A stretch of 64,000 nucleotides of DNA from Sedimenticola thiotaurini (lineage in GTDB: Bacteria > Pseudomonadota > Gammaproteobacteria > Chromatiales > Chromatiaceae). Positions 1-64,000 of the stretch are shown piece after piece. Each line of letters begins with the position of its first letter. Positions within the stretch are counted from its first letter, which is position 1. Location: assembly GCA_007713595.1 (NCBI GenBank), contig VMRY01000003.1, forward strand, positions 496,001 through 560,000, given 5' to 3'. A program made the position numbers and the translations under genes. The notes under the pieces were generated by a model. That model had not been told where the DNA came from and did not search any database. It worked only from the letters and a program-made list of their open reading frames with translations.

Positions 1-1475
1 GCTTCTCCAATGTGGGTTGAGAGAATGGCCTCGGAGGCCTCCATATCGGCAATCGTGCGGGCCAGTCGTAAGATACGGTGGTAGGCGCGTGCGGAAAGGC
101 TAAGCTGATCCATGGCACGTTCGATCAGGCTGCGCGACTGGGGCGTGAGGAGACAGCTCTGCTCCAAAAGGCGTCCGGTGAGCTGGCTGTTTGGGCAGCC
201 ATTGCGTGACAGTTGTAACTGCCGGCTCCGCTCGACCCGCTGGCGCACCTGCTGACTCCCCTCGCTTTTGTTTGCTGGGCGGCTGAGTGCCTGTGTGGGG
301 AGGCGGGGTACTTCGATGGTCATATCGATACGGTCCAGCAGCGGCCCGGAAATACGCCCCCGGTAGCGAGCAACCTGGTCGCCGGTGCAACGACAGTTTC
401 GCCCGCTGGTATCACCGAGATGACCGCAGGGGCAGGGGTTCATGGCCGCGATCAGCTGAAAGCGTGCAGGAAACAGCTCCTGGCGGGCGGCGCGGGAAAT
501 GGTGACCTGACCGCTCTCCAGCGGTTCACGCAGGACCTCCAGTACCTTGCGATCAAATTCCGGCAGCTCATCCAGAAACAGCACGCCGTTATGGGCCAGT
601 GAGATCTCACCGGGTCGCGGGTTACTGCCACCTCCCACCAAGGCGACGCCAGAGGCGGTATGGTGGGGGGCGCGAAACGGTCGTTGTTGCCAGTCGGCAG
701 TAGAGAATCCCAGATTGCTAATGGAGCGAATGGCGGCTGCTTCCAGTGACTCCTGTTCTGTCATGGAGGGGAGAATGCCTGGCAGGCGACTGGCCAGCAT
801 CGACTTGCCCGTTCCAGGCGGTCCTATCATCAGCAGACTGTGATTCCCTGCCGCCGCAATCTCCAGGGCACGCTTGGCCCGTTCCTGCCCCATTACATCA
901 GCGAGGTCAGGGTGGGTTTGCCGTGCGGTTGTCTCTGGAGTGCCGGTGAAGGGGGGGATTCCCTCTTCGCGGATCAGGTGTCGGCATACAGCCAGTAGAT
1001 GGTTTGCCGGGTGGATCGGGATGTCGTTCACCAGGGCGGCCTCTGCAGCACACTCTTCTGGCAGAATCACTCCTCGGCCGGCTTCGCGTGCGGCCAGCGC
1101 CACTGGAAGTACGCCTTTTACCGGGCGCAGTGCCCCGGACAGTGCCAGCTCCCCAATAAATTCGTGGCAGTTGAGGGCCTGGGCTGGAATCTGTCCTGAG
1201 GCCGCCAGGATGCCCAGGGCGATGGGGAGGTCAAAGCGTCCGCCCTCTTTAGGGAGATCAGCGGGTGCGAGATTAATCGTGATGCGGCGTGCCGGAAATT
1301 CGAATCCTGAGTTAATCAGTGCGCCCCGGACCCGGTCTTTGCTTTCTCGTACCGCCATCTCAGGCAGACCAACGATGGAGAGGGCCGGGAGGCCATTCGC
1401 CAGATGAACCTCAATGGTGACGAGGGGGGCGTTGATGCCGCTACGGGCACGGCTGTAAAGTGTTGCGAGAGACAT
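1..1475 (-). CDS. comM: ComM/YifB-family Mg-chelatase-like AAA+ ATPase (C-terminus cut by window edge)
   Basis: The frame is open from an ATG at 1475-1473 to the window edge, giving about 491 residues of a protein usually near 500, so only the extreme C-terminus is missing. The N-terminal part is the Lon/S5-like fold of the family (start MSLATLYSRARSG). It is followed by a Walker A motif GPPGTGKS, a Walker B motif LFLDEL, the Mg-chelatase block around NPCPCGHLGD, and the arginine-rich C-terminal helical region. ComM is a hexameric helicase that promotes branch migration during natural transformation. In this lineage it usually sits next to ubiK, as here. It is transcribed leftward, probably with ubiK. 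The family call is firm; the competence role is known from other species and is not shown here. Confidence 0.93.
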   Translation of the reverse strand, partial: MSLATLYSRARSGINAPLVTIEVHLANGLPALSIVGLPEMAVRESKDRVRGALINSGFEFPARRITINLAPADLPKEGGRFDLPIALGILAASGQIPAQALNCHEFIGELALSGALRPVKGVLPVALAAREAGRGVILPEECAAEAALVNDIPIHPANHLLAVCRHLIREEGIPPFTGTPETTARQTHPDLADVMGQERAKRALEIAAAGNHSLLMIGPPGTGKSMLASRLPGILPSMTEQESLEAAAIRSISNLGFSTADWQQRPFRAPHHTASGVALVGGGSNPRPGEISLAHNGVLFLDELPEFDRKVLEVLREPLESGQVTISRAARQELFPARFQLIAAMNPCPCGHLGDTSGRNCRCTGDQVARYRGRISGPLLDRIDMTIEVPRLPTQALSRPANKSEGSQQVRQRVERSRQLQLSRNGCPNSQLTGRLLEQSCLLTPQSRSLIERAMDQLSLSARAYHRILRLARTIADMEASEAILSTHIGE

Positions 1476-1526
1476 GCTCACCTTCCATGGTGTGTGTCTG
1501 GCCCATCATCAATGATCGGCTATCTA

Positions 1527-1550
1527 TTAGGGCCTGTTAACAGGCCCTAA
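1527..1550. repeat. perfect 24-base palindrome between ubiK and comM
   Basis: The arms TTAGGGCCTG and CAGGCCCTAA flank a central TTAA with no mismatch. It lies 8 bases after the ubiK stop and about 50 bases before the comM start. Neither strand has a T-run after it, so it is not a canonical intrinsic terminator. It could be an RNA stem between two co-transcribed genes or a protein-binding site. Confidence 0.7.
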
Positions 1551-1558
1551 CTGGGATT

Positions 1559-1813
1559 TCAGTCGTTCTGGTCGATCTTCTTTTCCAGTTCGGCAATCTG
1601 TCGTTCCACTGCCTCCAGTTTCTCACGCGTTCGGAGTAGAACAGCGCGCTGTATCTCAAACTCTTCCCGGGTCACCAGCTCCATGTGACTCAGGCCAGCC
1701 TCAAGGGCTGAGCGGAGATTTTTCTGCAGGTCTTCCTGCAACAGTTGAAGGCCGACCGGAACGCTACCGGCCACACGTTTGGCGAGATCGTCTAGAAGTT
1801 TGGAATCAATCAT
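1559..1813 (-). CDS. ubiK: UbiK ubiquinone biosynthesis accessory factor (BMFP/YqiC family)
   Basis: The 84-residue protein has the family pattern: an amphipathic N-terminal helix (MIDSKLLDDLAKRV...), a middle segment (LQLLQEDLQKNLRSALEAGL) and a C-terminal coiled coil rich in E, K, L and I (residues about 45-83). UbiK is a trimeric coiled-coil accessory factor that works with UbiJ in aerobic ubiquinone synthesis, possibly linking the Ubi complex to lipid. The ATG at 1813 is the natural start for the family length. It is read leftward ahead of comM. To its right is the glnK control region, so its own promoter probably lies within 1814-1890. Confidence 0.88.
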   Translation of the reverse strand: MIDSKLLDDLAKRVAGSVPVGLQLLQEDLQKNLRSALEAGLSHMELVTREEFEIQRAVLLRTREKLEAVERQIAELEKKIDQND

Positions 1814-1892
1814 GCGCGCAAGATAACGGTGCCGGGGCTCCTTGTCCAGTCCTGCACAGAGTAATTCCCATAGGATTAGACTGGTATTTAAC

Positions 1893-1907
1893 GCACTAAT
1901 ATGGTGC
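1893..1907. promoter_or_regulatory. NtrC-type binding site, distal
   Basis: The sequence GCACTAATATGGTGC is an exact match to the NtrC dyad GCAC-N5-TGGTGC. It is centred near 1900, about 105-110 bases upstream of the sigma-54 promoter at 2003, which is normal for an enhancer-binding protein. A second copy lies 29 bases downstream, so the two would sit roughly on one face of the helix. Confidence 0.75.
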
Positions 1908-1921
1908 GACTCAAGTGTGAA

Positions 1922-1936
1922 GCATTCAAATGGTGC
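1922..1936. promoter_or_regulatory. NtrC-type binding site, proximal (one mismatch)
   Basis: GCATTCAAATGGTGC matches GCAC-N5-TGGTGC except for one base in the left half. It is centred near 1929, about 29 bases from the upstream site. A further lone half-site TGGTGC follows at 1945-1950. Paired sites about three helical turns apart are typical of glnA and glnK enhancers. Confidence 0.68.
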
Positions 1937-2002
1937 GCCTATTCTGGTGCAAGCGCTGATACAAATAATCTAACCCATTGAATTTTAATTATTAAATAGT
2001 AT

Positions 2003-2018
2003 TGGCACGGGAGCTGCA
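2003..2018 (+). promoter_or_regulatory. sigma-54 (RpoN) promoter of glnK-amtB
   Basis: TGGCACGGGAGCTGCA has the invariant GG and GC elements with the required 10 bases between them, and it differs from TGGCACR-N4-TTGCW at one position. The expected transcript start is near 2030, leaving about a 70-base leader before the glnK ATG at 2101. With the NtrC-type sites upstream, this predicts induction of glnK-amtB under nitrogen limitation. Confidence 0.82.
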
Positions 2019-2100
2019 AAAGAGGGGATAACCCGGGCCGTCTGGTTCCGGCCCATTAACCATAATGGCTAACCATCTCAAAACAGCAGGAGAATATGTA

Positions 2101-2439
2101 ATGAAATTGGTTTCTGCAATCATCAAGCCTTTTAAGCTGGATGACGTCCGCGAGGCTCTGTCCGAGATTGGCGTGTCCGGAATCACTGTCGTTGAAGTCA
2201 AGGGCTTTGGCCGTCAGAAAGGGCATACAGAACTCTATCGTGGTGCTGAATACGTAGTCGACTTTCTACCCAAAATCAGGGTGGATGTGGCGATCGCTGC
2301 CGACCAGCTTGACCAAGTCATTGAAGCAATCACCGAGGCGGCCAGAACTGGCAAGATCGGTGACGGAAAGATCTTTGTTTCCGAATTGCAGCAGGTGGTA
2401 CGTATCCGCACGGGTGAGACGGGTCCAGAGGCACTGTGA
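2101..2439 (+). CDS. glnK: Nitrogen regulatory P-II protein GlnK
   Basis: This is a 112-residue PII protein with the classic length and start ([16 protein letters not shown]). Tyr51 in the T-loop ([12 protein letters not shown]) is the uridylylation site. The C-terminal signature [11 protein letters not shown] forms the ATP/2-oxoglutarate site. The frame is open upstream to 2065, but the ATG at 2101 has an AGGAG 8-12 bases upstream and gives the family length. PII trimers sense ATP/ADP and 2-oxoglutarate. The paralogue next to amtB (GlnK) docks on AmtB and blocks ammonium uptake when nitrogen is plentiful. The gene heads a two-gene operon behind a sigma-54 promoter. The GlnK rather than GlnB label rests on the amtB linkage. 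Confidence 0.95.
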
Positions 2440-2471
2440 TCCCTTTCTTGATCTATTAAGAGGTTTAAACA

Positions 2472-3749
2472 ATGGAAGACATACTCAATCTTCGATACGC
2501 CCTGGATACCTTCTACTTTTTGGTATCGGGTGCGTTAGTAATGTGGATGGCGGCAGGGTTCGCCATGCTTGAGGCGGGCTTGGTTCGCGCTAAGAACACC
2601 GCTGAAATTCTGACCAAAAACGTCGCTCTGTATGCGATTGCCTGCATCATGTACATGTTGATGGGTTACGGCATCATGTATCCAGAGGCTGGGAATGGCG
2701 TCATCCCGTCGTTTGATTTCTCCTTCATGATGGGTGGTGACCATGATGCTGGCGCTGTATTGAAGCAGGATGCCGCCGGCTGGTATGACGGCGATTACTA
2801 CTCTGGCATGTCTGACTTCTTCTTCCAGGTAGTGTTTGTCGCTACCGCCATGTCCATCGTCTCAGGTGCGGTGGCAGAGCGGATGAAACTCTGGAGCTTC
2901 CTGATGTTTGCCGTTGTAATGACCGGCTTCATCTATCCGATGCAGGGTTATTGGAAATGGGGCGGCGGTTTCCTGGATGGACTCGGTTTCCAGGATTTTG
3001 CAGGCTCCGGTGTGGTTCATCTGGCAGGTGCCTCAGCTGCTCTGGCGGGCGTATTGCTGCTGGGTGCACGTAAGGGCAAATACGGTCCTGATGGTCAGAT
3101 TCGTGCCATCCCCGGTGCGAACATGCCAATGGCGACCCTGGGTACCTTTATCTTGTGGATGGGCTGGTTTGGTTTCAACGGTGGATCTGAGTTGATTCTC
3201 TCCAATGTCGGTGAGGCGAACTCAGTGGCTGCGGTCTTTGTAAATACCAATGCGGCAGCCGCAGGTGGCGTAGTAGCTGCACTGTTAACTGCACGGGCCA
3301 TCTTTGGCAAAGCTGACCTGACCATGACGTTGAATGGTGCGCTGGCTGGTCTTGTGGCCATTACAGCCGAGCCTCTGGCCCCAAGTCCAATCTGGGCCAC
3401 AGCAGTCGGTGTGATCGGTGGTGTTCTGGTTGTGTTCGCTATCCTGTCACTGGATAAGCTGAAGATCGATGATCCAGTCGGTGCAATTTCGGTTCACGGT
3501 ATCGTTGGTATGTGGGGTCTACTGGCTGTTCCTTTCTCTAATGGCGATGCCACTTTTGGCGCACAGATTACCGGCCTGCTGGTGATCTTCGGCTGGGTTT
3601 TTGCTGCTAGCTTCCTGGTATGGCTGATCCTCAAGGTGACAGTGGGCATCCGTGTCTCTGAACAGGAAGAGTACGAAGGTGTGGATATCAGCGAATGTGG
3701 TCTGGAGGCCTATCCTGAGTTTGTCGGTTCTCGGGGCTCCGGTATCTGA
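2472..3749 (+). CDS. amtB: AmtB ammonium transporter
   Basis: The 425-residue Amt/MEP/Rh channel has about eleven membrane helices. The pore twin histidines are visible as His183 (GVVHLAG) and His342 (ISVHGIVGMWG), and the family signature DPVGAISVHG is intact. The N-terminus begins close to the first helix (YALDTFYFLVSGA). I see no cleavable signal peptide of the E. coli type, so the first helix may be retained. It starts 32 bases after glnK in the same transcript and is followed by a strong terminator, defining a two-gene operon. It imports ammonium under nitrogen limitation and is gated by GlnK. Confidence 0.96.
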   Translation: MEDILNLRYALDTFYFLVSGALVMWMAAGFAMLEAGLVRAKNTAEILTKNVALYAIACIMYMLMGYGIMYPEAGNGVIPSFDFSFMMGGDHDAGAVLKQDAAGWYDGDYYSGMSDFFFQVVFVATAMSIVSGAVAERMKLWSFLMFAVVMTGFIYPMQGYWKWGGGFLDGLGFQDFAGSGVVHLAGASAALAGVLLLGARKGKYGPDGQIRAIPGANMPMATLGTFILWMGWFGFNGGSELILSNVGEANSVAAVFVNTNAAAAGGVVAALLTARAIFGKADLTMTLNGALAGLVAITAEPLAPSPIWATAVGVIGGVLVVFAILSLDKLKIDDPVGAISVHGIVGMWGLLAVPFSNGDATFGAQITGLLVIFGWVFAASFLVWLILKVTVGIRVSEQEEYEGVDISECGLEAYPEFVGSRGSGI

Positions 3750-3777
3750 TAAAAAGTTCCTCAATACGAAAAAGTTT

Positions 3778-3806
3778 TGGGCGCCCTGGGGGCGCCCTTT
3801 TTTATT
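3778..3806 (+). terminator. Intrinsic terminator after amtB
   Basis: A GC-rich stem (GGGCGCC pairing with GGCGCCC around a short CTGGG-type loop) is followed directly by TTTTTTATTTT. It lies about 30 bases after the amtB stop and before the next rightward gene, so it separates the nitrogen operon from the diguanylate cyclase. Confidence 0.88.
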
Positions 3807-3875
3807 TTAATGCTGAAACATTCTTATCTTATCCGTAGAATCGGGCTTTTACTCTGATTTCCTACTGTGGTGTGA

Positions 3876-4547
3876 ATGAGCAGCAATAATAACAAGACAG
3901 CGAGATGCCCTGTTGGTGAAAGCCGGTGTGAGCATATCGATGCATTGCTACTGCTACGGGAGGAGCGCGATGCGCTTTCCGAACTGGTCCTGACAGATCC
4001 TCTGACCCGGCTGTTCAATTATCGTCATTTCAGCCAGTCTCTGGAGCAGGAGCTGGAGCGCACACATCGAACCGGTCATCCTACAGCATTGATCATGTTG
4101 GATCTGGATCATTTCAAGCGAGTCAATGATCAGTGGGGCCACGAAGCGGGGAACCGGGTGCTGCGGCAGACGGCTGACCTGATGGTTTCTCTACTGCGTA
4201 AAATTGATGTTCCCTGTCGCTATGGGGGTGAAGAGTTTGCTCTGATCCTGCCGGGTACGCCCCTTCCCCGGGCGGTTAATGCGGCGAATCGGTTACGCAT
4301 GGCCATTGAAGAATCGCCTGTGTTGATTGATGATCTGCCGCTGTCTATCACCGCCAGTCTGGGTGTCGGAGTCTATATGCGGGAGAGTCATTTTTCCGCA
4401 GAAGCATTTGTTAAGCAGGTGGATAGTCTGCTTTATCAGGCCAAGGAGTCGGGCAGAAACCGAGTGGCCCACCCTGACCTGGAGAGCCTTAAACCGAAGG
4501 GACAGGTGGGAGCAGAGGAGAAGGCCGCTCTCTACGGCTCCGATTAA
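3876..4547 (+). CDS. Soluble diguanylate cyclase (GGDEF protein)
   Basis: This 223-residue protein has a short N-terminus with a coiled helix (residues 20-40) and one GGDEF domain (about 38-205). The catalytic motif is GGEEF at 117-121. The inhibitory site RKID is at 108-111, five residues ahead, so product feedback by c-di-GMP is expected. DxLT and NDxxGH-type motifs (TDPLTRLFN, NDQWGHEAGN) are intact, so it should make c-di-GMP. There is no membrane segment and no recognised sensor domain. Two cysteines and a histidine near the N-terminus (CPVGESRCEH) could bind a metal or respond to redox, which is speculative. It is followed 27 bases later by a DUF4124 gene. Confidence 0.9.
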   Translation: MSSNNNKTARCPVGESRCEHIDALLLLREERDALSELVLTDPLTRLFNYRHFSQSLEQELERTHRTGHPTALIMLDLDHFKRVNDQWGHEAGNRVLRQTADLMVSLLRKIDVPCRYGGEEFALILPGTPLPRAVNAANRLRMAIEESPVLIDDLPLSITASLGVGVYMRESHFSAEAFVKQVDSLLYQAKESGRNRVAHPDLESLKPKGQVGAEEKAALYGSD

Positions 4548-4574
4548 AGTTACCCTAATGGATTGGGAGAGGTA

Positions 4575-5054
4575 ATGGCGAGATTGAACTGGGTCTGCGT
4601 TTTTAGTTGCCTGCTGTTGTTTTCCATGCTGCAGGTTGCAGAGGCGGCGGTTTTTCGCTGGGTCGATGCGCAGGGGCGGGTCCAGTTCGGAGATCGGCCC
4701 CCTCCGGATCAACAGGCGGAAGAGCTTGAAATCAAATCATCTCCAATTGGGCGTGGTGATCCTGACAGCCAAATCACTCAGCAGCGGAATGAGCGGCGGC
4801 AGAAAATCCTGGAAAGCTACCAGGATGAGCGTGAAGAGAAGCGGCAGGCGCAGAAAAAACGAGATGCCAAGGCAGCTCAGAGAAAGATCCGCTGTGCTGA
4901 GGCTAGGAATCGACTGCACGAGTATGAAAGGGCAACTGCCCTGTATGAACTCCAGTCTGATGGTAGTCGCGTCTATCTGACCAAAGAACAGTTTGAATCT
5001 CAAATCGAAACGGCAAGAGCGTCGGTGAAAAAGCTGTGTGGTTCGAATCAATAA
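4575..5054 (+). CDS. DUF4124 domain secreted protein
   Basis: The 159-residue protein has a signal peptide (residues 1-24, ending VAEA). A DUF4124 domain follows, with the usual pattern FRWVDAQGRVQFGDRPP, and then a charged coiled-coil tail (residues about 70-155) rich in R, K, E and Q. The ATG at 4575 is preferred over the in-frame TTG at 4563 because GGGAGAGG sits just upstream and the signal peptide then starts correctly. DUF4124 is common in gammaproteobacterial periplasmic proteins and has no settled function. A second DUF4124 protein lies at 46277-47266. It may share a transcript with the preceding cyclase gene. Confidence 0.8.
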   Translation: MARLNWVCVFSCLLLFSMLQVAEAAVFRWVDAQGRVQFGDRPPPDQQAEELEIKSSPIGRGDPDSQITQQRNERRQKILESYQDEREEKRQAQKKRDAKAAQRKIRCAEARNRLHEYERATALYELQSDGSRVYLTKEQFESQIETARASVKKLCGSNQ

Positions 5055-5171
5055 GCCACTGGGATCTGCGTTCGAGCAAGGCTATTTTAATTTTACTTGT
5101 TTTCCTCTGCATGTACGGTCCCTTGATCAGGTATCATACGCCCATTATTTTCATCCGCCTCGTAGATTAAT

Positions 5172-7049
5172 ATGAAAAAAAAGATGCATACTGTGCCCCA
5201 AGATTATGGAATTCACCGATGGGGTGATGGATTTTTCGGCATTAATGAGCAGGGTCATGCCACAGCACGGCCAATTCGTGATGGAAACGTGGAGATTGAT
5301 CTCTATCGATTAGCCCATGAGGTGAAGAAGTCAGGTCTCTCCTGGCCAGTACTGATTCGGTTTACCGATATTCTGCACGAGCGGGTCTCCTCACTGTGTG
5401 ATTCGTTTGCCATGGCCATGGAAGAGTTCGAGTATAGCGGCCAGTATATGGCGGTTTATCCAATCAAGGTGAATCAGCAGCGTAGCGTTGTTGAAGAAAT
5501 CCTGGTCAAGAAAGAGGGTCACGTCGGCCTGGAAGCGGGCAGTAAGCCTGAACTCTCTGCTGTACTGGCCCATGCACCGGTCGGCGGTGTCATTGTCTGT
5601 AACGGCTACAAGGACAGCGAATATATTCGCCTCGCCCTGATCGGCCTTAAAATGGGCCACCGGGTCTACATCGTCATTGAGAAGCTCTCTGAGCTGGAGC
5701 TGGTACTGGTGGCGGCAGAAGAGCTTCAGGTTGAACCTTTGCTCGGTGTCCGCGTCCGGCTCTCCTCTTCAGGTACCGGTTACTGGCAGGACTCCGGCGG
5801 CCAGAAATCGAAATTTGGTTTGACTGCGATGCAGGTGCTCAAATTGATCAAGCGCCTGGAATCCGTCGGAAAGCTTGATCGACTGCAACTGCTGCACTCC
5901 CATATTGGTTCGCAGATTCCTAACCTGCGGGATATTCGGCGTGGAATGGGTGAGGTGGCACGCTTTTTTGCTGAGCTTTACCGTTTGGGTGCGCAGATCA
6001 AGGTGGTCGATGTCGGCGGTGGTCTGGGTGTGGACTATGAGGGAACCAGCTCCCGCCATGACTGCTCCATGAACTACAGTATGGAAGGCTACTCCCGCGA
6101 AGTGGTGAAGGCGATAGCACGCATCTGTAGTGAGCAGGATCTGCCCCATCCCAATATCTTTAGTGAGTCTGGCCGTGCGATTACAGCGCATCATGCCATG
6201 CTGATGGTCAATGTGATTGACAGTGATCCTGCGCCGGAAACGCTCGACTCGGTCAAATTGCCGGAAGATGCGCCAGAAGTACTCAGCTCGCTGGCCGAGT
6301 TGGTCGGTCTGGATGATTATTCGGTAACCGAGCTGTTTCAGGAGGCGCGCCACGGGCTTGAAGAGGCCCATGACATGTTCGAGCGGGGTGAGTTGGATCT
6401 GCAGCAGCGGGCATTGGCAGAGGGGATCTTCAACACCATCTGCAGTCAACTGATGCCTCGCTTGAGTAATAGCTCACGCCGCCATCGGGAGCTGCTTGAT
6501 CAGCTGCGTGAACAGCTCTCGGATCGTCTGTTCTGTAACTTCTCCCTGTTTCAATCACTGCCGGATGTCTGGGCGATTGACCAGGTCTTTCCTGTGATGC
6601 CGTTACATCGGCTGAATGAGGAGCCCAAGCGCAGCGCGGTATTGCATGATCTGACCTGTGATTCCGACGGCTGTATTGAAAACTATGTCGATCAGGATGG
6701 TGTGGAGAGCACACTTCCGGTACACCACATTATTCCGGGTGAACCCTATCTGCTGGGGATCTTTCTGGTGGGTGCCTATCAGGAGATCCTGGGCGATATG
6801 CATAATCTGTTTGGTGATACCGATGCGGTGAATCTGGAGCTGGATGGAAAAGCGGGTTATCGGTTAACCCAGCCAGAACAAGGTGATTCAGTAGATGAGT
6901 TGCTGCGTTATGTGCATTTTTCTCCCGAGGTGATGCTGGAGAAGTATCGGGAGAAAATGGCCATCGCGGGAGTCAGCGCAGAAGAGGCCGAATTGCTCTT
7001 CAGCGAGTTGGAAGCCGGCTTACACGGTTATACCTATTTCGAAGAGTAA
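5172..7049 (+). CDS. speA: Biosynthetic arginine decarboxylase (PLP)
   Basis: This 625-residue protein of the SpeA family is slightly shorter than the E. coli enzyme (about 658). The PLP lysine is Lys99 in YPIKVNQQ. The phosphate-binding and barrel motifs (LLHSHIGSQIPNLRDI, VDVGGGLGVDYEG) and the C-terminal beta domain are recognisable. It converts arginine to agmatine and CO2, the first step of the agmatine route to putrescine. No agmatinase or agmatine deiminase gene is nearby. The ATG at 5172 gives a lysine-rich start followed directly by conserved sequence. It stands alone, with a leftward gene converging from the right. Confidence 0.95.
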   Translation: MKKKMHTVPQDYGIHRWGDGFFGINEQGHATARPIRDGNVEIDLYRLAHEVKKSGLSWPVLIRFTDILHERVSSLCDSFAMAMEEFEYSGQYMAVYPIKVNQQRSVVEEILVKKEGHVGLEAGSKPELSAVLAHAPVGGVIVCNGYKDSEYIRLALIGLKMGHRVYIVIEKLSELELVLVAAEELQVEPLLGVRVRLSSSGTGYWQDSGGQKSKFGLTAMQVLKLIKRLESVGKLDRLQLLHSHIGSQIPNLRDIRRGMGEVARFFAELYRLGAQIKVVDVGGGLGVDYEGTSSRHDCSMNYSMEGYSREVVKAIARICSEQDLPHPNIFSESGRAITAHHAMLMVNVIDSDPAPETLDSVKLPEDAPEVLSSLAELVGLDDYSVTELFQEARHGLEEAHDMFERGELDLQQRALAEGIFNTICSQLMPRLSNSSRRHRELLDQLREQLSDRLFCNFSLFQSLPDVWAIDQVFPVMPLHRLNEEPKRSAVLHDLTCDSDGCIENYVDQDGVESTLPVHHIIPGEPYLLGIFLVGAYQEILGDMHNLFGDTDAVNLELDGKAGYRLTQPEQGDSVDELLRYVHFSPEVMLEKYREKMAIAGVSAEEAELLFSELEAGLHGYTYFEE

Positions 7050-7076
7050 AGGAGTGACGGAGGTCCGCCGCCAGAC

Positions 7077-9749
7077 TCACTTTTTCACGGTTTTGGGTGG
7101 AGCAGCCTTTTTGTATGAACGGTTTGAGGCCTGAATTGCAGGTTTTTTAACCGGCGGTTCAGTTTGAATGCTGCCCTGGGTATTATTGGTATGCCAGAAG
7201 CCCTGGCGTATCATTTCAGTAATCTCATCGGCGGAGATGGGCTTGCTGTAGAGATAGCCCTGCATCTCATCGCAGTTCTCCTTGCGCAGGAACTGCATCT
7301 GTTCCTCTGTCTCGACCCCTTCAGCCAACACCCGCAGATTCAGACTGTGGGCCATTGCGATAATAGCCCGGCAGATGGCGGTATCATTGCTGTTGCTAGG
7401 CAGATCCTTGACAAACGACTGATCGATTTTCAACAGGTCGATTGGCAGTCGTTTCATGTAGCTGAGTGATGAGTAGCCGGTGCCGAAATCGTCCACGGCG
7501 ACTTCCAGCCCAATGTCCGCAAAGCGGCCCAGAATCTCCTCCATGAATTCGGCATTCTCCATCAAGCTGGTTTCGGTGATCTCCAGTTCGATGCTGTTAC
7601 CACTCTGCAGGCAACGCCCTGTAATGGCCTTGACCTTGTCAAAGAACTCCTGTTGTTTCAGCTGAAGTGTCGATACATTGACCGCAATGCGCAGTCCTGT
7701 GATGCCCAGACTGCCCCAGCGAATGGCTTGCTGAGTGGCAATCTTGAGTACCCGCTCGCCCAGCTGATGAATCAGGCCGGTATTTTCAGCAACCCGGATG
7801 AATGTGCCAGGCGAGATGACCCCCATTTCGGGGTCATTCCAGCGTGCCAGTCCCTCCAGTCCAACAATGGCGCCTGTATGAAGATCGAACTGTGGCTGGT
7901 AGAGGAGTTGAATGTTGTCACTTTCGATCGCCCGCCTCAGGGCTGTCTCCACCTCCAGGTTCCAGCGGAATGGCTCGCTCATGTTGGAGTCAAAAAGTTG
8001 GTAGTTGTTGCCACCGAGCTCTTTGGCGCGATACATGGCGGTATCGGCAAACTTGATTAGATCATCTACTGTTGATCCGTTGTCCGGGAACAGCGCAATG
8101 CCAATGCTGGGTGTCAGGTAGAGCTCATGGTTATCCAGGCGCATGGGCGACTTGAAGGTGTGCAGGATCTTTTCTGCAACCAAAACAGCATCAAACTCCT
8201 CGCTGATATCCTGCAATATAATTGTGAACTCGTCACCGCCGAGTCGGGCCAGTGTATCGGTCTGGCGTACACACTCCTGCATGCGTGTGGCTGCGAGAGA
8301 GAGGACCTTGTCTCCGGTTGAGTGTCCCAGTGTGTCATTAATGTTCTTGAAACGATCCAGATCAATAAACAGCAATCCCAGAAGTCGATTATTTCTGCCC
8401 GCGTATTTAAGCGCCTGATCGAGTCGGTCATTAAACAGCTGACGATTCGGCAGCCGCGTCAGGATGTCGTAGTAGGCCAGCCGGTGAATCCTGTCCATCA
8501 CCTGCCGTTGCCGAGCTACGTCAGAATAGATGCCGATGAAGTAGCTTGGGATGCCTTGTGTCTCCTCCAGGGCGATGATATTCAGCCACTCTGGCAGGAT
8601 AGTGCCACTCTTGTCCCGGTTCCAGATTTCGCCTTGCCACTCACCCTTTTGATTAATCTGGTTCCACATGTCAGTAAAGAATCGGGCGTCATGGTAGCCT
8701 GACTCGATCAGGCTGATCGAGTTGCCCAGCAGTTCACCCAGGGAGAAACCGCTGTTTTTCACGAAGGCCGGGTTGGCTGAGATGATACTGCCCTTGCTGT
8801 CGGTGACTATAATCGCATCGGGACTGTGTTCGATCACCTTGGCGGCCAGTTTTAACTCGGTCTGGGTATGCTGGCGCTCATCAAGGATAACCTTGCCAAC
8901 CAGGAGTGAGGCACAGATAGTACCAAAGTAGAGCTGCAGAAAGAGGATGGCAAAGTGGTCTTCTCTCAGAGCAAAAGGGTCATTTTCCAGTGTGGTGCCA
9001 ATCAGTGCGCTCATGGCTATGATCAGCATGATTATGGTGACTGTTCGAATGCCAAATCGCAGTACACACCATATTATCAGTGGGGCAAACAAAAATGTTG
9101 TGGGATAGTGCTGCAACCCGGATGGTAAGTAGCCTCCAAACAGCACGCCAGATACCAGTAGGGTAGCCAGTGCCAGACTTGCTGTTTCAATTAAACTGCG
9201 CGCAGTCTGTTTATTCTCACTGTTAAGCCAGGCCAGCAGTAATGGGGTGATGATGAGAATGCCTATTGAATCACCCACCCACCAGATAGCTATCGATTTG
9301 GCAAGCGCTTCTGACGATATCGTGCCGGAACTCCAAAGCATCAGATTACCTACTACGGCACTGAACAGCGGGGCGATGGCAACACAGAAGAGTAGAAATT
9401 GGCTGAAATAGACAGGTCTGGAAAGAAGTTTTCGTGGCTCCGAGAACTGTAGCATCAACCAGTAGCCTGCCGCCGCTTCCAGCAACACGCCGACGGCCGT
9501 GCCGGCGCTAATAACCCAGGAGCTGGTGATTAGCAGGGCTGTTGCTAGGGCACCCAGCAAAATGCCGATGAGCACTTTGTAGCCGTGGCGCAATATCCCT
9601 GCGATGGCGACCCCAGAGGCAAACCAGATAGGCGACACATGGCCATCAAAAAATGCCAACTGCATGCTGACTTGTGCAGCTACAAAATAGAGCAGGCCGT
9701 AAATCAGCCAAGGTGGAATCCGTTGTGGTCTGGTGACTTCCTGTATCAT
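7077..9749 (-). CDS. MASE1-PAS-GGDEF-EAL membrane c-di-GMP protein
   Basis: The 890-residue protein has an N-terminal MASE1 membrane sensor (residues about 12-290, some eight hydrophobic helices). A PAS domain (about 305-420), a GGDEF domain (GGDEF at 504-508) and an EAL domain (about 600-850) follow. The GGDEF half keeps the I-site RQTD five residues upstream. In the EAL half the signature reads EGL (Glu632) rather than EAL. The other metal and catalytic positions are present (VNVS, EITE, DDFGTGYSS, LKIDQSFV, AEGVETEEQ), so phosphodiesterase activity is plausible. The tail (about 855-890) is basic, with repeated K and P. It is convergent with speA. The ligand and net activity cannot be told from sequence. 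Confidence 0.93.
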   Translation of the reverse strand: MIQEVTRPQRIPPWLIYGLLYFVAAQVSMQLAFFDGHVSPIWFASGVAIAGILRHGYKVLIGILLGALATALLITSSWVISAGTAVGVLLEAAAGYWLMLQFSEPRKLLSRPVYFSQFLLFCVAIAPLFSAVVGNLMLWSSGTISSEALAKSIAIWWVGDSIGILIITPLLLAWLNSENKQTARSLIETASLALATLLVSGVLFGGYLPSGLQHYPTTFLFAPLIIWCVLRFGIRTVTIIMLIIAMSALIGTTLENDPFALREDHFAILFLQLYFGTICASLLVGKVILDERQHTQTELKLAAKVIEHSPDAIIVTDSKGSIISANPAFVKNSGFSLGELLGNSISLIESGYHDARFFTDMWNQINQKGEWQGEIWNRDKSGTILPEWLNIIALEETQGIPSYFIGIYSDVARQRQVMDRIHRLAYYDILTRLPNRQLFNDRLDQALKYAGRNNRLLGLLFIDLDRFKNINDTLGHSTGDKVLSLAATRMQECVRQTDTLARLGGDEFTIILQDISEEFDAVLVAEKILHTFKSPMRLDNHELYLTPSIGIALFPDNGSTVDDLIKFADTAMYRAKELGGNNYQLFDSNMSEPFRWNLEVETALRRAIESDNIQLLYQPQFDLHTGAIVGLEGLARWNDPEMGVISPGTFIRVAENTGLIHQLGERVLKIATQQAIRWGSLGITGLRIAVNVSTLQLKQQEFFDKVKAITGRCLQSGNSIELEITETSLMENAEFMEEILGRFADIGLEVAVDDFGTGYSSLSYMKRLPIDLLKIDQSFVKDLPSNSNDTAICRAIIAMAHSLNLRVLAEGVETEEQMQFLRKENCDEMQGYLYSKPISADEITEMIRQGFWHTNNTQGSIQTEPPVKKPAIQASNRSYKKAAPPKTVKK

Positions 9750-9795
9750 TATTATTGCGCTCTAGTGCCTGCTGATGGACGCATTCATAATCATT

Positions 9796-10464
9796 TCATT
9801 TAACTGCGGTGGGTAGATCGGTTAATGAACTTAAAGTCAGTGCCGGTGTTTTCCCCCATGGATCAAAATGGTTGCTATCAACACGTCTTATCCAAGCGGT
9901 CTGAAGACCGACCTTTAACCCCCCCAGAAGATCAAACGGATTACTGGATACCAGCCAGCAGCGGCTGGCCGCTGCGCCACTTCTGCTGAGAAAATGCTGG
10001 TATACGGCCGGATTCGGCTTGAATGTCCTGATCTCATGCACACTGACGATATCCAGAAACTCATTGCGTATTCCTGCCGATGTGAGGAGTGATTCCAGGT
10101 CATCCGGCAGACCATTAGAAAAGGCGTAGAGTCGGTGGCCAGCGTCATTCAGCCGCTTGAGGGCTGCCTTAGTATCCGCAAAAGCCGGTAGATGCCGGTA
10201 CGCTTCGAGCAAGGCTTTTTTATCAGGTTCTGCGATGGGCAGGTTCAACTGTGTGGCCGTGAATTCGAGTGCTTCCCGGGTACAGACAGAAAAATCGACA
10301 TAATCCTGCATTAGGCCACGCCGGAACGAGTATTCCAGCTGCTTGTCACGCCAGCGGCTTGAGAAGCGCGCTGCCTGACTGCCCACAAGTTGCTCAAGGT
10401 TCTGGGTGATTCCGGCGGTGTCGATCAGGGTGCCGTAGACATCAAAGGCAAAAGTTAGGGGCAT
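9796..10464 (-). CDS. HAD superfamily haloacid dehalogenase type II-like hydrolase
   Basis: The 222-residue protein has the HAD nucleophile motif FDVYGTLID (Asp8), motif II FSNGLPDD, motif III lysine in FKPNPAVY, and a C-terminal SSNPFDLLGG motif resembling (S)-2-haloacid dehalogenases. The helical cap lies between the first two motifs, as in that subfamily. L-2-haloacid dehalogenases remove halide from short 2-haloacids, but many genome members are general phosphatases. Calling it a true dehalogenase would need the Arg/Asn/aromatic pocket residues checked by alignment. It is read leftward upstream of the MASE1 gene, 46 bases away, so the two may be co-transcribed. Confidence 0.85.
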   Translation of the reverse strand: MPLTFAFDVYGTLIDTAGITQNLEQLVGSQAARFSSRWRDKQLEYSFRRGLMQDYVDFSVCTREALEFTATQLNLPIAEPDKKALLEAYRHLPAFADTKAALKRLNDAGHRLYAFSNGLPDDLESLLTSAGIRNEFLDIVSVHEIRTFKPNPAVYQHFLSRSGAAASRCWLVSSNPFDLLGGLKVGLQTAWIRRVDSNHFDPWGKTPALTLSSLTDLPTAVK

Positions 10465-10746
10465 GAGGACTCCGTTCTCACTTCATTTACTCTATTTAGC
10501 ATACACCTGTATTCGGAGAAAAGTGTTTATCCTCATTCATTTATTTCGTTTTGCCTGTGAATGATGCTACAAGCGCAAGGATGAACTTGGTACAGGGTGA
10601 AGGGTACGAAGCCATCTTTTTTGTGTGACCTAATTCAATATTCAATGCCCCTCATTCCATAGCAGTACGCTTATTCCGGGTATCTGTCAGGCGGTCTGAT
10701 AGGGTATCCTGCGACTCCTGATTAGATTCCCAAATGAAAAGAGATC

Positions 10747-13482
10747 ATGGCTTCAGATACCCCTTTTATTCTCGTGGATGGCTCCTCCTACCTGTTTCGT
10801 GCCTATCATGCGCTCCCGCCGTTGACCAACTCCCGGGGTGAGGCGACTGGTGCCATCGTCGGTGTAGTGAACATGCTGCGCAAGCTGATAAGCGAATACC
10901 ATCCGACACACATGGCGGTGGTGTTTGATGCACCAGGGGGCAGCTTTCGCAATGAGATGTATGACCAGTACAAGGCCAATCGCCCCCCTATGCCGGATGA
11001 CCTTCGGGAGCAGATAGAGCCGCTGCACCGTATTGTAGAAGCTATGGGGTTGCCGCTTCTGATGATACCGGGGGTTGAGGCGGATGACGTGATCGGCACC
11101 CTGGCTACTCAGGCTTCGAAAAAAGAGATGCATACCCTGATCTCGACTGGAGACAAGGATCTGGCACAGCTGGTGGATGATCACGTCACCCTGATCAACA
11201 CCATGAGTGACACTGTTTTGGATCAAGCGGGTGTGCGGACAAAGTTTGGTGTCACGCCGGAGCAGATTATTGATTATCTGGCGCTGGTGGGTGACTCCTC
11301 GGATAACATTCCCGGCATTCCCAAGTGCGGTCCGAAGACAGCGGTCAAATGGCTGGCTGAATACGGTTCAATCGATGAGCTTCAGCGCAATGCGGATGCG
11401 ATCAAGGGTAAGGTTGGCGAGTATTTACGCGAGAATCTGCAGCAGCTGGAACTCTCACGTCAGCTGACCGCCATAAAGCTGGATGTTGATCTGCCGCTGA
11501 GACCAGAAGATCTAAGACCCGCTGCTCCAAACCAGGAGGCACTGCGCGAGTGGTATTCACGCATTGAATCGCGGCGCCTGCTGGAGTCGATTGATCCTGC
11601 TGCAGCGGATAGTGAAGTGGTTGCAACATCAGCGGGAGAGATGGCTGAGCCTGCTGATCAGTCGTTGGATACGGACTATCAGGTCGTGTTTGATCAGGCC
11701 TCGTTCAATGTCTGGCTGGAGCGATTGAAAACAGCGGACCTGTTCGCCTTTGATACCGAGACAACCAGTCTGGACTACATGCAGGCCGAGATCGTAGGGG
11801 TCTCCTTTTCAATTACACCCGGTGAAGCGGCCTATGTGCCCGTGGCCCACTGTTATCCAGGGGTTCCAGATCAGCTGGATCGCGACTGGGTTTTAGGCCA
11901 ACTGAAACCCTTGCTGGAAGATCCGAAGCGGAAGAAGGTGGGGCAGAACCTGAAATACGACATGAGCGTGCTGGCCCGCTACGACATTACACTTAGGGGC
12001 ATTGGCTTCGATACCATGCTGGAGTCCTACGTGCTTGATTCGACTGCTACCCGGCACGATATGGACTCGCTGGCTGAGAAGTACCTGGGCGTAAAAACCA
12101 TCAAATTTGAAGCGGTGGCCGGGAAGGGCAGCAAGCAGCTCCGTTTTGACCAGGTACCACTTGAGCAGGCAGGCCCCTATGCGGCTGAAGATGCCGATAT
12201 TACGTTGCGCTTACACCTAAAGCTCTGGCCCAGTCTGGAATCTGAGCCCCGGCTCGCTGCCCTGTTGAGGGAGCTGGAGGTGCCGCTGGTTCCGGTGCTT
12301 TCCAGAATAGAGCGTCAGGGTGTGCGGGTGGATGATGCCTTGCTACTGAAACAGAGCCAGGAGCTGGCCGGCAAGATGCATGAGTTGGAACAGCAAGCCT
12401 ATGCCGTGGCTGGGCGCAGCTTTAATCTCAGTTCACCCAAGCAGATCGGTCAGATCTTTTTTGAAGAACTGGCGCTGCCGGTGGTCTCCAAGACGCCCAA
12501 AGGGGCACCGTCGACTGCGGAATCGGTGCTTCAGGAGCTGGCTGATCAGGGTTATGAGCTGCCAGCACTGATACTCCAACATCGGGGATTCTCCAAGCTG
12601 AAATCGACCTATACGGATAAACTGCCGCAGATGGTCAATCCTGACACGCACCGGGTGCATACCTCCTATCATCAGGCGGTGGCCGCCACGGGAAGGCTCA
12701 GTTCCTCGGATCCCAATCTGCAGAATATCCCTATACGCAGCGAAGAGGGGCGGCGCATTCGTCAGGCCTTCATAGCAGAGCCTGGCTACAAGATTGTTGC
12801 GGCGGACTATTCCCAGATTGAATTGCGCATAATGGCTCACCTCTCAGGTGACGAAGGCCTGCTCAAGGCGTTTGCCGCCGGAGTAGATATCCATCGTGCA
12901 ACGGCCGCCGAAGTGTTTGATGTGGATAGCCCTGAGCGTGTCACGGCGGATCAGCGGCGCTCGGCCAAGGCGATCAACTTTGGCTTGATCTACGGAATGT
13001 CCGCGTTTGGCCTGGCCAAGCAACTGGGCATTGAGCGTAGCGCCGCACAGAGCTATGTGGATCTCTATTTTGATCGCTACCCCGGGGTCAGGGCCTATAT
13101 GGATAGAATGCGCGCTGAGGCGCATGACAAGGGTTTTGTGGAGACAGTGTTTGGCCGCCGACTGCATCTGCCTGAGATCAATGCCAGAAACAAGATGCGC
13201 CAGGCTGCTGCTGAACGGACAGCGATCAATGCGCCGATGCAGGGTACTGCCTCGGATATTATTAAGCGGGCTATGCTGGCGATGGATCACTGGATTGAGC
13301 AGGAGAAGCCGCCGGTTCGGATGATTATGCAGGTACACGATGAGCTGGTTTTTGAGGTGGCGGATGATTATCTGGATCAGGCCAGGCAGCAGATCCGGGT
13401 TCATATGGAGTCGGCCGCAACGCTGGAAGTGCCCCTGCTGGTGGATGTCGGGATGGGCAATAACTGGGATGAGGCACATTGA
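10747..13482 (+). CDS. polA: DNA polymerase I
   Basis: The 911-residue protein contains all three PolI activities. The 5'-3' exonuclease occupies residues 1-290 (VFDAPGG, YKANRPPMP). The 3'-5' proofreading exonuclease has an intact DTE motif at Asp336/Glu338. The polymerase domain shows motif A (DYSQIELR, Asp687), motif B (RRSAKAINFGLIYG) and motif C (VHDELVF, Asp865/Glu866). It fills gaps after RNA primer removal and in excision repair. The ATG at 10747 begins MASDTPFILVDGSSY, directly at the conserved exonuclease start. The 282 bases upstream hold no gene. A string of hairpins and a terminator follow the gene. Confidence 0.98.
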   Translation: MASDTPFILVDGSSYLFRAYHALPPLTNSRGEATGAIVGVVNMLRKLISEYHPTHMAVVFDAPGGSFRNEMYDQYKANRPPMPDDLREQIEPLHRIVEAMGLPLLMIPGVEADDVIGTLATQASKKEMHTLISTGDKDLAQLVDDHVTLINTMSDTVLDQAGVRTKFGVTPEQIIDYLALVGDSSDNIPGIPKCGPKTAVKWLAEYGSIDELQRNADAIKGKVGEYLRENLQQLELSRQLTAIKLDVDLPLRPEDLRPAAPNQEALREWYSRIESRRLLESIDPAAADSEVVATSAGEMAEPADQSLDTDYQVVFDQASFNVWLERLKTADLFAFDTETTSLDYMQAEIVGVSFSITPGEAAYVPVAHCYPGVPDQLDRDWVLGQLKPLLEDPKRKKVGQNLKYDMSVLARYDITLRGIGFDTMLESYVLDSTATRHDMDSLAEKYLGVKTIKFEAVAGKGSKQLRFDQVPLEQAGPYAAEDADITLRLHLKLWPSLESEPRLAALLRELEVPLVPVLSRIERQGVRVDDALLLKQSQELAGKMHELEQQAYAVAGRSFNLSSPKQIGQIFFEELALPVVSKTPKGAPSTAESVLQELADQGYELPALILQHRGFSKLKSTYTDKLPQMVNPDTHRVHTSYHQAVAATGRLSSSDPNLQNIPIRSEEGRRIRQAFIAEPGYKIVAADYSQIELRIMAHLSGDEGLLKAFAAGVDIHRATAAEVFDVDSPERVTADQRRSAKAINFGLIYGMSAFGLAKQLGIERSAAQSYVDLYFDRYPGVRAYMDRMRAEAHDKGFVETVFGRRLHLPEINARNKMRQAAAERTAINAPMQGTASDIIKRAMLAMDHWIEQEKPPVRMIMQVHDELVFEVADDYLDQARQQIRVHMESAATLEVPLLVDVGMGNNWDEAH

Positions 13483-13537
13483 CCAACTATTTCAGTCGGT
13501 ATTGAACTATTCCAGATTTCTGCTATCTGAATATATA

Positions 13538-13597
13538 GCGCCATCTGGCGCGGTCACTTCTCCCCAAGTGACCTGTACCCGACGACCCCATGTCGGG
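13538..13597. repeat. Three consecutive hairpins after polA
   Basis: Three perfect or near-perfect inverted repeats lie end to end. GCGCCATCTGGCGC is at 13538-13551. GGTCACTT/AAGTGACC with a six-base loop is at 13552-13573. CCCGAC/GTCGGG with an eight-base loop is at 13578-13597. They precede the polA terminator hairpin. The first resembles a palindrome at 16040-16055. They look like a small extragenic palindromic element that may shield the polA mRNA 3' end; that role is inference. Confidence 0.7.
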
Positions 13598-13603
13598 ATC
13601 TAG

Positions 13604-13648
13604 GACCCTGATCACCTTGACTCCCCTTGGGTGACAGGGTCTTTTTTT
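13604..13648 (+). terminator. Intrinsic terminator of polA
   Basis: GACCCTG (13604-13610) pairs with CAGGGTC (13635-13641). The inner TCACC/GGGTGA bases extend the stem with a small bulge, and TTTTTTT follows at 13642-13648. It lies about 120 bases after the polA stop and faces the convergent engB gene. Confidence 0.85.
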
Positions 13649-13674
13649 GTCCAAGTATGGCCGGATCTACCTGC

Positions 13675-14313
13675 TTAGGACATCTCTTCCGTGGTTGTAT
13701 TTTCTTCGGGCATACTCGATTCAGCGAGCCATCTATCCAGTACAGCATGTGCCTCATCAATACCCTGTCGTTTGAGGGCAGAGAAAAGCTGGGCGGTGTG
13801 AATACCTTTAATCTCCTTCAAGGCTTTTTTAACCTGCAACAGGCTTTTCGATGCCGCTCCCCGTTTCAATTTATCCGCTTTGGTCAGCAGGATATGCACA
13901 GGTAGCTGGATTGAGCCACTCCACTCCAGCATCTGCAGGTCAAACTCCTTGAGTGGATGGCGCACATCGGCCAGCAGTATCACGCCGCGCAGTGATTTAC
14001 GCTGCTCAAGATAGGCGGCCAGTTCAGCTTGCCACTGCAGCTTGATTTTTTCCGCGACTTTGGCGTAACCATAGCCTGGCAGATCCACCAGGCGGTGCTC
14101 GTCATCAAGGGAAAAAAAGTTCAGCAGCTGGGTACGACCCGGAGTTTTACTGGTCCGGGCCAGACTCTTCTGTTGACACAGGGCGTTGATGGCGCTGGAC
14201 TTTCCGGCATTGGAGCGTCCAGCAAAGGCGACTTCCGCCCCAGTGTCGGATGGGGATTGTTCAACCTTGGCGGCGCTGGTGAGGAATTTTGCTTGATGGT
14301 AGAAAGGATTCAT
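13675..14313 (-). CDS. engB: EngB/YihA ribosome biogenesis GTP-binding protein
   Basis: The 212-residue protein is a GTPase of the TrmE-Era-EngA family. The G1 motif GRSNAGKS is at residues 32-39, the switch region reads [14 protein letters not shown]3 is DLPGYGYAK and G4 is LTKADKL. EngB helps late 50S subunit assembly. An ATG at 14346 would add eleven residues. I chose 14313 because [10 protein letters not shown] matches the usual N-terminus, although GGGGT lies close before the upstream ATG, so the longer form remains possible. It converges with polA across the hairpin region, as polA and engB often neighbour each other in gammaproteobacteria. Confidence 0.94.
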
Positions 14314-14408
14314 CAGTTTCGACTGGTAGTGAAATGAAGCGAACATACCCCATATATTGCGTTGCCGCTACAAAGGGGTATGTCAGCGGATGTTTAGTCA
14401 GCGTACTA

Positions 14409-14873
14409 TTATCCCCGAATATTTGACCAGAGTCGCTTGGCCCAGGACTTTTTTCCAATCATTTTCTGAGCCCCCGCCTCTAAAAATAATCCTCTATACT
14501 TCATCCCCCCCTCCATTATGTGCTTGGAGAGCCAGACTTTAAGGAAATGCATCAGTTCAAATCCAATGGCGTGCTTTCCTGTGGCAATCTTCTTTTGCAG
14601 ATCCACGATTTGTTGAATCAACTCTTCGTGTAGATCGTGGTGCTCTTCATAGCCAGGGAAATGGAGAATGCGCATAAGACTCTCCTCTACGGCGAAATGG
14701 ATACGGGTATACTCAGCCAGTTCTGCAAGGATGCCCTCAACAACGTCACTGCCGTGGCGCTGATGAATTGCATCATGCATTCGATTGATTAGCCGAATCA
14801 GAATCTTATGCTGTTCATCGATCTCTTCGATGCCGACGCTGAGTTCTTCAGTCCAAGTAATGAAGGTTTTCAT
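14409..14873 (-). CDS. Bacteriohemerythrin with one altered metal ligand
   Basis: The 154-residue protein has the four-helix hemerythrin pattern. Expected di-iron ligands are His22, His59, Glu63, His78, His82 and His118. The seventh ligand, an Asp five residues after the last His (HIxxxD), is Gly123 here (HIMEGGMKY). Bacteriohemerythrins bind O2 for storage or sensing or supply it to enzymes. Loss of the bridging carboxylate may weaken or change the iron site. A basic tail of about 25 residues follows the domain. The frame continues normally after the altered position, so it is not a frameshift, although it falls in a run of G. It stands alone, with engB downstream on the same strand. Confidence 0.88.
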   Translation of the reverse strand: MKTFITWTEELSVGIEEIDEQHKILIRLINRMHDAIHQRHGSDVVEGILAELAEYTRIHFAVEESLMRILHFPGYEEHHDLHEELIQQIVDLQKKIATGKHAIGFELMHFLKVWLSKHIMEGGMKYRGLFLEAGAQKMIGKKSWAKRLWSNIRG

Positions 14874-15011
14874 CGTAATCTCCCATAAAGATAAGAGGCC
14901 GGCAGGCCTGCATATATAACCACAATAATTTTGCGGATATTAATGAGGATTTATCGCTGGATAAACACAATAAGCGTGTTTAGTTGATGAATGTCAGGAA
15001 GAATACTGATA

Positions 15012-15494
15012 TTACATTGGGTTTCTCATCCAGTGGCCAGATTTGCCACCCGCTTTTTCCAACAGTTGGACGCCATCGATGGTCATGCCACGATCTACCG
15101 CTTTACACATGTCGTAGATGGTCAGTAAGGCCACCTGGGTAGCACACAGCGACTCCATTTCGACGCCTGTCTGTCCGCGGGTTTTGACTGTGGCCACGCA
15201 GTAGACGGAGGAGCGATCAGGTTCAGGGGTGAGATCAATGCTGACGTGGGTCAGCGCCAATGGATGGCAGAGCGGGATCAGTTCAGCCGTTTTTTTTGCA
15301 GCCATAATGCCTGCCACCCGGGCAATGCCGAGCACATCACCTTTCTTGTGATCGCCGCGCTGAATCAGTGCCAGCGTTTCAGGCAACATGACTATCCGGC
15401 CCTCTGTGACAGCTACCCGCTGGGTATCCTGTTTATCACCCACGTCTACCATGTGGGCCTCGCCAGACTGATTGAAATGGGTCAGTTTGCTCAT
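15012..15494 (-). CDS. moaC: Cyclic pyranopterin monophosphate synthase MoaC
   Basis: The 160-residue protein matches MoaC in length and motifs: N-terminal MVDVGDK, central [11 protein letters not shown], and the C-terminal block [19 protein letters not shown] followed by CKAVDRGM. It converts the MoaA product into cyclic pyranopterin monophosphate in molybdenum cofactor synthesis. No moaA, moaD or moaE gene is in the window. The start overlaps the stop of the phosphoesterase gene by four bases (ATGA), so the two are translationally coupled and share a transcript. Confidence 0.95.
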
Positions 15495-16024
15495 GATTGG
15501 TGCTCTATGCTCTTGGGAATATCGAAGAACTCAAAGCTCATGGTATCAAGATCGGCCATAGTGTAGGTAGCAGGAGCGCCGCCGACGCCACCCACAGTGC
15601 CTGGGTTTATGAGCATGGTTGTGCCGCCCCGGATATTGGGTATCTCTTGTAATTTCACCGAATGGCTGTGTCCGCAACAGACCAGATCCCAGTCACCGGT
15701 GGCTGCCATGGCGCGGGCATAATGGGGGTAGTGAACCAGAAAAATCTTTTTTCCACCCAGCTCAATCCCCGCATCCATTCCATAGTAGTGAATAGGATTG
15801 TCCGGATTGCTGGCCAGCTGACCCAGAGTGAAGAGATCGCCGGTATTATTACCGTGGATCACATGGGTTGGGAGATGGTGTTTGATGAGGCATTTCAGGG
15901 TGCTCGGGGCGACCACGTCTCCGCAATGGACAACGGCTTCTGCGCCGCGTGTCTTGGCTTCGGCCACGGCATAATCGAGAAGAGGGATATGGTCGTGACT
16001 ATCGGAAAGTATACAGATTTTCAT
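15491..16024 (-). CDS. YfcE/MJ0936-type metallophosphoesterase
   Basis: The 177-residue calcineurin-like phosphoesterase begins [14 protein letters not shown]. Metal motifs are visible in order: DSH(D)H, HCGDVV, HGNN, a His in LVHYPHY, and CGHSH. Homologues hydrolyse phosphodiesters such as bis-pNPP, and the natural substrate is unsettled. An upstream start at 16087 would add 21 residues encoded inside two hairpins; the ATG at 16024 starts at the conserved strand with GGGAAC before it. It overlaps moaC by four bases. Two hairpins lie just upstream in its leader. Confidence 0.85.
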
Positions 16025-16039
16025 TGGGTTCCCGATGGA

Positions 16040-16055
16040 GCGCCATCTCTGGCGC
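16040..16055. repeat. Short palindrome related to the one after polA
   Basis: GCGCCATCTCTGGCGC is a 6-base stem with a four-base loop. It differs from the polA-downstream copy (13538-13551) only by two extra bases in the loop. Both copies are flanked by A or G on the left and G on the right. It lies 15 bases upstream of the phosphoesterase ATG. Confidence 0.6.
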
Positions 16056-16085
16056 GACGGTGCTGCACAGAGGCAGCACCGTGTC
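16056..16085. repeat. Strong hairpin in the leader of the phosphoesterase-moaC operon
   Basis: CGGTGCTGC (16058-16066) pairs exactly with GCAGCACCG (16073-16081), and GAC/GTC extend the outer stem with a slight offset. No T-run follows on the minus strand, so it is unlikely to terminate ppa transcription cleanly. It lies between ppa and the phosphoesterase gene. Confidence 0.65.
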
Positions 16086-16121
16086 ACGACTCAAATGATG
16101 TCGTTCCTTTCCTGCTAGGGA

Positions 16122-16670
16122 TCAGAAGTTAGGTTTCTCAGGGGCATCATTGTACATCGCGATGCTGTCCTGAATCTCTTTTTTCGCTTCATCAACGCCA
16201 CCCCAGCCCTGAACGCGTACCCATTTTCCCTCTTCAAGATCCTTATAGTGCTCGAAGAAGTGGGAAATTTGATTCAGTGTGTCTTCAGAGATGTCTCTGA
16301 AGCTCTCGACGGTGCGATAGCGCTTTGACAGTTTATCAATCGGCACTGTCAGTACCTTGGCGTCATCACCGGCCTCATCGGCCATCTTCAGCACGCCAAT
16401 CGGGCGGCATTTGATCACAGAGCCGGGAATCAGCGGATAACGGGTTACAACCAGTACGTCGACCGGGTCACCGTCCGCGGAGAGGGTGTGTGGGACATAC
16501 CCGTAGTTGCACGGATAACGCATAGAGGTGGACATGAAGCGATCCACAAACATGGCCCCTGTTTCCTTATCCAGCTCATACTTTACCGGGTCTGATTGGG
16601 CAGGGATTTCGATGATGACATTGATTTCGTTGGGTACATCACTTCCCGAACTAACTCTATCCAGATTCAT
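16122..16670 (-). CDS. ppa: Soluble inorganic pyrophosphatase (family I)
   Basis: The 182-residue family I pyrophosphatase carries the signature [10 protein letters not shown] with its metal-binding aspartates, preceded by [13 protein letters not shown]. It hydrolyses PPi to phosphate and so drives biosynthetic reactions forward. The ATG at 16670 begins [11 protein letters not shown], the normal start region. It lies 200 bases beyond the end of the PPi-type phosphofructokinase gene on the same strand, so an enzyme that destroys PPi and one that uses it are neighbours. The intervening region holds a hairpin after the pfk stop. Confidence 0.95.
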
Positions 16671-16820
16671 GGTTTCTCGCCGTACAAAATTGTGAAATAT
16701 GACCGGCTATTAGACCTGACAATAAGCTATTTTTCAAAATATCTTATAATTCTAGATGATATTCCCATAAGTTTAATGATGGATATTGATGGAGTAGTGC
16801 CGCTTTCCGATGATCTTTAG

Positions 16821-16850
16821 CCCATGCCCCGGCAGAAAGCAGGGCATGGG
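16821..16850. terminator. Hairpin after the phosphofructokinase gene
   Basis: CCCATGCCC (16821-16829) pairs with GGGCATGGG (16842-16850). On the plus strand TTTTCTC follows; on the minus strand, the direction of pfk, CTAAAG follows without a T-run. It lies 21 bases beyond the pfk stop and is probably the 3' boundary of that mRNA, although not a textbook terminator in that direction. Confidence 0.5.
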
Positions 16851-16870
16851 TTTTCTCATCCTAAGGTCGG

Positions 16871-18127
16871 TTATAACTCGAAAGGAGGCAGCTTCTTGTC
16901 GACGATGGCATTTTTCAGCGTGACGTATTCCGGCATGCCGTTGTCATCGTAAGTGGGGTAGGACTCACCCTTGATCAGCGGGTAGAGGTACTCTTTACAC
17001 TTATCGGTGATACCAAAACCATCTTCCGTGATGAAATCCATTGGCATCATCTTCTCGACATTGGCCACTTCACTCAGGGGTGCTTCGCCGATGTGCCATT
17101 TATAGGGGCTGGATGAATCACGTACAACCGTAGGCATGATGGAGTTTTTGCCCTCCAGTGCCTTTTCAACAGCGGCTTTCCCAAGGGCATAGGCCTGTTC
17201 AACATCAGAGGCAGAGGCCAGATGGCGGGCGGCACGCTGCAGGTAATCGGCAACGGCCCAGTGGTACTTGTAGCCCAGCGCATCTTTAATCAGGTTGGCA
17301 ACGACCGGTGCGGCACCGCCCAGCTGGGCATGGCCGAATGAGTCGCGAGTCCCCTGTTCTGCCAGGAACTTCCCATCAGGCCAGTGACAGCCCTCGGATA
17401 CCACGATAGTGCAGTAACCGTGCTCTTTGACCTTCTCATCAACTGAAGCGAGGAACTTATCCTGATCGAACTCAATCTCCGGGAACAGTGTCACGACAGG
17501 AATGCCATAATCCTCTACCAGGGCGCCTGCAGCGGCAATCCATCCGGCATGGCGACCCATTACCTCGATGACAAAGATTTTGGTAGAGGTAGCGGCCATG
17601 GAGCGGACATCGTAGCTGGCCTCCAGGGTGGAGACAGCGATGTATTTGGCTACGGAGCCAAAGCCGGGGCAGTTGTCCGTGATCGGCAGATCGTTATCAA
17701 CTGTTTTCGGTACATGGATCGCCTGGACAGGAAAGCCCATCTTCTCTGAGAGCTGGGAGACCTTGTAGCAGGTGTCTGCTGAATCACCGCCGCCGTTGTA
17801 GAAGAAATAACCGATGTTGTGGGCCTTGAAGACCTCAATCAGTCGCTCGTATTCGCGCTGATTCTGCTCCAGACTTTTGAGCTTGAAACGGCAAGAGCCA
17901 AAGGCGCCTGAAGGGGTGCTGCGCAACGCCGCAATGGTGGCGTCCGTCTCCTGGCGGGTGTCGATCAGTTCCTCGGTGAGTGCGCCGATGATGCCGTTAC
18001 GACCGGCATAGACGGTGCCAATTTTGTCAGCATGTTTGCGTGCTGTCTCAATCACACCGCAAGCGGAACTGTTTATAACGGCGGTCACGCCGCCAGATTG
18101 TGCATAGAAAGCGTTTTTCTTGGTCAT
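16871..18127 (-). CDS. pfp: Pyrophosphate-dependent 6-phosphofructokinase
   Basis: The 418-residue PfkA-superfamily protein is longer than ATP-PFK (about 320). The substrate motif is GGGDSADT (residues 112-119). The catalytic PKTVDND block (140-146) carries Lys141, the position that is Gly in ATP-dependent enzymes and Lys in PPi-dependent ones. It interconverts fructose 6-phosphate and fructose 1,6-bisphosphate with PPi/Pi and is reversible, so it can act in glycolysis or replace fructose bisphosphatase. Related enzymes in methanotrophs and sulfur-oxidising symbionts are proposed to save energy in the Calvin and ribulose monophosphate cycles. Whether PPi is truly the donor needs assay. It is monocistronic in appearance. 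Confidence 0.88.
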   Translation of the reverse strand: MTKKNAFYAQSGGVTAVINSSACGVIETARKHADKIGTVYAGRNGIIGALTEELIDTRQETDATIAALRSTPSGAFGSCRFKLKSLEQNQREYERLIEVFKAHNIGYFFYNGGGDSADTCYKVSQLSEKMGFPVQAIHVPKTVDNDLPITDNCPGFGSVAKYIAVSTLEASYDVRSMAATSTKIFVIEVMGRHAGWIAAAGALVEDYGIPVVTLFPEIEFDQDKFLASVDEKVKEHGYCTIVVSEGCHWPDGKFLAEQGTRDSFGHAQLGGAAPVVANLIKDALGYKYHWAVADYLQRAARHLASASDVEQAYALGKAAVEKALEGKNSIMPTVVRDSSSPYKWHIGEAPLSEVANVEKMMPMDFITEDGFGITDKCKEYLYPLIKGESYPTYDDNGMPEYVTLKNAIVDKKLPPFEL

Positions 18128-18193
18128 GCTTTCATTATCCTCTCGTAGGTTTATTAATAATTCTGTATTGGCCAGCCGAGCCGACTGCTTACG

Positions 18194-18538
18194 CTATATG
18201 TCACCGCGCTCTTTGGCCTCGAAATCGGCCTGGGCTTGAAGAAGCGATACCACGCACTCGGTTATATCGGTGTATTCGTAAACCCCGGTGTTGTATTGGC
18301 GATAGGGTTTGTAGAAAAACTGACAGCGATATTTTTTGTCACCTGTTTTGAAGATCACAAAATGGCAACCATCCCACTGCCAGTACCAGACTGGACAGGC
18401 GCTCAGTTCACGGTCGGAGGGGCGCAGGCGAATCTCAGAATCAGCCAGTTGCAGCTCAACCTCCTGGCCATAGCGTTCGCGCAGGGTTGTGCGAATGATC
18501 CAGGTTTCATTGTCTGTAATATCGGGTATGATTTGCAT
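18194..18538 (-). CDS. Conserved hypothetical small protein
   Basis: I do not recognise this 114-residue protein. The ATG at 18538 (MQIIPDITDNETW) is preferred to a start at 18679, because the upstream extension looks noncoding. It is acidic, rich in Tyr and Trp (YWQWDGCHF, CQFFYKPYRQY), with two beta-like segments and a C-terminal helix. There is no signal peptide, membrane segment or known motif. It lies 66 bases upstream of pfk on the same strand and could be co-transcribed. Its base composition resembles that of its neighbours, which supports a resident gene of unknown function. Confidence 0.6.
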   Translation of the reverse strand: MQIIPDITDNETWIIRTTLRERYGQEVELQLADSEIRLRPSDRELSACPVWYWQWDGCHFVIFKTGDKKYRCQFFYKPYRQYNTGVYEYTDITECVVSLLQAQADFEAKERGDI

Positions 18539-18649
18539 GTTTATCTTATGTCTGAGTAACGAACCATAAGGATAACCTATCCAGCGTCTATTTGCCCAGA
18601 ATAACGATATATTTAGTGATTGACTTGGCGTGATTGATCCGTTTACTGT

Positions 18650-18976
18650 AGCGGACGTTTTCACGAACGACCAATGCAAATGTTGGATGTGGGCATGGAA
18701 AAAGCTAATTCCTACTAAAATTCAATGCATTAGGTGTTGAAAGGTGGCCATGCAAAGAGTAAGGTTATACGCTGCGTAGAATAGATAGAAGGAGGGGGAG
18801 CTGGTCCAGAAATATCTGGATCATTGCCAGGAGGCGCCGTAGAGACTTAATTCACCAAGCTGATTTCATAGAGTGAAAGGTCTGATAAAACAGGCAAAGT
18901 AAAAAAAGAACGTCCTGTACGTATCAAAAAAGCCTGGAGGAGTTTTCATGGGACCATTATTGGTCCCGTTTCTTTT
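18650..18976 (+). ncRNA. Possible small RNA ending at an orphan terminator
   Basis: This is a 457-base gap without a gene (18539-18995). It ends on the plus strand with a clear intrinsic terminator, although both flanking genes read leftward, so nothing known needs that terminator. Inside are a hairpin TCCAGA-AATA-TCTGGA (18805-18820) and several GGA/AGGAGG patches. A weak sigma-70-like element (TTGACT near 18620, TACTGT near 18644, 18-base spacer) would give a start near 18650. I found no match to 6S, tmRNA, SRP or RNase P RNA. The start coordinate is a guess. Confidence 0.3.
18950..18976 (+). terminator. Intrinsic terminator on the plus strand, no assigned gene
   Basis: GGGACCA pairs with TGGTCCC (18950-18967, short TTAT loop), followed by GTTTCTTTTT. 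The orientation is rightward. It lies just beyond the leftward tldE stop at 18996 and so faces into the end of that gene. Read on the minus strand there is no T-run after the stem. Confidence 0.7.
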
Positions 18977-18995
18977 TGCGCGTCGGGTTAGGCTG

Positions 18996-20339
18996 CTACT
19001 CACCTGCCACAGTCATCTGCTCAATCAACAACGAGCCGGTGCGGATATTTCCGCGGCGCTCTTCATCATTCCCGACTGCCAGCAACTGAGCGAACATCTG
19101 TTTCAGGTTCCCGGCAATCGTGATCTCTTCAACAGGGAACTGAATCTCTCCCTGTTCAACCCAGAAGCCAGCTGCTCCCCTGGAGTAATCCCCCGTGACC
19201 ATGTTGACGCCTTGGCCCATCATCTCAGTAATCAACAGACCGCTGCCCATCTCTTTGAGTAAGCCATTCAGGTCAAGGTCACCCGGGGTAATGCTGAGAT
19301 TGTGAGTGCCGCCGGCATTGGCCGTACTCTGCATGCCGAGTTTTCGTGCTGAGTAACTGCCCAACAGGTAGGTCTCAAGTACGCCATTGCGGATGATCTG
19401 TTTGTCATACGTGGCGACACCTTCGCTATCAAAAGAGGCGCTGCCCAGTCCGCCTGGGATGAGCGGGTTTTCCTGTATCTGTATGTGAGCAGGAAAGATT
19501 GGTTTGCCCAGATGGTCGAGCAGGAAGCTGGCCTTGCGATAGAGACTAGAGCCGCTGATTGCACCCACCAGGCTTCGCAGTAATCCCCCGGCGATATCGG
19601 CGCGGAAAATGACAGGTGTCTGGCGCGTACTGATCTTGCGTGCACCGAGCCTGGCCAGGGTGCGTTCACCCGCCGTGCGGCCTACCGCGCTGGCCGTTTC
19701 CAAGTCGGTAGACTTTCGTCCTACGGTGTACCAGTAATCCCGTTGCATCGCGCCATCCTGCTCTCCGATTACAGAGCAGCTGAGGCTGTGGCGGCTGCTG
19801 GGATAGCCGCCAATGAAGCCATGGCTATTGCCATAAACATGCAACCCACTGTGGCTGTTAATGCTGGCTCCCTCGGTGTTACTGATTCTGCGATCGAAAT
19901 CCAGTGCGGCCTTTTCGCAGGTGATACCCAGCTCAATGGCGGCTTCCGGGGTGATGTCCCAGGGGTGGTAGAGGTCGAGATCCGGCAGGTCGGTTGCCAT
20001 CAGCTCTGCATCGGCCAGCCCGCTGTAGGGGTCTTCGTTGGTGTATCGGGCGATGTTACAGGCGGCGCGAACGGTATCCTTGATTGCGCCTGGTTTGAAA
20101 TCCGAGGTGCTGGCGGAGCCTTTGCGCTGACCAAAATAGACGGTAATCCCCAGTCCCTGGTCGCGGATGTGCTCTATGGTCTCCACATCGCCCTTGCGTA
20201 CGCTGATGGAGAGACCGCTGTCACTTGAAACGGCGGCCTCTGCAGAGGATGCCCCGAGTTGTTTTGCCTCTTTCAGCAGGTCATGGACCATCTGTTCAAG
20301 CTGTGCCTGACGTGTTGTCATCTGATTCTGTTCACTCAT
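18996..20339 (-). CDS. pmbA: TldE/PmbA metalloprotease subunit
   Basis: The 447-residue protein is the TldE partner of TldD. Together they form a zinc protease that trims unfolded peptides, matures microcin B17 and degrades the CcdA antitoxin in E. coli. It shows the family pattern (ASSAEAAVSSDSGLSISVR near the N-terminus; SITPGDLDLNGLLKEMG and the VTGDYSRGAAGFWVE block near the C-terminus). As expected for TldE it lacks the HExxxH motif of TldD. The ATG at 20339 is preferred over a TTG at 20381 that would overlap tldD. It follows tldD by 22 bases in one operon. Confidence 0.95.
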   Translation of the reverse strand: MSEQNQMTTRQAQLEQMVHDLLKEAKQLGASSAEAAVSSDSGLSISVRKGDVETIEHIRDQGLGITVYFGQRKGSASTSDFKPGAIKDTVRAACNIARYTNEDPYSGLADAELMATDLPDLDLYHPWDITPEAAIELGITCEKAALDFDRRISNTEGASINSHSGLHVYGNSHGFIGGYPSSRHSLSCSVIGEQDGAMQRDYWYTVGRKSTDLETASAVGRTAGERTLARLGARKISTRQTPVIFRADIAGGLLRSLVGAISGSSLYRKASFLLDHLGKPIFPAHIQIQENPLIPGGLGSASFDSEGVATYDKQIIRNGVLETYLLGSYSARKLGMQSTANAGGTHNLSITPGDLDLNGLLKEMGSGLLITEMMGQGVNMVTGDYSRGAAGFWVEQGEIQFPVEEITIAGNLKQMFAQLLAVGNDEERRGNIRTGSLLIEQMTVAGE

Positions 20340-20361
20340 GAATTTGTCTCGCCGGGAGTTT

Positions 20362-21804
20362 TCAGGCGCTGGTGCCGCCAACGGTCAGGTTGTCAATTCT
20401 TAGGGTAGGCTGTCCGACGCCAACGGGTACGCTCTGGCCCTCTTTGCCGCAGGTGCCTACACCTGCATCCAATTCCAGATCGTTACCGATCATGCTGACT
20501 TCGGTGAGCACTTCAGGCCCACTGCCTATCAGTGTGGCTCCCCGAACCGGGCGAGTGACTTTGCCGTTTTCAATCAGATAGGCCTCGCTGGCAGAGAAAA
20601 CAAACTTCCCCGAGGTAATGTCCACCTGTCCGCCACCAAAGTTGACCGCATAGAGGCCTTTCTTTACCGATGCGATAATCTCGCCGGGGTCATGCTGGCC
20701 GGGAAGCATGTAGGTGTTGGTCATGCGTGGCAGCGGCAGGTGGGCATATGATTCGCGCCGTCCATTGCCAGTAGAGCGGGTACCCATCAGGTGGGCGTTA
20801 TGCTTGTCCTGCATATAACCTTTGAGCAGACCGTCTTCAATCAATACGGTGCATTCTGACGGTGTGCCTTCGTCATCCATGTTGAGCGAACCTCGCCGAC
20901 CAGGCAGCGTCCCATCATCAACCACTGTACAGCCTGATGCCGCCACCTTTTCACCCATTCGACCCGAGAAAGCGGAGGTTCCTTTGCGGTTAAAGTCGCC
21001 CTCCAGTCCATGGCCAATCGCCTCATGTAGTAGAATTCCGGGCCATCCCGATCCGAGAACTACCGTCATGGTGCCGGCAGGTGCTGCATCAGCTTCCAGG
21101 TTGACCAGTGCCTGACGAACCGCCTCTCGGGCATAGCCCAGGGCGCGATCTTCATCGATAAAGAATTGAAAACCCTCTCTGGCGCCACCGCCACTGGATC
21201 CCTGTTCACGCTTCCCGTCTGATTCGACGATCACGTGTACGTTGCAGCGTACCAGGGGGCGCACATCGCCACACAGGGTGCCATCACTGGCGGCCACCAG
21301 GACCACATCGTGTGCCGCCACAAGACTGGCTATCACCTGCTGCACACGTGGATCCTGTTGACGTGCCTCGGTGTCCAGCTTGCGTAGCAGGGCAATCTTC
21401 TCTTCTTCTGACATGGAGTCCAGTGGATTGATTGCTGCGTAGAGTTGCTGTGCAGGCGCTGTGCGACTCAGACGCGTTTTGCCCTCTGCTCCAGCCCGGG
21501 CAATGGCGCGGGCTGTGCGGCCGGCCTCTAGTAGGCTGGGTAGTGTGATCTCATCAGTATAGGCAAAACCGGTCTTTTCACCGCTTATAGCTCGCACCCC
21601 CACACCCTGCTCAATGTTGTAGTTGCCATCGCGAATAATGCCGTCTTCCAGTACCCAGGATTCCAGCCGGCTAGCCTGAAAGTAGAGGTCGGCTGCATCA
21701 ATTTGCGAGGTAAGCAATTGATCCATCACCCGATCAAGATCGCCGTCACTTAGTGAGGCGGGTGTAAGTAGCGTGCTGCGAGCAATTTCAATATTGTCTG
21801 ACAT
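20362..21804 (-). CDS. tldD: TldD metalloprotease catalytic subunit
   Basis: The 480-residue protein carries the zinc site HEAIGH (His260, Glu261, His265) followed by [10 protein letters not shown]. The C-terminal block [19 protein letters not shown] also matches the family. It is the catalytic half of the TldD/TldE heterodimer. Directly downstream lies tldE, so the complete protease is encoded as a two-gene unit. In many gammaproteobacteria tldD follows yhdP and a nitrilase-family gene; that order (yhdP, nitrilase, tldD) is preserved here. Confidence 0.96.
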
Positions 21805-21937
21805 ACCGGTTTTTAGTCATTCCAGTGCAATTAGAGCCTTGGCAACTGTCATAGGCCAAGATGGGAAAGCCGCGTATCGCAGCCCCGTTTATATGCTTCA
21901 AGCCTGATCGTATATGAAGGTAGACAGTTTCCTGCTC

Positions 21938-22759
21938 CTATAGTTTGCGGTGATTGATGGTTGGGAAGTTGCGTCGGAGCGAAGCCAAGTAGCCCAGATC
22001 CAGTTTACAGCTCACCGAACCGGTACCTCGTGGCACCTGTGAGAGGATATTGCCCCAGGGGTCTACGATCATGCTGTGTCCGTGTGTCTCTCGCCCGTTG
22101 ATATGAAAACCGCCCTGGGCCGCGGCTACAACATAGGAGAGGTTTTCAATCGCCCGTGCCCTGACCAGGGTATCCCAGTGGGCCTTGCCGGTGATGGCGG
22201 TGAAGGAGGAGGGCATGCAGGCGATCTCCATCCCTTTATCCAGCAGTCGGCGGAAAAGTTCTGGGAAGCGGAGGTCATAGCAGACGGCAATGCCCAGACG
22301 GCCAAAGGGGGAGTCGAGTACTACGATTTCATCGCCCGCTTCAATGGTTTCTGACTCAGCATAGCGCTCATTTGCCTCAACCAGATTGACATCAAACAGG
22401 TGGATTTTGTCGTAGCGTCCGACGCGTTTCCCCTTGTCATCGTAGACGATGCAGGCAGCACGCACCTTGCTGTTATCGTGCGCTTCCAGCGGTAGTGTAC
22501 CGCCGACAACCCAGATTTCATGACGCTTGGCCAGATGACTGAGAAATTCCTGTAGTGGTCCGTCATTATCGGCTTCTCTGAGTGCGCAGAGGTCGCGATC
22601 CTGTTTGCCCATAAAGGCAAAATTCTCGGGCAGTACTACCAGGCCTGCTCCGTTATCCACGGCCTCAGTGACCAGTCTTTCAACTTCCAGCAGATTGGCG
22701 CTGACGTTGGGTCCGGTTGCCATTTGAATGGCCGATACTCTTGATCTCTCTTTACTCAT
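21938..22759 (-). CDS. Nitrilase-superfamily amidase (Nit1-like)
   Basis: The 273-residue carbon-nitrogen hydrolase shows the catalytic triad Glu45 (LPENFAF), Lys118 (RYDKIHLFD) and Cys160 (AVCYDLRFPELF). It is close to bacterial Nit1-like amidases, which are known to clear deaminated glutathione, a waste product of transaminases. The substrate here is inferred only. It sits between yhdP and tldD on the same strand, a recurrent position in gammaproteobacteria, with 105 and 133 bases of gap. The ATG at 22759 begins MSKERSRVSAIQM and matches the family start. Confidence 0.9.
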   Translation of the reverse strand: MSKERSRVSAIQMATGPNVSANLLEVERLVTEAVDNGAGLVVLPENFAFMGKQDRDLCALREADNDGPLQEFLSHLAKRHEIWVVGGTLPLEAHDNSKVRAACIVYDDKGKRVGRYDKIHLFDVNLVEANERYAESETIEAGDEIVVLDSPFGRLGIAVCYDLRFPELFRRLLDKGMEIACMPSSFTAITGKAHWDTLVRARAIENLSYVVAAAQGGFHINGRETHGHSMIVDPWGNILSQVPRGTGSVSCKLDLGYLASLRRNFPTINHRKL

Positions 22760-22864
22760 GGTTAAACCGATTATCCTCTGTTATGCAAAGACCTAGCCTA
22801 CGGTCCCTGTTTTTTCGGAGCATAGCATTAACCCTACTATCGACCAAGCATAGCCCCTTGGAAG

Positions 22865-25800
22865 CTACTGGAAATCACCGGGTGCTTCTTTATATTTGGG
22901 CCCTGTCGGCTTTAACTTTTCCAATAGACGCGAGAAGAAGCGTGAGGCCTTGTTTGTCTTTTTCTCACCGGTTTCAGTTTCACTGGGCGATTCCTGCGGG
23001 TTCACGTCGCTATTTTCTGTTGCGCTTTGCGGTTCTTCGTCTACCTGAAGATCAATTGTGGGGTCAATTTCAGGGAGCTCATAGGGCGCTGCTTTATTCT
23101 CCGTCGCCTGGTTTTCCGTCTCGGTATTCTCTCTGCCTTTGGGAGTCAAAACAGGATTGTCCCAGCTGCCGGTGGCGAGATATTGCAACTGGGTGACCTT
23201 ATCAAAAGACTCCCCCATCAACTGCTGGGCAATGAAAAGTGCGGCACCGACGGCCGGTCCTCCGGCGATGGCGCCTGCAATGGGTATGCTGGACGAGATC
23301 TTGGGTGTGATGGTCACCAGTGCGTCAAAGTCTTCATCACCCAGGCCGATTCGCCCGGAAAGCTCAATGTTGGCGGAGGGGCCCTTCATGGCGAAATCAT
23401 TGGTATAGGCATCACCACTGTCTAGCAAGAGTGAGCCTGTAATCGAATCAAACGAGTAACCTTTTTTGAAGATGTCACTAAAATCCAGCGTTAAGCGGCG
23501 CTTTAGTGCGCCCAGGTTGAACAGGGCAAACAGTCTGCCAACACCGGGGTCGACCTTTAGAAAACGCCCGTTGGCGACCTGCATGCTGATCTGACCATTC
23601 AGGTTTTTACTGCTGAAATCCAAGGGTGTACCTGTCCATCTGATGCGGCTGTCTATCTCCACAGGGGCCTCTCTCAGATTGTCTGATAAGGCCAGGTCTT
23701 TGAGAACGGAGCCAAGCTCGCGACTGGAGAGTGACAGGTCGACCGCAGTGTTGGATTGGTGTGCTGCATCCAGAAGCCAGCTGCCTGTTGCTGAGAGTAC
23801 GGCCCGGTCTGATTTGAGTGAGGCTGTCTGCAGATCAATGCCACTCTCGCGTCGTTGGGTGATGATCTGGAGTGTGCCAAAAGGTTTTTCATTAATGGAG
23901 ACAGATTTAGCTTGTATTTCAATTGCGGGTAGCTGGGTTGGGTCAATCGATTCTTTACTAACTGAGCGACTCGCTTTTTTCTGACTCAGCAGTGAGTCGT
24001 CGATGGTCAGGTTCAGCTGGTTTAAATCCAGGCGAATGGGTTCAGCTTGCCATCGGTGTGGTAGCACAATGGTGCCGTCAAAGCGATTACTCCGGTAGTT
24101 ACCCTGCCAGCTGTTCTGCTGTTTATTCAGATTGAGTGAAAAGTCGGTAATGGTGATAGCTTTCAGGGAGAGTTGATCGGCCGTGACACTGATTTTTCGG
24201 AGACCCTGTCCCGTGTTTTCGCTGTTGTTTTTCTGTCCGCCGATCATTTCGAGCCAGGGATCAAGGCGGATCTTCTTTAGCTTAACAGTGAGATCATCTG
24301 CCTTGGCTTTTTCGAGGGGATAGAGAATCCCTCCCTCGGCCCAGTCACTGATAATGGTGCCTTCCCAATGAGTTTCGCCTCTGTTTAACAGCAGGCGAGT
24401 CATGCCCGAGTGCATCTCATCAAGCGCTAAATTATCAATCTCAAGTGACACATTATTAAGCGGGAGCTGGCTCGGTGCAGTGTTACTGGGGCCCGGCATA
24501 TAGCTTAGCCAGGGCATCAGATCCAGTTCCTTTAACTTGCCGCGTATTTCAATCCCGTTTCGCTTGGGTAATAGTGCATCGGCATCGCCAAGGGCAACGC
24601 CAACATGGGTCAGCTGTGGTTTCTGCGGGTTCTTTCTATTCAGTGCCAGGGCCAGTTTTATCTGGTCGTTATAGCGAATATCAAACTGCTGTACCGTGCT
24701 ATTGCTTACCTGGGTTTTAAGTTGAAAAGGCCAGGATTGCTCAGCTGTTTTTCCCAGTGGCTCGGGCAGGTCGATCCGGCTGCCTAGGAGATCAGAGGTG
24801 ACGACTAGCCGGGTTGGCACATTAGGTCCAGCTGAGAGATGGGGTATGTCGAGGTCCATCTTCCATTGACTCTGCCCGGTAAGGAGAGCCTGGATGTCCT
24901 GTGCTGGAAACTGATCTTGTAGTGTCTTGCTTGAAATCGAGGCGTGGGCAGAGATGCGGGTTGCCTTGGAGTTGTTTTTGGGGGTTGATACATCGACTGA
25001 TATGGGAAGCCCAAGGGCTTTGCCTTTAATACCGGAGGCAAAAATGTGGTCTTGATCAAATTGCAGATTGCCCTGGATATTATTCAGCGCCAACTGCCAT
25101 TCAGTTAAGTTCAATGTTGAATCAAGGAATTCCAACTTACCTGCCAACGTAAAAGGTGAACCGTCATCAATGGGTAGACTGAAATCGAGTTCGAGCTGGG
25201 CTTCACCTTCACCTTTGAGGTCTTTTACCAGGGGGCCAAAATCCTCTTTCAGCGGTGACTCGGTTAACAATCGAAGATTGTCGTGAAACGGTCCCTTGAC
25301 CCGGCCGGACAGTTCCAGCGGCGAGGTAAGCGACAGCTCTTTTATGGAGGCATGAGCCGATTGAAGCTGACTATCCAGAATCTCGCCACTACTTGCCCAG
25401 GTGTCAAAGCTGTTATTCAGGAAGCGCACATCAGCGCTGAGATTATTCAGTGCAGGCCAATCAGGCCAGTAGCCGAGTTTGAGATTCTCTACATTAAAAA
25501 AGACCTCAAAGCGCCCACTGTGGGTGCGGTGAAAGGGAAAGTCACGTAGTGGGCCACGTACCACCACACTGCCTTCGGTGACATGGCCTTCGCCGATGCT
25601 GCGATCCAGCCAGGCAACCACATTTTCCCCCATGATGCCGGCAGGCAGATAGCGATGAGTGGTTATTGCATCGCCGTCCCAGTAGTCACTTTGTAGATCA
25701 AGAAAGAGAGGCGTCTCACTGCTCGACGGGATATCCATGCGCATGCGGCTAACGGTGCGGATATCATCATTTGCTGCAAAAAGCTGATCTGTATTGAGAG

Positions 25801-27229
25801 TGATAGTGCCATCACTGGCCGTTTTCCAGGTCAGATCGCCTGTCAGCTGTTTTAGTATCAGGGGATCACGGAACAGGTCGGCAAAGTCCAGCGTAACGTC
25901 TCTGGCATCAAGAGCCAGCGTGCCTTGGTTTGGGCCGAGCCAGAATTTGAATGGCAGGTTGCTGATGCCAGGGATGCCATTCAATGGTCTGGAGTGAAGC
26001 GCCGAAATCTCACCGCTTGCAGCCCAGTCGACGCCATCGGTTTTCTGTTGGTATCTGAGGCGCAGATTATTCAGGCTGCCCTGCGCATCGACATCATTCA
26101 GTGTCTGCTCTATCTCTTTACCCATGCCCGGGAAGAGTGTACTGATTGCATGAATGTCCTCGAGACGAAAGTGGCTGCTCCCTGCCGTGATCTGCCAATT
26201 CCCGTCTGGATCTTTTTTGGCGATAACACCCATATGAGCCTTGGGCCATTTTGCCCCCTTTCGCTGGACCTGCAGATCGGACAGATTCATCTGCCAGCCC
26301 TCTGCAAGCCGTTGGATGCGCACGGCCCCTGATGCTTTATCGAGTTCCAGTCGGCTTGCCGGACCATCTGATTCGGCCGAGTTCCGGGTAATGACCACAT
26401 GGTCCCACTCAGTCGTTCCTTCGAGGCTGACCAGTCCCCGGGAATTCCACTCACCCCATAACATGACATCGGCCTGGTTGTTGCTGAAACGGTACTCCTT
26501 GGCGATCCGACGATTGAGCAGAAAGGCCAGATCAATACCCCGGCTCTGCATAAAGCTGCGTGCGCTCCAGGTCTCAATATGATCCAGCTGGCCGTTCATG
26601 TCGATGGAGAGCTCAATCGTTCCATGTTGTTTGCCCGGTAACGTGACACTGCCATTCAGCTGATGTCGGGCACCGCCATTACGCAGATGGAGATTGACAT
26701 CTGTGAGCCGGAGCGGGGGTGCCTTTGCTGTCAGGTCATCCCAGATTACCTCACCGCCTATCAGGCTCAAATGGGTTGGCAGGAGAAATGCTGAGCTACC
26801 ATCACTCTGTTCCAGTTGATCCAGGTTGCCAATCGTAATGGCACCGTTTAGCTGCCGGGTGACACGAAGACGAGGAGAGATGAATGAGACCTTGCGCACG
26901 ACAGGGCTAAACCGTCTTAAAGAATCAACCAGGCCGATGGAGATCCGCACCTCCTCCAGATAGAGAGTGGCTTTGTTGGTTTTTCGGTTCAGTAATTGAA
27001 GGTCATAGAGTACAAGCTCCGGACCCAACCCCCGCCAAGTGCCCTTGAGGCGTCCGATTTCAACCGGTTGCCCCAGCAGGTCACTGGCCCATTGTGCGAC
27101 ATCGGCCCGGTATCCGGCTGCCAGTGGCGCTAGCAGACGACCGGCAATGATCAGAATGCCAGTGAGGATAATCAGTATAATCAGCGTCCGGCGAGCGGTT
27201 CTGACGGAAAAGTGGTAGAGACGTTTCAT
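22865..27229 (-). CDS. yhdP: YhdP-family AsmA-like envelope protein
   Basis: The 1454-residue protein has a single N-terminal membrane helix (residues about 12-38). A very long beta-rich periplasmic region with DUF3971 and AsmA-like C-terminal modules follows, with a glycine/alanine-rich hydrophobic hairpin near residues 1320-1350 (SIPIAGAIAGGPAVGAAL). The tail (about 1380-1454) is acidic, low-complexity and lysine-ended. YhdP, TamB and YdbH form bridge-like channels that carry phospholipid from the inner to the outer membrane in E. coli. It starts 4 bases after the rng stop, so it is coupled to it. The usual length is about 1250-1300, so the disordered tail is an extension. Confidence 0.93.
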   Translation of the reverse strand: MKRLYHFSVRTARRTLIILIILTGILIIAGRLLAPLAAGYRADVAQWASDLLGQPVEIGRLKGTWRGLGPELVLYDLQLLNRKTNKATLYLEEVRISIGLVDSLRRFSPVVRKVSFISPRLRVTRQLNGAITIGNLDQLEQSDGSSAFLLPTHLSLIGGEVIWDDLTAKAPPLRLTDVNLHLRNGGARHQLNGSVTLPGKQHGTIELSIDMNGQLDHIETWSARSFMQSRGIDLAFLLNRRIAKEYRFSNNQADVMLWGEWNSRGLVSLEGTTEWDHVVITRNSAESDGPASRLELDKASGAVRIQRLAEGWQMNLSDLQVQRKGAKWPKAHMGVIAKKDPDGNWQITAGSSHFRLEDIHAISTLFPGMGKEIEQTLNDVDAQGSLNNLRLRYQQKTDGVDWAASGEISALHSRPLNGIPGISNLPFKFWLGPNQGTLALDARDVTLDFADLFRDPLILKQLTGDLTWKTASDGTITLNTDQLFAANDDIRTVSRMRMDIPSSSETPLFLDLQSDYWDGDAITTHRYLPAGIMGENVVAWLDRSIGEGHVTEGSVVVRGPLRDFPFHRTHSGRFEVFFNVENLKLGYWPDWPALNNLSADVRFLNNSFDTWASSGEILDSQLQSAHASIKELSLTSPLELSGRVKGPFHDNLRLLTESPLKEDFGPLVKDLKGEGEAQLELDFSLPIDDGSPFTLAGKLEFLDSTLNLTEWQLALNNIQGNLQFDQDHIFASGIKGKALGLPISVDVSTPKNNSKATRISAHASISSKTLQDQFPAQDIQALLTGQSQWKMDLDIPHLSAGPNVPTRLVVTSDLLGSRIDLPEPLGKTAEQSWPFQLKTQVSNSTVQQFDIRYNDQIKLALALNRKNPQKPQLTHVGVALGDADALLPKRNGIEIRGKLKELDLMPWLSYMPGPSNTAPSQLPLNNVSLEIDNLALDEMHSGMTRLLLNRGETHWEGTIISDWAEGGILYPLEKAKADDLTVKLKKIRLDPWLEMIGGQKNNSENTGQGLRKISVTADQLSLKAITITDFSLNLNKQQNSWQGNYRSNRFDGTIVLPHRWQAEPIRLDLNQLNLTIDDSLLSQKKASRSVSKESIDPTQLPAIEIQAKSVSINEKPFGTLQIITQRRESGIDLQTASLKSDRAVLSATGSWLLDAAHQSNTAVDLSLSSRELGSVLKDLALSDNLREAPVEIDSRIRWTGTPLDFSSKNLNGQISMQVANGRFLKVDPGVGRLFALFNLGALKRRLTLDFSDIFKKGYSFDSITGSLLLDSGDAYTNDFAMKGPSANIELSGRIGLGDEDFDALVTITPKISSSIPIAGAIAGGPAVGAALFIAQQLMGESFDKVTQLQYLATGSWDNPVLTPKGRENTETENQATENKAAPYELPEIDPTIDLQVDEEPQSATENSDVNPQESPSETETGEKKTNKASRFFSRLLEKLKPTGPKYKEAPGDFQ

Positions 27230-27233
27230 GCCC

Positions 27234-28685
27234 CTAAATCAACACCACATCATAGTGTTCCTGAGAGTAAAGGGCCTCGGCTTGCAGGCGTATGGTCTTT
27301 CCGATGAAGCTGCCGAGTTCAGCGAGGGTTGCAGACTCCTCATCGAGCAGTCGATCAACGACCTCTTGCGAGGCCAGTACCAGGAGTGACTCGACATCAA
27401 ATTGTCTTGCTTCACGGAGGATCTCGCGAAAGATTTCATAGCAGGTGGTTTCTGCTGTTTTAAGCGATCCCCTTCCGCCGCAGCAGGGACAGGGTTCACA
27501 CAGAATGTGTTCGAGCGATTCACGGGTTCGTTTGCGGGTCATCTCCACTAGCCCCAAGCTGGAGACCTCAGTAATATGGGTCTTTGAATGATCCCGGGCG
27601 AGACACTTCTCCAATGCACGTAACACTTGACGCTTGTGCTCTTCTTCAGTCATGTCGATAAAATCGATAATGATGATGCCGCCCAGATTGCGCAAGCGCA
27701 GTTGTCGGCAGATTGCCTGGGCGGCCTCCATATTAGTCTTGAATATAGTCTCTTCCTGATTACGATGCCCGACAAAGGCCCCAGTATTGACGTCGATGGT
27801 GGTCATCGCCTCGGTTTGATCGATAATGAGATAGCCACCTGACTTGAGCGTCACCTTCTGGTCCAGTGCCTTTTGGATCTCATCCTCAACCCCATAGAGA
27901 TCAAATATCGGCCGCTCTCCCGGGTAGTACTCAATCTTTACCGGGCTGTCAGGGATCAGCTTTTCAGCAAATTGGGTGAGGCGCTGCCAGTTTTCTCTTG
28001 AGTCAATCCGCAAGCGTTCAACGTCGGCAGTGATCAGGTCGCGCAGGGAGCGCAGGTAGAGGGGCAGGTCTTCATGGATCAGCTGTTTGGCTGGTGAGGT
28101 CTGCAGGCGATCCTGGATGGCGTGCCAGAGGCGGGTCAGGAAGCGGATGTCTGATTTCAAGGTCTCCTCGTCCACGCCCTCTGCCGCTGTGCGGATAATG
28201 AAGTTGCCTTTGAGTGAAGAGTCGCCGAAAAAACCGCAGACAATGTCTCTCAGCCGGTTTCTCTCCTGCTCATCTTCGATTTTTTGTGAAACGCCCAGGT
28301 TGGTCAATTCAGGCATAAAGACCAAGTAACGGGAGGGGATGGAGATGTGGGTTGTGAGCCTTGCGCCCTTTGTGCCCAGGGGGTCTTTGACTACCTGAAC
28401 AATCACCTCGGCGCCATCGCGAACCAGCTCATTGATGTTCTCGTTACTTTCTGAATTACTGCTGCTGATGTCGGAGGCGTGCAGAAATGCGGCTCGCTCC
28501 AGTCCAATATCAACAAAAGCGGCCTGCATGCCGGGCAGTACACGGCATACTTTGCCCTTGTAGATGTTTCCCACCAGACCGCGACGCTGAGCCCGTTCGA
28601 TTATAATCTCTTGAACTACGCCATTCTCAATTACTGCTACTCGGGTTTCCGGTGGTGTAACATTGACCAGTATCTCTTCACTCAT
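27234..28685 (-). CDS. rng: Ribonuclease G
   Basis: The 483-residue protein is of RNase E/G type without the long C-terminal scaffold of RNase E. An S1 domain (about 37-120), the 5' sensor region and a DNase I-like catalytic domain follow in order. The catalytic Asp298 (TTIDVNTG) and Asp341 (IIDFIDM) are present, as is the Zn-link CPCC at 399-402. It matures the 5' end of 16S rRNA and degrades some mRNAs. The maf gene is 12 bases upstream and yhdP 4 bases downstream, the standard maf-rng-yhdP operon. Confidence 0.97.
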   Translation of the reverse strand: MSEEILVNVTPPETRVAVIENGVVQEIIIERAQRRGLVGNIYKGKVCRVLPGMQAAFVDIGLERAAFLHASDISSSNSESNENINELVRDGAEVIVQVVKDPLGTKGARLTTHISIPSRYLVFMPELTNLGVSQKIEDEQERNRLRDIVCGFFGDSSLKGNFIIRTAAEGVDEETLKSDIRFLTRLWHAIQDRLQTSPAKQLIHEDLPLYLRSLRDLITADVERLRIDSRENWQRLTQFAEKLIPDSPVKIEYYPGERPIFDLYGVEDEIQKALDQKVTLKSGGYLIIDQTEAMTTIDVNTGAFVGHRNQEETIFKTNMEAAQAICRQLRLRNLGGIIIIDFIDMTEEEHKRQVLRALEKCLARDHSKTHITEVSSLGLVEMTRKRTRESLEHILCEPCPCCGGRGSLKTAETTCYEIFREILREARQFDVESLLVLASQEVVDRLLDEESATLAELGSFIGKTIRLQAEALYSQEHYDVVLI

Positions 28686-28697
28686 AGGTTTTCTCTA

Positions 28698-29282
28698 TTA
28701 ACATCTGAGAGGGGCTATACCCACCCGTTGTAAAAGTTCGGATGTCTCAAAAAGGGGGAGTCCCATGACGCCTGAGAAGCTGCCTTCCAGTCTGGATATG
28801 AATAGAGCGCCCACCCCCTGAATGGCATAGCCACCGGCCTTATCAGCGGGCTCGCCACTCTGCCAGTACGCCAATGCCTCTTCTCTGGATATGGCGCGAA
28901 ACTGAACATGGCTGACGCTCAAGCGGGTCTCCTCGTGCTGGTCGATTACGGCCACGCCGGTGAGGACTTTATGTGTCGTATTTGAGAGCATCATGAGCAT
29001 CTCAATGGCGTTGTCCCGGTCTTTTGGTTTTCCCAGAATCTGCTGATTGACTACAACAGCCGTGTCCGCCCCCAGTACGGGTTGCAGATTGTGTGCATCC
29101 GCTTTTTTCACTCCCGCCCGCGCCTTCTCCAGCGCCATCCGTATCACATATTCTGCCGGAGCCTCGTCTGCCATGGGTGTTTCATCCACACTTACGTTAA
29201 TCACTGTGTGGTGGACTCCTATCTGCATAAGGAGTTCACGTCGGCGTGGTGAATTGGAGGCGAGATAGATCAGCGGCTGCAT
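28698..29282 (-). CDS. maf: Maf-family nucleotide pyrophosphatase (YhdE-type dTTP/UTP)
   Basis: The 194-residue protein begins IYLASNSPRRRELL, the Maf signature, and has LGADTAVVV and the active-site lysines typical of the family. Its place in front of rng matches YhdE, which hydrolyses dTTP, UTP and modified pyrimidine nucleotides to monophosphates and PPi, guarding nucleotide pools. The ATG at 29282 gives the full conserved N-terminus. It is the first gene of the leftward maf-rng-yhdP operon. The 217 bases upstream have no complete gene. Confidence 0.94.
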   Translation of the reverse strand: MQPLIYLASNSPRRRELLMQIGVHHTVINVSVDETPMADEAPAEYVIRMALEKARAGVKKADAHNLQPVLGADTAVVVNQQILGKPKDRDNAIEMLMMLSNTTHKVLTGVAVIDQHEETRLSVSHVQFRAISREEALAYWQSGEPADKAGGYAIQGVGALFISRLEGSFSGVMGLPLFETSELLQRVGIAPLRC

Positions 29283-29303
29283 GGTTAGCCTGTACTTTTT
29301 TGC

Positions 29304-29471
29304 TTATGAAAAAGAAACGGGTTGTTGTGCCAACAGTGCGTTAAAAATATCGTTATTATTGACTGCCAGATCCCTCGGGTCTATGTCGCTCAGGTAGGGC
29401 CAGTCCTCGGTATTAACCCTACACCAGTGTGATTCTGAAAGACAGCAAAGATTAAGCTGGTTGCGGCAGGG
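29304..29471 (-). other. Open frame without a start codon between maf and rlmH
   Basis: A 55-codon minus-strand frame ends at a TAA (29306-29304) and reads protein-like sequence (TEDWPYLSDIDPRDLAVNN, then DIFNALLAQQ). No ATG, GTG or TTG lies in the frame before a stop at 29472-29474. It could be the remnant C-terminus of a lost gene or chance. I know no family for it. Confidence 0.2.
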
Positions 29472-29499
29472 TTACTGTTTTGCCTGAGTGGTGTATTAG

Positions 29500-29970
29500 C
29501 TAGGCGCGATGATAGGGGTGATTTCTCAGCAGACTCCAGGCGCGATAGATCTGTTCAGAGACAATCACACGAACCAACGGATGTGGCAGGGTAAGCTTGG
29601 AGAGCGACCAGTGACTATCTGCATGTTGCTGGCAGGCCTCGGCCAGGCCTTCAGGTCCGCCGACTAACAGCGCGATATCCGCACCCTCATTCATCCACTG
29701 TCCCAGCTGTGACGAAAGTTGCTCTGTACTCCAGGGTTTACCAAGAACATCCAATGCCACTACACGACATCCCTTGGGTATGGCCTTTAGCATCCGTTCG
29801 CCCTCATCTTTCAGCGTCCGCTTTATATCGGCACTTTTGCCGCGGTGACCGGGGGCTATCTCGATCAGATTTAATGAGCATTCAGTGGGCAGCCGCTTGG
29901 CGTACTCCTGGTACCCTTCCTGAACCCAGCGGGGCATCTTGTTACCGATAGTTATCAGGTGGATGATCAT
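29500..29970 (-). CDS. rlmH: 23S rRNA pseudouridine-1915 N3-methyltransferase RlmH
   Basis: The 156-residue SPOUT methyltransferase carries the SAM-binding knot motif LLVGGPEG and the conserved C-terminal stretch ending RNHPYHRA. It methylates pseudouridine 1915 of 23S rRNA in assembled 70S ribosomes. In E. coli it follows rsfS directly. Here a small membrane protein gene and a WYL regulator lie between rsfS and rlmH. The ATG at 29970 gives the family length exactly. Confidence 0.96.
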   Translation of the reverse strand: MIIHLITIGNKMPRWVQEGYQEYAKRLPTECSLNLIEIAPGHRGKSADIKRTLKDEGERMLKAIPKGCRVVALDVLGKPWSTEQLSSQLGQWMNEGADIALLVGGPEGLAEACQQHADSHWSLSKLTLPHPLVRVIVSEQIYRAWSLLRNHPYHRA

Positions 29971-30100
29971 GACAGTACTTCTACGATCTGTATTTTTCTG
30001 GATGTAGGGCTACTCCGGCCATGGCCGGGTAGTGAGTGGGTTACCGTATCAAGCAGATGGAGGTAATGCAATTTGCTTTCTGTATACTCCGGTTTGAAGG

Positions 30101-30328
30101 TCAGTCATCCAGCGTGTTGACGCCAAAGACGACCACCAAGAACCAGACTACCCGTCGTGGCTGGATGACGAACCAGCCTGCGATTGGCGCAATGCCGAGT
30201 AGAAAAAAGGGAATGGTGTAATAGTCCCGCGGCAGGAATATCAGCAGGATCAACCAGCAGCCCAGCCACATAATAAACAGGGTGCTAAGCCACTGAATCA
30301 GTTTTGTTCGACTCTCCGGTAATGACAT
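30101..30328 (-). CDS. Small two-helix membrane protein, unknown
   Basis: The 75-residue protein has two hydrophobic spans (residues about 11-32 and 38-68) and a basic joint between them (QPRRVVW). I do not recognise a family. The ATG at 30328 is a clean start and the frame has no alternative in another reading. It sits between rlmH and the WYL regulator on the same strand. It may be a small inner-membrane protein of unknown use. Confidence 0.55.
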   Translation of the reverse strand: MSLPESRTKLIQWLSTLFIMWLGCWLILLIFLPRDYYTIPFFLLGIAPIAGWFVIQPRRVVWFLVVVFGVNTLDD

Positions 30329-30461
30329 TTTGGCTTTCCATGCATCGGTGTCTGGTCCGGGGTTTGGGGACTTTTACGGTTGGTTTTTTTGTACCTTGTT
30401 ATTCCCTGGAATTGAACAGGAATCGTGGTTATTGTAATGAACTAAAAGCTTTTTGTGTAGG

Positions 30462-31433
30462 TTATTTTTCCGTATACAGTGTGAGCATACACTCAAGCTG
30501 CTGCTTAATTCGTTCTCTTAGCTGTGCTGGAGCGAGGACTTCAACATCGGCCCCGTATTTCAGGATGTCCATCACCAACTCCTCTTCCCGGTGGTAAGGA
30601 ATTCGCAACTCATATTCCCCCGAGGCTGTCCAGCTTGCTTCCTGGTGCGGATGCCAGGTTTCCCGGGAGACCCAGCGGGCGCGCCTTTTGCTGAACCGAA
30701 GGCGGGCCACCAGGCTGGCTTGACCGGCAAAGATGCCGTATGAACTCATGGTGTGCGCATCCAGTTCAGAACTGGAGAGATCAATGGCGCTTTCAGTTTG
30801 GATGCGGGCCGTTGTCACCGCATCCAGGGCAAAGGTGCGCAGCCCTTTACGCAGGTGGCAATAGGCATCCAGATACCAGTTGTCACGATAATAGGTCAAG
30901 CGCTGGGGGGAGAGGGTGCGCTCGGTCGTTAAATCGGAGGACCGTTTATAATAGTCTATCTTCAGGCGTTTACGCTGGGCCAGCGCACTGCTGATACGCT
31001 GAAAGTGTTCACCTGCCGGGCGAGAGGCCGCACGCAGGATGCGGATGCGCTGTGAGAGATTGCCGCCGCCAATATCCTGGGCTTTCAGCAGTGACTCAAT
31101 GCGGCTCTTCAGCGGGGCCAGTTGTTGTTCAAGCAGGCCGGGTTGGACGTGTTCCAGTAGTTGCTGGACACTCAGCAGGGCATGCAGTTCAGAGCTGTTA
31201 AACCAGACACCAGGCAGTTCATACATGGCTTCTTCACGTTGATCATAGTAGTAGCCATTCTGTTCCCGGTCATACTTGATTGGCGCATTCAGGTAGAGTC
31301 GCATGGCATCAATGATGCGTTTTGCGGTTGCCCTGGAACATTCCAGCTCCTGCTCAATACGCTGTCTTGAAACCGGATAACGGGTGGCGCTGAGCAGTTT
31401 ATGGAGATCAAAAATGCGGTCAAATCGATCCAT
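30462..31433 (-). CDS. WYL-domain HTH transcriptional regulator
   Basis: The 323-residue protein has an N-terminal winged helix-turn-helix (residues about 5-60, with VSRQRIEQELECSRATAKR as the recognition region). A WYL domain follows (about 145-235, with YYRDNWYLDAYCHL), and a C-terminal WCX-like extension (about 240-320) completes it. WYL proteins bind nucleic acids or nucleotide ligands and regulate DNA damage and phage-defence genes among others. No obvious target operon or defence gene is adjacent; it lies between a small membrane protein and rsfS. It is probably monocistronic, or at the end of the rsfS transcript (43-base gap). Confidence 0.9.
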   Translation of the reverse strand: MDRFDRIFDLHKLLSATRYPVSRQRIEQELECSRATAKRIIDAMRLYLNAPIKYDREQNGYYYDQREEAMYELPGVWFNSSELHALLSVQQLLEHVQPGLLEQQLAPLKSRIESLLKAQDIGGGNLSQRIRILRAASRPAGEHFQRISSALAQRKRLKIDYYKRSSDLTTERTLSPQRLTYYRDNWYLDAYCHLRKGLRTFALDAVTTARIQTESAIDLSSSELDAHTMSSYGIFAGQASLVARLRFSKRRARWVSRETWHPHQEASWTASGEYELRIPYHREEELVMDILKYGADVEVLAPAQLRERIKQQLECMLTLYTEK

Positions 31434-31475
31434 CTGGGTCGGCTCGTGAGCGTAACAGGGTGTGAGGGAATCTGT

Positions 31476-31835
31476 TTAGTGCAGCTGGGCGTTCTGGGTA
31501 CTGCTGTCCGGTGTATCCATCTCCCAGAGCCGTTCGAGCTGGTAAAAATCGCGCACTTTAGTCTGCATTACATGCAGTACAACATCATTCAGATCCACCA
31601 GTACCCATTCACCCTCTTTAAGCCCTTCAGAGCCAAGCAGGGCTACACCGGCCTCCTTTGCCTGGAAGGCGACGGTCTCTGCTATGGAGGTTACATGTCG
31701 ATTGGAGGTGCCGCTGGCGATGATCATGAGATCGGTGATGCTGGTCTTGCCTCTGACGTCCAGCACCTTTACATCCAGTGCCTTCATGTCGTCTAGTGTC
31801 TTAATAATGAGGTCTCGAAGTTCGTCTGTCTGCAT
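31476..31835 (-). CDS. rsfS: Ribosomal silencing factor RsfS
   Basis: The 119-residue protein has the RsfS/Iojap core (LDVRGKTSITDLMIIASGTSN, then HVTSIAETV). It binds uL14 on the 50S subunit and blocks subunit joining during starvation. Upstream on the same strand is nadD, as in many gammaproteobacteria, where nadD and rsfS are paired. The C-terminus continues about ten residues past the core with no clear role. The ATG at 31835 begins MQTDELRDLIIK, the typical start. Confidence 0.95.
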   Translation of the reverse strand: MQTDELRDLIIKTLDDMKALDVKVLDVRGKTSITDLMIIASGTSNRHVTSIAETVAFQAKEAGVALLGSEGLKEGEWVLVDLNDVVLHVMQTKVRDFYQLERLWEMDTPDSSTQNAQLH

Positions 31836-31909
31836 ATCTCTCTACGCTGTGATGGATAAAAGTTACTACAGTGGTAATTTTATATTAAAAATGGGGTCGC
31901 CACAGAAAT

Positions 31910-32524
31910 TTAGGCTGAATGATAGAGTTTTTGTCTGGTTATCTCATCGAGTACGGCATCTGGAAGCAGGTAGCGAGGTGAATGACCCTGCTTGATCATC
32001 TGCCGGATCCGGGTGGCCGATATTTCCAATTGAGTGACGGCCATGGGCAGGATCAGCCCCGCTGTTTTTGCTCGTAAATCATCGGCTAGGTGGGTGAGGC
32101 GGTCATGATAGTGCAGGGGGTCGGGCTCTCCCGGTCGTTGCATAACCACCAGATGCGCAAGTTCCAGAATCTGCTCTGGCTGGTGCCAGAGATGAAAGCC
32201 ATTGAAGGCGTCGCTGCCCAATAGCAGGCAGAGTGTTTCGTCAGGCTGTTCTGCTTTTAACGATAAGAGGGTGTCAACTGTGTAGGATTTACCCCCACGT
32301 TTCAGCTCCCGGTCATCAATCGTCAGGCGTGGCTCATCTGCGATAGCGATCTGTAGCAGGGCCAGGCGTTGCTCTGGGGTGCTGCTGGGGGCCGGTCGGT
32401 GTGGTGGATCTGAGAGCGGGATCAGGCGCATCTCTGAGAGCACCAGCTCCTGCTGAACATCCAGCGCGGTGCGCAGATGTCCATAGTGGATGGGGTCGAA
32501 TGTACCGCCAAGCAGGCCGATCAT
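31910..32524 (-). CDS. nadD: Nicotinate-nucleotide adenylyltransferase
   Basis: The 204-residue protein has the nucleotidyltransferase motif GGTFDPIHYGHLRTA near the N-terminus and the C-terminal ISATRIRQ signature. It joins nicotinate mononucleotide to ATP to make deamido-NAD. The ATG at 32524 begins MIGLLGGTFDP. A strong hairpin ends 9 bases upstream of this start, and no separate Shine-Dalgarno is visible, so its GGGGGG arm may both fold and serve as ribosome site. It is followed by rsfS. Confidence 0.96.
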   Translation of the reverse strand: MIGLLGGTFDPIHYGHLRTALDVQQELVLSEMRLIPLSDPPHRPAPSSTPEQRLALLQIAIADEPRLTIDDRELKRGGKSYTVDTLLSLKAEQPDETLCLLLGSDAFNGFHLWHQPEQILELAHLVVMQRPGEPDPLHYHDRLTHLADDLRAKTAGLILPMAVTQLEISATRIRQMIKQGHSPRYLLPDAVLDEITRQKLYHSA

Positions 32525-32533
32525 GACTTTCTG

Positions 32534-32557
32534 TAACCCCCCTGACGAGGGGGGTTA
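32534..32557 (-). promoter_or_regulatory. Hairpin between proA and nadD, next to the nadD start
   Basis: TAACCCCCC (32534-32542) pairs with GGGGGGTTA (32549-32557) around a six-base loop. In the minus-strand RNA it ends 9 bases ahead of the nadD ATG and starts right after the proA stop. No T-run follows. It may limit read-through, or block or supply the nadD ribosome site; this is inference. Confidence 0.5.
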
Positions 32558-32560
32558 TAG

Positions 32561-33832
32561 TCAGGTGCGGATGTGACCATCGCCCAGGACGATGTATTTG
32601 ACTGAGGTTAGCCCTTCCAGTCCAACTGGGCCGCGGGCGTGGAACTTATCGGTCGAGATGCCGATCTCGGCACCCAGCCCATACTCAAAGCCATCGGCAA
32701 AGCGCGTCGAGGCGTTGACCATTACCGAGCTCGAGTCGACTTCAGTGAGGAAACGGCGTGCCCTTGTATAGTTCTCGGTGATAATGGATTCCGTGTGATC
32801 TGAGCTGTGCTGATTAATGTGATTAATCGCTTCATCCATATCCTTTACGATCCGAATGGAGAGGATCGGACCCAGGTACTCCGTGTCCCAATCCGCATCG
32901 GTGGCGGGCAGGCAGTTTTCCAGGATAGAACAACAGCGTGGGCAGCCGCGCAGTTCCACTTCATGCTCGGCAAAGGCCGCACCCAGCATGGGTAGAATTT
33001 CTTCGGCAATCGCTTCAGCTACCAACAGGGTCTCCATGGTATTGCAGGTGCCGTAACGCTGGGTTTTGGCGTTTATGGCAATATCAAAGGCCTTGCCGTT
33101 ATCGGCCTGATCATCAATGTAGACATGGCAGATGCCATCCAGGTGCTTGATGACAGGAACCCGTGCGTCCTTGGCGATCCGTTCAATCAGGCCTTTCCCG
33201 CCACGGGGTATGATGACATCTATCGCTTCGGGCATGGTGATCATAGCTCCGACAGCCGCTCTATCTGTTGTGGCAATCACCTGCACGCACTCAGCAGGCA
33301 GGCCACTCATTTTCAGCCCCCGTTGAATACTGGCGGCGATAGCCTGGTTGGAATGAAAGGCCTCAGAACCGCCTCTCAATACCGTTGCATTACCTGATTT
33401 CAGGCAGAGTGCGGCAGCATCGGCGGTCACATTGGGGCGGGATTCATAGATGATACCCACAACGCCCAGAGGTACACGCATGCGTCCCACCTGAATGCCG
33501 CTGGGACGATACTTCAGGTCAAATATCTCACCAATTGGGTCGCTCAGGGCAATGATCTGCTGGATACCTTCAATCATGCTGTCGATACGGCCTGAGGTCA
33601 GTTCCAGTCGATCCAGCAGTGCCGCATCCAGGCCTTTCTCCCTGCCGGCGATGAGGTCGCGCTGGTTCTCCTGCATCAGGGCTTCGCGATTGGCCTCAAG
33701 GTCTTCCGCAATTGCCTGCAGGGCGGCGTTTTTATCGCCAGTCGAGGCGGCGGCCAATTTTCTGGAAGCCAAGCGGGCGCGCTGGCCGAGCTCGGCCATA
33801 TAGCTGCTGACGTCTACTATTTCGCTGGACAT
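32561..33832 (-). CDS. proA: Glutamate-5-semialdehyde dehydrogenase
   Basis: The 423-residue aldehyde dehydrogenase-fold protein has the catalytic Cys263 in the block [14 protein letters not shown]. It also has the conserved N-terminal segment [18 protein letters not shown] and NADPH-binding GGSEAFHSN. It reduces gamma-glutamyl phosphate to the semialdehyde in proline synthesis. The proB kinase partner is not in the window. The ATG at 33832 matches the normal start ([10 protein letters not shown]). It lies between holA and nadD on the same strand, a common arrangement in non-enteric gammaproteobacteria. Confidence 0.97.
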
Positions 33833-33916
33833 GATGATTCCGCTGTTCGCTAACCTAACTGTATTGGTGGAAGTCTAACAAATTGTTTGGGGGTTGCGTG
33901 AGTCAATCTGCCTGGG

Positions 33917-34942
33917 TTACCCGTCCAGTAGTGGTGCGCCTGCCATACGGGTGCAGATCCGCTGCATCTGCAGCCACGGGTCCTGCGGGTCCTGTCCCTT
34001 GATGGCCCGGTCGGTGAGACAGCAGAGTTGTAGCAGTTTTTGCCATTGACTGGTGTTCAAGCGTTGCAGTCCCTGAGTGACCAGTGGTTTGCGCTTGTCC
34101 CAGACTTCCCGTGCGGCTGCTACCACCTGCTGGGGTGAGCGCCCCCCTTCAACCTGTTGCGCCAGCGAACAGATGAGTCGTATCTCCCGGGTCAGCGCCC
34201 AGAGGATTACTGGTGCAGCCGTGCCTTCTGCACGCAGGCCGTTTAGCATCCGAATACTCCGGCCGATCCCGCCTGCGAGGGCGCTGTCGACCAATCCATA
34301 GATGTCATAACGTGCGCTGTCGGCGACGGATTCCTGCAGTTGCTCAAGGCTGATTACTCCAGCACCAAAAAGCAGCTGGAGCTTATCAATCTCTTGTGCT
34401 GCGGCCAGCAGGTTCCCCTCAATACGCTCAGTCAGCAGTGCGGCAACCTGGGGGCCGGGTATAAGGCCTGCCTGGCGCATGCGCTGCTCAATCCAGGGCT
34501 GCAGGCGGCTGCCCTCGATCGGCCATATCTGGATCAGCACACCTTTTACTTCCAGTGCTTTTAGCCATTTACTGCTGAGCTGGGCCTTGTCCAGTTTTGG
34601 GAGTGTGATCAGCAGAACGGTATCTTCGGCCGGTCGAGCGGCATAGTCAGTCAGTGCCTTACTGCCCTCTCTGCCCGGTTTTCCGGAAGGGATTCTCAGA
34701 TCGAGGATGCGTTTTTCGGCAAACAGAGAAAGATTGTTGGCTTCTGCGGTCAGTTCATCCCAGTCAAATTTTGCTGAGGCATCCAGTATGTCGCGTCCTC
34801 TGTAGTCCTGCGTTCGTGCAATGGCACGAATGGCGTCGGTTGCCTCGTTAATCTGCAGTGGTTCATCGCCACTGACCAGATAGATGGGGGCGAGGCCATG
34901 CCGCTGAATGTGTGCTGGCAGTTCATGGGGGCGGACTCGCAT
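33917..34942 (-). CDS. holA: DNA polymerase III delta subunit
   Basis: The 341-residue protein has the HolA three-domain layout. The N-terminal AAA-like region starts MRVRPHELPAHIQRHG and includes YLVSGDEPLQINEA. It is followed by the lid and the C-terminal helical collar domain. The delta subunit opens the beta clamp within the clamp loader. The overlap rule fits: lptE ends 20 bases upstream on the same strand, the standard lptE-holA order. The ATG at 34942 is the conserved start. Confidence 0.96.
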   Translation of the reverse strand: MRVRPHELPAHIQRHGLAPIYLVSGDEPLQINEATDAIRAIARTQDYRGRDILDASAKFDWDELTAEANNLSLFAEKRILDLRIPSGKPGREGSKALTDYAARPAEDTVLLITLPKLDKAQLSSKWLKALEVKGVLIQIWPIEGSRLQPWIEQRMRQAGLIPGPQVAALLTERIEGNLLAAAQEIDKLQLLFGAGVISLEQLQESVADSARYDIYGLVDSALAGGIGRSIRMLNGLRAEGTAAPVILWALTREIRLICSLAQQVEGGRSPQQVVAAAREVWDKRKPLVTQGLQRLNTSQWQKLLQLCCLTDRAIKGQDPQDPWLQMQRICTRMAGAPLLDG

Positions 34943-34962
34943 GTCAATATGAGTGCCAGGGG

Positions 34963-35466
34963 TTAGAGTTGTGCCTGCAACCGGCGCATGATCTGTGCAG
35001 CGAGGTCTCGCTGCATGTCTCTGCGCAGTGTGCCCTCTTCCTGTTGCTTGCCCAGTACCTCGGTCTCAGAGTTCAGGTAGGTGGTGGTAATAGTGACGGG
35101 CTGCTCTTTCACCAGTTCATGACCACCGGCACCGATCAGGCTGAAGCTAGCGCCTTCATGCAGCTCGTACTCAGCTACATTGCCGTTTCCATCAACAGAG
35201 ATTACCCGGCGATCACTGGTACGCTGACTTATTTTCAAGATACTGGAGGCGGTGTCGGGGTTCTTGACTACTTGTATATCGCTGTAGGCAATCATATGAG
35301 TCAGTTCCCTTCCCAGTTCCTCATGTTCACCGACGCCCTGAATAAACACCGGGCCTATCGAGCTGGGCAGATTGGTACTGCCACGCAATTGAAATCCACA
35401 CCCCTGGAGTATCAAAGAGGCTGCAAATATCAGTAGGGCAAGATGGCGTGACTGTTTCCCGATCAT
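34963..35466 (-). CDS. lptE: LPS assembly lipoprotein LptE
   Basis: The 167-residue lipoprotein has a signal peptide (residues 1-22) and a lipobox LILQGC with Cys23 as the lipidated residue. The mature part has the LptE look (GFQLRGSTNLPSSIGPVFI, later NGNVAEYELHEGASF). It plugs LptD and delivers lipopolysaccharide to the outer membrane. It is in a leuS-lptE-holA run, 42 bases after leuS. The ATG at 35466 is natural because it gives a complete signal peptide. Confidence 0.93.
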   Translation of the reverse strand: MIGKQSRHLALLIFAASLILQGCGFQLRGSTNLPSSIGPVFIQGVGEHEELGRELTHMIAYSDIQVVKNPDTASSILKISQRTSDRRVISVDGNGNVAEYELHEGASFSLIGAGGHELVKEQPVTITTTYLNSETEVLGKQQEEGTLRRDMQRDLAAQIMRRLQAQL

Positions 35467-35508
35467 GTTTTTCTCCGCTTATGCAGACAGTGTCTGCTCC
35501 TTTAAGCA

Positions 35509-38094
35509 TTACTTTGCGACGATGTTAACCAATTTGTTGGGTATGACAATAACTTTACGTATTGGCGCATCAGCGATAAATTTTTGGGCATTGGGATCGG
35601 CCAGGGCAATCTGTTCAACGGTTGCCTTGTCTGCGTTGGCAGAGACTTCGATCTTGGCCCTTACCTTGCCATTCACCTGGACGACGTACTGTATCGTCTC
35701 CTGGATAAGCGCACGTTCATCTGCCAGGGGCCATTCTGAGTTAAGTATTTCATCACCAAAGCCCAATGTGCGCCACAGTTCATGGGTAACATGGGGGGCG
35801 ATGGGTGCGAGAAGGCGTAACACAATGCCCATGCCTTCACTCAATATTGTATTGTCGTTCTCCTCGTCACCCAGTTTGTAGAGCGTGTTTACGATCTTCA
35901 TGGTGGCAGAAACCACCGTGTTGAACTGCTGGCGATCATAGTCGAAACAGGCCTGTTTTAAGGCGGTGTGTATTTCAAGTCGAGCGGCCTTCTGTTCGGC
36001 ATTCAGCTCTGTGGGTGGTTGGCTTGTGTTGGCTATGCACTCATGTTTCTTAAAGGCCAGCGCCCAGAGTCGACGCAGAAAACGATTTGCTCCTTCGACC
36101 CCATCATCTGACCACTCCAGGGACTGGTCAGGGGGAGAGGTGAACATCGTATAGAGGCGCACTGTGTCCGCACCAAAGCGGTCGACCAGTGATTGGGGGT
36201 CTACACCATTATTTTTTGATTTTGACATCTTTTCGATGCCGCCAATCTCTACAGGGTTGCCATCGGCGAGCAGTTTGGCGCTGATGACGCGACCTTTTTC
36301 ATCCTGCACGGTTTCAACGTCGGCCGGATTAAACCAAGCCTTTCCGCCGTCATTCTCATTTCGATAGTAGGTCTCCGCGACCACCATGCCTTGTGTGAGA
36401 AGCTTGGTGAAGGGTTCGTTGTTATCGATCAGGCCGGCGTCGCGCATCAGCTTGTTATAGAAGCGCGCATAAAGCAGATGCAGAATGGCATGTTCAATGC
36501 CGCCTATGTAGTGATCGACGGGTAGCCAGTAGCGGGCTCTCTGATCCAGCATCTGCTCATCAGCGTCAGAACAGGTGTAACGGGCGTAATACCAGGATGA
36601 CTCCATAAAGGTGTCAAAGGTGTCTGTTTCTCTCTCGGCATCAGCGCCACATTCGGGGCATTTGGTCTGGTACCACTCGGGCATTTTTTTAATCGGAGAG
36701 CCGCCGGTCGCATCAAATTCAATGTCTTCTGGTAGTACAACGGGAAGCTGATCTTTGGGTACCGGTACGATACCGCAATGATCACAATGCACCATCGGGA
36801 TCGGGGCTCCCCAGTAGCGTTGCCGTGAAACACCCCAGTCACGCAGGCGGAAGTTAACGCGCTTCTCACCCTTGCCTTCCGATTGAAGATGTTGGGCGAT
36901 CGCCTCGAATGCATCAGCCGAACTCAGGCCATCAAAGACACCGGAGTTGGTCAGCACGCCCTTGTCGGTATAAGCCGCCTGGTCAATCGAGCAATCACTG
37001 CCATCTGCTGAGAGGATGACCTGTTTAATCGGGATGCCATAGCGGTGGGCAAACTCCCAATCGCGCTGATCATGTCCAGGAACCGCCATAACCGCACCGG
37101 TGCCGTAACCCATCAAGACAAAGTTGGCGGCAAAGATTGGTACGGTCTCTCCGGTAATGGGGTGCAGGGCATTGATGCCGAGGCGATGACCTTTTTTCTC
37201 CATCAGCTCAATATCTGCTTCGGAGGTACTGCCTTGTCGGCACTCATCGATGAAGGTGCGTAGTTCGGGATTATTCTCTGCGGCTTTTAAGGCAAGGGGG
37301 TGCTCTGCTGCGACGGCCATATAGGTGACGCCCATCAAGGTGTCTGGACGGGTCGTGTAGATGGTGACTATCTCGGTAGAATCTTCGATGCCGAAATCCA
37401 TCTGTACGCCTTCGGAGCGCCCGATCCAGTTTCTCTGCATGGTGCGCACTTGCTCAGGCCACTCCTCCATGCGATCCAGTTCTTCCAGTAACTCATCTGC
37501 ATAGTCCGTGATCTTGACGAACCATTGTGGAATCTCGCGGCGCTCGACCAGTGCGCCTGAGCGCCAGCCTCGGCCATCAATCACTTGTTCATTGGCGAGT
37601 ACGGTCTGGTCAACAGGATCCCAGTTGACTACCGAGTTCTTGCGATAAACCAGTCCTTTTTTGAACAACTCGGTAAACAGCCACTGTTCCCACTTGTAAT
37701 AGTTGGGTTTGCAGGTAGCCAGCTCGCGCCCCCAATCGTAACCAAATCCCAACTGCTGAAGCTGGTTCTTCATGTAGTCAATGTTGGCGTAGGTCCATTT
37801 GGCAGGCGCCATCTTGTTTTTGATCGCCGCGCCTTCAGCAGGAAGACCAAAAGCATCCCAACCCATGGGCTGCAGGACATTTTTCCCCAGCATGCGCTGA
37901 TAGCGTGTAATGACATCGCCAATGGTGTAGTTCCGCACATGTCCCATGTGCAGTTTGCCACTGGGGTAGGGGAACATGGAGAGACAGTAGTACTTCTCCC
38001 TGGTCGTGTCTTCAGTGACCTGGAAGCTCTTGTTCTCTGTCCAGTGTTGTTGTGCTGCAGTCTCAATAGAGGCTGGGGTATAGGTCTCTTTCAT
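35509..38094 (-). CDS. leuS: Leucyl-tRNA synthetase
   Basis: The 861-residue class I synthetase has the HIGH motif as HMGH (residues 49-52) and KMSKS at 622-626. The editing domain is inserted in the middle (about 225-420), and a zinc-ribbon-like segment (about 440-500) carries CDHCG and CPECG. It charges tRNA-Leu and edits mischarged norvaline and isoleucine. It is the first gene of the leftward leuS-lptE-holA operon and diverges from the zinc-ribbon gene at 38350. The ATG at 38094 begins [11 protein letters not shown], the typical start. Confidence 0.98.
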
Positions 38095-38349
38095 TGTCAG
38101 GGCAGGTTGCTGGTAAATGCTGTGGTTTAAACAGTCAAGGATACCTTACCGCTGGTTATACATGAAGGCATATCAGTAGCTGGGATAGGCGGAATCCCGA
38201 TTACAGTAGTGCTTTTAATCAAAAAAGAGGAAAAAAGCGCATATTCTTAGTTGTGATGATCTTGAGTTATGGCGCGGTTGGTGTAAAACATACTAATAGA
38301 GGTTGCCGTTTTTAACGGTCATCAATAGAGCTGAGGTAAGGGATGCGCT

Positions 38350-38880
38350 ATGAATGATAAAGACGAAAAAGATCCTGTTGAACGCATGGTCGATGCTTAC
38401 GAACGCATGCTGGAGTATGTGGATGGGGTGATCGGCAAGGCGGAAAAGAGCGCCTTGCCCACGCTGCAGAAGAGTCTGGATGCGGCCAGGGAGAAGGCGG
38501 TTGAGCTGAATGAGTTGACCCGTGAAGAGGCAGAAAAGATTGCCACTTATGTTGAGCGGGACATGAAGGAGGCGGCCCATTTCCTGGTAGAGACGGGTGA
38601 TGAGTTTCGGGACTGGTTCCGTTTCGATGTAAAACTGATCGAAGGACGCTTAATGGAGATGTTTGCCTCGGTGGCAGACAGGACCCGTCTGGAACTGGAT
38701 CGATTTGCCAATCAGGCGAGGCAGGCGGCTATCTATCGAACAGGCGAGATTACCGGACCAGGCACACTGGTATGTGATCAGTGCGGCAAGGAGATGCACT
38801 TTCACAAGGCGGGGCATATCCCTCCCTGTTCCCAGTGCAGAGGTACCACCTATCGACGCAGTACTACGGATGAGGCGTAA
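38350..38880 (+). CDS. DUF1451 zinc-ribbon protein (YbeL-like)
   Basis: The 176-residue protein has a long helical N-terminal part (residues about 8-130) with many charged residues. A C-terminal zinc ribbon follows with Cys142, Cys145, Cys160 and Cys163. E. coli YbeL, of the same family, also sits next to leuS. The function is unsettled. It diverges from leuS across a 255-base gap and is closed by a strong terminator. An AAGGGA motif lies ahead of the ATG at 38350. I am confident of the family, not of a role. Confidence 0.85.
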   Translation: MNDKDEKDPVERMVDAYERMLEYVDGVIGKAEKSALPTLQKSLDAAREKAVELNELTREEAEKIATYVERDMKEAAHFLVETGDEFRDWFRFDVKLIEGRLMEMFASVADRTRLELDRFANQARQAAIYRTGEITGPGTLVCDQCGKEMHFHKAGHIPPCSQCRGTTYRRSTTDEA

Positions 38881-38897
38881 GCTTTAAGTAGCTAAAT

Positions 38898-38927
38898 AAA
38901 AAACCCGTCGCATGCGACGGGTTTTTT
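38898..38927. terminator. Bidirectional intrinsic terminator
   Basis: A perfect palindrome CCCGTCGCATGCGACGGG (38904-38921) is flanked by AAAAAA on the left and TTTTTT on the right. It can therefore stop transcription in both directions. It lies between the rightward zinc-ribbon gene and the leftward rpmB-rpmG operon. Confidence 0.9.
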
Positions 38928-38950
38928 ATGTGCATCACAGAAGCCCAGGA

Positions 38951-39106
38951 TTATTTAATCTTGGCTTCCTTGTACATGACATGCTTGCGTATCTTGGGAT
39001 CAAACTTTTTGATCTCCATCTTGCCTGGCATGTTGCGCTTGTTCTTGGTGGTGGTGTAGAAGTGGCCGGTTCCGGCACTTGATACGAGTCTAATTTTATC
39101 ACGCAT
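38951..39106 (-). CDS. rpmG: 50S ribosomal protein L33
   Basis: A 51-residue protein starts [20 protein letters not shown] and ends MYKEAKIK, with the L33 core [16 protein letters not shown]. It lacks zinc cysteines and is therefore of the C-minus type. It lies 12 bases downstream of rpmB in the usual rpmB-rpmG operon, followed by the terminator. L33 sits near the E site of the large subunit. Confidence 0.96.
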
Positions 39107-39118
39107 GGTCTCTGCTCC

Positions 39119-39355
39119 TTAGACCTTTTCGCCACGGGCACGCATGTCAGTCAGAACTGCATCGATGCCCTTTTTGTCGATGAGGCGCATGCCACTGGCA
39201 GATACGCGCAGACGAACCCAACGGTTCTCGCTCTCCACCCAGAAGCGATGCTGGTGGAGATTAGGCAAGAAGCGACGACGGGTCTTGTTGTGGGCATGGG
39301 AAACATTGTTCCCTGTCACAGGACGCTTGCCCGTAACCTGACACACTCTGGACAT
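39119..39355 (-). CDS. rpmB: 50S ribosomal protein L28
   Basis: The 78-residue protein starts [20 protein letters not shown] and has the basic L28 core [19 protein letters not shown]. The open frame extends 22 residues further upstream, but that part is unlike L28 and includes leader sequence; 78 residues is the exact family length. It is the first gene of the rpmB-rpmG operon with a good sigma-70-like promoter about 90 bases upstream. Confidence 0.96.
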
Positions 39356-39444
39356 GGTTAAATCCTCGAAAAACTGTCTTTTGCTACCCTGAAATTCAGG
39401 ATGCTGTGAAATCGTTTGCACCCCCAGTGGGGTGAAGAGGCGGA

Positions 39445-39473
39445 TTTATAGCAAAAAGAATTTTCCGTTACAA
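39445..39473 (-). promoter_or_regulatory. Sigma-70-type promoter of rpmB-rpmG
   Basis: On the minus strand, TTGTAA is followed by a 17-base AT-rich spacer and TATAAA. This is a near-consensus promoter pointing at rpmB. The leader of about 80 bases begins with a CCCC/GGGG hairpin (near 39419-39433). A strong promoter fits a ribosomal protein operon. Confidence 0.6.
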
Positions 39474-39567
39474 GTTTTCTTTCGCTGTTTTTTTCATGCG
39501 GCGCTTGGATATCTTTGCGCCTTCTTCTGAATAATTCAGTATTAACAATGAGTTAAAACACTTTTTG

Positions 39568-40242
39568 CTAGATTGCCCCGCGTTCTGACAAAGAAGTCAC
39601 TTCGCCATGGCCGACTATCATATGATCCAGCAATCGAATATCCACCAGGGCAAGCGCATTTTTGAGTCGTAAGGTAATTGCGTGGTCTGCCTCGCTGGGT
39701 TCTGCAACCCCGGATGGGTGATTGTGAGCCAGAATCAGGGCGGCTGCATTATGCTGTAACGCACGCTTCACCACCTCTCTGGGATGAACGCTGGCACCGT
39801 CTATTGTACCCCGAAACAACTCTTCATACTCGATAACGCGATGGCGGTTATCCAGAAATAAGCAGGCAAAGACCTCGTGTGGATAGTTAGAGAGTCGAGC
39901 CTGCAGATAATCGCGGGTCAAAGAGGGACTGGTGATGGCATCGCCTCTGTCCAGGTTTTCACGCAGATGACGCCGGCTCATTTCGAGTACTGCTTGCAGT
40001 TGCGCATACTTGGCACTGCCCAGACCATGGCTACGGCAGAAGCTGGTCTGGTCTGCGGCCAGCAGATTCCCCAGCCCCCTGTGCTGGTCGAGCAGCTCCC
40101 TGGCAAGGTCTACCGCACTTTTGCCAGGTACCCCGGTACGAAGAAATATTGCCAGCAGTTCTGCATCCGAGAGTGCCGCTGGACCTCGTTGTAAAAGTTT
40201 TTCCCGGGGACGCTCAGCGGCAGGCCAGTCAGTTATCGCCAT
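39568..40242 (-). CDS. radC: RadC-family JAB1/MPN-domain protein
   Basis: The 224-residue protein has an N-terminal helix-hairpin-helix-like region (about 20-90). A C-terminal JAMM domain carries the metal motif AHNHPSG (His173, His175) with Asp186 and an upstream Glu (Glu140 or Glu141). The name RadC came from DNA repair, but a role in repair is doubtful; the fold suggests a deubiquitinase-like metallopeptidase or DNA-processing protein. The ATG at 40242 has GGAGG five bases upstream, so the GTG at 40248 is not used. It diverges from coaBC and lies upstream of rpmB, a common neighbourhood. Confidence 0.94.
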
Positions 40243-40357
40243 ACACACCTCCTTGTTGTATTAGGCGATAAAATCATATCAAGGTAACGGTGTGGGTTCC
40301 AGATAATCCTCCATTAAGTTAATCTTGATAACTTTATGGCCAATATGAATCTGAGTG

Positions 40358-41581
40358 ATGCAGACTGATACGATAAACGGGCTCTCAGGGCGGCGGATAT
40401 TACTGGGTATTACTGGTGGTATCGCTGCCTATAAATCAGCTGAACTCATACGGCAGCTGATAAAATCAGGCGCCGAGGTTCAGGTTGTGATGACCAGTGG
40501 TGCCAGCCAGTTTGTTACGCCCATGACGCTTCAGGCCCTGTCGGGGCGTCCCGTGCGGCAGGAGTTGTTCGATGCAGCGCATGAAGCCGCTATGGGGCAT
40601 ATTGAACTGGCACGCTGGGCAGATGTGGTGCTGGTAGCTCCGGCCAGTGCCAGTTTCATGGCCCGATTGGCGCATGGTTTTGCTGATAATCTTCTGGCAA
40701 CGCTCTGCCTGGCAACGGCGGCACCGGTTGTTCTGGCGCCGGCAATGAATCAGCAGATGTGGCAAAACCAGGCAACTCAGCAGAATGTGGCGACCCTTCA
40801 TCAGCGCGGCATTCAGCTCTGGGGTCCTGCTTCGGGTGACCAGGCCTGTGGGGAAGTGGGGCCTGGCAGGATGGTTGAACCAGAAATGCTGTCTCAGCAG
40901 TTAGCGGCCCATTTTTCATCGGGATCGCTCAGCGGTGTACGGGTACTCCTGACCGCGGGTCCTACCCGAGAGCCGATTGATCCGGTTCGTTTTATCGGCA
41001 ACCGCAGCTCTGGAAAGATGGGATTCGCCCTGGCCAAGGCCTTTGTTGCGCTGGGTGCCAGCGTCGAGTTGGTTGCGGGGCCGGTTATATTGACGACACC
41101 GTCAGGCGTTAATCGTATTGATGTTGAAACCGCCCGAGAGATGGAGCAAGCGGTACTCCAGCGGGTAGCAGGGTGTGATATTTTTGTCGGTTGTGCGGCG
41201 GTGGCTGACTACCGTCCTGACGTGGTGGCTGATCAGAAGATCAAGAAGAACAACGAGCAGATGGAGATCCATCTGGTACGCAATAACGATATCCTTGCGG
41301 CTGTGGCGGCTTTGCCGGATGCCCCCTTTACTGTTGGCTTTGCCGCAGAGACGCAGTCACCGGAGGCGTATGCGGAGAAGAAACGGATTGCCAAACGGGT
41401 AGATATGATTGCTGCCAACCTCGTAGGGGGAGCGGAGGGTGGTTTTGAGCGGGATCAAAATGCCTTGACTCTGATATGGGAAGGAGGGCAGATTGCCCTG
41501 CCGATGGCAGACAAAGAGTCCCTGGCACAACAATTGGTGAGTTTGATTGCGGAACAATATGAAAACAGACATACAGCTTAA
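40358..41581 (+). CDS. coaBC: Bifunctional phosphopantothenoylcysteine decarboxylase/synthetase
   Basis: The 407-residue fusion has an N-terminal CoaC flavoprotein with His81 ([11 protein letters not shown]), the PAMN motif with Asn131 and the redox Cys164 ([10 protein letters not shown]). A C-terminal CoaB half (from about 190) carries [10 protein letters not shown]. It makes 4'-phosphopantetheine in coenzyme A synthesis. A GTG lies in frame directly before the ATG. The gene's last 23 bases overlap dut, so the two are coupled, as is usual in gammaproteobacteria. Confidence 0.97.
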
Positions 41582-42017
41582 AATACTTGATACCCGTCTG
41601 GGTACAGAGTTTCCCCTGCCAGCCTATGCCACAGAAGGTTCTGCCGGTATGGATTTACGTGCCATGCTGGATCAGTCCATGGAGATTGGGCCGGGTGAGA
41701 CCCAACTCATCCCAACGGGCATGGCGATTCATGTTGAAGACCCCAAGCTGGCCGCAGTCATTCTTCCGCGTTCAGGGCTAGGGCATAAGCATGGTATCGT
41801 CCTGGGGAATCTGGTTGGGTTAATTGATTCGGACTACCAGGGACAGCTTTTTGTCTCTTGCTGGAACCGTGGCAGTGATCTCTTCCGCATTGAGGTTGGC
41901 GAACGTATTGCACAGCTGGTTGTTATTCCAGTGGTCAGGGCAGAATTTGAGATAGTTGAAGAGTTTCGTGCGACAGAGAGAGGCAGTGGTGGTTTTGGTC
42001 ATTCCGGAAGGCACTGA
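41559..42017 (+). CDS. dut: Deoxyuridine 5'-triphosphate nucleotidohydrolase
   Basis: The 152-residue trimeric dUTPase shows motif 1 GSAGMDLRA, motif 2 [11 protein letters not shown], motif 3 [13 protein letters not shown] and motif 5 [10 protein letters not shown]. It hydrolyses dUTP to dUMP and PPi, keeping uracil out of DNA and supplying dTMP synthesis. The ATG at 41559 begins [11 protein letters not shown], the family start, and lies inside the end of coaBC. The frame upstream of it is shadow sequence. Confidence 0.97.
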
Positions 42018-42134
42018 GCACAAATTGGCATCCACAAATTGCGTTGCCTCTGTCTGATGTTGTAAATAGTAGAAAAATTGCACTGTAGATCGGTTGATGC
42101 ATCAATTGATCAGAGGAGAGTCAGGGATGCAGTT

Positions 42135-44654
42135 ATGCTAAAAAGAAAAAAAACGGTGACTGAAGAGGAGATGGCTGCACCTGCGACGAAAGTTGTAGCT
42201 GTCGTTGGGAGCGCTGGCCGCTATTTTAATATTGCGGCCCTGGTGACGCTTACCATTTTATTGCTTGCAGCTGCCGTGATCCTTTTTTTTCAGGTTCAGC
42301 AGAGTCAGCAGGCTAACCAGAAACAACTTCAGGTTATCGCTAAAAGCCTGGCAGAGGGGATCTCTGATCGTCTGGCGTCACAGAGAGACTTGCTAATCGG
42401 GCTGGCGGCAAAACAGGAGCTCATCAATCCCTTAATAAGTGAGGATATCGCCGCATTGCATGACCAGGAGCAGCAACTCCAGCGGTTATTAACGGATGCC
42501 CTCAAGGTACGCCTGTTGCCAAAGGGCTGGGATCAGCTGGAAGCTGACAGTAATCCCCCCTTCAGTTATGCATCGCTGGATATGCTGCGGAGTGTGGAGC
42601 GAAGTGCTGCCCCCTCTGCTGCAGAGGTTCATCAAATCGGCACGACCCAGCAGCATATTGCATTGGCTGTCCCTGTCTTTTCTGAGACGGGTGGTCCGGT
42701 TCTCGGTGTGCTGCATGTCTCCTATCCATACTCCTGGCTGGAAAAAGCGCTTTCCACGCTATCGGGAATCGATGGCCGTGTTGAGTTGCAACAGATTGTC
42801 AAAGGTGTGCCGGTAGTAATTACAGCGGTGGGTAATCCGGCTAGTCAGGCGGCTGGCTCTTCAGTTATTGCAGGCAGCATCTGGCAGGTGGCATTTGCCC
42901 CTGGCGCCGTGAATTGGTTGGGTGAAACTCAGCTGTTGATTCTGGCCGTTATTGCTCTTTCCGCGCTGCTGATTATTGGCGTGATCCTGTTACAGTCAAG
43001 GCACTTCAAGCAGGCCATGCGTGAAGATCTGGAATCGATGTTTGCTTTGGTGGATGTGCTGAAAAGTGGCACGGTTGGCCGGATAAATCAGCCCCGGCTG
43101 GAAGAGTTTGGCCATGTGTTTGGGCTCATAAGGCAAGTGTGGCAGCAATCTGCACGTAAAGCGCCGCCGGTATCAGAGAGTACGCCTGCTGCAAGTACTA
43201 ACGAGACACTTCTTCCTGATCTTGAAAGTCTCGATGATAGTCTGGACGGCTCCGAGACAAGCTACAGTGAACAGCTTGGTGCACTACCGACCTCTATTTT
43301 CAGGGCCTATGATATCCGTGGTGTGGTTGGTCAAACACTGAATGAGCGTATAGTTTTTGAGCTGGGTCGGGCGATAGGCAGTGAGGCCCAGGATCAATCA
43401 CAACAGACTGTGATTGTGGCGCGGGACGGAAGGCACTCTGGCAGTGCGTTCAGTAAGGCGCTCAGTGACGGCTTGCAGGCGAGTGGTTGTGATGTACTGG
43501 ATATTGGCATGGTGCCTACACCGGTACTCTATTTTGCCACCCATTTCCTGGGTACTAAATCCGGGGTCATGATTACGGGTAGCCACAACCCATCCGACTA
43601 CAATGGTCTCAAGATTGTAATAAACGGTACTGCACTCTCGGGTGAAGGGATTGCCAATTTACGCAAGCGCATAGAGAGTGGAAATCTGCGGCAGGGTCAG
43701 GGAGTGCTGCATGAGCAGGATCTGTTGCCGGATTATATTGAGCGCATTGTCGATGATGTACAACTGAGCCGTCCTCTCAAACTGGTGGTGGATTGCGGAA
43801 ATGGTGTCGCTGGCGTTGTTGCTCCGGCCCTATTTCAGGCATTGGGTTGCGATGTGACGCCACTCTTTTGCAAAGTTGATGGTGACTTCCCCAATCATCA
43901 TCCGGATCCAGGCAAACCAGAGAACCTGGCTGATCTGATTAATGCCGTCCGAGATCGCAAGGCCGATCTTGGGGTGGCATTCGACGGCGATGGTGATAGG
44001 TTGGGCGTGGTTGATGCCAATGGCAAGATAATCTGGCCGGATCGACTGCTCATGCTGCTGGCACGCGATGTCCTCTCCAGGCAACCGGGTGCCGATGTCA
44101 TCTATGATGTCAAATCAAGCCGCCATCTGGCCGACGAGATACTCTCATACGGCGGTCGACCGATCATGTGGAAGACGGGTCACTCGCTGATCAAGGCGAA
44201 GATGCGGGAGACAGGGGCGCTGTTGGCGGGTGAGATGAGTGGTCACCTGTTTATCAAGGAGCGCTGGTACGGTTTTGATGATGGGTTATACTCTTGCGCC
44301 CGATTGCTGGAGCTACTTTCTGTAGAGCCGGTATCGGTAACGGAAGTGTTTGCAGGTCTGCCGGAAAGTGTATCGACGCCGGAGCTGAGTATGAGTTTCC
44401 CCAATGAGGGTGATAATTTTGCTCTGATGGATAAATTGGCTGAGCAGGTCAACTTCGCAGACGCCAAGCTGGTGGATATCGATGGATTGCGTATCGAGTT
44501 TGAAGATGGCTGGGGACTGGTCAGGCCGTCAAACACAACGCCATCGCTCGTGTTCCGTTTTGAAGCGGATACTGAGACCTCACTAAAACGGATACAGCAA
44601 CAGTTCCATGATTGGCTGTTAGGCGCGGAGCCAGGTATCACCCCCCCCTTCTAG
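42135..44654 (+). CDS. algC: AlgC-type phosphomannomutase/phosphoglucomutase with N-terminal membrane sensor-like region
   Basis: The 839-residue protein has two parts. Residues about 1-380 hold two membrane spans (about 30-55 and 265-290) around an extracytoplasmic region and then an acidic linker. Residues 388 to the end form an alpha-D-phosphohexomutase: IFRAYDIRG, phosphoserine Ser483 in TGSHNPSDYNG, the magnesium loop DGDGDR from Asp617, GEMSGH and RPSNTTP. It interconverts mannose or glucose 1- and 6-phosphates for alginate, LPS and exopolysaccharide. A long N-terminal extension occurs in Pseudomonas AlgC too. The ATG at 42135 is the first in-frame ATG; its ribosome site is poor. It sits in dut-algC-argB order, also known from Pseudomonas. 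Confidence 0.93.
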   Translation: MLKRKKTVTEEEMAAPATKVVAVVGSAGRYFNIAALVTLTILLLAAAVILFFQVQQSQQANQKQLQVIAKSLAEGISDRLASQRDLLIGLAAKQELINPLISEDIAALHDQEQQLQRLLTDALKVRLLPKGWDQLEADSNPPFSYASLDMLRSVERSAAPSAAEVHQIGTTQQHIALAVPVFSETGGPVLGVLHVSYPYSWLEKALSTLSGIDGRVELQQIVKGVPVVITAVGNPASQAAGSSVIAGSIWQVAFAPGAVNWLGETQLLILAVIALSALLIIGVILLQSRHFKQAMREDLESMFALVDVLKSGTVGRINQPRLEEFGHVFGLIRQVWQQSARKAPPVSESTPAASTNETLLPDLESLDDSLDGSETSYSEQLGALPTSIFRAYDIRGVVGQTLNERIVFELGRAIGSEAQDQSQQTVIVARDGRHSGSAFSKALSDGLQASGCDVLDIGMVPTPVLYFATHFLGTKSGVMITGSHNPSDYNGLKIVINGTALSGEGIANLRKRIESGNLRQGQGVLHEQDLLPDYIERIVDDVQLSRPLKLVVDCGNGVAGVVAPALFQALGCDVTPLFCKVDGDFPNHHPDPGKPENLADLINAVRDRKADLGVAFDGDGDRLGVVDANGKIIWPDRLLMLLARDVLSRQPGADVIYDVKSSRHLADEILSYGGRPIMWKTGHSLIKAKMRETGALLAGEMSGHLFIKERWYGFDDGLYSCARLLELLSVEPVSVTEVFAGLPESVSTPELSMSFPNEGDNFALMDKLAEQVNFADAKLVDIDGLRIEFEDGWGLVRPSNTTPSLVFRFEADTETSLKRIQQQFHDWLLGAEPGITPPF

Positions 44655-44740
44655 GTGGCCAGTTTTTCGTTAACCGGTGATGGATGGATCCCTTGCACTC
44701 GATCAGGTGATGCCAATGCAAGTCTGCTTGGCGTGTTTAA

Positions 44741-45664
<924 letters not shown>

Positions 45665-45674
45665 GTTTTTCCTG

Positions 45675-46265
45675 ATGAATCAGAAGGTGTCGCGCAAACA
45701 GATGATCCTTGAGTCGCTGGCCGCTGAGCTGGAGCGCAGTCCGGGGGAACGAATTACCACGGCCGCACTGGCGCGGGCAGTGGGCGTATCAGAGGCTGCG
45801 CTTTATCGGCATTTTGCCAGTAAGGCGAAAATGTTTGAGGGATTGATCGGCTTCGCAGAAGAGTCGGTGTTTGCGCGTATCAATCAGATACTGGAGGGTG
45901 AACGGGAGACCCGCGCGCGTTGTGCAAAACTCCTTTATCTGCTGCTGGCCTTTTCCGAGCGTAATCCGGGTATCACCCGCGTGCTGCTCGGCGATGCGCT
46001 GGTCGGTGAGACAGAACGGTTGCATCTGCGTGTTGAGCAGTTTTTTGCCCGCCTTGAGACGCAGTTACGTCAAATACTCAGGGAATCGCGTCTGCGTGAT
46101 GATGTGGTCTGTGTAGATGCAGAGGGTGGCGCTGCCCTGATGCTGTCACTGATTGAGGGGCGGATGCATCAATTTCTCAGGACACGGTTCAAGACCTCTC
46201 CCACCCTGGGTTGGGAGCAGCAATGGGCCATTCTGGAGCGGGCGTTATTCCAAGCAGCCGCCTGA
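45675..46265 (+). CDS. slmA: Nucleoid occlusion factor SlmA (TetR family)
   Basis: The 196-residue TetR-fold protein has an N-terminal helix-turn-helix (TTAALARAVGVSEAALYRHF, residues about 27-50) and the SlmA-type start KVSRKQMILESLAAELE. SlmA binds specific chromosomal sites and breaks FtsZ filaments over the nucleoid. The position near dut and pyrE is classic for slmA. It starts 10 bases after argB, so it is probably in the same transcript. It converges with the DUF4124 gene 11 bases away. Confidence 0.93.
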   Translation: MNQKVSRKQMILESLAAELERSPGERITTAALARAVGVSEAALYRHFASKAKMFEGLIGFAEESVFARINQILEGERETRARCAKLLYLLLAFSERNPGITRVLLGDALVGETERLHLRVEQFFARLETQLRQILRESRLRDDVVCVDAEGGAALMLSLIEGRMHQFLRTRFKTSPTLGWEQQWAILERALFQAAA

Positions 46266-46276
46266 TAAAGCTGAGG

Positions 46277-47266
46277 TTACTGGTTGAGTGAATCGGCCAG
46301 GTATTGTTTGAAACCGACGCGTATCTGTTCGATCTGCTCTGTTTGGCACAGGTCAGCTCCGCGCGGGGAGGGTTTGCACTGCAGGTCCATAAACAGCTCT
46401 GCGCCCGGCCGATCCTTGTAACGGATACGTGAGGCGGTCAGGCTGATGTCTTCATCTTTGACAGGAGCTGCTGACATGATGATCACATCACTGAGCATCT
46501 GCAGTCGGGTAGTGGCATATTTTCTGACGTACTCCTCGACTTTCTCCCAGGCCTTGTCACAGGCCGGATCGTCAGAGCAGATGACCACGGTATCGAGGAG
46601 CGAACGGTCTTTCTTCGCCGTGAGTTGAGGGTCGGCATTCTCGTCGCGCAGATTTTTCAGGCTGCGGAATCTTGCCAGATCCTTGGCCGCGACATTTCGG
46701 ATCACTTCCTTTTCCTGTTCCTTCTGAATGATCGTGGTGTAGCTGTCTTTCAGCTGAGTACGGGTGTGCTCAATATCTTTGAGCAGGTTGGTAGAAAGGG
46801 ATTGCCCCTGGCGCTCCATGGAGGCGGCGCTCTGCTGCATCTCGGCTAGACGGGTTTTCATGCGTCGGATATTGCCGCGAATCACATGAATATTGGAGTC
46901 GATAGCGGTCAGTTTGCCATTGCGGGCCATCAGCAGGTCATCTTCCGTGCGGAAGGTTCGGAGCAGCACTTGATCCTTGGCGCGTTGAATCTCAATCAGG
47001 CGCTGCTGTTCTGCCCGCAGCTTTTCCAGCTCTTGCTCCTTGGCAATCTCTTCCTCAGTCTTGGCCTTCTGGACGCGGTCAACCTCACGGCCGGATTCGC
47101 TGAGGACAGAGCGTGCATTTTTGGAGTATTCCGTCGGTACTTTATCAGAGAGGTGGACTTTACCTTCCGCATCTACCCAGCGATAGATCTTGCTAGCTTC
47201 AGCCTGCATGGCGAAAAGCGCAGCAACTGCAAGAAAGCCTTTGAATAGTCTGTTAGCTCTGTTCAT
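46277..47266 (-). CDS. DUF4124 secreted protein with long coiled coil
   Basis: The 329-residue protein has a signal peptide (residues 1-24, ending MQAEA) and a DUF4124 segment (IYRWVDAEGKVHLSDKVP, about residues 27-45). A long coiled coil rich in E, K, Q and R follows (about 60-200). The C-terminal domain (about 225-329) has four cysteines (VICSDDPACDKAW, CKPSPRGADLC) that may form disulfides. The function is unknown. It shares only the DUF4124 module and the coiled-coil habit with the protein at 4575-5054. It sits between slmA and pyrE, breaking an otherwise conserved neighbourhood. Confidence 0.8.
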   Translation of the reverse strand: MNRANRLFKGFLAVAALFAMQAEASKIYRWVDAEGKVHLSDKVPTEYSKNARSVLSESGREVDRVQKAKTEEEIAKEQELEKLRAEQQRLIEIQRAKDQVLLRTFRTEDDLLMARNGKLTAIDSNIHVIRGNIRRMKTRLAEMQQSAASMERQGQSLSTNLLKDIEHTRTQLKDSYTTIIQKEQEKEVIRNVAAKDLARFRSLKNLRDENADPQLTAKKDRSLLDTVVICSDDPACDKAWEKVEEYVRKYATTRLQMLSDVIIMSAAPVKDEDISLTASRIRYKDRPGAELFMDLQCKPSPRGADLCQTEQIEQIRVGFKQYLADSLNQ

Positions 47267-47354
47267 GATCCCTTGGGTGTCTCGATATTTAGTAATCTGC
47301 CATCTAGTTTAGTAGCACTATCAGACAGATTTTGTGCTGTGTAAAGTCAATCGG

Positions 47355-47996
47355 TCACACTCCATACTGATCACGATAGGACTGGATCAGTTCCAGCGAC
47401 TCTTTGGCATCCTCTTTTGCAGCCAGGTAATCGACCAGATGCTCAAGTCGAACGATGGCTGCGACGGGCATGTTGTAATCTTTTTCGACCTCCTGGATGG
47501 CGGAGCGTTCCCCCTTGCCGCGCTCTTGTCGGTCAAGGGCAATCACCACGCCCGCCGGTGTTGCCCCCTGTGCTTCGATGATATCCATGGATTCCCGGAT
47601 GGCAGTACCTGCGGTGATCACATCATCAATGATCATGATGCGTCCTTCCAGTGGATGGCCCACAATACTACCACCTTCCCCGTGATCTTTTGCCTCCTTG
47701 CGATTGAAAGCGTAGGGGATATCGATGCCATGCTGGTCGTAGAGTGCGGCGGCGGTAACGGCGGCCAGTGGAATGCCTTTATAGGCGGGACCGTAAAGTA
47801 CGTCAAAAGCTATGCCGGAATTGACAATGGCCTGAGCGTAGAATTTTCCTAGCCGCGCCAGGCTCGACCCGCTGTTAAACAGGCCGGCATTAAAAAAGTA
47901 AGGGCTGATACGTCCTGACTTCAGGGTGAATTGTCCAAAGCGAAGTACGCCCACATCAAGGGCGAAATCGAGGAAATCTTTTTGATAGTTTTGCAT
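47355..47996 (-). CDS. pyrE: Orotate phosphoribosyltransferase
   Basis: The 213-residue phosphoribosyltransferase has the PRPP loop [15 protein letters not shown] and the conserved [15 protein letters not shown] near the N-terminus. It turns orotate and PRPP into OMP in pyrimidine synthesis. The ATG at 47996 begins [14 protein letters not shown], the family start; the open frame beyond it is leader sequence. It diverges from ampG across about 150 bases, so that gap holds both promoters. Confidence 0.97.
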
Positions 47997-48149
47997 GGTT
48001 ACTCCCGGAATTGTCGAGCGAATTTTCCGTGCAGCGGGTTCAATATGCAAGGGCTCTTTCCGATATCCGCTTTTGGTTGGGTTATACTTTGCGTTTTTCC
48101 GGGGGAGGCGGTAGGCCAATTTCGGTAGCAGACAGGGCATGGAGCGATA

Positions 48150-49379
48150 GTGAATTCCCCCGTGATGGATATGTTGAATGTATTAACCAGCGGCCGCCTG
48201 CTGGTGCATGTGCTATTCGGCTTTGTCTGCGGTTTGCCGTTGCTGCTTACTGGATCGCTGTTACAGGCCTGGATGAACGATGCGGGGGTGGATCTCTCCA
48301 CAATCGGACTGTTTGCTTTTGTTGGCTTGCCCTACACCCTGAAGTTTCTCTGGGCTCCATTGTTTGATCGCTATACCCCTTCACGGTTAGGGCGGAGGCG
48401 CGGTTGGCTGCTCTTGGTGCAGCTGGTACTGATACTCTCCCTCGTGTTACTGGCCTTTTCCCAGCCAGCTACCAGTCCGTTAACCCTGGCGATGGCGGCA
48501 CTCCTGGTGGCTTTTTTTTCCGCCAGCCAAGATATTGTAGTGGATGCCTACCGGCGTGAGAGCCTCACGGATGAGGAACAGGGGCTGGGGGCGTCTTTTT
48601 ATGTCAATGGCTATCGATTGGGGATGTTGCTTGCCTCGGGAGGCGGGTTGATCATGTCCGATCTCATCAGCTTCCGTTCGGTCTATCTGGTCATGGCCGG
48701 GGTCATGCTATTGGGCTTGGCGACTACGCTGCTGTCTCCTGAGCCGGATGAGCCGCAGGGCCAGCCGCGAACCTTGCGTGAAGCGGTGGTGGAACCGTTT
48801 GTTGAGTACTTTCGTCGTCGTGATGCCCTGCTGATTCTGCTTTTCATTCTGCTCTACAAGATCGGCGATACGATGGCGCAGCATATGACCACGCCGTTCT
48901 ATCTCGATATCGGTTTCAGTAAAAGTGAAATCGGCACAGTGGTAAAATTGTTTGGATTTTCGGCGACGATCCTGGGGGGCTTGCTGGGGGGGGTACTCAT
49001 TTTACGCCTGGGTATTTTTCGCGCGCTCTGGAGCTTTGGTGTTTTGCAGGGAGTTTCTACAGCCGGCTTCGCGTTACTCGCCTTGCTGGGTAACAACCTG
49101 GGCGGTTTGGCTGCGGTGATCGCTTTTGAGAATCTGAGTGGGGGGATGGGTACAGCTGCCTATATTGCCTTCATGGCCAGTTTGACCAATCAGCGGTTTA
49201 CGGCCACTCAGTATGCGCTGCTGACCAGTTTTATGGGGATACCCCGGGTGATGGCGGCGGCGCCAACCGGATTTATGGTTGAATCAATGGGGTGGTTCGG
49301 TTTCTTCCTGTTCTGCACATTGATCGCACTGCCTGGATTGCTGTTGCTCTCCTGGCTGCAGCGGCGTGAGGTCAGTTAG
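48150..49379 (+). CDS. ampG: AmpG-family MFS transporter (muropeptide permease)
   Basis: The 409-residue major facilitator protein has about twelve membrane helices. Its N-terminal block is typical of AmpG ([19 protein letters not shown], then [19 protein letters not shown], then [14 protein letters not shown]). AmpG imports anhydromuropeptides for cell-wall recycling and feeds beta-lactamase induction where ampC is present. The GTG at 48150 has GGAG five bases upstream; an internal ATG at 48165 has no such site. It stands alone and is followed 56 bases later by the short DUF72 gene. Confidence 0.9.
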
Positions 49380-49435
49380 GTGAGAACTGGTCATATGACG
49401 CATCCTCAGGCCAGCCTCAGAACGGGTGGTGGTGT

Positions 49436-50056
49436 ATGCGCATGATTATTGGTTCGATGGGGTGGGATCACCCCGAATGGTGTGAGCAGTTCTATCCGGA
49501 CGATCTGCCGTCTGAGTGGCGGTTGACCTACTATGCCAATGCGTTTCCCCAAGTGTTGTTGCCTGCCGCTGACTGGATGTCTGGAGACAGCGAACTGTTT
49601 AGAAGTTGGTATGCGGATGTGTCAGATACATTCCGATTTATCTTGGATGTCACCGGTATAGAGGCGGCGGATAGCCAGGTGTTGATCCAGTTGCAGTGTT
49701 GTGTCTCTGCGTTGGGTGAACGATTGGCCGGTGTGGTCTCCTGGTCTGCATTGCCACAGCGGTTGTGCACACAGTTACGGGTCCTGCTGGGTGACGAGGC
49801 GTTTCTCGCCACACCTGCGTGCCCTTCAGTTGATCCGGAGGTGCAGTTGGCTGGCGACAGGGCAACATTGTGTGTTTTGGTGTCGAGCGAGGTAGGGCGT
49901 GATTTGCATCGGCTACGTTTGGTTTTTGACGCACTGATTGAGCAATTTGCCGCGATGCCCTCTGTTTGCCTGTTTATTTCAGGGGCGCCGCCTGAAGTCA
50001 AAGTGATGCGGGATGCAGCAACACTCTGGCAGCTTATTGCCGGGATGCAACGTTAA
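49436..50056 (+). CDS. Short divergent DUF72 protein
   Basis: The 206-residue protein begins with a pattern typical of DUF72/YecE proteins (IIGSMGWDHPEWCEQFYP, then YYANAF). The rest diverges from the family and is shorter than the usual 240-270 residues. The later part is rich in Cys, Leu and Val. DUF72 has a TIM-barrel-like fold with no settled function. The truncated barrel and changed core leave its activity in doubt. It lies between ampG and mlaF on the same strand, with a 109-base gap to mlaF. I am moderately sure of the family. Confidence 0.65.
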   Translation: MRMIIGSMGWDHPEWCEQFYPDDLPSEWRLTYYANAFPQVLLPAADWMSGDSELFRSWYADVSDTFRFILDVTGIEAADSQVLIQLQCCVSALGERLAGVVSWSALPQRLCTQLRVLLGDEAFLATPACPSVDPEVQLAGDRATLCVLVSSEVGRDLHRLRLVFDALIEQFAAMPSVCLFISGAPPEVKVMRDAATLWQLIAGMQR

Positions 50057-50165
50057 CGAGTACCTATCAGGCTTGACGCTGTTGTTTGCAAAAGGTGAGA
50101 ATGCCCCTTTGCCTATGGGCGCGCCAGTAAATTCAATGGAGTGGATGAGTGAGAGTGGTTGAGTG

Positions 50166-50987
50166 ATGGTGGAATCTGCTGACAAGCAAGAGCCTTTGGT
50201 CCGAATCAGGGGGCTGCGTTTTTCGCGCGGAAGTCGGGTTATATTCGATGGCGTGGATATTGATATACCCCGTGGAAAAGTAACTGCCATCATGGGGCCG
50301 AGCGGGACCGGCAAGACCACTTTGCTGAAGCTGATCGGTGGGCAGTTGCGCCCATCTGCCGGTACCATCCATGTTGATGGTCAGGATATTCATCGCCTGA
50401 GTAATCGGGATCTGTACAGACTGCGGATGCGTATGGGCATGCTGTTTCAAAGTGGCGCGCTTCTGACCGATATCAGCGTATTCGAGAATGTGGCCTACCC
50501 CTTAAGGGAGCATACCGATCTTACACCCTCCATGTTGCGCAAGCTGGTGTTACTGAAATTGGAAGCAGTTGGTCTGCGCGGTGCCCGGGACCTGATGCCC
50601 AGTGAGCTATCCGGTGGAATGGCACGCAGGGTGGCACTGGCTCGTGCCATGGTGCTGGATCCGATGATGATCATGTACGACGAACCTTTCACTGGACAGG
50701 ATCCCATCTCGATGGGGGTCCTGGTTGAGTTGATACGCGCCCTGAATGATGCGAGTCGAATCAGCAGCATCATTGTTTCTCATGATGTGCAGGAGACGGC
50801 GGCCATCGCCGATCTGATCTATGTGATCTCAAATGGCAAGGTGATTGAATCGGGTGCGCCCGACGCGATGATGAACTCCAGTTCCGATTGGACCCGTCAA
50901 TTTATGCAGGGACTGGCGGATGGCCCTGTGCCGTTTCACTATCCGGCAGAGGAGCTGGCAGCCGACCTGCTGGGATCATCATGTTAA
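50166..50987 (+). CDS. mlaF: MlaF phospholipid ABC transporter ATPase
   Basis: The 273-residue ATP-binding protein has Walker A GPSGTGKT from Gly44, the signature [14 protein letters not shown] and Walker [14 protein letters not shown], plus the Mkl-type C-terminal extension. With MlaE, MlaD and MlaB it forms the inner-membrane MlaFEDB complex that moves phospholipids between membranes. A GTG lies directly before the ATG. Its stop overlaps the start of mlaE by seven bases, showing tight coupling. It is the first gene of the mlaFEDCB operon. Confidence 0.95.
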
Positions 50988-51760
50988 ATTCTCTGGCGCG
51001 CTTAGGACAGGTTGGTATCGGCATTCTGGAGCGGCTGGGGCGCGGCCACTTGCTGTTGTTGGGTATTTGCCGCGGTTTGCCGGATCTTTTTCCCAGGCCG
51101 GGTTTGCTCACCAAACAGATCTATTCCGTCGGCGTGTTGTCTATATTGATTATCAGCGTTTCTGGCCTGTTTGTTGGCATGGTGTTGGGTTTGCAGGGTT
51201 ACTATATCCTCTCCCAGTTTGGTGCAGAGCAGACGCTGGGGGTTATGGTGGCGGCCTCCCTGGTCAGGGAGTTGGGTCCGGTGGTTGCCGCGTTGTTGTT
51301 TGCGGGACGGGCTGGTTCTGCGCTCACCGCAGAAATCGGCCTCATGAAAGCCACCGAACAACTATCGGGATTGGAGATGATGGCGGTTGATCCGATCAGG
51401 CGCGTGCTGACACCGCGTTTTTTTGCCGGATTTATCTCTATGCCGCTGCTGGCAGCGCTGTTTAGTGCGCTGGGTATAATTGGCGGTTACTTTGTAGGCG
51501 TGGGTCTGCTGGGTGTTGATGATGGTGCCTTCTGGGCCCAGATGCAGGCTAAAATTGATCTGCATGAAGATGTGTTCAATGGCGCTATAAAGAGTGTGGT
51601 GTTTGGCATAGTGTGTACATGGATTGCGCTTTTCCAAGGTTTTGATGCCATCCCGACCTCTGAGGGTGTCAGCCGGGCGACCACGCGGACGGTGGTTCAC
51701 TCGTCGCTGGCGGTATTGGGACTGGATTTTATTTTGACGGCACTGATGTTCGGGGATTGA
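50981..51760 (+). CDS. mlaE: MlaE phospholipid ABC transporter permease
   Basis: The 259-residue permease has about five membrane helices with the MlaE signature around [25 protein letters not shown] split across helices, and [12 protein letters not shown] near the C-terminus. It forms the membrane dimer of MlaFEDB. The ATG at 50981 begins [14 protein letters not shown] and overlaps the end of mlaF; the open frame before it is shadow sequence. mlaD starts three bases after the stop. Confidence 0.95.
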
Positions 51761-51763
51761 TGA

Positions 51764-52240
51764 ATGATACACAACAGGACGATAGAGATTCTGGTCGGTG
51801 CCTTCATGGCGGCAGGTCTGGTCGCGTTTTTCTTCCTGGCCATGCAGGTCAGTAATCTGAGTAGCTCCAGCAATGGTGATGGATACGAAGTGATTGCCCG
51901 ATTTGATAATATAGGCAGTCTGAAGGTGCGTTCACCAGTGACTATGGCCGGTGTAAGGATCGGCCGGGTGAGCAATATCAGCTTTGATCGCAAGACCTAT
52001 GAAGCGGTGGTGACCCTGCGGGTAGAGTCGCAATATAACGTCTTGCCAGAAGACAGCTTTGCCAAGATCTTCACAGCAGGCCTGTTAGGTGAGCAGTATA
52101 TTGGCCTCGATCCTGGTGGTAGTGAAAAATATCTGCATGAAGGATCAGAAATCTCTCTGACTCAGTCTGCCCTGGTTCTGGAAGAGATTATCGGACAATT
52201 CCTGTTCAGCAAGGCAGAAGAGGGTAATAAAGTTGAATAA
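51764..52240 (+). CDS. mlaD: MlaD MCE-domain substrate-binding protein
   Basis: The 158-residue protein has an N-terminal membrane helix (residues about 7-28) and one MCE domain (about 39-120, with ITF-like SPVTMAGVRIGRVSNI). A C-terminal helix (about 130-158) follows. MlaD forms a hexameric periplasmic ring over the MlaE dimer that passes lipids. The C-terminus is shorter than in E. coli (183). It overlaps the mlaC start by eight bases. Confidence 0.94.
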   Translation: MIHNRTIEILVGAFMAAGLVAFFFLAMQVSNLSSSSNGDGYEVIARFDNIGSLKVRSPVTMAGVRIGRVSNISFDRKTYEAVVTLRVESQYNVLPEDSFAKIFTAGLLGEQYIGLDPGGSEKYLHEGSEISLTQSALVLEEIIGQFLFSKAEEGNKVE

Positions 52241-52841
52241 GCGTTTATTTGTATTGAGTTGGTTGCTGGTTCTTTTGCTCCAGACGGGGGCTGTGTTTGC
52301 TGCCGTGATGCCCGAGCAGGTGGTGCGTCAGACGTCAGATCAGATCCTGGGTGAATTGATGAGCCGTAAGCAGGAGCTTCAGGCTTCTCCGGGCAAGATC
52401 TACGATCTGGTTGAGTATATCGTTTTGCCACGGTTTGATTTTCAGCGCATGTCGCAGATGGTGCTGGGGAAGTACTGGCCAAGAGCCAAGCCGGAAGAAA
52501 AAGAGGCTTTTATCAACGCCTTTCGCCAGCTTCTGGTGAGGACCTATGCTACTGCTCTGCTTAGCTATTCTGGGGAAGAGATTGCCTACCTGCCCAGTCG
52601 TCAGGAGGCGGTTGGCTCAGAGGCCATGGTAAATACCGAGGTCAAGGCATCAGGCGCTTTGCCTATCCCTATCGATTATCGTCTCTACATGAAGGGTGAG
52701 GAGTGGTTGGTTTACGATGTCTCTATTGATGGCATCAGCCTGGTGTCCAATTACCGTACCTCCTTTGCCTCGCAGATTAGACGCTACAAATTGTCCGGGC
52801 TGATTGAGAAGCTTGAACAGCGCAATCAGCAGAAAAATTGA
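52233..52841 (+). CDS. mlaC: MlaC periplasmic lipid carrier
   Basis: The 202-residue protein has a signal peptide (residues 1-22, ending VFAA). A MlaC fold follows (VVRQTSDQILGELMSR, then DFQRMSQMVLGKYW, then VSIDGISLVSNYR). It shuttles phospholipid between the outer-membrane MlaA complex and MlaD. The start is TTG at 52233, preceded by GAGGG; it overlaps mlaD and no ATG gives a full signal peptide. mlaB follows with no gap. mlaA is not in the window. Confidence 0.92.
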   Translation: MNKRLFVLSWLLVLLLQTGAVFAAVMPEQVVRQTSDQILGELMSRKQELQASPGKIYDLVEYIVLPRFDFQRMSQMVLGKYWPRAKPEEKEAFINAFRQLLVRTYATALLSYSGEEIAYLPSRQEAVGSEAMVNTEVKASGALPIPIDYRLYMKGEEWLVYDVSIDGISLVSNYRTSFASQIRRYKLSGLIEKLEQRNQQKN

Positions 52842-53156
52842 ATGACTTCGACACTGGCTACAATGGATGATCAGGGCGTGCTGCGCCTTGAGGGTGATCT
52901 GATTTTTGCTAATGTGACCTCACTGCTGGGTCAGATTGATAAGCAGCTGCAGGGGGCAGGGCAACTGATTGTTGATCTGGAGCAGGTGAGAGATGTGGAT
53001 AGCTCGGGACTTGTGCTGTTACTGGAGGTGCAGGAGCGGGCTCAGCAACGAGGGGTTAACGTCCGGTTTCGGGCGCTTTCTGATGATTTACTCGGTATAG
53101 CGCGTTTGAGTAATGTGGAAAATCTGCTCTTGGTTGAAGAGCCCAAGAGTGCGTGA
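52842..53156 (+). CDS. mlaB: MlaB STAS-domain protein
   Basis: The 104-residue STAS protein has the strand-helix pattern LIVDLEQVRDVDSSGLVLLLE, with the conserved DSSG that contacts MlaF. It stabilises the MlaFED complex and stimulates its ATPase. It follows mlaC with zero gap. The BolA-like ibaG gene that often lies between mlaB and murA is absent here: murA begins 122 bases later. Confidence 0.92.
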   Translation: MTSTLATMDDQGVLRLEGDLIFANVTSLLGQIDKQLQGAGQLIVDLEQVRDVDSSGLVLLLEVQERAQQRGVNVRFRALSDDLLGIARLSNVENLLLVEEPKSA

Positions 53157-53278
53157 TCGCATCTCCTGGCTTCTTTTCTTTCCGTCCTCCTCTTTTTTTC
53201 ATAGAATAGTCAGTTCCCTTGTGTTTTTGTCTTTATGGCGCTGCACAGCGTGTGCGCGGTAACAATGGTTCTTTATAG

Positions 53279-54538
<1,260 letters not shown>

Positions 54539-54575
54539 CTTCGGGTTTCTTTTTGGATAGCAGACTGGATACGTT

Positions 54576-55220
54576 ATGAATTTTGAAACCCCGATTACTA
54601 TCGCCCTCTCCAAGGGGCGGATATTTGAGCAGACCCTGCCGTTACTGGCACACGCGGGAATTACGCCAACCGATGATCCTGAGACCAGCCGAAAGCTGAT
54701 CATGGATACCAATCACCCCAATGTGAAGCTGGTGATTATTCGCGCAACCGATGTGCCCACCTATGTACAGTGGGGCGCGGCGGATCTTGGTGTGGCAGGC
54801 AAAGACGTACTGCTTGAGCATGGCGGAGAAGGGCTTTATGAACCGCTGGATCTGCAGATAGCCCGCTGTCGGCTGATGGTGGCTGGTGCGGCCGGTGCGA
54901 GCCTGGAGGGTGACCGCCTGCGTATAGCGACCAAGTATGTTGAGTCGGCCAGGCGTTTTTTTGCGGCCAGAGGGCAGCAGGTAGAGATTATAAAGCTCTA
55001 CGGATCAATGGAGCTTGCCCCGCTGGTGGGCCTGTCTGATCTGATTGTTGATCTGGTTGAGAGTGGCAATACGCTGAAGGCTAACGGTTTGGTCCCACTG
55101 GAGCATATTGCTGATATCAGCTCCCGTATGGTAGTCAACAAGGCTGCCTGGAAGATGAAGCATGCTACGGTCATGCAGTTATTGGATGCATTGCAGGAAG
55201 CGATTGGCAAGGCAGCCTAA
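54576..55220 (+). CDS. hisG: ATP phosphoribosyltransferase, short form
   Basis: The 214-residue HisG lacks the C-terminal regulatory domain of the long form (about 300 residues), so it should need the HisZ regulatory subunit, encoded elsewhere. The core motifs [28 protein letters not shown] and [17 protein letters not shown] are present. It starts histidine synthesis from ATP and PRPP. The murA-hisG-hisD order is common in Pseudomonas and relatives. The hisC gene that often follows hisD is missing from this cluster. Confidence 0.96.
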
Positions 55221-55277
55221 GCAGCGAGAGGCCCTAGTTAATAGTTACATAGTTCTTTTTTTAATCCTGGATTGACC

Positions 55278-56576
55278 ATGTCCGAAATACGCCAACTCTC
55301 TACTTCTGATAGTGATTTTCAGCAGCAGCTCGACCAGCTTTTGGCCTGGGAGTCTGTATCCGATGCGTCAGTGAATAATATCGTCAATGAGGTACTCCTC
55401 GCTATTCGCCAGCGCGGCGATGCGGCATTGCTGGAGTACACCAATCGCTTTGATGGCTGGAAGGCGGCCACGGCTAATGATCTCGAGGTGCCCCTGGCGC
55501 GTCTGGAGCAAGCCTGGAATAACTTGCCTGAAGCACAGCAGAAGGCTCTCAAGCATGCGGCGGATCGGGTACGGGTCTATCACGAAAAGCAGAAAGGTGA
55601 ATCCTGGAGCTATCAGGAGGCCGATGGCACCCTGCTCGGTCAGAAAGTAACGCCACTCGACCGGGTGGGACTCTATGTGCCGGGTGGAAAGGCCGCTTAT
55701 CCCTCATCTGTTCTGATGAATGCACTGCCCGCAAAAGTGGCCGGCGTCAGGGAACTGATTATGGTGGTGCCGACCCCGGGTGGCGAATTGAATGAGCTGG
55801 TCCTGGCGGCTGCACACATCTGTGGCGTGGATCGGGTATTTGCCGTGGGTGGAGCCCAGGCTATTGCTGCGCTGGCCTATGGTACTGAGTCGATACCCGC
55901 TGTCGACAAGATTGTTGGCCCAGGTAATATCTATGTGGCCACTGCCAAGCGTGCGGTGTTTGGCCAGGTTGGTATCGACATGGTCGCTGGGCCCTCTGAG
56001 ATACTGGTGGTCTGCGATGGTAAAACCAACCCGGACTGGGTGGCCATGGATCTGTTTTCGCAGGCTGAACATGATGAAGATGCGCAATCGATCCTGATCT
56101 CACCGGATGCGAATTTTGTAGCCCAGGTTAAAGCCAGTATTGATCGACTGCTACCCACAATGGAGCGTGAGCCGATTATTGCAACGGCCCTGCGAGAGCG
56201 TGGTGCATTGATTGTCTGCAAAGATATGGATGAGGCGTGTGAGATCTCCAACTACATTGCACCAGAACATCTGGAGCTCTCTGTGGAGGATCCACTCAAC
56301 CTAGTGGAGCAGATTCAGCACGCCGGGGCGATCTTTATGGGGCGCTATACCTCTGAGCCGCTCGGTGATTACTGCGCGGGGCCCAATCATGTGCTGCCCA
56401 CATCTCGCACGGCACGTTTTTCATCGCCACTTGGTGTCTATGACTTCCAGAAGCGATCCAGCCTGATCATGGTCTCTGAGTCTGGTGCCGATACCCTCGG
56501 CAAAACAGCCTCGGTATTGGCCCGGGGCGAGGGTCTTACTGCCCACGCACGCTCTGCAGAATATCGCCTGAAATAG
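55278..56576 (+). CDS. hisD: Histidinol dehydrogenase
   Basis: The 432-residue protein has the HisD pattern: catalytic Glu330/His331 in APEHLEL, the zinc and substrate region [14 protein letters not shown], and [12 protein letters not shown]. It oxidises histidinol to histidine in two NAD-linked steps, the last of the pathway. The ATG at 55278 begins [11 protein letters not shown]; a TTG upstream at 55272 is unneeded. It follows hisG by 57 bases. It converges with the leftward protease gene. Confidence 0.97.
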
Positions 56577-56617
56577 GTCTTCCTGCTTGGTAAGCCACCG
56601 CCCGTGGGGGTGGGGCG

Positions 56618-57760
56618 CTACTCGCTCTTCTGGATCCTCGGGCGCTCGCTGACTTCGACATCAATATCGAAAGATGCGCCATCGCGCCAGCCCTGAATAT
56701 TAACTTTTTCGCCCGGTGGGACGGCGGCGATGATATTCAGGATGTCATGGGAGCGGGTGAGTACCTTGTCGTCAATTTTGGCAATGACATCGCCGGGCTG
56801 AATGCCGGCCTTGTCAGCTGGCCCACCATTTAGTACGCCAGAAACCAGCACACCGCTGTGCTCTTTTAGGCCAAAAGACTCGGCCAGTTCCGGGGTGATA
56901 TCTTGCCCGGCTATCCCCAGCCAGCCACGTACAACACGTCCTTTTTTCAGTATTTGTTCCATTACACCTTTGGCGAGCGTGACAGGAATGGCAAAGCCGA
57001 TGCCTTGGGAACCGCCGCTCTTTGAGAAGATGGCGGTGTTGATGCCTACCAGTTCGCCGTGTGCATTGATCAGCGCACCACCTGAGTTGCCAGGATTAAT
57101 CGCCGCATCTGTCTGGATAAAATTCTCAAACGTATTAATACCGAGCTGATCCCGGCCTGTCGCACTGACAATGCCCATTGTGACCGTCTGACCGACCCCA
57201 TAGGGGTTGCCGATGGCGAGCACAACGTCACCCACCTGAATGGCCTGAGAGTCGCCGATGGTGATGATTGGCAGATCTTTGGTGTCGGTCTTCAGGACCG
57301 CCAGATCGGTATCCGGATCAACGCCGGCAATAGTGGCATCCAGTGTCCGGCCATTGGAGAGCACAATGCGTATCTCATCTGCATCCGCTATAACGTGATG
57401 GTTGGTCAGAATATAGCCCTTATTGCTAACAATGACGCCAGAGCCCAGGCTGGTTTGGAGTTTTTTTCTTGGTTGGCTCTGAAAGCGATCGCCAAAGAAG
57501 CGTTGAAACAGTGGGTCATTGAACAGAGAGTTGCTTCTCTGTACGGTGACCTTGGCGGTGAAGATGTTGACCACAGCGGGGGCCGCCAGTTGTACTGCAC
57601 TGGCATAGGAGACAGGCCCTTCCTGGTGGATCTGGCTGGATATTGATCGCGTTGTTGGGGAGAGTTCCTGAGTGGGTGTTGTGAAGAGTGACACCGCTAT
57701 GTAGGCGGCGGCTACACCTGCCAGGGTGGAAGTGGCAATATATGTGAAGGCTTTATGCAT
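56618..57760 (-). CDS. algW: DegS/AlgW-type membrane-anchored serine protease
   Basis: The 380-residue protein has one N-terminal membrane helix (residues about 6-26). A trypsin-like domain carries His122 (TNHHVIAD), Asp152 (DPDTDLAVLK) and Ser226 (NPGNSGGAL), and a single PDZ domain lies at about 275-365. One PDZ and a membrane anchor mark the DegS/AlgW site-1 type rather than DegP. These proteases sense misfolded outer-membrane proteins and cut the anti-sigma factor to release sigma-E. The position next to hisD matches algW in Pseudomonas. The target anti-sigma gene is not in the window. Confidence 0.92.
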   Translation of the reverse strand: MHKAFTYIATSTLAGVAAAYIAVSLFTTPTQELSPTTRSISSQIHQEGPVSYASAVQLAAPAVVNIFTAKVTVQRSNSLFNDPLFQRFFGDRFQSQPRKKLQTSLGSGVIVSNKGYILTNHHVIADADEIRIVLSNGRTLDATIAGVDPDTDLAVLKTDTKDLPIITIGDSQAIQVGDVVLAIGNPYGVGQTVTMGIVSATGRDQLGINTFENFIQTDAAINPGNSGGALINAHGELVGINTAIFSKSGGSQGIGFAIPVTLAKGVMEQILKKGRVVRGWLGIAGQDITPELAESFGLKEHSGVLVSGVLNGGPADKAGIQPGDVIAKIDDKVLTRSHDILNIIAAVPPGEKVNIQGWRDGASFDIDVEVSERPRIQKSE

Positions 57761-57844
57761 GTGTCTGCCAGGTTGTTTTGTCGGGAGTAAAGATATTGAA
57801 TTATTCTATTACGTCCCCTGTATCAGGGATAGGTTGAGTTATTG

Positions 57845-58591
57845 ATGATAGAACTTTTAAAGTTGGAACAATACTGCAATGAACTGCTGGGCGTGGCACG
57901 CTTTGATGACTATTGCCCAAATGGCTTGCAGGTGGATGGGGGTAAGCCAGAGATAGGGCATATTGCCAGCGCTGTCACGGCCAGTCAGGCGGTGATAGAG
58001 GCAGCGATTGAACAGCAGGCTGATCTATTGCTGGTGCACCACGGTTATTTTTGGCGAGGGGAGCCCGCACCCCTAACCGGTATCAAGGGGCGACGTATCC
58101 GTTCGCTGCTCCATGGTGGCCTTAGCATGATGGCCTATCATCTGCCTTTGGATGCACACCCGACGCTTGGAAATAATTATCTGCTGGGCGAGCGACTGGG
58201 GTTTGTCAATGCGGCCCCTCTGGATCAGGGATTAGTCTGGCAGGGCGAGTTGCCAGAGGTTACCCCTGAGGTGTTGGTTGACCGAATTGCCCAGCATTTG
58301 GATCGGACTCCATTTTTGATCCGCGGACACAGTCGGCTGGTTCAGAGTGTTGGCTGGTGTACCGGGGCAGCACAAAATGCGATCAGCGAGGCCGCCGCAG
58401 CTGGTCTGGATCTGTTTATCAGCGGCGAAATATCAGAATCCACCACCCATCTTGCCCGTGAGTTGGGTATTCATTACATTGCTGCAGGTCACCACGCGAC
58501 AGAGCGTTATGGTGTGCAGGCATTAGGTGAACATCTGGCTAAAAAATTTGTGCTGACGCACCAGTTTATCGATGAATTTAACCCGGTCTGA
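57845..58591 (+). CDS. Nif3-like dinuclear metal-centre protein (YbgI family)
   Basis: The 248-residue protein has the Nif3/YbgI pattern: FDDYCPNGLQVDG, LLVHHGYFW, MAYHLPLDAHP and the C-terminal AAGHHATERYGV, which give the two-metal site. Hexameric toroids are known, and a GTP cyclohydrolase or hydrolase-like role is suggested but unsettled. The ATG at 57845 is preferred over a TTG at 57842. It diverges from the protease gene across about 84 bases, so the two promoters share that gap. Confidence 0.92.
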   Translation: MIELLKLEQYCNELLGVARFDDYCPNGLQVDGGKPEIGHIASAVTASQAVIEAAIEQQADLLLVHHGYFWRGEPAPLTGIKGRRIRSLLHGGLSMMAYHLPLDAHPTLGNNYLLGERLGFVNAAPLDQGLVWQGELPEVTPEVLVDRIAQHLDRTPFLIRGHSRLVQSVGWCTGAAQNAISEAAAAGLDLFISGEISESTTHLARELGIHYIAAGHHATERYGVQALGEHLAKKFVLTHQFIDEFNPV

Positions 58592-58648
58592 TACATTGCG
58601 ACCGATTGATTCATATTCTGAATTAATGACCAGAAAAGCAGGTCAATC

Positions 58649-58677
58649 TTGACCTCAGGCGACGCATGTAAGAGAAT
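58649..58677 (+). promoter_or_regulatory. Candidate sigma-70 promoter of petABC
   Basis: TTGACC is separated by 17 bases from GAGAAT in the 197-base gap before petA. The -35 element is strong and the -10 element matches four of six positions. This is the best pair I see, but the gap is long and others cannot be excluded. Confidence 0.35.
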
Positions 58678-58788
58678 GCGCCGTCTATTTAGGGGTAAAT
58701 ATCAGCATATACTGATTTTCCTGCGCCAATTCTGGTAAGATTCGGCCGGGATAATTAGCGTCCGGCCTACTCCGGGAGTCTTAAAATA

Positions 58789-59373
58789 ATGAGTGTGGAT
58801 CTAAAAAAGCGGCGGTTTTTAACGGCTGCAACCAGTGTGGTCGGTGCCGTGGGCGCTGGCTTTGTCGCAGTACCCTTCTTAAAGTCATGGAATCCAAGCG
58901 AAAAGGCGAAAGCCGCCGGTGCGCCGGTTGAAGCCGATATCGGCAAGCTTGAGCCTGGACAGATGATGCGCGTCAAGTGGCGCGGCAAGCCGGTTTGGGT
59001 TGTTCATCGTACTGAAAAGAACTTGGCCGATATGGAAGGTTTGGTTGGATCGCTGGCTGATCCAAATTCTGATCAGCCACAACAGCCGGAATACTGCAAG
59101 AATGCTCATCGTTCGCGCAAACCGGGTTACTTGGTCGCGGTTGGCATCTGTACCCATCTGGGCTGTTCGCCAACCTACCGCCCCGAAGTGGCGCCGCATG
59201 ATCTGGGTGCTGACTGGGTGGGTGGTTTCTTCTGCCCTTGTCATGGATCGCGCTTTGATCTGGCAGGACGCGTCTACAGCGGCGTACCTGCTCCAACGAA
59301 CCTTGTAATTCCCCCTTATCAGTTCCTGACGGATACCCAGATATTGGTGGGTGATGATGGAGGAGCTGCCTGA
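58789..59373 (+). CDS. petA: Ubiquinol-cytochrome c reductase Rieske iron-sulfur subunit
   Basis: The 194-residue protein has a twin-arginine-like N-terminus ([12 protein letters not shown]) and one membrane helix. The Rieske [2Fe-2S] motifs are CTHLGCS (Cys121, His123, Cys126) and CPCHGSRF (Cys149, Cys151, His152). It takes electrons from ubiquinol in the bc1 complex and passes them to cytochrome c1. Its TGA and the petB ATG overlap by one base. It heads the petABC operon. Confidence 0.97.
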
Positions 59374-60590
59374 TGAGTTTCATGAACTGGATTGATGAGC
59401 GCTTCCCTGTAACCAAGGTGTGGAATGAGCACCTGGCAGAGTATTACGCGCCGAAAAATTTCAACTTCTGGTACTTTTTTGGCTCTTTGGCCATGCTGGT
59501 ACTGGTGAATCAGATCCTTACAGGTGTTTGGCTGGCCATGAGCTATAAGCCGGATGCCCTGCTGGCATTTGGATCGGTAGAATACATCATGCGTGATGTG
59601 GAGTGGGGCTGGTTGATTCGCTACCTGCACTCTACCGGTGCCTCGGCCTTCTTTATCGTCATTTACCTGCACATGTTCCGTGGCCTGATTTATGGTTCAT
59701 ACAGGGCTCCTCGTGAGCTGCTCTGGATCATCGGCATGGTGCTCTATGTATTGATGATGGCGACCGCCTTCATGGGTTATCTATTGCCTTGGGGCCAGAT
59801 GTCCTACTGGGGTGCACAGGTGATTATCAACCTGTTCTCCGCTGTGCCGGTAATCGGCCCGGATTTGGGTGTGTGGATTCGCGGCGATTATGTCATTTCT
59901 GACGCTACCCTGAACCGCTTCTTTGCGTTGCACTTCCTGCTGCCATTCCTGTTGGCTGCGGTAGTGTTTATTCATATCGTGGCGTTGCACAAAGTGGGCT
60001 CGAATAATCCTGATGGCATCGAGATCAAGAAAAATAAGGATGAAAATGGTATTCCAAAAGATGGTATTCCATTCCACCCCTATTACTCAGTGAAAGATAT
60101 CGCGGGTGTGGCGGGCTTCCTTTTCCTCTTTGCAGCGGCTGTCTTCTTTGCCCCGGAGATGGGTGGCTATTTCCTTGAGCCGCCGAACTTCGATCCGGCC
60201 GATCCGTTGAAGACACCACTACATATCGCCCCGGTCTGGTACTTCACACCTTTCTACGCCATTCTTCGCGCGGTGCCATCCATGGCAGGTTCTGCCTTCC
60301 CGGGTGTTATCGCGATGGGTGCGGCTATTGTGGTGATGTTCTTCCTCCCTTGGTTGGATCGCAGTCCGGTCAAATCAGTCCGTTATAAGGGCATGATTGT
60401 GAAAGTCGCGATTGGGATTTTTGTAGTGGTGTTCGTTCTACTCGGCTGGTTGGGCACTCAGCCTGCCACACCTCTTCTGACCTGGTTGGCGCGGATCTGT
60501 ACGCTGCTCTACTTCGCTTTCTTCCTGTTGATGCCAATCTACAGCAAGATGGACAAGACCAAGCCTGTTCCTGAGAGGGTGACCAAATGA
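59373..60590 (+). CDS. petB: Cytochrome b of the bc1 complex
   Basis: The 405-residue protein has eight membrane helices and the haem ligands His86/His187 and His100/His201, each pair 101 residues apart. The Qo-site motif, usually PEWY, reads PVWY at 287-290 (APVWYFTPFYAILR). It oxidises ubiquinol at Qo and reduces it at Qi, pumping protons in the Q cycle. The replaced Glu is normally a proton carrier, and PVWY variants are known in some beta- and gammaproteobacteria. It overlaps petA by one base and petC by four. Confidence 0.97.
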   Translation: MSFMNWIDERFPVTKVWNEHLAEYYAPKNFNFWYFFGSLAMLVLVNQILTGVWLAMSYKPDALLAFGSVEYIMRDVEWGWLIRYLHSTGASAFFIVIYLHMFRGLIYGSYRAPRELLWIIGMVLYVLMMATAFMGYLLPWGQMSYWGAQVIINLFSAVPVIGPDLGVWIRGDYVISDATLNRFFALHFLLPFLLAAVVFIHIVALHKVGSNNPDGIEIKKNKDENGIPKDGIPFHPYYSVKDIAGVAGFLFLFAAAVFFAPEMGGYFLEPPNFDPADPLKTPLHIAPVWYFTPFYAILRAVPSMAGSAFPGVIAMGAAIVVMFFLPWLDRSPVKSVRYKGMIVKVAIGIFVVVFVLLGWLGTQPATPLLTWLARICTLLYFAFFLLMPIYSKMDKTKPVPERVTK

Positions 60591-61324
60591 AAAAGCTGAT
60601 TGTTGCACTATTATTGGCTGTGGCACCTGTATTGGGTCTGGCAGCCGGTGGCGGAATCCACCTGGACGATGCGGATATCGATGTCTCTGATCAGGCATCA
60701 CTACAGCGTGGTGCCAAGTATTTCGTCAACTACTGCCTGAGCTGCCACTCGGCCAAGTTCCAGCGCTACAACCGCATGGCGCGTGACCTGGGACTAACCG
60801 AGGACGAGGTGAAAGAGAACCTGATGTTCACCAGCGAAAAGATCGGTGACACTATGCAGATCGCCATGGATCCGGCCAACGCTCTGGCCTGGTTTGGCGT
60901 GGTTCCGCCGGATCTGTCACTAATCGCCCGCGCTCGTGGCGTAGACTACATCTATACCTATCTCCGTGGCTTTTATGTAGATGAGAGTCGTCCCTTCGGC
61001 GTCAACAATCGGGTGTTCCCCGATGTTGGCATGCCGCACGTGATGTGGGAGCTGCAGGGAATGCAGAAGGCTGTATACGAAGAAGTGGATGGCCAAAAGG
61101 TAGTCAAAGAATTGGTCCCAGTTGAGGGCGCGGCAGGTAAAGGGAAAATGAGCGCGGAAGAGTTTGATGGCGCCATGCGTGATCTGACAGCCTTCCTCAG
61201 CTACGTGGCTGAGCCGATCCAGTTGGAACGTAAACGGCTAGGCATCTGGGTGCTGCTGTTTATTGGTATCTTCTTTGTGCTGGCCTATCTGTTGAAGAAA
61301 GAGTACTGGAAGGATATCCACTGA
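60587..61324 (+). CDS. petC: Cytochrome c1
   Basis: The 245-residue protein has a signal peptide (residues about 1-20). The haem motif CLSCH is at Cys50, Cys53 and His54, a likely axial methionine lies in VFPDVGMPHVMWELQ, and the C-terminal membrane anchor is at about 220-240. It passes electrons from the Rieske protein to soluble cytochrome c. The ATG overlaps the petB stop. A strong terminator follows 26 bases after the stop. Confidence 0.97.
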   Translation: MKKLIVALLLAVAPVLGLAAGGGIHLDDADIDVSDQASLQRGAKYFVNYCLSCHSAKFQRYNRMARDLGLTEDEVKENLMFTSEKIGDTMQIAMDPANALAWFGVVPPDLSLIARARGVDYIYTYLRGFYVDESRPFGVNNRVFPDVGMPHVMWELQGMQKAVYEEVDGQKVVKELVPVEGAAGKGKMSAEEFDGAMRDLTAFLSYVAEPIQLERKRLGIWVLLFIGIFFVLAYLLKKEYWKDIH

Positions 61325-61349
61325 TCTAAAAGTGGCAGATCCGTTAACC

Positions 61350-61394
61350 CGGGGGCGTACAGTTTAATGTATACTGTACGCCCCCGTTGCTTTT
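61350..61394 (+). terminator. Intrinsic terminator after petC
   Basis: A 14-base stem (CGGGGGCGTACAGT pairing with ACTGTACGCCCCCG) with a nine-base AT-rich loop (61350-61386) is followed by TTGCTTTT. It closes the petABC operon before sspA. Confidence 0.88.
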
Positions 61395-61446
61395 AGAGCT
61401 CCGGATTTTTCGTTTTTGATCCTGATACTATTTTGGAGTGGTTTGT

Positions 61447-62070
61447 ATGGCCGTTGTTGCGAACAAAAGATCTGTGATGACTATGTACTCGGATCCGAGT
61501 AGCCCCTATTGTCATCGTGTACGTCTGGTGTTGGCTGAAAAGAGCATTACTGTTGAGATTAAGGATGTCGATCCACTGAATATCTCTGAAGATATTATGG
61601 ACCTGAATCCCTACGGTACACTCCCCACCCTGGTTGATCGGGATCTCACCCTGTTTGAATCCCGTATCATTATGGAATATCTGGATGAGCGTTTTCCGCA
61701 TCCACCCCTGTTGCCGGTTGATCCCGTTTCACGTGCCAGTTCACGACTCTACATGCACCGTGTCAGTAAAGACTGGTACACCCAGATGGAAGAGATTCTC
61801 AGTGGTGGCAAGGGTGCTACAAAGGCACGTAAAGAGCTACGCGAAAGTCTGATTGCGGCGGCGCCTATCTTTACCCACAAGCCGTTTTTTATGAGCGATG
61901 ATTTCTCATTGGTCGATTGCTCTATTGCCCCATTGTTGTGGCGCTTGCCTGTGTTGGGTATTGAGATGCCTCCCCAGGGTAAGCCGGTAATGGATTATGC
62001 CGCTCGCCTGTTTGAGCGTGAGTCATTCCAGGATAGCCTCTCTTCCGTCGAGCGAGAGATGCGCGACTGA
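61447..62070 (+). CDS. sspA: Stringent starvation protein A
   Basis: The 207-residue GST-fold protein has the N-terminal block TMYSDPSSPYCHRVRLVLAEK and PYGTLPTLVDRDLTLFESRI. SspA binds RNA polymerase and aids stress and virulence gene transcription; it lacks glutathione transferase activity in E. coli. The ATG at 61447 has GGAG about nine bases upstream. sspB follows 15 bases later. The petABC-sspA-sspB order is typical of Pseudomonas and relatives. Confidence 0.95.
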   Translation: MAVVANKRSVMTMYSDPSSPYCHRVRLVLAEKSITVEIKDVDPLNISEDIMDLNPYGTLPTLVDRDLTLFESRIIMEYLDERFPHPPLLPVDPVSRASSRLYMHRVSKDWYTQMEEILSGGKGATKARKELRESLIAAAPIFTHKPFFMSDDFSLVDCSIAPLLWRLPVLGIEMPPQGKPVMDYAARLFERESFQDSLSSVEREMRD

Positions 62071-62085
62071 TCGTCGCTGACCTGC

Positions 62086-62478
62086 ATGATGACCTCCAAC
62101 CGTCCCTATCTGATCCGCGCACTCTATGAGTGGCTGGTGGACAACGATCTTACTCCGCACCTGCTGGTTGATGCGGCAAAAGAAGACGTGGTCGTGCCAG
62201 TCCAGTTCGTCGAAGAGGGACGTATCGTTCTGAATGTAACCCCCACGGCCGTACGTGGTCTGCAACTTGGCAATGACTACATTACTTTCAATGCCCGCTT
62301 TGGTGGTACGCCCATGGATGTGGTTGTGCCGCCGGAGGCCGTGTTGGGCATCTATGCGCGGGAGAATGGCAGGGGCATGCTGTTTCCGGATGAGGTGTTA
62401 CCAGAGGATGATGACACTCCGCCAGATGATGACCCCAAACCACCCCGGGATCGGCCTACGCTCAAGGTAGTGAAATAG
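62086..62478 (+). CDS. sspB: ClpXP adaptor SspB
   Basis: The 130-residue protein has the folded SspB core (residues 1-100, RPYLIRALYEWLVDN, then VLNVTPTAVRGLQLGND). A flexible acidic, proline-rich linker (about 103-122) and a short basic C-terminal ClpX-binding tail (RPTLKVVK) follow. It brings ssrA-tagged proteins to ClpXP. It starts 15 bases after sspA and converges with the DUF3301 gene. Confidence 0.95.
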   Translation: MMTSNRPYLIRALYEWLVDNDLTPHLLVDAAKEDVVVPVQFVEEGRIVLNVTPTAVRGLQLGNDYITFNARFGGTPMDVVVPPEAVLGIYARENGRGMLFPDEVLPEDDDTPPDDDPKPPRDRPTLKVVK

Positions 62479-62484
62479 CCAAGC

Positions 62485-62829
62485 CTAGTCATCCGGTGGT
62501 CGTGGTTTGAAGGCGACCACCTTGTTTTCTCCGCTGGGCAGACCCAGGCTGAACTCCTCCAACTGGACACCGACCATGATGACATGGCCATCCTGGCGTC
62601 CCATTCCCTCCTCGCTATAGTCAAACTGAAACAGACGTCGGATTCGAATGCCTTGTCGTGTCCAGCGCAGACCGCTACGTCTCAGTGCCACCGTTTGATC
62701 AAGAAATTGCAGATTATTCCTTTCACAGCCAGCCTTGCAGATGCCGGTTGCTATCTCCCGCGCGCGGGCGCTATCTAGCCAGAACCAGATCAGCAAAGCA
62801 ATTATCAGCAGTGGGAGAATCGAGGACAT
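62485..62829 (-). CDS. DUF3301 membrane protein
   Basis: The 114-residue protein has one N-terminal membrane helix (residues about 3-20, ILPLLIIALLIWFWLDSARA). A conserved cytoplasmic region follows with two Cys (KAGCERN) and Arg/Phe-rich strands (ALRRSGLRWTRQGIRIRRLFQFDYSE). The DUF3301 family is common in gammaproteobacteria and has no known function. It converges with sspB, six bases away, and diverges from the macrodomain gene. I am confident of the family. Confidence 0.85.
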   Translation of the reverse strand: MSSILPLLIIALLIWFWLDSARAREIATGICKAGCERNNLQFLDQTVALRRSGLRWTRQGIRIRRLFQFDYSEEGMGRQDGHVIMVGVQLEEFSLGLPSGENKVVAFKPRPPDD

Positions 62830-62882
62830 GGCCTCTATAGTACATAATTAAAAGGTGAGGTGAGAGTGGTCAGGAGGTATGG

Positions 62883-63386
62883 ATGAGTAAGCTCACAATT
62901 TTACGGGGCGATATAACAACCCTGTCGGTAGATGCGATAGTTAATGCCGCCAACCCCAGTCTGCTAGGGGGAGGTGGGGTGGATGGTGCAATTCATCGTG
63001 CAGCCGGACCTGAGTTGCTGGCCTGGTGCCGTACCCTGGGTGGCTGTGCCACGGGAGAGGCCAAAATAACACCTGGTTTTAATCTGCCTGCGGGCTGGGT
63101 CATTCACACGGTTGGCCCGATCTGGCGCGGTGGTGATGCGGGGGAGGCCGATCTTTTACGAGCCTGCTACCGAAACAGTCTGAAGTTAGCCAGAGAGAAA
63201 GTTCTGCAAAGTATCGCCTTCCCCGCTATCAGTACCGGAGTGTATGGCTTTCCCAAACGGGAGGCCGCCGAGATAGCGCTCGCAGAGCTGCAAAAGGCCG
63301 CAGGATTTAGTGAGCTGATTGCCTGCTGTTTCAGTGAGGCAGATGCTGCACTCTATCGGACTGTATTGGAAAAGATGCAGAATTAG
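62883..63386 (+). CDS. Macrodomain O-acetyl-ADP-ribose deacetylase (YmdB-like)
   Basis: The 167-residue macrodomain has [21 protein letters not shown] in two steps, the [14 protein letters not shown] loop, HTVGPIW and [10 protein letters not shown]. The catalytic Asn and Asp positions look intact. It removes acetyl from O-acetyl-ADP-ribose or ADP-ribose from proteins; E. coli YmdB also restrains RNase III. The AGGAGG before the ATG at 62883 is a strong ribosome site. It stands alone, with the GDT1-like gene 62 bases downstream. Confidence 0.92.
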
Positions 63387-63448
63387 TTCGTAGCGCTCTT
63401 GGCGGGTGATAAACTGACTATCTTGAAGAAACAGAGTAGGGAAGTGTT

Positions 63449-63721
63449 TTGGATTGGAAAATATTTGTAACAATTTTTATATCCGTATTTATTGCTGAGT
63501 TAGGCGACAAGACGCAGCTTGCAACCATGCTGTTTGCCGCAGATAAAGAGGTGAGCAAGTATACGGTGTTTATTGCCGCTTCGGCCGCTCTAATTGTGGC
63601 GTCCGCTTTTGGTGTTTTAGCGGGTAGCTTACTGTCAGAATATATCAATGCTAAATATCTCCACTACATTGCTGGAATCGGCTTTATAGGCATCGGTTTT
63701 TTTACCCTATACAACGCATAA
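63449..63721 (+). CDS. Half-size TMEM165/GDT1 (UPF0016) cation transporter
   Basis: The 90-residue protein has one copy of the E-x-G-D-K-T motif (FIAELGDKTQLATMLF) and three membrane helices. Two-repeat members of about 190 residues carry two such motifs, so this half-size form would have to dimerise to make the pore. Family members move Mn2+ or Ca2+ in exchange for protons. The start is TTG at 63449 with AGGGAAG upstream. The frame ends naturally with a stop, so it is not truncated by damage. Confidence 0.85.
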   Translation: MDWKIFVTIFISVFIAELGDKTQLATMLFAADKEVSKYTVFIAASAALIVASAFGVLAGSLLSEYINAKYLHYIAGIGFIGIGFFTLYNA

Positions 63722-63814
63722 AGCAGATCAAAAGACCCGGCAATAAAGGCGCTTTTGTATGCTGTAGCTACTCAAGGATTGTTATTTTCTGTGCTTACTT
63801 AATTGGAGGTGGAT

Positions 63815-64000
63815 GTGGCCTGGCTTGATGAGTTTTCCCTCGTGTTAATCATCGCGGCCTGTCTGTTACTTGGGCTGGCGCCGTTTACCCCGGAACCCCA
63901 TGTCTGGGAAAAACTGAAGATGTTATTTGATGGGCGTCTGGTTCGGCCCCTGGATATTTTTGATCTAATACTACATGGGACACCATTTGTCATATTGTTG
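63815..64000 (+). CDS. Small membrane protein (C-terminus beyond window)
   Basis: The frame starts at GTG 63815 with AATTGGAGG eight or so bases upstream and runs off the window after 62 codons. It has a hydrophobic helix (residues about 8-23), then APFTPEPHVWEKLKMLFDG and RPLDIFDLILHGTPF. I recall this pattern from small proteins sometimes annotated as RND transporter in gammaproteobacteria, although it is far too short to be one. Function unknown. An overlapping ATG at 63813 ends after a few codons and is not used. Confidence 0.65.
   Translation, partial: MAWLDEFSLVLIIAACLLLGLAPFTPEPHVWEKLKMLFDGRLVRPLDIFDLILHGTPFVILL

Follow-up and report, generated by a model that had tools for sequence, protein, structure and literature searches.

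A bacteriohemerythrin of Sedimenticola thiotaurini that reads glycine at the bridging aspartate, within a densely rewritten patch

In hemerythrins, an aspartate and a glutamate (Glu63 in the protein described here) bridge the two irons. The closest described systems are the NCBIfam bacteriohemerythrin family NF033749, DcrH-Hr (2avk) and the bacteriohemerythrin 4xpx, which we take to be McHr. The fold and six of the seven iron ligands of these proteins are shared by the protein described here, whereas the bridging Asp is replaced by Gly and helix D is predicted to be broken. A survey of O2-binding hemerythrin domains describes 106 single-domain sequences that vary at residues coordinating the iron, and suggests that their function is lost or altered (PMC4919030). 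Like those sequences, the protein described here has a changed iron-coordinating residue in a single domain, so a private loss of the Asp would be variation of a sort already reported in the family. No report of an Asp-to-Gly bacteriohemerythrin was found among the matches listed in a literature search of limited extent. The RIC/YtfE proteins also have a hemerythrin-like bundle, in which a Glu at the fourth residue past a His provides one of the bridging carboxylates (PMC9268430). The protein described here has no Glu at that position, where Glu122 is changed to Gly.

The gene is found in a stretch of 64,000 nucleotides of the S. thiotaurini genome (the window). The first-pass annotation had described a bacteriohemerythrin ORF here, and its identity, strand and coordinates (Table 1) were confirmed by profile matches of 139.5 bits to NF033749 (curated cut-off 84) and 46.8 bits to PF01814. 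The frame, said in the same annotation to be intact, is so across all 154 residues. The region is colinear with that of the nearest relative, a genome of the same genus (G002) whose orthologue is that of Sedimenticola selenatireducens BK-1 (L039), and orthologues also lie inside matching regions of three other genomes (G001, G003 and G004). Five same-genus orthologues, four of them named Sedimenticola (L039, L040, L041 and L084) and one further (L014), are 81-91% identical to the window protein; the genomes of L040, L041 and L014 likewise have the neighborhood in common with the window. The window gene lies between moaC and a GTPase gene and appears to be the usual bacteriohemerythrin of the genus in its customary position. 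A palindrome that presumably represents an FNR/DNR motif is found upstream, with few changes, in 6/6 same-genus genes aligned. Its conservation suggests regulation of the gene by an FNR/DNR-type factor; a one-mismatch scan of the window found 11 such sites where 7.2 are expected, which is not above chance.

Table 1. Features of the bacteriohemerythrin locus, in window coordinates.
Feature	Position	Strand	Basis or note
Bacteriohemerythrin ORF, 154 aa	14409..14873	-	ORF call and profile match
Rewritten patch, codons 119-139	14457..14519	-	18/63 nt and 8/21 residues differ from nearest orthologue
Codon 123, GGG (Gly), bridging-Asp position	14505..14507	-	GAC/GAT in the 4 codon-compared Sedimenticola genes
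Codon 122, GGG (Gly)	14508..14510	-	GAG (Glu) in the 4 codon-compared Sedimenticola genes
CTGACATTCATCAA, FNR/DNR-like palindrome upstream of bacteriohemerythrin	14984..14997	-	alignment
moaC neighbor	15012-15494		PF01967
GTPase neighbor	13675-14346		PF01926

The window protein keeps five His and one Glu as iron ligands (His22, His59, Glu63, His78, His82 and His118). Five residues past the last His, where the bridging Asp is expected, it has Gly123, so that its seven ligand positions read HHEHHHG against HHEHHHD in close relatives. This count of six ligands and a Gly, claimed at first pass, holds by both translation and alignment. The register was settled by a phmmer alignment with DcrH-Hr that is gap-free at the C-terminus and places Gly123 on the Asp (HIMEGGMKY in the window, HIMKEDKKY in DcrH-Hr). 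The alignment with 4xpx, which had been proposed as a second check, ends at residue 121 and by sequence backs His118 only. All five same-genus orthologues read HIMEEDMQY; they have HIMEEDMQYSGFFL at the place where the window reads HIMEGGMKYRGLFL. A substitute Asp or Glu ligand, which would have overturned the claim, was sought in the window protein and none was found: Glu121 (His+3) occurs together with the Asp in the orthologues of the genus, and the Glu122 (His+4) of relatives is likewise lost. The gap-free alignment and the loss of Glu122 rule out another register with a different acidic ligand. Given its match to NF033749 and the absence of the bridging Asp, the protein is classed, on its sequence and fold, as a relative of the family that has a variant site, and not as a proven O2 carrier.

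The first-pass annotation had asked whether close relatives share the Gly; they were found to keep the Asp throughout. Position 123 is Asp in 47/47 distinct orthologues of at least 55% identity, which all keep Tyr126 as well; 29 rows were left out of this set, comprising 27 below 55% identity, one with internal gaps (L078) and one that is incomplete (L110). The Asp is also present in 40/40 further bacteriohemerythrin loci from related genomes, 28-51% identical, which are a part of the related-genome matches and were fetched from rows previously without a locus (one of them, L238, has a gap at one His column). Among the 114 non-window rows, in which many genomes appear twice, the Asp is aligned in 107, and five more (L023, L025, L028, L029 and L038) have it at His+5 when the ORF is read by eye. 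The remaining two, L110 and L035, are both frameshifted. L035 (minus strand, about 1500-1515) has its frameshift at the His-x4-Asp motif, which produces a false Gly at the Asp position; it was set aside as a second natural Gly case because the frame breaks at that point. Some of the other changes near Gly123 occur singly in relatives that keep the Asp (Lys125 in L071 and L081, Glu132 in L081 and Gly122 in L088). Among the relatives examined, the change of Asp to Gly thus appears to be private to the window lineage.

The Gly is one of many changes within a short patch. Relative to the nearest orthologue (91% identical), the patch has the residue changes E122G, D123G, Q125K, S127R, F129L, A132E, P137K and L139I, and holds 18 of the 59 nucleotide differences of the gene (18/63 against 41/399 elsewhere in the gene, P 3e-4). 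Its 3' edge is sharp, with 1/48 flanking bases differing on that side and 6/48 on the 5' side. In a five-genome comparison, 8/18 columns that are invariant in the other genomes are broken within a stretch of 20 codons, against 1/100 in the rest of the gene. When 76,962 short windows (337 genes, 464 kb of the genome, compared with G002 and G004) were ranked, leaving out those whose gene has more than 10% broken columns elsewhere and is thus otherwise divergent, the patch came first. In the same ranking, G002 has one cluster as large as the patch (8/17, in an apparent signal-peptide region), and G004, which is more distant, has several that exceed it; the ORFs in these multi-genome comparisons run from stop to stop, so that a few columns precede the true starts. 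By plain density the patch is ordinary, since its densest 60-bp bin has 14 differences and the median for the genome pair is 12; the bin stands out because the surrounding gene is so conserved. The five-genome comparison also found clusters larger than the patch in a transporter gene of the window (at 48128), where they arise because the whole gene is divergent. This MFS transporter gene (48150-49379, plus strand; PF07690, also PF13000) differs at 47% of the 159 columns that show no variation in the other genomes, and it is probably a xenologous replacement or a non-orthologous copy at the same place.

The changes in the patch are also of an unusual type. On the coding strand, C>A accounts for nine of the 18, against a window background of 7.8% (P 3e-6, by a test picked post hoc). 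C was lost at 11/14 sites and T changed at 0/15. This C>A bias and loss of C make the patch the lowest-G spot of the window's plus strand: the eight lowest-G 69-nt windows (at most 4 G) all start at 14446-14453. One other 63-nt stretch of the window, at 24247 and poorly conserved, also has nine C>A changes. Both dN and dS against the nearest orthologue are raised in the patch (0.225 and 1.97) relative to the rest of the gene (0.019 and 0.62). Codon adaptation falls to 0.44 at codons 121-140, with 0.51 and 0.57 in overlapping stretches, 0.56 at codons 81-100 and 0.64-0.76 elsewhere.

Outside the patch, the gene is well preserved. Of the 69 columns conserved at 95% or more in the 47 orthologues, 68 are kept in the window protein, including 63/63 outside the patch; one broken column is not unusual by itself, as another orthologue breaks five. 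The low dN relative to dS and the conserved columns kept outside the patch indicate that the gene has been under selection, and the rest of the gene is, on these measures, under purifying selection. The same two observations rule out decay of the whole gene as a pseudogene. Of the six such columns in the patch, five (I119, E121, Y126, F130 and G134) are kept, although this is not significant against a placement matched to the patch spectrum (P 0.22). Residue changes number 8 against 11.5 by random placement (P 0.008-0.014), and random placement with the patch spectrum gives a stop codon in 17% of cases.

Two explanations of the patch have to be weighed closely. The one that we favor, at a probability of about 0.5, is a genuine loss, private to the lineage, by which the di-iron O2 site is weakened or abolished. 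It is favored because the frame, the length and the five other conserved positions are kept and because residue changes are fewer than random, although the last point is weak support, as a mixture of errors with natural synonymous divergence would have the same outcome. It is also favored because the gene looks dispensable, because damage is seen in two other orthologues and because ligand variants of single-domain hemerythrins are on record (PMC4919030). Hemerythrin-domain matches number eight in the genome, the window gene included, and at least one of the others is a bacteriohemerythrin with all seven ligands (C149:463215-463589, about 32 kb to the left of the window). An orthologue-level match is absent in 3/8 same-genus genomes (G005, G006 and G008, which are 65, 90 and 78% complete). 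The loss could be tolerated because at least one other seven-ligand bacteriohemerythrin is present and because some genomes of the genus show no orthologue.

The two damaged orthologues have lesions of their own. In L078 (2798-3226, a Thiodiazotropha MAG), the Asp is kept and there are two in-frame gaps of four codons, one of which removes His118 while the other falls in the His78-His82 motif. In L110 (from 3001, a gammaproteobacterial MAG), Lys is found at the Glu63 position, followed by a frameshift and an early end. Both loci come from MAGs, and the damage in each could itself be error.

Nearly as likely as a real loss is a local error in the assembly consensus, for example at a spot covered by one or two poor reads, in which case the true gene would have the Asp. 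The first-pass annotation had found that the Gly looks like a real substitution and had suggested that it may change O2 binding or the metal held; the latter is a reasonable suggestion. The Asp is indeed missing from an intact frame; the claim is less secure because the Gly lies inside a dense 63-nt patch with an abnormal spectrum. The privacy of the patch to the window genome, its top rank for broken invariant columns, its loss of C, its sharp 3' edge and the lack of a donor sequence in the genome all speak for error. The raised dS and dN, the C>A spectrum and the low codon adaptation fit a patch of errors at least as well as ordinary evolution, and the patch could be either a fault in the local consensus or a mutational event of an unusual kind. 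Against error stand the absence of any frameshift or stop (though even random placement seldom gives a stop), the intact state of the five other conserved positions, and the number of residue changes, with the reservation made above. In addition, no second patch of like strength was found in the 464 kb examined, the locus is on a 577-kb contig, and a comparable run of C>A changes occurs at 24247.

An adaptive change is unlikely. It would leave a working hemerythrin with a single carboxylate bridge, in which five His and one Glu hold another metal or a single metal, or leave a position open for NO or peroxide chemistry. Equally unlikely is that the site is mononuclear or asymmetric and serves a new function in the Sedimenticola lineage, in ligand binding or the handling of NO. 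The six ligands kept, the intact selection outside the patch and the FNR/DNR-like palindrome upstream in all six genes are consistent with adaptation. However, none of the 47 orthologues or the 40 further family loci has lost the Asp, the loss is accompanied by rare codons and by seven further changes without clear purpose, and no compensating carboxylate was seen.

Copying of the patch from elsewhere, by gene conversion, template switch or a diversity-generating retroelement, is very improbable: the sharp 3' edge would suit a copied tract, but searches of the genome with 111 bases, and with a 29-base pattern allowing 3 mismatches, gave no second copy. Nor was there a direct or inverted match of at least 9 nt over two changed sites within 2 kb, a quasi-palindrome as the source of the patch, or an exact match to a 26-mer in viral contigs. 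The longest donor-like match in the window is 11 nt, which is no better than for unchanged sequence. The sole RVT_1 match is on another contig, and a search of the same genome for the template repeat of a diversity-generating retroelement gave no second match. In single-strand folding, the relatives' stretch folds more strongly than that of the window; no shuffle control was made and nothing is concluded from it.

The AlphaFold model of the window protein has the four-helix-bundle fold of hemerythrins (mean pLDDT 79.6), and the PDB structures closest to it are those of DcrH-Hr and bacteriohemerythrins (TMt 0.86-0.89). In the model of an orthologue, the bundle is kept and helix D runs over residues 105-132, with pLDDT 92 for residues 121-130; in the window model, helix D breaks off at 123 and resumes at 127, with pLDDT 70. 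A break of helix D at the Gly-Gly is only a hint, because such models respond weakly to single residues. That the patch bases are correct, and how they affect metal and O2, we infer. On the favored reading of a real loss, the end of helix D would have been privately rewritten in one lineage, with removal of the bridging Asp123 and its neighbor Glu122. The protein would probably still fold as a four-helix bundle and could hold metal through Glu63 and its five His. The loss of a carboxylate bridge and the break in helix D would leave the di-iron pair weakly or unequally filled, with reversible binding of O2 reduced or lost.

If the change is real, this gene, which selection otherwise maintains, is a natural test of how far a hemerythrin can work without the bridging Asp. 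If it is an error, it shows clearly how a fault in the consensus can leave the frame intact and mimic a change of the active site. Either way, the Asp is present in every one of the orthologues and further family loci counted.
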